DNA of 36,615 nt from Dehalococcoidia bacterium (GTDB taxonomy: Bacteria; Chloroflexota; Dehalococcoidia; SZUA-161; SpSt-899): positions 1-36,615 of the forward strand of contig JALPYG010000004.1 of NCBI GenBank assembly GCA_023271215.1. The letters are read 5' to 3'. The notes beneath the pieces were generated by a model. That model searched no databases. It was not told where the DNA came from and was given only the letters and a program-made list of their open reading frames with translations. Each line of letters starts with the position of its first letter. The first letter of the stretch is position 1. Below are positions 1-36,615 of this stretch, piece by piece. The translations under genes were made by a program, and so were the position numbers.

Positions 1-15
1 AAGGAGGCGCAAAAG

Positions 16-327
16 ATGAATACAACCGAAATGGAACGGATAGAAATAAAGCTTCCTCAAGACATAATATTTGCCATGGGGGGACTGGAGAAACCAGAAT
101 GGGTTAAAAAGAAATTGAAAATAGCATTGGCGATCCTCTTATTTCAAGAAGGGTCCATATCGCTTGGAAAAGCGACAGAACTGACAGAAATGAGCAGAGT
201 CAGATTTATGGAGGTTTTAAAGGAACACGGTATCCCTGCCTATGAGTATGGCGAGAAGAGTTTTGAGAAAGACCAACAAGTGATAGACCGGTATCGCAAG
301 ATGGTTGAAAAATGTGGGTTTGGGTAG
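16..327 (+). CDS. UPF0175 family protein (putative antitoxin)
   Basis: ORF with UPF0175-like pattern ALAILLFQEGSISLGKATELTEMSRVRFMEVLKEHGIPAYEY; RBS aaggagg at window start. Confidence 0.8.
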   Translation: MNTTEMERIEIKLPQDIIFAMGGLEKPEWVKKKLKIALAILLFQEGSISLGKATELTEMSRVRFMEVLKEHGIPAYEYGEKSFEKDQQVIDRYRKMVEKCGFG

Positions 328-574
328 AGGAGAGCTTGAAGCTATCGCATATTGTAAGACAGAGCAATGTGCGTTTGCAACAAACGACATAAAAGCGAGG
401 GAATTTGCAAAGCATGAGGGAATCTCTGTTATCTCGTTGCAGGCAATTCTAAAAGCGCTCTGGAAAAAGAAGATAAAAAGCAAGGAAGAGGTCGGGCAGA
501 TACTTAAGAGGATAAAAGAAGCTGATAATCTGGCAGTGAGTAGAGATGTTGAAAGAGAAATATTTGAGAGATAA
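305..574 (+). pseudogene. DUF3368/PIN-like toxin, N-terminal half missing
   Basis: Translation has the central/C-terminal PIN-like part (LGRGELEAIAYCK..CAFATNDIKAREFA) but no N-terminal part; directly follows the UPF0175 ORF. Confidence 0.6.
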
Positions 575-596
575 AGGAGGAAGTGATTAGCAATGC

Positions 597-631
597 AGGT
601 AATAGGTAAGAGGTGATAGGCGATGGGTGGA
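597..631 (+). repeat. Heptamer array AGGTAAT-AGGTAAG-AGGTGAT-AGGCGAT-GGGTGGA
   Basis: Exact 7-nt spacing of five related units; contains the ATG (623) of the next gene. Confidence 0.75.
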
Positions 632-911
632 TTTAGAGATTTGAATGTGTGGCAAAAAAGGCAAGGAATTGGCTGTTCAAATTTATGGGATTACCCAAAA
701 GGAACCATTTAACCGAGATTATGGTTTTAAAGATCAAATCTTTTATATGGCAAAGGGATCGCTAGCCGAGCTTCAAACCCAGCTAGAAATAGCATGTGCT
801 ATAGGGTATCTGGATGAGCAACTGATGAAGGAGTTGGAAGGAAAATGCCAGATTGTTGGCAAGATGCTGGGCAGTTTGATAAAGGCGCGGTCGTATATAA
901 AGGCCGAATGA
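623..911 (+). pseudogene. Four-helix-bundle protein (S23/IVP family), frameshifted, core deleted
   Basis: MGGFRDLNVWQK then frame change at an A6 run into KGKELAVQIYGITQKEPFNRDYGFKDQI-FYMAKGSLAELQTQLEIACAIGYL; the RRAAxSIPSNIAEG core is absent. Confidence 0.75.
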
Positions 912-1150
912 AAGCAATTATTCTAGCTGCCGGATATGCCAGACGGCTGTGGCCTCTGACCAGGCACATCCCCAAGGCATTGTTGCCTATCGCCGGCAAG
1001 CCGATCATTGACTTCATAATAGAAGAGATGATCAAAGTTAGGATTCTCCCCCTGATAAGCTTGTCTTCGATGGAGCCTGGTACGATATCGGCTCTTTTGA
1101 GTCATACGACCAGGCCAACGAGGATTATAAGGGCAGGACGTAGTCTTGAA
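908..1150 (+). pseudogene. NDP-sugar nucleotidyltransferase remnant (5' end joined out of frame to 3' end)
   Basis: [41 protein letters not shown], then in another frame [30 protein letters not shown]. Confidence 0.75.
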
Positions 1151-1196
1151 AGTCCAGCATCTGGCTTATAGCATATTGGCAGAGGAGGATTAAGCC

Positions 1197-1781
1197 ATGT
1201 GGGAAGCAGAAATTGCTCCGGTTGCCGAGCTTTACCCACCGCAAGGACAATGGACTGAGAGAGATTATTTTACTCTCCCCGATACTAACCGCTATATAGA
1301 GTTATCTGAAGGGGGACTTGTTATGCCACCACATCCTACAGACCGTCATCAAGCTGCTATTCTGGAGCTGGCAGTCAGGCTGAGGACATTTGTTCTGGAC
1401 AGAAATCTAGGTTTAGTGCGTATTGCTCCTCTTCCGGTGCGGCTTTGGCCGGGGAAGATACGAGAGCCCGACATTTTCTTCCTCTCAAAGGAGCATGCTG
1501 ATAGAGCCGGGGAGAAAGTCTATGGAGTCCCTGATTTAGTGATAGAGGTACTCTCACCGGGCACGGAGCAAGTAGACCGGGGCGAAAAATATTTCGAATA
1601 CGCCAGAGCCGGGGTGAGAGAATACTGGATGGTTGACCCTGATGAGCAAACGATTGAGGTGTACATCCTGCGCGGGAACGTGTATCAACTTAGAGAAAGA
1701 TTTAAGGCTGGTGAGTTAGTCCGCTCTGAGCTTTTGTCCGGATTTGAGACGAATGTGAGCGAGGTATTTCAGTTAAGATAG
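1197..1781 (+). CDS. Uma2 family endonuclease (DUF820)
   Basis: 194 aa ORF: IRIAPLPVRLWPGKIREPDIFFL..GVPDLVIEVLSPGTEQVDRGEKYFEYARAGVREYWMVDP. Confidence 0.88.
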   Translation: MWEAEIAPVAELYPPQGQWTERDYFTLPDTNRYIELSEGGLVMPPHPTDRHQAAILELAVRLRTFVLDRNLGLVRIAPLPVRLWPGKIREPDIFFLSKEHADRAGEKVYGVPDLVIEVLSPGTEQVDRGEKYFEYARAGVREYWMVDPDEQTIEVYILRGNVYQLRERFKAGELVRSELLSGFETNVSEVFQLR

Positions 1782-1887
1782 CACTTTCTCTTAAGAATTT
1801 AGTCTCGGCCACAAAGGAAATGGACGGCAAGGACACAGAATTTCTTGCTGAGAACCTTCTGGCGGCTACAAGTCCTGAATACCTGGA

Positions 1888-2032
1888 GAGCATAGAGGAG
1901 GCGAGAAGAGATTGTAAGTACAGGAAATACAAGATAGATGTCCTGATGAATGGCTATGTATAGAGGTTGTCAAAGAAAATGAGAATGCTCAGCCAACAGC
2001 CGGGCGAGTTATAGCTCATAGTCCTGAAAAAA
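1888..2032 (+). pseudogene. Remnants sharing sequence with 10050-10325
   Basis: agaggaggcgagaagagattgtaagtac and tcctgatgaatgg..agccgggcgagttatagctcatagtcctgaaaaaac recur near 10050 and 10231. Confidence 0.65.
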
Positions 2033-2044
2033 CTTATAATAATT

Positions 2045-2072
2045 GCCGAAGGGCGAAAGGGGTGGGATTGGA
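2045..2072 (+). repeat. Heptamer array GCCGAAG-GGCGAAA-GGGGTGG-GATTGGA
   Basis: 7-nt spacing; degenerate; precedes the antitoxin gene at 2081. Confidence 0.45.
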
Positions 2073-2080
2073 GGTGCAAG

Positions 2081-2326
2081 ATGACGAAGAGGTTACATGC
2101 CGTTTTTGATGGCAAAGTGCTGAAGCCAGAGGAGTCAGTTGATCTGGAGGTGGGTAAGCGTTACGTTTTGACTATTGAACCGAAGCAGAAGATTCCTGAT
2201 GTTAAAGAAGACCCTGCATTCGATCTATCTTCATTAGCTGTCAAAACAAACATCTCAGACCTGGCAAGGGAGCACGACCACTATCTTTACGGAATACCAA
2301 AACGAAGATCAGATGCTGACCAATAG
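2081..2326 (+). CDS. DUF104/AF2212-like antitoxin
   Basis: Short ORF: MTKRLHAVFDGKVLKPEESVDLEVGKRYVLTIE..NISDLAREHDHYLYGIPKR; overlaps the PIN gene start. Confidence 0.8.
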   Translation: MTKRLHAVFDGKVLKPEESVDLEVGKRYVLTIEPKQKIPDVKEDPAFDLSSLAVKTNISDLAREHDHYLYGIPKRRSDADQ

Positions 2327-2729
2327 ATGTTTTGTTGATACGGTCTGTTGGATCGCTCTGCTTAATCAAGATGATCAGTTGCATGAATCTGCCGACCGCG
2401 AATATAAGTTATTGATGAAATCGAGGTGCCTCGTTACCACAACTTCGGTTTTGAACGAGACCGCAAATGCGCTGAGTGCCCCACGGTTTCGGCTGGCAGT
2501 GGTTGAGTTTTACCGGCGGTTGTAGATGTCTGCACGTATTGAAATTATCTTCGTTGATCCGCCTTTATGGGCGAGAGGGTGGCAGCTTTATGAACGACGA
2601 TCTGATAAAGCCTGGAGTTTAACCGACTGTATATCAATCATTGTGATGCAAGAACAGGGATTAACAGATGTGCTAACCAGTGATAGGCATTTTCAACAGG
2701 CAGGCTTCCGAGCACTGTTAGTGGGGTAA
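2313..2729 (+). pseudogene. PIN-domain (VapC-like) toxin with in-frame TAG at 2523-2525
   Basis: Two same-frame ORFs (2313-2525, 2526-2729) read as one PIN protein: FVDTVCWIALLNQDD..FYRRL*MSARIEIIFVD..WSLTDCISIIVMQEQGLTDVLTSDRHF. Confidence 0.8.
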
Positions 2730-2760
2730 GGGGTGAGAGGCAAAAGGCGAAAAGCGAATG
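2724..2760 (+). repeat. Heptamer array GGGTAAG-GGGTGAG-AGGCAAA-AGGCGAA-AAGCGAA-TG
   Basis: 7-nt spacing; contains the stop of the PIN gene and the ATG of the next fragment. Confidence 0.7.
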
Positions 2761-2850
2761 AAAGCAATTATTCTAGCTGCCGGATATGCCAAACGGCTGT
2801 GGCCTCTGAGCAGGCACATCCCCAAGGCATTGTTGCCTATCGCCGGCAAG
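2758..2850 (+). pseudogene. NDP-sugar nucleotidyltransferase 5' fragment (copy 2)
   Basis: Near identical to 908-1000 (two mismatches), then tag stop. Confidence 0.85.
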
Positions 2851-2959
2851 TAGGGGCGTATAGGGAAAGCCAAAGTTTATGACTTTAAACAGAAGCGGCA
2901 CGGTAAGTATTACGAGCAGAAGAGGGTGGAAGTAATCTACAGCATAGAGGAAGAGATTA

Positions 2960-3313
2960 TTGATTATGAACGCCGATGGGCACAGAAAGAAAGCGAGCGA
3001 AATTGAGGGCAGTTTGGGCGAATTGCTCCCGGATTCAGAAGGCAGACATGTTGTTGCCGTGGTTGAATTGACCTTTGGGATTTTGTTGCATTGGATTGCG
3101 TTTGGTATGGAGAAGAAATTCGGTAAACACGTGGATACGCATGTCGGTCTGCCACGAGAGCTGAGGAGATTGGGTCAACGCAAGATAGCGGAGGTTTTTG
3201 AAACCATGGATACGTTCAGGGCTGGGAGGTGGTATGGTTCAAAGAGTAATGGGGACGTTGTAGAGAGATGTATAGCATCAATAGAATCTATCAAGAGGTG
3301 GGTACAGGAATGA
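2960..3313 (+). CDS. HEPN-domain-like protein (HepT-like toxin)
   Basis: ORF with HEPN-like C-terminus; stop overlaps the MNT start (ATGA at 3310). Confidence 0.55.
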   Translation: MIMNADGHRKKASEIEGSLGELLPDSEGRHVVAVVELTFGILLHWIAFGMEKKFGKHVDTHVGLPRELRRLGQRKIAEVFETMDTFRAGRWYGSKSNGDVVERCIASIESIKRWVQE

Positions 3314-3909
3314 TTGAGGAAAGGTTCAAGCTGCCAGTCATAGATTTCGTTAGTAGAGCAAATGAAATTCCAAACCTTGTAAGTGTGGTACTTTATGGTT
3401 CTGCCGTTACAGGAGGCATCTCCAAGAAGAGCGATATTGATCTTTTACTTCTTTTTGACTGTGAGCATGACCCTGAACTTGGTGAAGAGGCAAGCATTGC
3501 ACATGAGATATCATCTGATGTTTCATTGAAGCACGATCTTGCTTTCCCACTCACCTTTGTTGTTGTGAACCTGAGAGACTTGGAAGAGATCGAATCAGAT
3601 TTCTTGTGGAATGTTGTCAGGGAAGGCATCGTTGTCTGGGGAAAACCAGAAGATGTCATAAGCAAGGAACCCCACCCATCCCTGAAGCCTTTGGTTGTTG
3701 TTAGTTATTCTGTTAACGATCTGAGTGAAACAGATAAAAGGAAGCTGTTGAGGAGATTATACACTTGCAAAAACAAGTTGTTGGATAAGACAATTGACAG
3801 GCTTGGCCCAGGTACGCTATTGGTGACTGCAGAAAAGTTTGAAACTGCGAGTGAGTTGTTTGACAAGTTTCATGTGAAGTATTCATTAAAGAGAGTATGG
3901 GGGCACTGA
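3310..3909 (+). CDS. MNT-type nucleotidyltransferase (MntA-like antitoxin)
   Basis: GS-x10-DxD motif: VLYGSAVTGGISKKSDIDLLLLF; coupled to the HEPN ORF. Confidence 0.8.
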   Translation: MIEERFKLPVIDFVSRANEIPNLVSVVLYGSAVTGGISKKSDIDLLLLFDCEHDPELGEEASIAHEISSDVSLKHDLAFPLTFVVVNLRDLEEIESDFLWNVVREGIVVWGKPEDVISKEPHPSLKPLVVVSYSVNDLSETDKRKLLRRLYTCKNKLLDKTIDRLGPGTLLVTAEKFETASELFDKFHVKYSLKRVWGH

Positions 3910-4056
3910 TATGTCACTGTGGTGTCGAACATGGCTGGCAATGGTGTCTATTTGTCATTCCGGTGACATTCAATTTACCTGCATTCTCCGGCCTCCTCAG
4001 CCGGTCAAAGAGTAGTAGGCTTTCTAAATTCACGCATAGCAAGCACACGTCACACC

Positions 4057-4087
4057 AAAGGCTAAAGGTTGAGTAATGAGTAATGAG
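4057..4087 (+). repeat. Heptamer array AAAGGCT-AAAGGTT-GAGTAAT-GAGTAAT
   Basis: 7-nt spacing. Confidence 0.7.
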
Positions 4088-4130
4088 AAGAGCAGCAGTT
4101 TCTATTCCTTCAAATATTGCGGAAGGAGCA
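4083..4130 (+). pseudogene. Core fragment of a four-helix-bundle (S23/IVP) gene
   Basis: ATG-initiated MRRAAVSIPSNIAEGA between two heptamer arrays. Confidence 0.8.
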
Positions 4131-4135
4131 GGTTT

Positions 4136-4208
4136 AGCGTGTAGCGCATAGCGTATAGACTGAAGACCGAAGGCTAAAGGCTGAACCTTGAACCGTGAAC
4201 CTTGAACC
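4136..4208 (+). repeat. Heptamer array, ten in-phase units with changing sequence
   Basis: AGCGTGT AGCGCAT AGCGTAT AGACTGA AGACCGA AGGCTAA AGGCTGA ACCTTGA ACCGTGA ACCTTGA. Confidence 0.85.
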
Positions 4209-4224
4209 CACTAACGTATTTACC

Positions 4225-4253
4225 TTGTGAGTCTTCCTTCTGCACGTTATACT
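4225..4253 (+). promoter_or_regulatory. Candidate sigma70 promoter TTGTGA-17-TATACT (copy A)
   Basis: Near-consensus boxes, 17-nt spacer; same arrangement at 6279-6307. Confidence 0.5.
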
Positions 4254-4300
4254 GGAAGTCACGAAGGCTCTTATCCTCATCACCAATTACCAATCACAAA

Positions 4301-4347
4301 AGGCAGTAAGGCTTTTCATCGGTGAAGATGCGAGGGTGGAACTATAA
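4301..4347 (+). pseudogene. rmlA-like gene 3'-end fragment
   Basis: gcagtaaggcttttcatcggtgaagatgcgagggtggaactataa resembles the 3' end of the rmlA at 13058-13099. Confidence 0.75.
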
Positions 4348-4350
4348 ACA

Positions 4351-4575
4351 TTGAAACAAATTTACCTTGCTCGGCATGCTAAACGAAGGATGAAGTGGAG
4401 GGGTATCCCATTAACAGAGGTAGAGGAAGCGTTAGCCTATCCTGATAGGATTGAGTACCTATCCACAGGAAGGAAGAATGCTTTTAAGTCTATAGGAGAA
4501 AAATTAATCCGAGTTAGCTATATAGAGGAAAAAGACCGTATAATAGTGCTAAGCACGGTTGATAAGAACAAGTAG
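4351..4575 (+). CDS. DUF4258 domain protein (putative toxin)
   Basis: KQIYLARHAKRRMKWRGIPLTEVEEALAYPDRIEYLSTGRKNAFKSIGEKLIRVSY; TTG start; paired with DUF2283. Confidence 0.75.
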   Translation: MKQIYLARHAKRRMKWRGIPLTEVEEALAYPDRIEYLSTGRKNAFKSIGEKLIRVSYIEEKDRIIVLSTVDKNK

Positions 4576-4585
4576 GAGGTCGAGG

Positions 4586-4810
4586 ATGCGGATTGAGTAC
4601 GATAGAGAAGCTAATGCCCTCTATATCCAAATCCAGGAAAAGGCTGTTAGTAAAACGAAGGAAGTAGAGCCTGGGGTATTAATTGATTTTGATGCTGAGA
4701 ACAATCTTATTGGTATTGAGATACTTGATGTGACCTATCGTTTTGCTTTGTCGGATATTGTGAATCTTCACGTGGAGAACCTGCCAGTTGAACCAGTTAG
4801 CTTAGGGTGA
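4586..4810 (+). CDS. DUF2283 domain protein (putative antitoxin)
   Basis: MRIEYDREANALYIQIQEKAVSKTKEVEPGVLIDFDAENNLIGIEILD. Confidence 0.85.
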   Translation: MRIEYDREANALYIQIQEKAVSKTKEVEPGVLIDFDAENNLIGIEILDVTYRFALSDIVNLHVENLPVEPVSLG

Positions 4811-4840
4811 GCTAACCCATTCTCGGAAGGTAACTACTCA

Positions 4841-4869
4841 GGCCTGCCCCCCGGCCGCAGGCCCAGGGG
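4841..4869. repeat. GC-rich palindromic REP-like sequence
   Basis: ggcctgccccccggccgcaggcccagggg; reverse-complement copy at 8192-8218. Confidence 0.7.
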
Positions 4870-4923
4870 TTCAAAGCTCCGGGGTTCACGGTTAGAAAAT
4901 GATGAACGTAAACGTCACTTCGT

Positions 4924-4965
4924 GAAGACCGAAGGCTAAAGGCTAAAGGCTGAACCTTGAATATC
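4924..4965 (+). repeat. Heptamer array GAAGACC-GAAGGCT-AAAGGCT-AAAGGCT-GAACCTT-GAATATC
   Basis: 7-nt spacing; shares units with 4136-4208. Confidence 0.8.
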
Positions 4966-5030
4966 TAAAAGTCCAAATCGACACCATTTTTCTGTGGCAC
5001 AAAAAAATGTCGAAAGGAGTAATGGGAAAA

Positions 5031-5287
5031 TGGAGCGCATATTGAAGATACCGGGAGACGTTATGGAGGCACTCCGATTACCTCCTGATGAGGTGGAGAC
5101 GGAGTTGCGTAAGGAACTGGCGTTGGCACTGTATCAGCGTGGCGTGCTTTCTTCAGGCAAAGCGTGTGCCCTTGCTGGGATGACTCGTTGGGAGTTTGAA
5201 GAGGTTCTGGGGCGGCGACAGATCAGACGGCACTATACGGAGAAAAACCTGGAAGAGGACATTGAGTATGCAAGAAGTCATCAGTGA
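5031..5287 (+). CDS. UPF0175 family protein (putative antitoxin)
   Basis: MERILKIPGDVMEALRLPPDEVETELRKELALALYQRGVLSSGKACALAGMTRWEFEEVL; overlaps next ORF. Confidence 0.88.
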
Positions 5288-5777
5288 TTCTTCCACCTTG
5301 ATTCACCTTGCGGGAATTGGGCGATTGGAGCTTTTAAAAGAGTTCTATGAGAAGATTCTCATTACGCCTGCGGTCTGGAGGGAGGTTGTAGAAGAGGGAA
5401 AGGGGAGACCTGGCGCTGAAGAGGTCAAAGAAGCTCAAAGAGCGGGGTGGATTGAAGTAATTGCACCAAGTAATGAATCAGTGGTCAGATTCTTGGAGCG
5501 GGAATTGCATAAAGGAGAAGCGGAGGCTATTGCATTAGCGACCGAGCGGAATCCAGAGGTCATTCTTCTGGATGAGTTAGAGGCAAGAAGAGTGACGGAT
5601 GTATACGGATTGCGTAAGACGGGTGTGGTTGGGATTTTGATCCGTGCGAAGTTGGAGGGCAAAGTGGAATCGCTTCGTGAGGAGTTGGACAGGCTGCGCA
5701 ACGAAGCAGGATTCTGGATAGGAGATGAAATATATCGGCAGGCGTTGGAAGCAGTAGAGGAGGAAATGTGGACGTAG
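5268..5777 (+). CDS. DUF3368 PIN-like toxin, complete
   Basis: MQEVISDSSTLIHLAGIGRLELL..LHKGEAEAIALATERNPEVILLDELEARRVTDVYGLRKTGVVGIL. Confidence 0.88.
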   Translation: MQEVISDSSTLIHLAGIGRLELLKEFYEKILITPAVWREVVEEGKGRPGAEEVKEAQRAGWIEVIAPSNESVVRFLERELHKGEAEAIALATERNPEVILLDELEARRVTDVYGLRKTGVVGILIRAKLEGKVESLREELDRLRNEAGFWIGDEIYRQALEAVEEEMWT

Positions 5778-5932
5778 AGAAACCGCATGTGGGAGAGGCC
5801 GATGAACTTTTGGCATTGTGCGATGCGGCAGCGGATATGTGGGAAGGAGAGTTTGATGCGGCTCAAGAGATTCGCCAAATGCGTCAAGAGCGGGATGAGC
5901 AAATATGGCCGAGCAAGTCATAGATGCGAGCG
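5768..5932 (+). CDS. Small VapB-like antitoxin (GTG start)
   Basis: VDVEKPHVGEADELLALCDAAADMWEGEFDAAQEIRQMRQERDEQIWPSKS*. Confidence 0.55.
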
Positions 5933-6068
5933 TCGCTATCAAGAACGCATCTATGATTCGCTTTATGCCGCCTTTGCCCAATTGCGTAGATGTGATTTCT
6001 GGACAGATGACAAAGCCTTTTATGAGGCTGTGAAGTCAGAGCTTTCATTTGTAAAGTACCTACACTAG
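5905..6068 (+). pseudogene. VapC PIN toxin remnant (ends kept, middle lost, frameshifted)
   Basis: MAEQVIDASVAIK at 5905, then in another frame ERIYDSLYAAFAQLRRCDFWTDDKAFYEAVKSELSFVKYLH. Confidence 0.75.
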
Positions 6069-6184
6069 AAAGCGCATCGTCCTATCCTCATGAGTTCTTC
6101 CTTGGTCATGCCGACTAGTAGCCAGTCACCGTTAATTTTTGGGGCAAACTTTTATAATTGACCTTGCTCAGGAGTTACTGCTGG

Positions 6185-6264
6185 CAATCACCAATCACAC
6201 GTCACGGGAAGGGCTAAAGGCTGAATCTTGAACCTTCAACCTTGAACCTTGAACCTTGAACCCA
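6185..6264 (+). repeat. Heptamer array, eleven in-phase units
   Basis: CAATCAC CAATCAC ACGTCAC GGGAAGG GCTAAAG GCTGAAT CTTGAAC CTTCAAC CTTGAAC CTTGAAC CTTGAAC. Confidence 0.9.
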
Positions 6265-6278
6265 GTAACGTATTTACG

Positions 6279-6307
6279 TTGTGAATGTTCCTTCTGCACG
6301 TTATACT
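6279..6307 (+). promoter_or_regulatory. Candidate sigma70 promoter TTGTGA-17-TATACT (copy B)
   Basis: Same arrangement as 4225-4253; leads into the rmlA-like start fragment gaaggctcttatcctctgtggcgg. Confidence 0.5.
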
Positions 6308-6338
6308 GGAAGCCACGAAGGCTCTTATCCTCTGTGGC

Positions 6339-6380
6339 GGCAAGGGCGAAGGGTTAAATAACCAATCACCAATCACCAAA
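6339..6380 (+). repeat. Heptamer array GGCAAGG-GCGAAGG-GTTAAAT-AACCAAT-CACCAAT-CACCAAA
   Basis: 7-nt spacing; lies between an rmlA-like 5' fragment and an rmlA-like 3' fragment. Confidence 0.7.
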
Positions 6381-6450
6381 AGGGATTAAAGCTTTTCATC
6401 GGCGATGATGCCAGGGTAGAATGTCGTAATGCAAGACCTGACCCCTATGC
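6361..6450 (+). repeat. 90-bp dispersed repeat, copy 1
   Basis: accaatcaccaatcaccaaaagg..ttaaagcttttcatcggcgatgatgccagggtagaatgtcgtaatgcaagacctgacccctatgc; copy at 9878-9967. Confidence 0.9.
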
Positions 6451-6475
6451 AGAAAGAAAGTAAGCGAGGATAAGG

Positions 6476-6718
6476 ATGATCAAATACAAGAAAGTTACCA
6501 AGACTACCGAAGAAATCTCCTCTGTCAAATGCGACAAATGTGGGAAAGAGTATGATGTGGACGATGTTTTTGAAGTACAAGAGTTTCACTATATCAGCTT
6601 TTGGGGTGGCTATGGTTCGATATTTGGAGATGGTACGAAGGTAGAGTGTGACATTTGCCAGCATTGTCTGCATGAAATGATAAGCAGTTTCTGCAGATGC
6701 AGCGATGGATCAGGCTGA
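6476..6718 (+). CDS. Hypothetical protein with zinc-ribbon-like cysteine pairs
   Basis: VKCDKCGKEYDVDDVF..VECDICQHCLHEMI; RBS aggataaggatg. Confidence 0.6.
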   Translation: MIKYKKVTKTTEEISSVKCDKCGKEYDVDDVFEVQEFHYISFWGGYGSIFGDGTKVECDICQHCLHEMISSFCRCSDGSG

Positions 6719-6747
6719 CCCCTTCTTCTCATACGCCAGTGTCTTGG

Positions 6748-6852
6748 GATACCCCGGTGCAAAAGCTGCGCAATATGACTTTTGAAGGGCCTTACCGCGG
6801 TGGGAAACACTGTCTTGTGCTAAAGGGAGTTCAAAAAGCAAGACCTGACCCC
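6748..6852 (+). pseudogene. HicA-like toxin fragment
   Basis: DTPVQKLRNMTFEGPYRGGKHCLVLKGV then caagacctgacccc repeat. Confidence 0.45.
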
Positions 6853-7346
6853 ACTTAATTATTATTTCCTATTCTGTGAATGAAGAAGTGGTCAGTGCGG
6901 GAGGGAGGTATCCTGAAGGTTTTATATATCATACGCTAAAGATATTAGAGAGGGGGGATAGGAAATGTCTGAAATAAAAAATGTTTTGCAGTTAATACGA
7001 GAAAAATATGGAGAAAAGAAGGTGGGGGAATCGGAAATGGTAAGAGAGATTTTCTATCTCCTCTTCAATAGCCACAAGATTACACAAGGGTAAGAGTTGT
7101 TTTGGAAAGAGGAGCGCAGAGAGAGAAGGCAATGGAAGAAGACAAGGAATTGAGCCGGTTTAGACATCATATTCCGCCTGGAGTTTACAGTAGCAAAGCT
7201 TTCACTCAGCCTAAATGAGCAGCACATGGGGAGAATCCCCCTGATGCTCTTGTTTAGGTTTGACCCCATTACTCCTCCCTCTAACTCCCTCCCGCCAGGG
7301 GAGGGAGGATTATAAAGATTTATGCGGCTAACTAATCAAAACCGTA

Positions 7347-7402
7347 GACTACCTACTACACGCTACACGCTACATGCTTGATGGGTGATGAGTGATGAGT
7401 TG
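7347..7402 (+). repeat. Heptamer array, eight units
   Basis: GACTACC TACTACA CGCTACA CGCTACA TGCTTGA TGGGTGA TGAGTGA TGAGTTG. Confidence 0.85.
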
Positions 7403-7567
7403 GGTCTTCATCGCAATGGTAAATACCGAACCTTACTCTTTTCCTGAAGACATGCCTATTCTGGTTGAGGTATGGTATAATAATTGGCGAAAGGCGAAAG
7501 ATAGCGGTCTCAAGAATGTCGTAATGCAAGACCTGACCCCACAGGAGTTACCACAGGAGTTAGTAAT

Positions 7568-7843
7568 ATGCAAATAGATATATTGAAGCCTATAGTAGAA
7601 GCGGTCCCTTTATTTAGTGACGTACAAGATAAAGAGAAATTTCTAATCGTAGTTAGCGCTCTTAAATTGAGATTGGTGAGTCTTGCAAAGGCATCGGAAA
7701 TAATGAATATGACAAGAGACGGCTTTTTGGAACTGCTTGAGGCGCTTGATATCGATTATTCCTATCTCTCTGGAGATGATGCAAAGGCTGATATTTCTCT
7801 CAAAGCTGAATGTCATCGATCCAGCTCTAAGACTTTTTTCTGA
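7568..7843 (+). CDS. UPF0175-like antitoxin
   Basis: LKLRLVSLAKASEIMNMTRDGFLELLEALDIDYSYL. Confidence 0.7.
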   Translation: MQIDILKPIVEAVPLFSDVQDKEKFLIVVSALKLRLVSLAKASEIMNMTRDGFLELLEALDIDYSYLSGDDAKADISLKAECHRSSSKTFF

Positions 7844-8375
7844 AATAGCTATACCGGTTTATGTACAAAAAGAGATCTTACAAAAAGAAGATATAGCGTC
7901 AGAGAAACTGAAAGCGCTGTTAAGATCAAACAGTGTTGTTGTAGTTCAAGCAAAAAATGTGCGCATGGTTGAAGCCCTGTGCAGAAGATTAGGGAGAGGG
8001 GAGTCTGAGGCTATAGTTCTAGCAATGGAGCAGTCCGCTGATTTTGTTATTCTGGATGATCATGTAGCAAGAACTGAAGCCGGACGAATTGGTCTAAAGG
8101 TTAAAGGAACTTTGGGAATTATCAGAAGGTTGCTGGACTTAGATATAGTATTATTGGCAGAGGCAGTGAGCCTGTCCTTGCGAACTTGTCCCCCTGGGCC
8201 TGCGGCCGGGGGCAGGCCTGCGAAGGCAGGGATGCGGGGAGTGCTGGAAACGGCTACATTCTTTAACACTGATACAATTCTGTACGAGCACTTGAACGCC
8301 TACGCCTTAACCAAGAAACATTTTGCACTCTCACATACTAAATCGTTTCCGATTGATGATCTTGAAAATGCTTGA
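7737..8375 (+). pseudogene. DUF3368/PIN-like toxin, N-terminus shortened, REP-like insertion near the 3' end
   Basis: LNVIDPALRLFSEIAIPVYVQKEI..LGRGESEAIVLAMEQSADFVILDDHVARTEAGRIGLKVKGTLGII, then PPGPAAGGRPAKAG encoded by a palindromic repeat. Confidence 0.65.
8192..8236. repeat. GC-rich palindromic REP-like sequence inside an ORF
   Basis: cccctgggcctgcggccgggggcaggcctgcgaaggcagg; reverse complement of 4841-4869. Confidence 0.7.
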
Positions 8376-8400
8376 CAAATGTGTATATGTGATATATACT
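8372..8400 (+). promoter_or_regulatory. Strong sigma70-like promoter TTGACA-17-TATACT
   Basis: Perfect -35, near-perfect -10, upstream of the BrnT start at 8410. Confidence 0.75.
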
Positions 8401-8409
8401 TAATAGACA

Positions 8410-8736
8410 ATGAATAATTACAGAATATTATGGGAATGCGTTGGTTTCGAGTGGGATCAACATAATGCTAAAAAGAATTGGGAGAAACATAAAGTAACAC
8501 CGGCTGAATGTGAGCAAATGTTTTTCAATAAGCCATTGATTGTTGCTGACGATACAAAACATTCTCGATCTGAAAGGCGATTTTATGCATTGGGAAAAAC
8601 CGATTTACGCCGAAGATTGTTTATTGTATTTACCATCAGAAATAATTTGATTCGGATAATATCTGCAAGGGATATGAGTAGAAAAGAAGAGAGGAGCTAT
8701 GAAAAACATGAAGAAGAACAAAATACCAAAATTTAG
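8410..8736 (+). CDS. brnT: BrnT family toxin
   Basis: FEWDQHNAKKNWEKHKVTPAECEQMFFNKPLIVADDTKHSRSERRFYALGKTDLRRRLFIVFTIRNNLIRIISARDMSRKE. Confidence 0.9.
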   Translation: MNNYRILWECVGFEWDQHNAKKNWEKHKVTPAECEQMFFNKPLIVADDTKHSRSERRFYALGKTDLRRRLFIVFTIRNNLIRIISARDMSRKEERSYEKHEEEQNTKI

Positions 8737-8983
8737 AACTGAGGAAGAGGAAAGAAACTTTTGGAGCTCCCATGACTCTACTGAATACATTGACTGGTCA
8801 AAGGCAAAGGCTCTCACTTTATCTAATTTAAAACCTTCTATAAGGAGCATTTCAATCCGCCTACCAGAAATGATGGTCGAGGAATTGAAATTATTAGCCA
8901 ACAAGAGAGATATCCCCTATCAGTCACTGATGAAAATCTATATTTCAGAAAAAGTAGAAGAAGAACTCCATAGAATATCATAG
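8699..8983 (+). CDS. brnA: BrnA/CopG-type antitoxin
   Basis: IPKFRTEEEERNFWSSHDSTEYIDW..SIRLPEMMVEELKLLANKRDIPYQSLMKIYI. Confidence 0.85.
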   Translation: MKNMKKNKIPKFRTEEEERNFWSSHDSTEYIDWSKAKALTLSNLKPSIRSISIRLPEMMVEELKLLANKRDIPYQSLMKIYISEKVEEELHRIS

Positions 8984-9062
8984 ATAACAAATTGCCGGCG
9001 GGGGTCAGGTTGGAAGGGTATGGATAGAATCCCTTGAACCTGAGCAGTTACAAACAAATAAC

Positions 9063-9090
9063 CAATCACCAATCACACGTCACACGAAGC
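9063..9090 (+). repeat. Heptamer array CAATCAC-CAATCAC-ACGTCAC-ACGAAGC
   Basis: 7-nt spacing; same units as 6185-6205. Confidence 0.7.
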
Positions 9091-9180
9091 ATAGTTCAGG
9101 TTTGACCTAGATTTAGACCCTAAAATCAATTTGTGACTTGGTGGTTAAATAGTTACAAAGAATAAGAGGTGCTGGAAATA

Positions 9181-9336
9181 GTGGAGGAAAAGGTCGAATT
9201 TATCAGATATGCACAGTTACAGATGCAGGAAAGAGAGATAAATGATGAAGACGTATTGGATACTCTCAAATCACCTGGGCAAATACTTATAATAACTGTT
9301 TACTGGACGTCAAAAATAGAAAAATACTGGAGGTAA
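9181..9336 (+). pseudogene. DUF4258-like ORF, shortened
   Basis: VEEKVEFIRYAQLQMQEREINDEDVLDTLKSPGQILIITVYWTSKIEKYWR*; middle missing; precedes DUF2283. Confidence 0.5.
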
Positions 9337-9338
9337 GT

Positions 9339-9557
9339 ATGAGAGTAAGATACGATGAGCAAGTGGATATTCTCTATATTAGAATTAAAGAAACACCTTA
9401 TCATGAAAGTGATGAGATAAGAGAAGGAATTATCATGGATTATGACAAGGATCGCAATATAATAGGTATCGAGATACTGGATGCCAGTGGATATCTGGCA
9501 CCAGAGGAACTCTCTACCGTTGAATTTGATATCAGTCGAGCTATCGTTCAGCGATAA
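9339..9557 (+). CDS. DUF2283 domain protein (putative antitoxin)
   Basis: MRVRYDEQVDILYIRIKETPYHESDEIREGIIMDYDKDRNIIGIEILDAS. Confidence 0.88.
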   Translation: MRVRYDEQVDILYIRIKETPYHESDEIREGIIMDYDKDRNIIGIEILDASGYLAPEELSTVEFDISRAIVQR

Positions 9558-9628
9558 ATGTAGAAAACGCAGTTCTGGGACTTAGAATGAGGTGGAGTAT
9601 TAAGTTTAGGTATGACCCCATTACTGGT

Positions 9629-9670
9629 GGTGAATGGTAACTGGTAACTAGTGAATGGTAACTGGTAAAT
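9629..9670 (+). repeat. Heptamer array GGTGAAT-GGTAACT-GGTAACT-AGTGAAT-GGTAACT-GGTAAAT
   Basis: Six exact 7-nt units; last unit supplies the AT of the ATG at 9669. Confidence 0.9.
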
Positions 9671-9875
9671 GACAATAAGGACTCACAAGGATTTGGAGGT
9701 GTGGAAAGAAGCGGTGAAGCTTTCCGTTATCTGCTACGATACGACAAAAGGCTTCCCACGGGAGGAGCAGTTTGGACTAGTATCTCAGATGCGTCGAGCA
9801 GCAATTTCCATAGCCGGCAATATTGCCGAGGGGGCTGCTCGTGCAGGCAATAAAGAGTTTATTCAATTCCTATAA
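9669..9875 (+). pseudogene. Four-helix-bundle protein (S23/IVP family), 3'-truncated
   Basis: MTIRTHKDLEVWKEAVKLSVICYDTTKGFPREEQFGLVSQMRRAAISIAGNIAEGAARAGNKEFIQFL*. Confidence 0.85.
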
Positions 9876-9877
9876 TG

Positions 9878-9967
9878 ACCAATCACCAATCACCAAAAGG
9901 CGCTAAAGCTTTTCATCGGCGATGATGCCAGGGTAGAATGTCGTAATGCAAGACCTGACCCCTATGC
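9878..9967 (+). repeat. 90-bp dispersed repeat, copy 2 (includes heptamers AATCACC)
   Basis: See 6361-6450. Confidence 0.9.
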
Positions 9968-9987
9968 GCATATCACCCGAAAAGCGA

Positions 9988-10047
9988 ATGAAAACAATTA
10001 TTTTAGCTGCCGGATATGCCAAACGGCTGTGGCCTCTGACCAGGCAC
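9988..10047 (+). pseudogene. NDP-sugar nucleotidyltransferase 5' fragment (copy 3)
   Basis: atgaaaacaattattttagctgccggatatgccaaacggctgtggcctctgaccaggcac matches 908 and 2758. Confidence 0.85.
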
Positions 10048-10147
10048 AGAGGAGGCGAGAAGAGATTGTAAGTACGGAGAAGAACTTAGAAGAGGACATT
10101 GAGTATGCAAGAAGCCATGGAGGGTATGATGCGAAGAAGGGTAGAAG

Positions 10148-10187
10148 AACAAAGTGGACAAACTGTGTATAGTTTAGGTTTGACCCC
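10148..10187 (+). repeat. 40-bp direct repeat, copy 1
   Basis: aacaaagtggacaaactgtgtatagtttaggtttgacccc, identical at 10978-11017. Confidence 0.9.
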
Positions 10188-10197
10188 AGTGACCCCA

Positions 10198-10446
10198 GTA
10201 CTGACACTGGAGCAAATACAAGATAGGTATCCTGATGAATGGGTATGTACCGAGGTTATCAAAGAAAATGAGGATGCTCAGCCGACAGCCGGGCGAGTTA
10301 TAGCTCATAGTCCTGAAAAAACAGAGGTAATCGAAGCAGCTTCTAAGTTTCGAACACAAAACCCTCAGTCCAGGGGATTTCTCTTCTTCACCGGGGAACT
10401 AATTCCTAAGGGGATGGTGATTGTTTGTCAAACGCCAGCAGAATAG
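10198..10446 (+). CDS. Conserved small protein preceding the aspartic protease
   Basis: TLEQIQDRYPDEWVCTEVIKENEDAQPTAGRVIAHSPEKTEVIEAASKF..; remnant copy at 1939-2030. Confidence 0.5.
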   Translation, partial: VLTLEQIQDRYPDEWVCTEVIKENEDAQPTAGRVIAHSPEKTEVIEAASKFRTQNPQSRGFLFFTGELIPKGMVIVCQTPAE

Positions 10447-10823
10447 AAGGAAGTCGCCAATATGGCGGTGTTTTAATACTCACCGTCAGGCTCAATGGCT
10501 GGGATTTTAAGCTACTAGCCGATACTGGGGCAGCCTTTATGGTTATAACCAAGGATGCGGCCAACCTTTTAGGCATAGACCTCCGGCATCCGGAGCGAAT
10601 GGAAAAAGTTATAGTCGCGAGCAAAACGATAGGGAGGGCACCAGTTATTAACATAAGGGAGGTAAAGGTTGGGGGCTATCAAGTAAACGATTTGGAAGCG
10701 CTTGTTCTTGAGTTTCCGCCTGAGCTACGGATTGACGGGCTTTTAGGGGTTAATTTTCTGGAGCGATTTAGACCTACTTTTGAATTCGATATTGCTACCT
10801 TGGTACTGCGTGGTCGCAAATAG
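10425..10823 (+). CDS. Retropepsin-like (clan AA) aspartic protease
   Basis: LLADTGAAFMVITKDAANLLGI plus hydrophobic DGLLGVNFLERF. Confidence 0.75.
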   Translation: MSNASRIEGSRQYGGVLILTVRLNGWDFKLLADTGAAFMVITKDAANLLGIDLRHPERMEKVIVASKTIGRAPVINIREVKVGGYQVNDLEALVLEFPPELRIDGLLGVNFLERFRPTFEFDIATLVLRGRK

Positions 10824-11007
10824 AATGAGGGAAAAACTGAGAGCAAACGAAGCCCTTATCTGCATCATCGGTCTGCGCTATGTCGGCTTGCCTCTGGCGG
10901 AGGCATTTGCCAGAAAGCTGAAAGTTAGCGGCTTTAGCACCGACGCCGGAAAGGTGAAAATATCGAAGAAGAAAAACAACAAAGTGGACAAACTGTGTAT
11001 AGTTTAG
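10822..11007 (+). pseudogene. UDP-sugar dehydrogenase 5' fragment
   Basis: EALICIIGLRYVGLPLAEAFARKLKVSGFSTD then runs into the 40-bp repeat. Confidence 0.7.
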
Positions 11008-11017
11008 GTTTGACCCC
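10978..11017 (+). repeat. 40-bp direct repeat, copy 2
   Basis: See 10148-10187. Confidence 0.9.
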
Positions 11018-11093
11018 GAAGAGCTGTTTTTTGTGAAGGAGCTATTATGGTAAAATAGAAGCGGATTAGCATAAGTAGGCTAAAGGAGTAGTA

Positions 11094-11860
11094 ATGAAAG
11101 CGGTTATCCTGGCAGGAGGACAAGCAACTAGATTACTCCCCCTTACCTGCAACATACCCAAAGTTATGGTTCCTGTGCTTAATATACCCTTTCTAGAACA
11201 TGTCATCCGTTATCTCAGCAAGCACCAGATAAAGCACATAATCCTGGCTCAAAGTCATCTAACACAAGCCATCGAAAGCTATTTTGGCAATGGTAGCCAG
11301 TTGGGAGTCAAACTCAACTATGTAGAAGAAGATACTCCTCTGGGAACGGCTGGGGCGGTGAAAAATGCTGAAAGGCATTTAGATGATACCTTCCTGGTGC
11401 TAAACGGCGACGTGTTCACCGACCTGGATATTGCAGCTATGATAGAGTCCCACCTGGAAAGAAAAGCGAAAGCAACTATTGCCCTTACCCCGGTAGACGA
11501 CCCCACCAGCTATCTCACATTCCGCCTCAAGCCAACTTCAGCTTTGAGCATCAGCTATTTCCACTACTTTTAGACCAAGAGGAGCCAATTTACGCTTATC
11601 CTTCCTCTGCCTATTGGATAGATATAGGCACCCCGGAGAAATACCTCCAGCTACATCGGGACTTACTCAATGGCAAAAGCAGCCAGTATGCTCCTGCCTT
11701 ACCTGGGGAGGTGGTGATTGGAGGACAAAGCTACATCCACCCTACAGCTCAAATAAAGGGACCAGTAATGATAGGCAGTAACTGCACTATCGGGTTCCCC
11801 CCAATCTGCTTGCCCTTAATCCGTGGATCCAGATTCAAAAAGCTCACCTCGGGGTGATGA
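11094..11860 (+). pseudogene. Mannose-1-phosphate guanylyltransferase-like gene, middle deleted, frameshifted
   Basis: N-terminus MKAVILAGGQATRLLPLT..; C-terminal part in another frame NFSFEHQLFPLLLDQEEPIYAYPSSAYWIDIGTPEKYLQLHRDLLNGK..YIHPTAQIKGPVMIGSNCTIG. Confidence 0.85.
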
Positions 11861-11912
11861 CCTTAACGAATCTGTTTAGCTTCGCTTCCAACGTTTCATT
11901 CACGGATTAAGG
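11814..11912. mobile_element. Small element with 12-bp terminal inverted repeats (MITE-like or hairpin)
   Basis: ccttaatccgtg (11814-11825) and cacggattaagg (11901-11912), perfect; lies where the upstream gene is cut. Confidence 0.5.
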
Positions 11913-11927
11913 ACCCGTGGAGTGGAC

Positions 11928-11956
11928 TGGACAGTCCTTGCCGTTTATGGTATCCT
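11928..11956 (+). promoter_or_regulatory. Candidate sigma70 promoter TGGACA-17-TATCCT
   Basis: Duplicated at 23081-23109 upstream of the second rmlA copy. Confidence 0.5.
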
Positions 11957-12031
11957 TTAGTGAGCGATATATTGTCGGTTCTGAGGCCACCTGGCGAATG
12001 GGTAAAGGCCTCACAAATGATGTTATCTGGC

Positions 12032-13099
12032 ATGAAGGCACTTATTCTTTGTGGCGGCAGGGGCACGAGGCTAAAACCCCTCACCAATACTATAGCAAAA
12101 CAGCTTCTCCCTGTCGCCAATAAGCCGATTCTGTTCTACGTCCTGGACCAGATTAGAGAAGCTGGTCTAACAGACATTGGCATCATTATCTCGCCGGAGA
12201 CGGGACACTGGATAAAGGAAGCAGTGGGTGAAGGTTTAAAATGGGATACTCAGATCACCTATATCCTTCAAGCCGAGCCCCTGGGACTCGCCCATGCCGT
12301 CAAAACTGCCCGCGACTTCCTCAGCGATTCCCCTTTCTTAATGTTCCTGGGCGATAACCTCATTGAAGGCGGCATTAAGGGGTTTGTTGAGGAATTCAAC
12401 AGCTTTCATCCCGATGCCCTTATCCTGCTGAAGGAAGTCCCCGACCCCCGTCTTTTCGGGGTGGCTGAACTCGATGGCTCGGGCAGGGTGACGCACCTGG
12501 TGGAGAAACCCAAGGAGCCAAAGAGCAACCTGGCTTTAGTAGGCATTTACCTTTTTACCCCTGAGATCCATCAAGCCATCGCTCAAATAAAGCCTTCCTG
12601 GCGGGGAGAACTGGAGATAACCGATGCCATACAGAAGCTCTTGGAAATGGGGAGGGAAGTTAGAAGCCGTATTCTTAAAGGCTGGTGGCTTGACACCGGG
12701 AAGAAGGACGACCTCCTTGAGGCAAACCGAGTTGTCCTTGATGATTACCTGAAGCGAGATATTAAGGGCGAAGTGGATTCTCAAAATCAGATCGTTGGCA
12801 GGGTGGAAGTCAGGCGAGGGACGAAGGTAGAAAGCAGTATCATAAGAGGGCCGGCATCCATCGCTGAAGATTGCCGAATTAGTAACTCATTCATCGGCCC
12901 TTTCACCAGCATTGGAGCTGGGACGATAATTGAGGGCTCATCAATAGAACATTCGGTAATACTGGAGAACTGCCACATCTCAAAAATCGAGCGTGTGGCT
13001 GATAGTGTTATCGGCAGAGGCACTGAGGTGGTCAAAGGAGAGCAAAACTTCAAAGCGGTAAGGCTTTTCATCGGCGACGATGCTAGAGTAGAATTATAG
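12032..13099 (+). CDS. rmlA: Glucose-1-phosphate thymidylyltransferase, long form
   Basis: [45 protein letters not shown].. with C-terminal left-handed beta-helix-like repeats. Confidence 0.88.
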
Positions 13100-13178
13100 T
13101 AAGTGTTCAGGTATCAGTGGTCGGCATTCAGCAATTCCGAGTAAGGGATTTCAAGTAGAACAGGGATTTATTCCCGAT

Positions 13179-13206
13179 GGCTGGAAGCTGACGGCTGAAC
13201 GCTTAT
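13179..13206 (+). repeat. Heptamer array GGCTGGA-AGCTGAC-GGCTGAA-CGCTTAT
   Basis: 7-nt spacing, degenerate; precedes hicB. Confidence 0.5.
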
Positions 13207-13227
13207 TCGTAAGATAAGAGGTAGATA

Positions 13228-13497
13228 ATGAGAGAATATACTATTATTCTAAAGAAATCTGGGGATCAGTATGTCTCATTATGTCTGGAGTTAACCGTAG
13301 TAGGCTGCGGAGCTACTAAGGGGGAGGCTATATCTAGTGTAAGAGATGCCATCGATTCCTACATCAATTCCACTGAAGCAGGGGTGTTCCCAGAACGACA
13401 TATCTCCTTAGAGTTACTTCACGAGTTTCTTTCTGAGGGTGAAGAGGCTCCGGAGGAAGAAGAATTACCTCGTTTAAGAGTTGTCGCCTACGACTAA
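13228..13497 (+). CDS. hicB: HicB family antitoxin
   Basis: MREYTIILKKSGDQYVSLCLELTVVGCGATKGEAISSVRDAIDSYI. Confidence 0.8.
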   Translation: MREYTIILKKSGDQYVSLCLELTVVGCGATKGEAISSVRDAIDSYINSTEAGVFPERHISLELLHEFLSEGEEAPEEEELPRLRVVAYD

Positions 13498-13516
13498 AAG
13501 AGCCAAAATCCCGGCT

Positions 13517-13580
13517 ATGTCCACTAACTGGTGAGGAGATCAACCAATTACTCCAATGAGATGGTCGTGCTAATAGAGGG
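13517..13580 (+). pseudogene. HicA N-terminal remnant with stop
   Basis: PLTGEEINQLLQ*DGRANRG* reads like the HicA N-terminus. Confidence 0.5.
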
Positions 13581-13585
13581 TAGCG

Positions 13586-13621
13586 CTGTTTTGTCGGCGA
13601 CGATGCTAAGGTAGAGCTGTG
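13586..13621 (+). pseudogene. rmlA 3'-end fragment
   Basis: ctgttttgtcggcgacgatgctaaggtagagctgtga resembles 13060-13099. Confidence 0.7.
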
Positions 13622-13634
13622 AAGGAGCTAACAA

Positions 13635-14326
13635 ATGATGAAGATTCTAGTAACCGGCGGGGCCGGGTTTATTGGGAGCAACTTTGTCTGTTACCTATTG
13701 CGTGAGCACCCCGATTGGGAAGTAACCAACCTGGACAAGCTCACCTATGCCGGGAACTTAGAGAATCTGGGGGATGTCGAAGGTAACCCTGGATATCACT
13801 TCGTCAAAGGCGATATTACCGAGAGGGAACTTGTTGATAAGCTGTTGGGTCAGGGCTTTGACGTAGTAGTTAACTTCGCTGCTGAATCCCACGTAGATCG
13901 AAGCATCCTGGATTCTTCGCTCTTCATAAAGACCAATGTGCAAGGAACACAGGTGCTTCTTGAAGGGGCAAGACAGCATAAGATAAAGCTATTCCTTCAG
14001 GTATCCACCGACGAAGTCTACGGATCACTAGGAGCGCCAGGTAAGTTTACCGAAGAATCACCTCTTTTGCCCAACAGCCCCTATGCTGCCAGCAAGGCAG
14101 CCGCCGATTGTTTATGTCGGGCGTATTATCATACCTACGGTTTGCCGGTCGTTATTACTCGCTGCTCCAATAATTATGGACCCTTCCAGTTTGGAGTCCG
14201 GGCATCCTCCTTGGGGAGGGACTCAGGGAAACCGTCCAGTGGTATATGGAAAATCAGTCCTGGTGGCGGCGAGTTAAGAGCGGGGAATACGTTGAGTATT
14301 ATGAGAGGATGTACTCCCAAAGATGA
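13635..14326 (+). pseudogene. rmlB: dTDP-glucose 4,6-dehydratase, middle deleted
   Basis: N-terminus KILVTGGAGFIGSNFVCYLL..NNYGPFQF; C-terminus EGLRETVQWYMENQSWWRRVKSGEYVEYYERMYSQR* in a different frame. Confidence 0.88.
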
Positions 14327-14339
14327 AGGGCAACCGTTT

Positions 14340-14434
14340 ACCGCAGAGAGCACCGAGACCGCTGAGATGAATCAAAATTTGATCGAGACCAAAACAACAG
14401 CGATTCCCTCTGCGTTCTTTGCGTGCTCTGCGGT
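14340..14434. repeat. Inverted pair of 9-nt arrays
   Basis: ACCGCAGAG-AGCACCGAG-ACCGCTGAG (14340-14366) and CTCTGCGTT-CTTTGCGTG-CTCTGCGGT (14408-14434) in opposite orientation, with palindrome atcaaaatttgat between. Confidence 0.8.
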
Positions 14435-15302
14435 GAAGATCTTAGTTACCGGTGCCAATGGTCAACTTGGAACCGATCTTTGTGGGGTTTTGCCAAATAT
14501 TGAGGTTATCCCGCTTGCTCATGCCGACCTTGAAATTACCGATATGAAGTCGGTAAAAACTGCTTTCATCAAGCACCGGCCGGATGTGGTCATTAATACC
14601 GCAGCTTACGTCAGGGTGGATGACTGTGAATCTAATCAGAATAAAGCTTTTTTAATAAATGCCTTAGGCGCCAGAAATGTGGCTGTGGCAGCCCAGGAGT
14701 TAGGGGCAAAACTGGTTCACATTAGCACCGATTACGTTTTTGGAGGAGAAAGCAAGCCCCGCACCGCTCCTTACAGCGAGTTCGACTTCCCCATTCCCCC
14801 AAACGTCTATGGCAAATCAAAGCTGGCAGGCGAAAACCTGGTTCGCCATCTCTGCATCAGGCATTTCATTATTAGAAGCTCCGGACTCTTTGGCGTTGCC
14901 GGCGCTAGCGGAAAAGGAGGAAACTTTGTGGAGACCATGCTGAGGCTGGCTAAGGAGAGGGAGGAGCTAAAGGTGGTGAACGACCAGGTCTTCTCCCCCA
15001 CTTATACCAAGGACTTAGCAGAGAAGATAGCCCAGCTTATCCATACGGAATACTACGGGATATTTCACATCACCAATAAAGGCTCTTGTTCCTGGTATGA
15101 GTTCAGTAAGGAGATATTAAACCTAGCAGGAATAAGAACCCCTGTCATTCCCATAACCTCAGACCAGTATCCCCAAAAAGCCAGAAGACCTCACTACTCG
15201 GTGCTGGATAACTATCACCTTAGACTTCTAGGAATGGACGACATGAAGCCCTGGCAAGAAGCACTTAAAGATTATATGACAGAAAGGGGGCATTTGGAGT
15301 GA
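14433..15302 (+). CDS. rmlD: dTDP-4-dehydrorhamnose reductase (GTG start in the array; in frame with upstream rmlB remnant)
   Basis: KILVTGANGQLGTDLCGVLPN..ADLEITD..DYVFGGESKPRTAPYSEFD..PNVYGKSKLAGE. Confidence 0.9.
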   Translation: MKILVTGANGQLGTDLCGVLPNIEVIPLAHADLEITDMKSVKTAFIKHRPDVVINTAAYVRVDDCESNQNKAFLINALGARNVAVAAQELGAKLVHISTDYVFGGESKPRTAPYSEFDFPIPPNVYGKSKLAGENLVRHLCIRHFIIRSSGLFGVAGASGKGGNFVETMLRLAKEREELKVVNDQVFSPTYTKDLAEKIAQLIHTEYYGIFHITNKGSCSWYEFSKEILNLAGIRTPVIPITSDQYPQKARRPHYSVLDNYHLRLLGMDDMKPWQEALKDYMTERGHLE

Positions 15303-15346
15303 GAGATTCATAGAGATTGATAGAGATGGGTAGAGATTGATGGAGA
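15303..15346 (+). repeat. 10-nt array GAGATTCATA-GAGATTGATA-GAGATGGGTA-GAGATTGATG
   Basis: Exact 10-nt spacing between the rmlD stop and the four-helix start. Confidence 0.85.
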
Positions 15347-15888
15347 CTTACAAAGGTCACAATAGAGCACCTGGCTCGTTCGAAGACCTTGAAGTTTGGC
15401 AGATGAGCAAGGAGATAGTTAAACAGGTCTACAAACTGGCAAAGGATTTTCCAAAGGAAGAGTCTTTCGGGCTGGTAGCTCAAATTAAGCGGGCTGCTTT
15501 ATCTATTCCAGCCAATATTGCTGAAGGCTTTGGCCGCTATCATTATCTTGATAAGGCTAAATTTTACCTTAATGCCCGAGGATCTCTTTACGAAGTAAAG
15601 AGCCACCTTCTTATCGCGCAAGAGCTGGGGTATCTGAAGGTAGAGAGTCATAGAGATTCAGTAGGGATTGATAGAGATAGGGTAGAGACTGGTAGAGATA
15701 CAGTGGAGATTGATGGAGAAAAATCTCAATGTGTCTCAACTTATCCCCATAAATCTCAACCTATCTCAACCAATCTCCATAAAACTCAACCTATCTCCAG
15801 GAACATCTTCTCCCTCATAGACACCCTGAGTGTTAAGCTTAATAATCTCATCACTGCGACCAGGAAACGAAGCAAGGAGCCTCGATGA
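15340..15888 (+). CDS. Four-helix-bundle protein (S23/IVP family) with repeat-encoded insertion
   Basis: FEDLEVWQMSKEIVKQVYKLAKDFPKEESFGLVAQIKRAALSIPANIAEGFGRYHYLDKAKFYLNARGSLYEVKSHLLIAQELGYL, then ~50 aa repeat-encoded insert, then helix-4-like SLIDTLSVKLNNLITATRKR. Confidence 0.85.
   Translation: METYKGHNRAPGSFEDLEVWQMSKEIVKQVYKLAKDFPKEESFGLVAQIKRAALSIPANIAEGFGRYHYLDKAKFYLNARGSLYEVKSHLLIAQELGYLKVESHRDSVGIDRDRVETGRDTVEIDGEKSQCVSTYPHKSQPISTNLHKTQPISRNIFSLIDTLSVKLNNLITATRKRSKEPR
15643..15720 (+). repeat. 10/11-nt array (21-nt period) within the CDS
   Basis: gagagtcata gagattcagta gggattgata gagatagggta gagactggta gagatacagtg gagattgatg; encodes ESHRDSV-GIDRDRV-ETGRDTV-EIDGEKS. Confidence 0.85.
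15722..15799 (-). repeat. 10-nt array in opposite orientation within the CDS
   Basis: Reverse complement reads GAGATAGGTT-GAGTTTTATG-GAGATTGGTT-GAGATAGGTT-GAGATTTATG. Confidence 0.85.
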
Positions 15889-15962
15889 ATCTCTCAATCT
15901 CAATCTATCTCCATATGTCTCAACAAATCTCAACCTATCCCAACGTATCTCCACCTATATCA
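15885..15962 (-). repeat. 10-nt array in opposite orientation downstream of the four-helix gene
   Basis: Reverse complement reads GAGATACGTT-GGGATAGGTT-GAGATTTGTT-GAGACATATG-GAGATAGATT-GAGATTGAGA. Confidence 0.85.
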
Positions 15963-15973
15963 AGGAGGCACAA

Positions 15974-16486
15974 ATGCAAGAACTGAAGGAATACACTGAC
16001 CTACCCGGCGTAAAGACCTACGATTTGAGTCTTTTCCCTGACGAAAGGGGCTTCTTCTCCGAAGCCTTAAGAAGCGACTGGAAAGAGCTTCTTGGAGAGG
16101 ACGAGATAGTCCAGGCTAATGTATCCTTTAGCTACCCAGGAATAATAAGAGCCTGGCATCGGCACTTAAGGGGGCAGGTTGACTATTTCCTGGTGCTTCA
16201 AGGGGCGATGAAAATCTGTGCCTATGATGATAGAGAAGGTCATACAAAGGGAAAGCTGGTAGAGATTATCTCTAGCTCCCACAAGCCTCAGGTAGTAAGA
16301 ATCCCTGGCATCTACTGGCACGGCACAAAAACTATATCCAATGAGCCTTCTCTCCTGGTTTACTTTAGCACTAGGCTTCACGACTATCAAAACCCTGATG
16401 AAGAGCGCCACTCCTGGAACGACTGTGCTATAATAGACCCGAGGACAGACAAGCCCTTTGATTGGAACAGGCCGCCGCACAAGTGA
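15974..16486 (+). CDS. dTDP-4-dehydrorhamnose 3,5-epimerase family (cupin, RmlC-like)
   Basis: GVKTYDLSLFPDERGFFSEALRSDW..VQANVSFSYPGIIRAWHRH..QVDYFLVLQGAMKICAYDDR. Confidence 0.85.
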   Translation: MQELKEYTDLPGVKTYDLSLFPDERGFFSEALRSDWKELLGEDEIVQANVSFSYPGIIRAWHRHLRGQVDYFLVLQGAMKICAYDDREGHTKGKLVEIISSSHKPQVVRIPGIYWHGTKTISNEPSLLVYFSTRLHDYQNPDEERHSWNDCAIIDPRTDKPFDWNRPPHK

Positions 16487-16515
16487 AGGGTAATGAGTGA
16501 TCGGTGACGCATGAA
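16481..16515 (+). repeat. Heptamer array AAGTGAA-GGGTAAT-GAGTGAT-CGGTGAC-GCATGAA
   Basis: 7-nt spacing bridging stop (16484-16486) and next ATG (16511). Confidence 0.75.
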
Positions 16516-17956
16516 AGGTGGCGCTTTTGACCTCCATAGATTTGGCGGCGATGTTTTAGTCTATGCTGCGGGTCAGGGGCTTCTTCTCTTCTTCGGCTTC
16601 ATTCAACTGCTCATCATCCCCAAATATCTTTCGATAGAAGATTTTGGCTATTGGCAGCTATTCATGCTCTATGGCGGCTATGTTGGCATATTACAGCTCG
16701 GCTTCATTGAGGGCATTTATATCAAGTGGGCAGGCAAAGAGCTTGCCCAGGTTGGCCATGAAATTAAACCAGCCTTTAGATTTCTCCTTTTAGAGCAGTT
16801 AATTGTTATTATACCCTTAGGTTTGCTCCTATATATTCTCCTTCAACCACCTTTTCAATGGATAGGGTTAATGATATTGATATATGCCTTTATCTTCAAT
16901 CTGGCACTTTTGTTCATGTTCACTGCCCAGGCTGTCAGGAAATTCAAGCTGTTCACCGCAGTAAATGTTGGCAAAGGACTGGCGTTCCTGATACTTATCA
17001 TCCTCTTTTTTGTTTCAGGTTACTTGAATTACCATTACGTAATCCTCGCCTCTTTAACTGCTTTGTTTCTTGCTTTGTTTGCCCTTGCTTTCTGGTTTCG
17101 CCGATACCTGTGGGGCAAAATGCCCTGTCTCTCTTCCTTATGGGCTTACGGCAGGGAAAACATCAATATCGGCATCTTTGTGCTGCTGGGAAATTTTGTT
17201 CTAGTGCTTTTCCTCACCATTGACCGGCTGATGGTTAGCTCCTTCTTCTCGATACAAGAATTTGCCATTTATGCCTTTGCCGTGGCCGTGGCTATGATTA
17301 TTTATACATTTGTCGGAGCAGTATCCCAGGTCTTCTTCCCCTATCTCTCTGGCGTTGGGCGTGAATTGCGAACTAAAGCCTACCAATTAGGAAAGCCTGC
17401 CATCATCCTTTCCTGGGCAGCCATTTTGGGTATCTACTTTCCTCTAACCAGGCTCATTGAATTTTACTTGCCACACTTTGTCGCCAGCCTGCCCATAATG
17501 CAGATTTTGCTCGGGGCAGTTGGGTTCGGCAGCTTGATTCAAATCCTGCATGTCAGCTTCTACATGGCTTATCGCAAGCAACGCCAATACTTCGTCTGGG
17601 GGATAGCAGCACTGGCTCTCTCAGCCACATTGAACCTTTTAGCCATAAAGGTTTTTGGCACCCTGGAGAGCGTGGCTATTGCCACACTTATTAGTTTTGG
17701 TGTATGGTACGCTATAAATGAGCTGAGTTTAAGGTCAGTGATAGAGCAAAGCAATAGGGAGCTAGGGAGAGCTCTGGTAATTCTCGGTAGCTATCTAGGT
17801 GCCTTCTGGCTTGCCTCTTTTTTGGCTGACTGGTTTATCGCCCAGGCGCTTATCTATATTGGTTCCTTCTGCCTGGTCACATCGGTTTTCTTTAGGCCAG
17901 AGGTAAGGGTATTGGTGAGCATGTCTAATAGATTGCGAAATTGGCCACGCCTTTAA
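16511..17956 (+). CDS. Polysaccharide flippase (Wzx/MATE-like)
   Basis: 481 aa multi-pass membrane ORF; GQGLLLFFGFIQLLIIPKYLSIEDFGYWQLFMLYGGYVGILQLGF. Confidence 0.85.
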   Translation: MKGGAFDLHRFGGDVLVYAAGQGLLLFFGFIQLLIIPKYLSIEDFGYWQLFMLYGGYVGILQLGFIEGIYIKWAGKELAQVGHEIKPAFRFLLLEQLIVIIPLGLLLYILLQPPFQWIGLMILIYAFIFNLALLFMFTAQAVRKFKLFTAVNVGKGLAFLILIILFFVSGYLNYHYVILASLTALFLALFALAFWFRRYLWGKMPCLSSLWAYGRENINIGIFVLLGNFVLVLFLTIDRLMVSSFFSIQEFAIYAFAVAVAMIIYTFVGAVSQVFFPYLSGVGRELRTKAYQLGKPAIILSWAAILGIYFPLTRLIEFYLPHFVASLPIMQILLGAVGFGSLIQILHVSFYMAYRKQRQYFVWGIAALALSATLNLLAIKVFGTLESVAIATLISFGVWYAINELSLRSVIEQSNRELGRALVILGSYLGAFWLASFLADWFIAQALIYIGSFCLVTSVFFRPEVRVLVSMSNRLRNWPRL

Positions 17957-18040
17957 TTGAATTCTGGGGGTGGGCACCCCTATTTTGTATTAAGGTTTCA
18001 CCCTTCCCTATCATGTAAACTGTTTGGCGTATTCTAATTT

Positions 18041-19051
18041 TTAAGTGCGTTGTTCTTTATAAGCAAAATAATAAGTATCTAATGGCGTTCTCTCTATCTT
18101 ATATCCATATGACCCCAATATATTCCACATTTTTGACATTTTCTCATCATCGAGAGATTCAAATATTATTCTGGGGCTTTGCTTTAGCGTTTCTTTGGCA
18201 CCCTCCAAAACCTTTATCTCTGCACCTTCAACGTCAATCTTTATTAAATCCACACTTTCTATTCCCAACTCTTTCAAAACATTATCAAGCGTATCAGCTT
18301 CAACAATGCGATGTTTCCAATTTGCGTGGCATACTACAGTTGACGCACCTGTATTGCCCGTATCTTTGTCATTTGGGTCATGTGGGTAATAAAGTTTCAG
18401 TTTACCCTTTTCTCCCCACAGAGCTTTGTTAAGTAGAATCACGTTTTTCAGCCGGTTCAAGGAAATATTTTTCTCTAAAACCCTATAATTATCACAATCT
18501 GGCTCAAATGCGATTACCCTGCCACGACTGCCCAGTCTCCTACCCACGGTCATTGTGTATTTTCCTATATGTGCACCGACGTCAACAAAAACTCCCTCAG
18601 TTAGATTGAAATAGTCTCTTATCTCCTTTTCAAATCCAGGAAGAATATGGACAAAATCAGTAGTCCGCTCTCTGCAGTAGAAAACGCCATCCTTATTTCT
18701 CAGGGTAATATCCTTCAACATAAAATTATAAGTACCGGGAGTTCTCTTTAGCCGCATTTGATACAGAAAGCTAGAAATACCTGCTAAGAACAAACTGATT
18801 AAAATAGCAAATTTATCCTTAGTAGTTATGGCGGTTGATATGATTTCAAACACCAATTGGCATCTTGAAATAAATAAAGATATAAAACGAGGTTGCAATG
18901 CTCTACTCTTTTTAGCCGAATGGCCCACCGGTTGGCCCCCGTTTCTTATGCCTTGCTCAAAACTCTGTTCATCTAATAGCATTGCGTTTGTAGAGCGTGC
19001 TGACAAACGCTTCCCCAGGAGCGGCAGGTTCCTCAGTTTGGATGGTCCCAT
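18041..19051 (-). CDS. FkbM family methyltransferase (true start probably internal)
   Basis: GVFVDVGAHIGKYTMTVGRRLGSRGRVIAFEPDCDNYRVLEKNISLN..VDLIKIDVEGAEIKVLEGA. Confidence 0.88.
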   Translation of the reverse strand: MGPSKLRNLPLLGKRLSARSTNAMLLDEQSFEQGIRNGGQPVGHSAKKSRALQPRFISLFISRCQLVFEIISTAITTKDKFAILISLFLAGISSFLYQMRLKRTPGTYNFMLKDITLRNKDGVFYCRERTTDFVHILPGFEKEIRDYFNLTEGVFVDVGAHIGKYTMTVGRRLGSRGRVIAFEPDCDNYRVLEKNISLNRLKNVILLNKALWGEKGKLKLYYPHDPNDKDTGNTGASTVVCHANWKHRIVEADTLDNVLKELGIESVDLIKIDVEGAEIKVLEGAKETLKQSPRIIFESLDDEKMSKMWNILGSYGYKIERTPLDTYYFAYKEQRT

Positions 19052-20606
19052 TTTGTAACTCCCATATTTTTATTATGACTCCCTTGTCTTTATAGACAAC
19101 GATTGGGTTTTCTGTTAGGTTATCTCGTTTATGATCGGCCCAGTCTTTCCTTAATTTGACGGTGTCCCAAAAGATATTGTGAACTGAAGTGCCCCAGGTC
19201 ATGTCCTCACTTCTTGTGACTACATAGTCTGGCTGGCTGTTTACATTGTGAGTGAGATTTATGTTGTCTTTAACGTATAATCCGTAAATCCAGTAGGCTA
19301 TCTGTGGAGATACCAGCACCTCTGCTTCCCCCTCCAGGGTGTTTAGAAAGTTTATGGCCTTAATATCAATGGGTTTTATCGCTGAGTAATTGCTAGTCCA
19401 TTCTCCTGCTGAAACTACTATGCCAGCGGGTATCCCGATGAGCGCTACCACTAAGATCATTGAAGGGATAGTGCGGTAGATACCCGGGTATAAATCTCTA
19501 AGCTCACCTCTATACTTCCACATATTAGTAAAGGTTATGCCGAGTAAAACAGAAGCAAAAATGGCAACGAATGAGCTTAGTTCCCTCATAAACCTTTCTG
19601 AGTGGATACCCAGGGGGGTAAAAGTGCCAATGGCAAAAACCACCAGGAATGAAAGGAGAATATAGGTAAGCGGTTGATTTAGTTTGTCGGTTAAGTCTTT
19701 CCTGTAAAGCTTAGTTCCCCTGCGGTAAAGATGGATAACACTTAGAATACCGAGTATGAATAATATAGCTACTATTGAGGTTGTCGATAAATAATCGGTA
19801 ATTGAGCCGGTAAGGGAGACTGGAGGCGTCATTACTACGAATTCACCTCTAGACATTTGAGCCATTCGCTCTTCCGGAAAGGATCCCCCGAACCAGGTAA
19901 AATAGGCTAATGGGATTGATAAACAAAAGAGCCCTGCAGCATAAATTAACCTGGCATAGCTCTGCCGGTTAATCAATTTGTAAACCAGAAAACCAGTAAA
20001 GAATAAGCCCATTGAAGCAAGTATGAATAAATAGGTTACGCTATGGTAAACTGCGGTTATTGAAAACAAGACCCCTGATAATATCAAGTATTTTGAGCTT
20101 CCAGATTTCAACCACAGTGCCACGCAAGTGATTGCTAATATACCAAAGATATATAAATTGGCTATATTAAATATTGTTCCGTCGTTGAAATAATGCCAAA
20201 TCGCCCTTGATAACATTGCTGTGAGGGGAAAACCTAATAACGCGGCTGGTAAGCCATAAAAGTGCTTTAATAAGAACCATAAAGATACAAAGATGCTGAT
20301 TAGGACAATATAGTTAAACCAGAAAAATACGGTAATGCTATCCAGCCCAGCCAGGGTAAACGGCAATAAACTGACTAGACCGTAGTAATGCAGGGAAGGA
20401 ATTTTAGTTAAGTCTTCCGAAATTGCGATTAATGATTGTATGTGGAATGCGGTATCGTCTCCTCCCGTGGGATAAATAAAGTTATATCTAATAGGGGCAT
20501 ATAACACCAGAGCGATAACCGCAACGAGCATTGACGGAAATAGAAACCGTTTCACCCCAAAACCTCTTGGTATACCTTTGTATATTCCCCAACACAAGCT
20601 TCCCAA
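18969..20606 (-). CDS. Polytopic membrane protein, candidate polymerase or membrane glycosyltransferase
   Basis: 545 aa with many hydrophobic segments, between GT4 and FkbM genes; TGGDDTAFHIQSLIAISEDL. Confidence 0.55.
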   Translation of the reverse strand: MGSLCWGIYKGIPRGFGVKRFLFPSMLVAVIALVLYAPIRYNFIYPTGGDDTAFHIQSLIAISEDLTKIPSLHYYGLVSLLPFTLAGLDSITVFFWFNYIVLISIFVSLWFLLKHFYGLPAALLGFPLTAMLSRAIWHYFNDGTIFNIANLYIFGILAITCVALWLKSGSSKYLILSGVLFSITAVYHSVTYLFILASMGLFFTGFLVYKLINRQSYARLIYAAGLFCLSIPLAYFTWFGGSFPEERMAQMSRGEFVVMTPPVSLTGSITDYLSTTSIVAILFILGILSVIHLYRRGTKLYRKDLTDKLNQPLTYILLSFLVVFAIGTFTPLGIHSERFMRELSSFVAIFASVLLGITFTNMWKYRGELRDLYPGIYRTIPSMILVVALIGIPAGIVVSAGEWTSNYSAIKPIDIKAINFLNTLEGEAEVLVSPQIAYWIYGLYVKDNINLTHNVNSQPDYVVTRSEDMTWGTSVHNIFWDTVKLRKDWADHKRDNLTENPIVVYKDKGVIIKIWELQNGTIQTEEPAAPGEAFVSTLYKRNAIR

Positions 20607-21568
20607 TCATGCAACTTGGCAAACCGGTAATTATGCTCAATGTTGCAAGAAACACTGGGAGCCTTGAAGAACTCCTTCAGGCTTTCCACTACTATACAGC
20701 GGCCCTTAATTTCCTCTGGTATAACGGCATCCTTTAGCACCACTACCGGTTTCTTGCATGCCATTGCTTCTATTATGGGCAACCCGTATCCCTCTAGGGC
20801 ACTAGGAAAGACGAATATATCCAGGGAGTTATAGAAATCTACTAGCCTGTCATCGGGTATAAAGCCCAGGAATTTTATTCTCTTATCTTCATTGCTTAGT
20901 GCCCTTAGCCTTGCTTCATCTGTTCCTCTGCCGCCTATAACCAGCTCGGCATCAGTGTTCGCTTGCAGAAAGCCCTTGATAAGCAAATCTATGCGCTTTC
21001 TTGTATCTAGAACGCTCAGTGTGCCAATCCGGAATACTCCATTTCTATCCCTTCTCTCCTCTGGTTTAAGTTGAGGGCTAATCCCTAACCTGATAACCCT
21101 TAGCTTTTCCTCGTCTTTGATATTTAGATGTAAAGCTACATTTTCCCTGGTCTGCTCAGAATTACAAACTATAATTTTGCATCTGCTGGCTACCTTGCTG
21201 GCAAGGGCGAAGTAGTACCGGCCTATAAGTTTCCTGAGGAGTCCCAACCTACCACACCGATAGTCTCTCTCCATTCTGCCAAAATACAACCAGGGGATAA
21301 GGTCATGAAAAGTAACAATACTCCTCTCTTTGGGTAGATATATAGCCTCCATAGGAGACAGGGCGTGATATACGCTATATCCCTTTGGTACCCTGAACGG
21401 CATTTCTAGAGCGGTGTAGGCAAAATAGCCGATGCTACCATTGAGGTTTGTGGATATTGTTGTAACTTGAACCCCGTTCCCTTGAAGCCTCTCGTATAAC
21501 TCTAAGGAGACCCGGCCTATACCACCGTTACGAAGCTCAAAATAGCGGCTTACCAGACAAACTTTCAT
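20552..21568 (-). CDS. Glycosyltransferase family 4
   Basis: RIGTLSVLDTRKRIDLLIKGFLQAN..FIPDDRLVDFYNSLDIFVFPSALEGYGLPIIEAMACKKPVV. Confidence 0.92.
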   Translation of the reverse strand: MKVCLVSRYFELRNGGIGRVSLELYERLQGNGVQVTTISTNLNGSIGYFAYTALEMPFRVPKGYSVYHALSPMEAIYLPKERSIVTFHDLIPWLYFGRMERDYRCGRLGLLRKLIGRYYFALASKVASRCKIIVCNSEQTRENVALHLNIKDEEKLRVIRLGISPQLKPEERRDRNGVFRIGTLSVLDTRKRIDLLIKGFLQANTDAELVIGGRGTDEARLRALSNEDKRIKFLGFIPDDRLVDFYNSLDIFVFPSALEGYGLPIIEAMACKKPVVVLKDAVIPEEIKGRCIVVESLKEFFKAPSVSCNIEHNYRFAKLHDWEACVGEYTKVYQEVLG

Positions 21569-21575
21569 TTTCTCC

Positions 21576-22757
21576 CTATCTCACACCCTGCAATTCTTCC
21601 CATTTTAGCCTTGCTTGCTTACTTTTCTCTCTGTTGCTCATCACCTCGTCATAAACCTCCAGGTACCCCTGGATGCATTTTCTCCAACTGAATTCCTTCT
21701 TTTGGGTATTTTCGGTCTCGCCTTTATAAACCTTCGCCAGCCCTGTGGCTATAGCTTCTGGCTTTCCTGGCTCAACCCATACATGCCTTCCAGAGACAAC
21801 CTCAGGTAGAGAAGCCACCTTTGAGGCTACCACCGGCTTTTGCATTGCGCATGCCTCAGCAGCAGCGAAGCCGAAGCCCTCAGATAAAGAAGGAACAACT
21901 ACGCAATCACAGGCGGCGATATAATGTGGTAGCTGACCCCTTGGTACCGGATGAAGAAGTGCAACCTTATCCTCAATATTGAAATCACTAATCATTCTCC
22001 TAATGTGTTCATACCTATCGTTGGGTTCCATTGCCAGGATCAAGAGAAGCCTTGAATTAGGGATTCTCTCTGAAATCAGGGGGATTGCTGAAATTAAGTA
22101 TTCTAGACCTTTAGAGACCCCAGGCCTGCCATAGTACATATACACAAACTCACCATCGAGGCCAAGTTTTTTCCTTATCATTTCACCATCTGCCTTTAAC
22201 GGATGGAAAAGCTCATGGTCTATGCCATTATAAATGACTGCCGACTTTTGATCGTTAATACCGGTGGACCTTAGACGGTCACGGGTATGCTCGGAAACAG
22301 AGATATGCTTATCGAAGGGAAGAGAGATAATCGCTCTTTCTAGAAAGCGGTGTAACTGGGCCGAAAACCAACTCATTCGCATTAAGTTTCCCCATAAAGG
22401 ACCCCAGACTTCGTGAACGGTGATTACAGCCGTCTTTCGCAATAATTTGGCTACGACCCAGGCTGGGAAGGTACCATTGAAGGTTGTCGTATGAATCAAA
22501 TCTGCCCCCGTGGCGAGAGTGAAGACCCTGGGAATAGCCAAAAAGGTGAACCAGTATCTGTCTCCCTTCTTGGGTACTTTTACCCTATGGATTTTAACCC
22601 CCTCAACCTCTTCGTATTCGCTGGTTCCAGGAACCTTACAAGTGACAACGTGGCAGTCATGCCCCTGTTTAGCTAGCCCTTGAGCTAACTGATTGAAGAC
22701 AATCTCCACTCCCCCAATATGCGGGGGGTAATATTCACACACAAATAGAATCTTCAT
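21576..22757 (-). CDS. Glycosyltransferase family 4
   Basis: MKILFVCEYYPPHIGGVEIVFNQLAQGLAKQGH..CDCVVVPSLSEGFGFAAAEACAMQKPVVAS. Confidence 0.93.
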   Translation of the reverse strand: MKILFVCEYYPPHIGGVEIVFNQLAQGLAKQGHDCHVVTCKVPGTSEYEEVEGVKIHRVKVPKKGDRYWFTFLAIPRVFTLATGADLIHTTTFNGTFPAWVVAKLLRKTAVITVHEVWGPLWGNLMRMSWFSAQLHRFLERAIISLPFDKHISVSEHTRDRLRSTGINDQKSAVIYNGIDHELFHPLKADGEMIRKKLGLDGEFVYMYYGRPGVSKGLEYLISAIPLISERIPNSRLLLILAMEPNDRYEHIRRMISDFNIEDKVALLHPVPRGQLPHYIAACDCVVVPSLSEGFGFAAAEACAMQKPVVASKVASLPEVVSGRHVWVEPGKPEAIATGLAKVYKGETENTQKKEFSWRKCIQGYLEVYDEVMSNREKSKQARLKWEELQGVR

Positions 22758-22996
22758 CGCTGTTTTAATCTCTCTTCGTCCCCTACCTTACGTAGCGGGC
22801 ACCCGTCCTGCTCGCGCCACCTTTGATTTTCCGGCATCGCTACCTCTGATCAAGCTGAGAGAGCTACGCTAAGCCCCTGACTGATTGCCCTTTCTTCTAT
22901 TCAACTACAGATGGCTGTGGCTGGACAGAGTGTTACCCTTTATTTCGGCGGGATTTTAGCCTCCAAGTTTGTTGGGTGCTATTATCGAGAAGTTTT

Positions 22997-23031
22997 GGGG
23001 GTAAACACCGGGCAAACTGGGTGTTTCCCCC
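22997..23031. repeat. Hairpin-forming inverted repeat
   Basis: gggggtaaacacc-gggcaaact-gggtgtttccccc. Confidence 0.7.
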
Positions 23032-23032
23032 A

Positions 23033-23074
23033 CTACTCACCACCCGCTACCTCCTACACGCTACCCACTAGATA
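23033..23074 (+). repeat. Heptamer array CTACTCA-CCACCCG-CTACCTC-CTACACG-CTACCCA-CTAGATA
   Basis: 7-nt spacing directly after the hairpin. Confidence 0.8.
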
Positions 23075-23080
23075 CAAAGC

Positions 23081-23109
23081 TGGACAATCCTTGCCGTTTA
23101 TGGTATCCT
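23081..23109 (+). promoter_or_regulatory. Candidate sigma70 promoter TGGACA-17-TATCCT (copy of 11928-11956)
   Basis: ctggacaatccttgccgtttatggtatccttt matches 11927-11958. Confidence 0.5.
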
Positions 23110-23118
23110 TTAGTCAGC

Positions 23119-23664
23119 ATGAAGGCACTTATCCTTTGCGGCGATTCCCCTTTCTTAATGTTCCTCGGCGATAACCTCATTGAAGGCGGCATTAAGGGGT
23201 TTGTTGAGGAATTCAACAGCTTTCATCCCGATGCTCTTATTTTGCTTAAGGAAGTCCCCGACCCTCGTCTTTTCGGTGTGGCTGAACTCGATGCCTCAGG
23301 CAGAGTGATGCACCTGGTGGAGAAGCCTAAGGAGCCAAAAAGCAACCTAGCTTTAGTAGGCATTTACCTTTTTACCCCTGAGATCCATCAAGCCATAGCT
23401 CAAATAAAGCCTTCCTGGCGGGGAGAACTGGAAATAACCGATGCCATACAGAAGCTCCCATCCCCCTTTACCAGCATTGGAGCCAATACGGTGATTGAGA
23501 ATTCATCAATCGAGCATTCGGTGATACTGGAGAGCTCGCACATCTTGAAAATCGAGCGTCTGGCTGATAGTGTTATCGGTAGGGGCACTGAGGTGGTCAA
23601 AGGGGGGCAGAACTTCAAGGCAGTAAGACTTTTCATTGGCGACGATGCTAGAGTAGAACTGTGA
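23119..23664 (+). pseudogene. Second rmlA copy with two in-frame internal deletions (181 aa open frame)
   Basis: [64 protein letters not shown] compared with 12032-13099. Confidence 0.9.
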
Positions 23665-23678
23665 AGGAGCCAATAAAT

Positions 23679-23708
23679 GATGAAGATTCTAGTAACCGGC
23701 GGGGCTGT
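23679..23708 (+). pseudogene. rmlB start fragment
   Basis: atgaagattctagtaaccggcggggct as at 13638, then unrelated sequence. Confidence 0.8.
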
Positions 23709-23738
23709 GTGTTTTTTCCTTAAGGAGGTCACCCCGCA

Positions 23739-24515
23739 ATGAAAACCATCATTCTTGCCGGTGGTGCCGGGACACGGCTATCTGAAGAAACCGCTATCAA
23801 ACCTAAACCGCTGGTCGAGATCGGCGGGAAGCCAATCCTGTGGCATATCATGAATATCTATGCCGCCTTTGGCTTCGAAGAGTTCGTCCTCGCCCTGGGT
23901 TACAAGGGCGAGGAGATCAAGAAATACTTCCTCGATTTTTACATGCTGAATAATGATTTGACCATTGATCTGAGCACCGGGCGCACCGACCCCCATAATA
24001 GCGGTCAACAGCCTGACTGGAAGGTATGCCTGATCGATACCGGTACCGCCACGGAGACCGGGGGGCGAGTCAAGCGGCTGCAGCCCCTGATCGGTAGCGA
24101 ACGGTTCATGCTCACCTACGGAGACGGCGTCGCCGACATTGACATTAAACGCCTGGTGGCTTTTCATGAAAGCCACGGGAAATTGGCGACAATCACCGCT
24201 GTTCGCCCGCCGGCACGGTTCGGCGGTCTGCTCTTCAACGGCGACCTGGTGACTGAATTCACCGAAAAGCCTCAGATTGGTGAAGGCTGGATTAATGGCG
24301 GATTCTTCGTGCTGGAGCCGGAAGTGCTGGACTACATCGGCGGGGATGACACCATTCTTGAACGCGGCCCCCTGGAGCGATTGGCGGAAGAGGAGCAACT
24401 GGTTGCTTACAAACACGACGGCTTCTGGCAGTGCATGGACACCTTACGGGATGTGCGACTGTTGGAAAGCTTGTGGCAATCCGGCAAACCGCCCTGGAAA
24501 GTGTGGAAAGACTGA
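23739..24515 (+). CDS. rfbF: Glucose-1-phosphate cytidylyltransferase
   Basis: MKTIILAGGAGTRLSEETAIKPKPLVEIGGKPILWHIMNIYAAFGFEEFVLALGYKGEEIKKYFLDFYMLNNDLTIDL. Confidence 0.95.
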   Translation: MKTIILAGGAGTRLSEETAIKPKPLVEIGGKPILWHIMNIYAAFGFEEFVLALGYKGEEIKKYFLDFYMLNNDLTIDLSTGRTDPHNSGQQPDWKVCLIDTGTATETGGRVKRLQPLIGSERFMLTYGDGVADIDIKRLVAFHESHGKLATITAVRPPARFGGLLFNGDLVTEFTEKPQIGEGWINGGFFVLEPEVLDYIGGDDTILERGPLERLAEEEQLVAYKHDGFWQCMDTLRDVRLLESLWQSGKPPWKVWKD

Positions 24516-24665
24516 GAAAATTCTTCCTGCCCAGTTAGCAGACCAAAGGGAGTTTAGGCAGCTATCTTGTGGAACTGTTGTCTCTATATAGAGGGCTTCG
24601 GGTTACTATGCTAGCGAGAATCCCTTAGATGTGGTTATTGGTGGTATTATTGGAGGACAGGTTAA

Positions 24666-25754
24666 ATGGCTTTTAGAAAATCAAGAGTCCTCAAAGAAGA
24701 TTACGATTATGTCTGGGAGAATATCGAAAACAAAGGGAATATTGAAGGCTCTGTTTTCCTGATAACAGGAATAGCGGGTTTTTTGGGCTTCAACTTTGCA
24801 AACTCGCTATGTTACCTTGCTGAAAATGGCATAAAACCTCGTATTATCATAGGCCTTGATAACTTCATTCTCGGCAATCCTCCTTGGATAGAAAAGCTGG
24901 CCAAAGAGTTCCCATTTTTTAGGTTCTTTGATTACAATATTGCAAAAGATGAACTTGGTTCGATACCCAATGTCGAAAAAGCCGACTATATAGTTCACTT
25001 AGCTTCAATAGCTTCACCAAGTTTCTACAGGAAATATCCTATAGAGACGATAGATGCCAATGTATGGGGTTTGCGGAAGCTTCTTGACTTTTATCGAGAT
25101 AAGAAAATTCGGAGCTTCCTATTCTTCTCAAGCAGCGAGATTTACGGCGACCCACCTGTTGAGTTTATTCCAACCCCTGAGGATTACAGGGGGAACGTGT
25201 CCTCCATTGGACCAAGAGCCTGTTATGATGAAGCAAAGAGGCTTGGAGAAACGCTCTGTTATTTTTTCAATAAAGTCTATTCTATGCCGATAAAGGTTGT
25301 AAGGCCCTTCAATAACTATGGCCCTGGTTTGTCCGTAACTGACAAAAGAGTGGTTGCAGATTTTGCCTCTTCTATTAAAAACAATGAAGATATTGTTATT
25401 CACTCTGATGGCTCACCAACAAGAACCTTCTGCTATGTAAGCGACGCGATTAGCGGCTATTTCAAATGCTTGATGTATGATAGGTTTGATGTCTTTAATA
25501 TCGGTATAGATAGACCTGAGATTAGCATAAGAAGTTTGGCGACCATTTACAAAGATGCGGGTAATGAACTATTAGATTACAGAGGCAGCATAATTCTTGA
25601 GCCCAGTAAGGACAGGGATTATTTAGCTCACAACCCTCGGCGTCGTTGTCCTGATATTTCGAAAGCAAGAAGGTTGTTGAAATATGACCCGAAGGTGCAG
25701 GTTTACGAAGGAGTAAAGAGATATTTAAGGTATCTTGGGGAGGCAAATTTATGA
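24666..25754 (+). CDS. NAD-dependent epimerase/dehydratase (SDR)
   Basis: FLITGIAGFLGFNFANSL..YIVHLASIASPSFYRKYPIETIDANVWGLRKLLDF..FNNYGPGL. Confidence 0.88.
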   Translation: MAFRKSRVLKEDYDYVWENIENKGNIEGSVFLITGIAGFLGFNFANSLCYLAENGIKPRIIIGLDNFILGNPPWIEKLAKEFPFFRFFDYNIAKDELGSIPNVEKADYIVHLASIASPSFYRKYPIETIDANVWGLRKLLDFYRDKKIRSFLFFSSSEIYGDPPVEFIPTPEDYRGNVSSIGPRACYDEAKRLGETLCYFFNKVYSMPIKVVRPFNNYGPGLSVTDKRVVADFASSIKNNEDIVIHSDGSPTRTFCYVSDAISGYFKCLMYDRFDVFNIGIDRPEISIRSLATIYKDAGNELLDYRGSIILEPSKDRDYLAHNPRRRCPDISKARRLLKYDPKVQVYEGVKRYLRYLGEANL

Positions 25755-26995
25755 TAGGAGTAGTTGGGATGGGATTTGTGGGTTTGACCACATCGGTTGG
25801 CTTGGCTCTTAAAGGGCACACCGTTTTGGGGTATGACAAGGATAGAAATAAAGTAGATCAGATCAGCAGGGGTATTGCTCCTTTTTACGAGGATGATTTT
25901 GATAAAGCTCTCTCTCAGGTCTTGGGTGAGAAGTTTCAAGTTGTTGATCGGTTGGAGAAATTAACTAGGAAAAGTGACGTGATTTTTATTTGTGTTGGAA
26001 CTCCGTCCACGCCGGAAGGAATTAGTTTAAGTTCACTTTATGACTCAATTCAACAAATCATTGGTTTGCTTGACAATTACACCGTACTGGTCATAAAATC
26101 CACGGTGCCTCCTGGCGTGTCTATGGAGATAGCTAGGATGATGGAGGAGCGAGGACTGTTTGCTGGGAAACAAATTGGATTGGTAAACAATCCAGAGTTT
26201 TTGCGGGAAGGAATAGCTTTGAAGGACTTTCTTGAACCTGGACGGATAGTAATTGGTGAATATGATAAAAGAAGTGGTGATATTGTTGAAAGAGTGTATG
26301 AGTCTTTCGATGCGTCTATATGGAGGGTCTCACTCACAACTGCTGAGTTCGTCAAATATCTTTCCAATACTCTTCTTTCCACCATGATCAGTTTTTCTAA
26401 CGAAATGGCAACTTTTGCAGAGGCTTTAGGCGACGGCGACATTGATGTTAAAACAGCTTACAAGATTCTACATCAGGATGGAAGATGGTATGGGAATCCT
26501 GCCCCTATGATTTCTTATGTGTGGCCAGGCTGTGGTTTCGGTGGTTATTGCCTTCCCAAAGATACCTATGCTATGATCAAAAGAGGTGAAAATCTAGGAC
26601 TCGAAATGAAACTTCTGAAAGCTGTGCTGGAGATCAACTCTCACCGCAAAAAGCATCTGGTGGATTTGATGGAAAGAAGGCTCGGAGGTATCAAAGGGAA
26701 GACAGTGGCTGTATTAGGATTATCTTTCAAGCCGGATACCGATGATGTGCGAGATACTCCCTCAGCCGGAATAATACAAGAGCTCATTGAAAGAGGGGCG
26801 GAAGTTATTGTTTACGACCCACTGGCAGCCGGTAACTTCAAGGAAAGCTATGATTTTCGGATAGACTACACAGACTCTGCTGAGGAAGCCATAAAATCGG
26901 CCGATGGGGTTTTCATCGCCACTGCATGGAAGGACTTTAGGGGTATTGGCGAAGTCTTCCCTGAGAAAGTCATTGTAGACGGTAGGTATCTTTGA
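25751..26995 (+). CDS. UDP-glucose/GDP-mannose dehydrogenase family
   Basis: MIGVVGMGFVGLTTSVGLALKGHTVLGYDKD..VVGTPSTPEG..GCGFGGYCLPKDTYAM..AVLGLSFKPDTDDVRDTPS. Confidence 0.93.
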   Translation: MIGVVGMGFVGLTTSVGLALKGHTVLGYDKDRNKVDQISRGIAPFYEDDFDKALSQVLGEKFQVVDRLEKLTRKSDVIFICVGTPSTPEGISLSSLYDSIQQIIGLLDNYTVLVIKSTVPPGVSMEIARMMEERGLFAGKQIGLVNNPEFLREGIALKDFLEPGRIVIGEYDKRSGDIVERVYESFDASIWRVSLTTAEFVKYLSNTLLSTMISFSNEMATFAEALGDGDIDVKTAYKILHQDGRWYGNPAPMISYVWPGCGFGGYCLPKDTYAMIKRGENLGLEMKLLKAVLEINSHRKKHLVDLMERRLGGIKGKTVAVLGLSFKPDTDDVRDTPSAGIIQELIERGAEVIVYDPLAAGNFKESYDFRIDYTDSAEEAIKSADGVFIATAWKDFRGIGEVFPEKVIVDGRYL

Positions 26996-27118
26996 GATGA
27001 GAGGTTTTTTAATGCTGGGAATTTAGGAGTATTTCTTGGGCAACCGCAGGGGTATGAGTATACCAGAGAATTCTGGGGATGAAGTCGTTTAATGTATGAA
27101 ATTGTGGGGGGTTTGAAA

Positions 27119-27373
27119 ATGCAAGCTATAAGAAAAATTCTGAAAACAAAAGCAGGCAAAATATTGATTGAAATTCCAGGAGATTTCGGGGATGAAGTTG
27201 AAGTAATAGTCTTGCCAGTGTTAGAGCTAAATCATAACAATACAATCGAATTTGAAGATGAGAATGGAAATACTAAGAAAATTGCTGGATGGAGTGACAC
27301 TGATTGGCAAGAGTTGCTTGAAGAAAATTTAATGCGAGATAGTACTGTAACAGAGGACATATTTGATGTATAA
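27119..27373 (+). CDS. Small acidic protein, putative antitoxin
   Basis: Short ORF overlapping the MazF-like start: RKILKTKAGKILIEIPGDFGDEVEVIVLPVLE.. Confidence 0.55.
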   Translation: MQAIRKILKTKAGKILIEIPGDFGDEVEVIVLPVLELNHNNTIEFEDENGNTKKIAGWSDTDWQELLEENLMRDSTVTEDIFDV

Positions 27374-28982
27374 AGTCGGAGACATTGTAGAAGTAAAGTT
27401 TGGTTTTACAAGTAAAACCGGCATTAAAAGCAGGCCATCGGTTATCATAGACTTACATAGAGCTGACTGCATTGTTATTTTTATGACCAAGGAGGTGCAT
27501 AAGTACAAAAACGAGGATACATCAATCATTATCACCAATGATAATTTGGAGCAGGGTAAATTGAAAACGACGAGCATTTTGCGCTTGCATAAGCAGGAGG
27601 CCGTCTTAAAAGACAATATCACTATTAAGCTCGGGAGATTAAATCGAAAAACAATGGCTTTGTTGCTCAAGAAATTAACATTTATAGATACCCAAAGACA
27701 TTATTATGCCGTTCACCATCCAGCCCAAACCACTCCATTTGTTCCTGGTCAAAGTAGAATAAACTATGCAGGGCGGGTCTATGACGAGCGGGAAATGCTC
27801 AACCTGGTGGATTCCGCCCTTGATTTCTGGCTCACCGCCGGTCGGTTCGAGCGGGAATTCACGGCCAAGCTGGCCGGATTCCTGGGAGCCAAACACATCA
27901 TCACCACCAACTCCGGCTCCTCGGCCAACTTGTTGGCCATTGCTGCCCTGACCTCTCCCAAACTGGGAGACCGGCGACTCAAGCGTGGCGACGAAGTTAT
28001 AACAGTAGCCGCTGCATTCCCAACCACCGTCGCCCCGATCATCCAGCACGGACTGGTTCCGGTATTCGTAGACCTCGACCTCGGAACCTACAACGTCAAC
28101 GTTCAACAACTGGAAGCGGCGATTTCTAAACGCACAAAGGCCATCTTCCTGGCCCACACCATGGGCATTCCTTTTGACCTGGATCAGGTGCTGGCGATTG
28201 CCCGCCGGTACAACCTGTGGCTCATCGAGGATAACTGCGATGCTCTGGGAGCGAAATGGGATGGAAAATACACCGGCACCTTCGGCCACCTGGCCACCCT
28301 CAGCTTCTACCCGGCCCACCACATCACCATGGGCGAGGGGGGTGCGGTGAACACCGACGACACCCAGCTCAAACAACTGGTGACCTCTTTTCGGGATTGG
28401 GGCCGGGACTGCTGGTGCGACCCCGGTAAGGACAACACCTGCGGCAAGCGCTTCGAACAACAACTGGGGACCCTGCCCTTCGGCTACGACCACAAATATG
28501 TCTACTCCCATCTGGGATACAACCTGAAAATAACCGATATGCAGGCGGCCGTTGGCCTGGCCCAACTGGACAAACTGCCCGCCTTCATCGAAAAACGACA
28601 GCAAAACTGGCAGCGGCTCTACCAGGGCCTGAAAGAACTTGAGGAAGTCTTCATCCTGCCGGTGATTCCGCCACGGGCCGAGGCCTCCCCGTTCGGCTTT
28701 GTCCTCACCATCAAAAACGGTGCTCCCTTCAACCGGCAGCAAATCACAAATTTTCTTGAGGGGCGCAATATCCAGACCCGTACCGTCTTCGCCGGCAACA
28801 TTCTCCGGCAGCCGGCTTTCACCGAGAGTGCCGCTCCCTACCGGATCGCCGGGGAGTTGAAGAATACTGACAAGGTGATGACCGACACCTTCTGGATCGG
28901 AGTCTATCCGGGATTGACCGCGGAGATGCTGGATTATATGATTGAAAGGATAAGGGAGTTTGTCAGGGAGAAAGCATGGTGA
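27363..28982 (+). CDS. rfbH: In-frame fusion: MazF/PemK-like toxin (~aa 1-105) + CDP-4-keto-6-deoxyglucose-3-dehydrase (RfbH)
   Basis: MMYKVGDIVEVKFGFTSKTGIKSRPSVII.. then TTPFVPGQSRINYAGRVYDEREMLNLVDSALDFWLTAGRFEREF..SFYPAHHITMGEGGAV..CGKRFEQQLGTLPFGYDHKYVYSHLGYNLKITDMQAAVG. Confidence 0.88.
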   Translation: MMYKVGDIVEVKFGFTSKTGIKSRPSVIIDLHRADCIVIFMTKEVHKYKNEDTSIIITNDNLEQGKLKTTSILRLHKQEAVLKDNITIKLGRLNRKTMALLLKKLTFIDTQRHYYAVHHPAQTTPFVPGQSRINYAGRVYDEREMLNLVDSALDFWLTAGRFEREFTAKLAGFLGAKHIITTNSGSSANLLAIAALTSPKLGDRRLKRGDEVITVAAAFPTTVAPIIQHGLVPVFVDLDLGTYNVNVQQLEAAISKRTKAIFLAHTMGIPFDLDQVLAIARRYNLWLIEDNCDALGAKWDGKYTGTFGHLATLSFYPAHHITMGEGGAVNTDDTQLKQLVTSFRDWGRDCWCDPGKDNTCGKRFEQQLGTLPFGYDHKYVYSHLGYNLKITDMQAAVGLAQLDKLPAFIEKRQQNWQRLYQGLKELEEVFILPVIPPRAEASPFGFVLTIKNGAPFNRQQITNFLEGRNIQTRTVFAGNILRQPAFTESAAPYRIAGELKNTDKVMTDTFWIGVYPGLTAEMLDYMIERIREFVREKAW

Positions 28983-29542
28983 AGTTTATTCCGAGTCGTA
29001 TCCCAGGGTGTTTTGAAATCCAGCCCGTAGTGTCTAAAGATGAACGCGGGCTGATCGTGAAAACCTTTCATGAGCAAATTTTTGCCGAACATGGGCTGGA
29101 AACGCATTTTTCCGAAATATACTATTCAAGATCCTACAAGGGCGTCTTAAGAGGACTGCACTTTCAGGTTCCGCCTCACGACCACGCCAAGGCAGTTTAC
29201 TGCCTTGTTGGTGAAGTCAAGGACGTGGTGGTTGATCTGCGGGTGGGTTCGCCCACCTACGGCAAGTTCGCAAGTTTTATACTCAGTGCTGAAACGGCAA
29301 ATATGATTTATGTTCCGTGTGGCTTGGCCCACGGCTTTTACACACTAAGCGATAGTGCCATCATGGTATACAACGTCACCTCTGTTTATTCGCCACAACA
29401 TGACACCGGTATTCGTTGGGATTCGGTTGGTATTGATTGGCCAAGCGACAATCCAGTTATTTCTAAACGCGACGGCCAATTTATGCCGCTTGCTGATTTT
29501 CAAAGCCCATTCCGGTTTGCAACGGAGGTAGGCGATGACTAA
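28976..29542 (+). CDS. dTDP-4-dehydrorhamnose 3,5-epimerase family (RmlC/RfbC-like)
   Basis: DERGLIVKTFHEQIFAEHGLETHFSEIYYSRSYKGVLRGLHFQVPPHDHAKAVYCLVGEVKDVVVDLRVGSPTYGK. Confidence 0.93.
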   Translation: MVKFIPSRIPGCFEIQPVVSKDERGLIVKTFHEQIFAEHGLETHFSEIYYSRSYKGVLRGLHFQVPPHDHAKAVYCLVGEVKDVVVDLRVGSPTYGKFASFILSAETANMIYVPCGLAHGFYTLSDSAIMVYNVTSVYSPQHDTGIRWDSVGIDWPSDNPVISKRDGQFMPLADFQSPFRFATEVGDD

Positions 29543-30437
29543 GAATCGACCACTCAGGGCGTTGATTACCGGCGCGACCGGTTTTGTTGGTTCCCGTTTG
29601 GCGCAGCGACTAGTGCGCCAAGACTGGGAGGTTCACGTTATTGTCCGGCCCACATCCAAACTGGAACAATTGGATAGCATTAAAGACCGCATTAAGATTT
29701 ATGAACACGACGGTAGCACCGAGCACCTGGAAAATATCGTTGCGGCGGCCAAGCCGGAGATCGTATTTCATTTGGCGTCGCTGTTTCTCGCCCAGCACCA
29801 TGCAAAAGACATCGTGCCCTTGATCCAGAGCAATGTGCAGTTCGGCACCCAACTGGTAGAGGCCATGGTCAAAAACGGCGTATACAGGCTGGTGAACACG
29901 GGAACTTCTTGGCAGCACCACGAGAACCAGGACTACAGTCCGGTGTGCCTGTACGCCGCCACCAAGCAAGCCTTCGAGGCGCTGCTCCAATTTTACTTGG
30001 AAACCACTGCGTTAAAAGTTGTTACGCTAAAGCTGTTTGACACTTACGGTCCCGACGACCCGCGGCCGAAGCTGTTTCGGTTACTTAAGGCCACGGCCGA
30101 ACAGCAAGAGCCTTTAGCCATGTCTCCCGGAGAGCAACTGATTGACCTGGTTTATATCGACGACGTGATCGAGGCCTATCTGGTCGCCGCCGAGCGCCTA
30201 CAAGCCGGATTGGTTTATGCTCACGAATCCTACATCGTATCGTCAGGTCAGCCGATAAGCCTAAAAGAACTGGTTCGCACCTATGAACAAGTCATCGGCA
30301 AGGAATTACCTATCCAGTGGGGAGGACGGCCCTATCGCCCAAGAGAAGTGATGGTGCCCTGGAACAAAGGGGACAAGCTACCCGGATGGGAGCCTCGGGT
30401 CGCACTTTCAGAGGGAATAAAACGGATGGAGAAGTAG
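29535..30437 (+). CDS. NAD-dependent epimerase/dehydratase (SDR)
   Basis: LRALITGATGFVGSRLAQRLVRQDWEVHVIVR..YAATKQAFEALLQFY..LFDTYGPDDPRPKLFRLL. Confidence 0.9.
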   Translation: MTKNRPLRALITGATGFVGSRLAQRLVRQDWEVHVIVRPTSKLEQLDSIKDRIKIYEHDGSTEHLENIVAAAKPEIVFHLASLFLAQHHAKDIVPLIQSNVQFGTQLVEAMVKNGVYRLVNTGTSWQHHENQDYSPVCLYAATKQAFEALLQFYLETTALKVVTLKLFDTYGPDDPRPKLFRLLKATAEQQEPLAMSPGEQLIDLVYIDDVIEAYLVAAERLQAGLVYAHESYIVSSGQPISLKELVRTYEQVIGKELPIQWGGRPYRPREVMVPWNKGDKLPGWEPRVALSEGIKRMEK

Positions 30438-30507
30438 CAAATGAAATACTTCACCAACGATTGCGGAATAAATAATAAGAGATAATACAGATGAGAGGAA
30501 ATGTTAA

Positions 30508-31434
30508 ATGAAGTTAGCAATATCTATACCTACATATAACAGAAAAGAGTCCTTAAATTTATTATTAGATTCCATCTTTAGTGAGATTAAGGACATTAAA
30601 TCAGATTATTTTCAGATTGATGTTTTTATATTTGACAATTGTTCAACAGATGGAACAAAAGATTTCATAAAAGGTATCTATGCTAATCATAACAATGTGA
30701 ATTATTGCAGAAATGAAATAAACTACGGATTACTTGTAAATATTACTAAAGCAATGTTTACACCAATTTCAGATTATCTTTTACTACTGCCTGACGATGC
30801 GATACTTGAAAGAAATTCGTTGAAACGAATAATAGATATAATTCAAAGTCAACAACCAGACATAGTAGTGTTAAATCGTTTTGATAGTTTTGGTGATAAA
30901 ATCTATAGTGATATCGGCGATTTGTTTAATGAGCATTTTAATAAGATTACATGGATAGGAGGATATGTATTTAATCAAGAATCATTTCAGTATAAGAACT
31001 TCTTCAAGGTAGCAAAATCATGGTTTCCTCATATTGAATATATACTTAATAACAGAAAAATGATCAAAAGGATTGTTTATTTAAAAAATGATATAGTCAG
31101 GAAAAATGAGAGTGTCTCTAACAACTATTTGTTAATGGATCACTGGTATGATATTTTGTTATACTTGGATTATATCAATTATGAATATGGGATAAAGATT
31201 AAACACAATGCATATAAGAAATTTCTAGATATGATTGAAACAAATTTAATTAGCGTAATGTCTAATAAACCTTATTATTTGGAAAATAAGAGTAAGATTG
31301 ACTCAATCATCAATAAATATCCAATATATTCTTTTTCGTCATATATAAAATTATCAATATATAAATGGGTTATAATGTTCCTGCCAAAACCCGTTAAGGC
31401 TGTTTTGCGTCCACTGAGAAGACGATTTGGATGA
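30508..31434 (+). CDS. Glycosyltransferase family 2
   Basis: MKLAISIPTYNRKESLNLLLDSIF..DVFIFDNCSTDGTKDFI; AT-rich. Confidence 0.88.
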   Translation: MKLAISIPTYNRKESLNLLLDSIFSEIKDIKSDYFQIDVFIFDNCSTDGTKDFIKGIYANHNNVNYCRNEINYGLLVNITKAMFTPISDYLLLLPDDAILERNSLKRIIDIIQSQQPDIVVLNRFDSFGDKIYSDIGDLFNEHFNKITWIGGYVFNQESFQYKNFFKVAKSWFPHIEYILNNRKMIKRIVYLKNDIVRKNESVSNNYLLMDHWYDILLYLDYINYEYGIKIKHNAYKKFLDMIETNLISVMSNKPYYLENKSKIDSIINKYPIYSFSSYIKLSIYKWVIMFLPKPVKAVLRPLRRRFG

Positions 31435-31439
31435 TTTAA

Positions 31440-32339
31440 ATGCTCAAAGATAGAATAGAGATTATATCTTCCCGGCTATTGGATACAGAACGACAACTTG
31501 TCGAAGAAATGCGCCGGGTAGGTGAAGAATTGGGCTTAGGCTTAGGCTGGCACTACCTGCTCGACCTGACCTGGGCAGCAGAACAGCTTAACCCAACAGA
31601 TGGTATGCGCGTCATAGATGCTGGCGCTGGTCTCGGCGTCATGCAGTGGTGGCTGGCAGAACAGGGTGTAGATGTAATCAGTGCTGACCGCCAGAGGCGC
31701 CGATATTTTCCGATGCACTTCAGGCAACGATACTGGATTCAAGGCTGGCGTAAGGAAGATTTAGCACCAGAACCAAATCTATATGATTTCTTGCCCTCGT
31801 TATCACCCCGGCGCTGGCATCTATATCCACAAAAGCTAATAACGTCCCTTCGACAGTTACGATACAAACCAGAAATGGCTTCAGTTAGGGGCACGGTTTT
31901 CATTTACAATCAGGACTTAAAGTCAATGAGGGATATACCTGATGAATCGGTGGATGCCGTGGTCTCCATATCGGCTTTGGAGCACAACCAGCCGGACGAT
32001 TTGCGGACTGTCGTTAAAGAGCTTATGCGTGTCATCAAGCCAGGTGGCAAGCTGATCGCTACGCTGGGCGCAGCAAAGGAGCAAGACTGGTTCCACGAGC
32101 CGTCCAAGGGCTGGTGCTACACCGAGGCCACCCTGCGTGATATCTTCGACCTGCCAGCCGACTGCCCGTCTAACTATGATCAATACGACGAGCTGTTCGA
32201 GGCACTGTGCAACTGTAGCGAACTGCGTGACAATCTTGCCGATTTCTATTTCAAATCTGGCAATAATGGTATGCCGTGGGGGATTTGGGACCCTAAGTAT
32301 CAGCCGGTCGGCGTGGTGATGGTGAAGTCCCGTGAGTGA
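31440..32339 (+). CDS. SAM-dependent methyltransferase
   Basis: GMRVIDAGAGLGVMQWWLAEQGVDVISADRQ..VDAVVSISALEHNQPDDLRTVVKELMRVIKPGGKLIATLG. Confidence 0.88.
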   Translation: MLKDRIEIISSRLLDTERQLVEEMRRVGEELGLGLGWHYLLDLTWAAEQLNPTDGMRVIDAGAGLGVMQWWLAEQGVDVISADRQRRRYFPMHFRQRYWIQGWRKEDLAPEPNLYDFLPSLSPRRWHLYPQKLITSLRQLRYKPEMASVRGTVFIYNQDLKSMRDIPDESVDAVVSISALEHNQPDDLRTVVKELMRVIKPGGKLIATLGAAKEQDWFHEPSKGWCYTEATLRDIFDLPADCPSNYDQYDELFEALCNCSELRDNLADFYFKSGNNGMPWGIWDPKYQPVGVVMVKSRE

Positions 32340-33807
32340 TAACGTGAGAATTCCAAAAATGATTACAAGAGCTCTCAATCAGCCTGTCTTAATGACATGG
32401 ATGAGCCACTTTGTTCAGTTTGGTTCAGCAATTTTCGTATTGCCCTTGATACTTATAAGGTTCAGTACTGAAGAGATTGCTGTATGGTTCCTATTTAATA
32501 TGATCATAGGAATTGCAGTGCTTGCGGGCAGCGGGTTTGGGGCTACTACGGTGCGGGCAGTCTCTTACTTTTTCTCAGGCGCCGATAGCCTCCCTACAAA
32601 CATAGTGGAATTTAAAAACCAAAAAGCAAAAACTGGCAAACCAAATTATCAAAAGCTGTATCTTCTATTAAGTACACTGGGAAGGGTTTATGTCTTATTA
32701 AGTTTATTAGCAATTGCATTGCTCGCTACTATAGGACCACTTATAGTGAGTAATGTAGTAGCGCTTGCTGGAAATCGAACAGATTTATGGGTGGCGTTTG
32801 GTGTTTTAATATTAAGCAGTGCTGTTCGAATGCAGTCGGTAAGGTGGTCATCATTTATTCAAGGCATTGATCAGGTTGCTTTAATAAGAAGGCTTGAAAG
32901 CTTCATAAGCGTGATTCGTATCTGTATATATTTTATTTTGTTGACACTGGGTTACAAGATATTGGCTTTATTTATTGCGGACCTGTTGCTCAGTATCATA
33001 ACTTTGCTATATGCAAGGCATTTTGTCGATAGTTGGTTTGCCAAAAATGCAGGTAAGAGTAGTATGCGAACAACGCGTTTTGATAAAGAAATTTTTGGAA
33101 GTATGTGGCCCGCAACATGGCGCTTTGGGTTGATTATGCTGGGTGCATATTTGATAAATTATGCAATATCATTGTTGGTTGCCCAGCTTGATGATGCGGC
33201 ACTGATTGCCAGTTTTTTATTTACCGTTAATATTCTTTTTATGATACGGATGATATCACAGGCACCACTTTATGCCAACTTGCCAAGATTAGTGCAGATG
33301 ATGGCAAAGCATGATTTTAATAATTTAAGGCGTTATGCAGGTACAGGTATTTTTGCGGTAATGTCGCTTTTGGTAAGCAGCTTACTTGTTGTTGGTCTAT
33401 TTGGTAACACTATTCTTGAATTTTTCAATATAGGTACAAGGCTTGTCGGCAATGAAATTTTTGTTCTTTTATCAATTTGGATAATACTGGAAGTACATCA
33501 CGCTGCTCATGCACAAATATATATGACAAGTAATCATATCCCATTTTTATTACCGGCCGTTTTATCTGGAATAGCTATTGTAGGAATAGGATACATTGTC
33601 ATGCAGAGTTATGGTCTTTTAGGGCTTATTTTGGTACAGTTGGTTGTTCAAGCCTGTTGTAATAATTGGTATCCGGTAATGCTATCTCTCAGATTGTTAC
33701 AATGGCCATTTAAGCAATATATTTTTGATGTGCCTAAATTCGGGATACAATATTTGGCTTGGCGAGGACTTGCCATCCGCAGTTTTTTGGGAAGCAAATT
33801 GGCATGA
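32332..33807 (+). CDS. Polysaccharide flippase (Wzx-like)
   Basis: 491 aa multi-pass membrane ORF in a glycosyltransferase operon. Confidence 0.75.
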   Translation: MSDNVRIPKMITRALNQPVLMTWMSHFVQFGSAIFVLPLILIRFSTEEIAVWFLFNMIIGIAVLAGSGFGATTVRAVSYFFSGADSLPTNIVEFKNQKAKTGKPNYQKLYLLLSTLGRVYVLLSLLAIALLATIGPLIVSNVVALAGNRTDLWVAFGVLILSSAVRMQSVRWSSFIQGIDQVALIRRLESFISVIRICIYFILLTLGYKILALFIADLLLSIITLLYARHFVDSWFAKNAGKSSMRTTRFDKEIFGSMWPATWRFGLIMLGAYLINYAISLLVAQLDDAALIASFLFTVNILFMIRMISQAPLYANLPRLVQMMAKHDFNNLRRYAGTGIFAVMSLLVSSLLVVGLFGNTILEFFNIGTRLVGNEIFVLLSIWIILEVHHAAHAQIYMTSNHIPFLLPAVLSGIAIVGIGYIVMQSYGLLGLILVQLVVQACCNNWYPVMLSLRLLQWPFKQYIFDVPKFGIQYLAWRGLAIRSFLGSKLA

Positions 33808-34658
33808 TGGTTTCCCATTCGGCTATTGGGCATGTACTTCTTAGAGAATCTCACATGTTAGTGCTTACGTACGCTACTCTGGCGACAGTTGATGAACTTT
33901 TTCGATATAAGAGCCAAGGATTCAAGCTGGAAGATTTTCCCGGTTACACTCCCGATCAATGGGGCATTAAAGCTCACAATCGCCCTTGGATCGAAGAAGC
34001 TGGTCAATTTGCCAGGGATCAAAAGGTTATCGAAGTTGGGGGGTATAGTCTCTTGCCTAAGTATCTGGCTGAAAAATATGAGCTGGAAGCTTGGATAGGC
34101 GATGATTTTGGCATGGCACACGGGGAGCCAATATGGTCTCGTTGGGGAAGTCCCCTCGAGCTACCGAGTAAATACCCTTCGGTGAAATATGTGTTTGAGC
34201 AATTTGGATCTTCCTCATCGAAATATCCTGATGGCTACTTTGACAGGGTATTTACTGTATCTACTCTGGAACATATACCATATCACCATCGTTTAGCGGT
34301 CTTTAAGGATATGCACCGTTGTTGTCTAAAACGTGGCGGGCGGCAGCTCCATACCATTGACATTCCAACAATGAGTGCTAATTTAACTCTAATGGGCGCT
34401 GTGGTAGACAAAATAGACAAATTTTCAATCTTGAAAAAGGTAACCGGAAAGTCTATTTCAGAAATCAGAAGCTGGTTTGAGTTAATCAGAGCTTCAGGGG
34501 TCAAGATTGCGATTCCAATACCTGTTCCGATGCAACTGTTGGATAGACGGATACTGGTTGAGTCCTCTGATGTCGTTTATCGTTTTTATCCGCCTAACAA
34601 TGCACCTAAACCTTATCGTCCCTCAGCATCATTGTGTATCATAATAGAGAATCGGTAG
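33804..34658 (+). CDS. Class I SAM-dependent methyltransferase-like protein
   Basis: QKVIEVGGYSLLPKYLAEKYELEAWIGDDFG..FDRVFTVSTLEHIPYHHRLAVFKDMHRCLKRGGRQLHTID. Confidence 0.75.
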   Translation: MMVSHSAIGHVLLRESHMLVLTYATLATVDELFRYKSQGFKLEDFPGYTPDQWGIKAHNRPWIEEAGQFARDQKVIEVGGYSLLPKYLAEKYELEAWIGDDFGMAHGEPIWSRWGSPLELPSKYPSVKYVFEQFGSSSSKYPDGYFDRVFTVSTLEHIPYHHRLAVFKDMHRCCLKRGGRQLHTIDIPTMSANLTLMGAVVDKIDKFSILKKVTGKSISEIRSWFELIRASGVKIAIPIPVPMQLLDRRILVESSDVVYRFYPPNNAPKPYRPSASLCIIIENR

Positions 34659-34662
34659 CTCT

Positions 34663-35655
34663 ATGGCAACAAAAAAGGCCACCTGCTCAATCGTAATCCG
34701 CTGCTACAACGAAGGGCAGCATATAGGGCGCTTGCTGGCGGGAATCTTACAACAGTCCATCCGTGATGTAGAAATCATTCTGGTAGATTCGGGTTCCACG
34801 GATGCTACACTCTCCATTGCGTCGAAATATCCGGTAAGAATCCTTTATATCAAGCCAGAGGAGTTTTCGTTTGGACGTTCCTTGAATCTCGGCTGTCAGG
34901 TAGCCGGTAGTGAGTTCGTCGTCATTGCCAGCGCCCACGTCTACCCTGTGTACGAGGACTGGCTGGAGAAGCTGCTTGCGCCCTTCACTGACCCAAAGGT
35001 AGCTCTGGTTTACGGAAAACAGCGCGGTGATAACTCTACCCGGTACTCAGAGCGCCAGATATTCAGTAAGTGGTTTCCTGAGCAGTCAGTTTCCCGTCAG
35101 GATCATCCGTTTTGCAACAATGCTAATGCTGTAATCCGCAAGGAGGTGTGGGAAGAGTTGTACTATAATGAGAGACTGACCGGATTGGAAGACCTTGACT
35201 GGGCCAAGCGAGCGATGGAGAAAGGCTACTACATAACATACGCGGCGGAAGCCGAGATTATCCATGTTCACAATGAAGCGCCTCTTCGCATCTACAACCG
35301 GTATCTTCGTGAGGGAATGGCGCACAGACAGATATTCCCGGAGCAAAAGTTCACTTTATGGGATTTTGTGAAGATGTTTACAGGGAACGTTGTCGCCGAC
35401 TATTATCAGGCTTGGCACGATCGGATGCTGCGAGGTAATCTGTTGAGCATCCCATTATTCCGACTGATGCAGTTCTGGGGCACTTACCGCGGATTTGTTC
35501 AGAGTGGGCTAATAACCAATAAACTAAAAGAACGGTTTTATTACCCCAATAATATCAGGCGTTCTCAGCTCGAAACTGTGAAAGACTCTAGAAAGGAAAG
35601 ACGCATCGACTATTCCGAGCTTGAAAAGGAGAATCCCGATGCCGAAGATTATTGA
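34663..35655 (+). CDS. Glycosyltransferase family 2
   Basis: CSIVIRCYNEGQHIGRLLAGILQQSIRDVEIILVDSGSTDATLSIA..LTGLEDLDWAKRAMEKGY. Confidence 0.93.
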   Translation: MATKKATCSIVIRCYNEGQHIGRLLAGILQQSIRDVEIILVDSGSTDATLSIASKYPVRILYIKPEEFSFGRSLNLGCQVAGSEFVVIASAHVYPVYEDWLEKLLAPFTDPKVALVYGKQRGDNSTRYSERQIFSKWFPEQSVSRQDHPFCNNANAVIRKEVWEELYYNERLTGLEDLDWAKRAMEKGYYITYAAEAEIIHVHNEAPLRIYNRYLREGMAHRQIFPEQKFTLWDFVKMFTGNVVADYYQAWHDRMLRGNLLSIPLFRLMQFWGTYRGFVQSGLITNKLKERFYYPNNIRRSQLETVKDSRKERRIDYSELEKENPDAEDY

Positions 35656-36277
35656 TATCTCGGTGCCGTTGCATTCAGATATGCCGATCTGGCCAGGAAG
35701 CGTTGGTTTGCAGATCAGCCGCACTCAAAGTCTGGAGAGCGGCGATGAGGCTAATGTCTCCCGGCTTGACTGTGATGTCCACATAGGCACTCATGTGGAC
35801 GCACCGTTGCATTTCATTGAGGGCGGAGTCAGCGTCGACCAGTTGCCGCTAGAGGTCTTGTGTGGTCCGGCGGCAGTGGCAGACCTGACCGGGGCGGACA
35901 GTATTACGGCAGACGATTTGGCAGCGTTGTCGTTGCCGGAGAACACGACACGGCTCTTATTGAAAACGCCCAACTCCACATTATGGCAAAGGCAACAAAG
36001 CTTTGACGCCAATTATGCGGCGTTAACGGCTGATGCTGCCAGGTGGATTGTCGAGCGCGGCATTCGCTTGGTTGGAATTGACTATCTCTCTGTGGAAGGG
36101 CATTATGATGGTTGTGAAGTCCATCGGATTCTACTGGAGGCTGAGGTGGTTATTATCGAAGGGCTCAACCTGATAGGTGTAGTCGCTGCGCACTATGAGT
36201 TGCTCTGTTTGCCGTTGAAGCTGGTGGGAGCGGAAGGCGCGCCGGCGAGGGCGGTGTTGGTGGGGAGTGAGGAGTGA
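35639..36277 (+). CDS. Cyclase family protein (kynurenine-formamidase-like)
   Basis: IIDISVPLHSDMPIWPGSVGLQISR..SRLDCDVHIGTHVDAPLHFIEGGVSVDQLPLEVLCG. Confidence 0.9.
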   Translation: MPKIIDISVPLHSDMPIWPGSVGLQISRTQSLESGDEANVSRLDCDVHIGTHVDAPLHFIEGGVSVDQLPLEVLCGPAAVADLTGADSITADDLAALSLPENTTRLLLKTPNSTLWQRQQSFDANYAALTADAARWIVERGIRLVGIDYLSVEGHYDGCEVHRILLEAEVVIIEGLNLIGVVAAHYELLCLPLKLVGAEGAPARAVLVGSEE

Positions 36278-36303
36278 GGAGTGAGTGGTGAGGAGTAGGG
36301 ATG
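36262..36303 (+). repeat. Heptamer array GGGGAGT-GAGGAGT-GAGGAGT-GAGTGGT-GAGGAGT-AGGGATG
   Basis: 7-nt spacing; contains stop of cyclase gene (36275-36277) and ATG of next gene (36301). Confidence 0.9.
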
Positions 36304-36615
36304 GAGAAGCCACATAAGAAACTGGACATATGGAAAAAGAGCGTTGACTTTGTCACTGAGGTGTACAAGGTGACAGCAGACTTTCCGTCTGATGAACGGT
36401 ATGGTCTTGTTTCGCAGATGCGTCGTGCCGCTATTTCAATACCGAGCAACCTGGCTGATGGAGCAGCCCGGGGAACCAATGAATTGATACAGTTTGTGCG
36501 TATCGCCATTGGTTCCGCAAGTGAACTGGACACACAGTTAGAAATCGCTTGTCGTCTCGGTCATTTACCCGATGAAGTGTATCGCTCCCTCGACATGGAA
36601 CTTGCCCAAATAGAC
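36301..36615 (+). CDS. Four-helix-bundle protein (S23/IVP family), runs off window
   Basis: MEKPHKKLDIWKKSVDFVTEVYKVTADFPSDERYGLVSQMRRAAISIPSNLADGAARGTNELIQFVRIAIGSASELDTQLEIACRLGHL. Confidence 0.93.
   Translation, partial: MEKPHKKLDIWKKSVDFVTEVYKVTADFPSDERYGLVSQMRRAAISIPSNLADGAARGTNELIQFVRIAIGSASELDTQLEIACRLGHLPDEVYRSLDMELAQID

Follow-up and report, generated by a model that had tools for sequence, protein, structure and literature searches.

An open reading frame encoding a 23S rRNA intervening-sequence protein (IVP, also S23p) in a Dehalococcoidia genome is part of a real and unusual nested structure, in which one pair of inverted decamer arrays flanks the gene and a second pair lies within its coding sequence without breaking the frame. 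A single repeat family has most likely contributed two generations of elements to the nest, one around an intervening-sequence-type gene and one inside it. Specifically, we favour, with a probability of roughly 0.7, a MITE-like palindrome residing inside an intervening-sequence-type element that has the same ends. A general result outweighs this single locus: IVP genes associate with inverted short-repeat arrays, and the association is well supported statistically.

The stretch of DNA analysed here (36,615 nt, hereafter the window) contains four arrays of related decamers (Table 1). Sequence reading and TRF both recovered the predicted order of +,+,-,-, with the arrays flanking and invading the gene. 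These arrays are well beyond chance, as the maximum TRF score in 20 dinucleotide-preserving shuffles of the 36.6-kb window was 51, compared with 57-113 for the real arrays. The original prediction had described a symmetric double inverted repeat whose first array precedes the start codon. The nesting is present, but the symmetry is not strict, with outer arms of ~45 and ~75 nt; likewise, the first array exists but does not lie wholly upstream, as the ATG at 15340 falls within its final decamer. At the other end of the gene, the stop codon (15886-15888) adjoins the outer right array.

Table 1 Repeat arrays and IVP genes in the window
Feature	Coordinates	Strand	Description
Outer left array	15302..15347	+	4.5 decamers AGAGATTGAT-like, 10-nt spacing; TRF 15302-15346, period 10, score 62
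IVP (S23p) gene, four-helix bundle	15340..15888	+	PF05635, TIGR02436, 2GSC
Inner left arm, in CDS	15639..15720	+	TRF 15639-15719, period 21/42, scores 83/113
Inner right arm, in CDS	15721..15799	-	10-nt units; TRF 15721-15797, period 30, score 105
Outer right array	15889..15963	-	~7 decamers; TRF 15897-15963, period 10, score 57
Second, truncated IVP element	9630..9900 (IVP match 9687-9875)	+	Heptamer arrays, GGTAACT-like before and AATCACC-like after
Third IVP gene	36255..36615 (IVP match 36316-36612)	+	GTGAGGA heptamer array upstream, ~5 units; contig end cuts gene

Units are spaced by 10,10,10,10 nt in the outer left arm and by 10,11,10,11,10,11,10 nt in the inner left arm. The latter alternation, confirmed by both spacing and TRF, yields the anticipated 21-nt period, equal to seven codons, and the arm encodes a 7-residue period (ESHRDSV/GIDRDRV/ETGRDTV) that is open solely in the frame of the IVP gene. 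In the folding check proposed with the original prediction, the inner arm pair gave an RNA hairpin of -48 kcal/mol (z -3.0), and the full 676 nt as RNA, in which the outer arms pair across the gene, reached z -4.5. Folded as single-stranded DNA, the inner pair was mildly better than shuffles (z -1.6). Complementary ends forming a stem around an ORF, as in intervening sequences (IVSs), are found here in the predicted RNA fold; the flank complementarity is z 5.7.

The interrupted gene, of 182 codons from the ATG (a mechanically called ORF begins at TTG 15337), belongs to the IVP family on the basis of matches to PF05635 (E = 2.2e-33; 115.1 bits, cut-off 33.8), TIGR02436 (E = 2e-29; 102 bits, cut-off 24) and the structure 2GSC (E = 4.6e-20). 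PF05635 is familiar chiefly through rRNA intervening sequences and, to our knowledge, is a large protein family with no function assigned. An AlphaFold2 model built with 53 sequences (pTM 0.67) has four helices, at residues 19-35, 46-66, 70-96 and 147-179, and places the repeat-coded residues 97-146 in a loose loop that connects helix 3 to helix 4 (pLDDT about 50-65). The predicted fold thus retains an intact bundle, and the insert comprises about 49-50 residues, in agreement with the claim that the internal pair adds some 50 residues to a four-helix-bundle gene while preserving its frame. Columns corresponding to the loop are nearly empty in all other sequences of the IVP protein alignment; no non-repetitive sequence of equal length, which the original prediction had named as contrary to it, occupies this position. 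The loop is probably tolerated, and we propose no functional role for it.

Foldseek searches with the model returned 2GSC (E = 3e-6) and 2RLD (TM(target) up to 0.85), both of the same family, followed more weakly by chains of 8UBE and 4DWL (Avd of diversity-generating retroelements). The nearest homologue lacking the interruption (L025) was also aligned pairwise with a BLOSUM matrix, but the long gap misplaced helix 4, and we relied on the model and Foldseek instead. Searching the genome contigs with the window protein alone retrieved one relative only.

PF05635 matches number ten in the 1.58-Mb source assembly, several of them truncated, and by inspection nearly all adjoin short tandem arrays that face in opposite orientations on the two sides and have a unit specific to the locus. 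We compared 200-nt upstream flanks with the reverse complement of downstream flanks at 98 IVP loci from the order and phylum, using 165 other ORFs of the same loci as controls. A match at z>3 was found at 71 of the 98 IVP loci, 27 failing the test, and at 5 of the 165 controls (Fisher p = 4e-35), figures that come from a modest control set and phylogenetically non-independent IVP loci, and from a test that misses arrays starting inside the ORF. Of 196 flanks, 109 had their best lag at 7 nt, and a best lag of 10 nt occurred at the window's locus only. Arms reached a match score of >=14 in 70% of comparisons within the same locus, 5% across loci and 17% in direct orientation. The outer arrays of the window locus are a local, decamer variant of the ends common around IVP genes.

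Similar arrangements were seen elsewhere. Half of the six IVP loci in a Parcubacteria genome gave z>5. Among IVP genes on cyanobacterial plasmids, the array pattern is visible by inspection and 2 of 10 passed the flank test, a low rate because several right arrays begin inside the ORF and because the arrays of PCC 7120 and HK-01 are non-inverted. The Nostoc PCC 7120 plasmid copies have direct-orientation arrays beside an ISL3-type transposase gene. On three Nostoc plasmid loci (L165, L166 and L169), the IVP gene and its heptamer arrays adjoin the terminal part of a transposase gene in a common segment that is 84-87% identical, with differing outer flanks; the PCC 7120 copies were uninformative as a guide to element borders, as their common segment contains the transposase gene end. 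A genus relative (G012) carries an IVP gene with heptamer arms within its 23S rRNA gene, which ties the IVP-array loci to classical intervening sequences.

These data bear on an alternative that we consider unlikely, namely that a nucleoid or regulatory protein (IHF/HU-like) binds the arrays and that the IVP gene is incidental. Paired opposite-strand arrays of 7-8-nt tandem repeats in Geobacter metallireducens were proposed to be global-regulator (IHF/HU) sites (PMC2700814), and spacings of 10 and 10.5 nt would fit the helical repeat of DNA. However, the flank test shows that IVP genes specifically are enclosed, the unit varies among loci yet matches within a locus, whereas binding by a regulator should call for a common sequence, and one copy is the 23S rRNA insertion just described.

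A mobile-element reading of the whole family is more tentative than that of the nested locus, and we place it somewhat short of even odds. IVP/S23p genes would be widespread small mobile elements that occur in several phyla, for the most part away from rRNA, with locus-specific inverted 7-10-nt arrays as ends that the protein maintains or moves; gene-less palindromes would be their non-autonomous derivatives, and the rRNA IVS merely the first site to be noticed. A quantitative link to inverted arrays outside rRNA would assign PF05635 a role in a mobile element that can be put to the test, and would account for part of the heptamer arrays seen in many bacterial genomes.

The density of IVP sequences is high locally: besides the nested gene, the 36.6-kb contig contains four further copies or remnants, comprising the two listed in Table 1 and others at 744-872 and 4068-4136. 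Short heptamer arrays (TGAACCT, AATCACC, CTACACG and TGATGAG) also occur at 4182-4208, 6222-6262, 6357-6379, 7356-7400 and 9057-9076. Some heptamer arrays in the window have no recognizable IVP gene and are possibly remnants of IVP elements.

Relatives of the inner palindrome that contain no gene occupy seven further sites, mostly intergenic, distributed over five genomes of the genus (G000 and G011-G014), and none were detected elsewhere in the order. They are short, palindromic and dispersed, as MITEs are, and have a common core with asymmetric spacing (11/10 nt on the left, 10 nt on the right). The copy on G000:C35 and the inner stretch of the window share 85% identity across 78 nt. Such copies weigh against the idea that the inner palindrome was never inserted and instead arose in situ, with the outer array slipping and being duplicated in inverted form. 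Polymerase foldback can generate inverted duplications, and the inner and outer arms do have a common unit, but the recurrence of the same core and the same asymmetry at other sites, together with the close match in G000, makes growth in place quite improbable.

With the gene omitted, the outer arms align to the inner palindrome at z 28.6; alignments to the remaining palindromes reach z 8-20. Low-complexity repeats of this kind inflate such scores. Alignment to the gene-less copies is expected if those copies arose from the gene-bearing element by deletion, and we infer from these sequence comparisons that the gene-less palindromes are internal-deletion forms of that element. Their arms would then play the part of MITE ends, being common to the palindromes and the outer IVP element, a putatively autonomous one.

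Insertion into coding sequence was seen in three cases only, all in frame and in unrelated genes: the IVP gene, a family-2 glycosyltransferase gene of G013 (L070, G013:C39) and a MobA-like gene of G011. The glycosyltransferase is the one gene besides IVP with an interior palindrome, which supplies 26 residues missing from the G015 ortholog; in the MobA-like gene, the palindrome provides the final codons at the 3' end. The glycosyltransferase gene also has a frameshift ~90 residues downstream of the palindrome, reflecting either assembly error or decay. The same frame is open in 8 of 9 palindromes and is the frame used by the host genes. Selection against out-of-frame insertions suffices to explain this common frame, and a built-in frame preference is unnecessary. 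In an Rfam scan, the hairpin matched nothing relevant, the sole hits being plant microRNA models below threshold. The locus would offer a case outside Rickettsia in which palindromic DNA is translated in frame into new segments of protein.

Comparison of sites among related genomes is compatible with mobility. The nested element lies between rfbD-like and rfbC-like genes rather than in an rRNA gene. In the genus relative G014, the rfbD-rfbC gap is ~20 nt and holds no element, and in G013 and G011 other genes occupy the junction. Small ORFs at that junction in G013 and G011 (L055, about 980-1500; L057, about 730-1500, reverse strand) resemble a HicA/HicB-type pair, and the junction resembles an insertion hot spot. 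G013 and G014 have a near-identical counterpart of the 9630 element downstream of rfbC, where the window has no element; the two genomes differ by 14 nt in the array of this counterpart. Flanks of the empty site in G014 are strongly diverged, too much so for a target duplication to be read. Among the compared genomes, we observed no transposition event, target duplication or mobilizing enzyme. A Y1 transposase was not found as a partner in the source assembly (68% complete), and its single reverse-transcriptase fragment is group II intron-like by eye and unlinked to the arrays. Presence and absence across species thus fit movement without proving it, and deletion or recombination between arrays could also produce them. 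Upstream of the element, what looks like a deletion fusion has produced a 555-codon ORF (13635-15302), in which an unrelated stretch connects the front of an rfbB-like gene with rfbD, and a nucleotidyltransferase gene (11960-13099) has a shortened near-copy at 23119-23664 on the same contig.

Phase variation is a further alternative, in which the inner array, by gaining or losing 10- or 11-nt units, would shift the frame and toggle the IVP gene. The tandem units in the coding sequence are not divisible by three, one orthologous heptamer array differs between species by the 14 nt noted above, and Coxiella strains differ in array length (PMC4990558). We nevertheless regard this reading as very unlikely: the many substitutions among units lower slippage, the 21-nt double unit keeps the frame, no length variants of the inner array were seen, and the palindromic insert is also present at unrelated sites. 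An assembly or binning artefact that joined the repeats is barely credible, for although the source assembly is a draft of 150 contigs, the 182-codon frame is open through the arrays with an intact predicted fold, and homologous hairpins occur independently in other genomes, as does an in-frame insert of analogous kind.

We return to the two nested layers as the best account of the locus. The outer layer (about 15302-15963) would be an intervening-sequence-type element, with its IVP gene set tightly between inverted arrays, that entered the rfbD-rfbC junction. The inner layer (about 15639-15799) would be a gene-less, MITE-like palindrome with the same decamer arms that came to lie in the loop joining helix 3 to helix 4, where it was probably tolerated given that its length and open frame left the host gene readable. 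Both the outer element and the palindromes would be able to move, and the IVP protein may act on the arms as either DNA or RNA. RNase III cuts stems in 23S rRNA, and by analogy it may cut the array stems as well.

Several known systems resemble one or other layer of the nest. Bacterial MITEs and REPINs are likewise small non-autonomous palindromes with ends resembling those of a larger gene-bearing element of the same genome, whereas for the window palindrome we identified neither a transposase nor a RAYT partner and found no target duplication. Avd of diversity-generating retroelements has a related four-helix-bundle fold, matched weakly by Foldseek, and the resemblance of PF05635 to Avd has been noted previously (PMC10053308); no reverse transcriptase, template repeat or variable repeat of such a retroelement was seen beside the window IVP gene. 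Classes 1-3 of the G. metallireducens repeats are paired opposite-strand 7-8-nt arrays in multiple copies that were read as regulator sites, and the portion of that report available makes no link to IVP genes (PMC2700814).

For the inner layer, the best analogue appears to be the Rickettsia palindromic elements (RPEs), a likeness drawn by analogy. RPEs are palindromic, dispersed in one genus, and found both between genes and in frame within unrelated genes, as summarized in PMC10969869. The window palindrome differs in that its arms are decamer tandem repeats that are common to an IVP-gene element, and in its few copies.

For the outer layer, the closest relatives are the IVSs of 23S rRNA with an S23p/IVP ORF in Leptospira, Coxiella and others, which have the same protein family and a gene between complementary, stem-forming ends. 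In Coxiella, polymorphic heptamer repeats lie immediately upstream of the S23p ORF (PMC4990558). The window copy differs from these IVSs in lying between protein-coding genes, in its decamer ends and longer arrays, and in the second palindrome within its gene. A search of open-access journal papers yielded no account of inverted heptamer arrays around IVP genes that lie outside rRNA.
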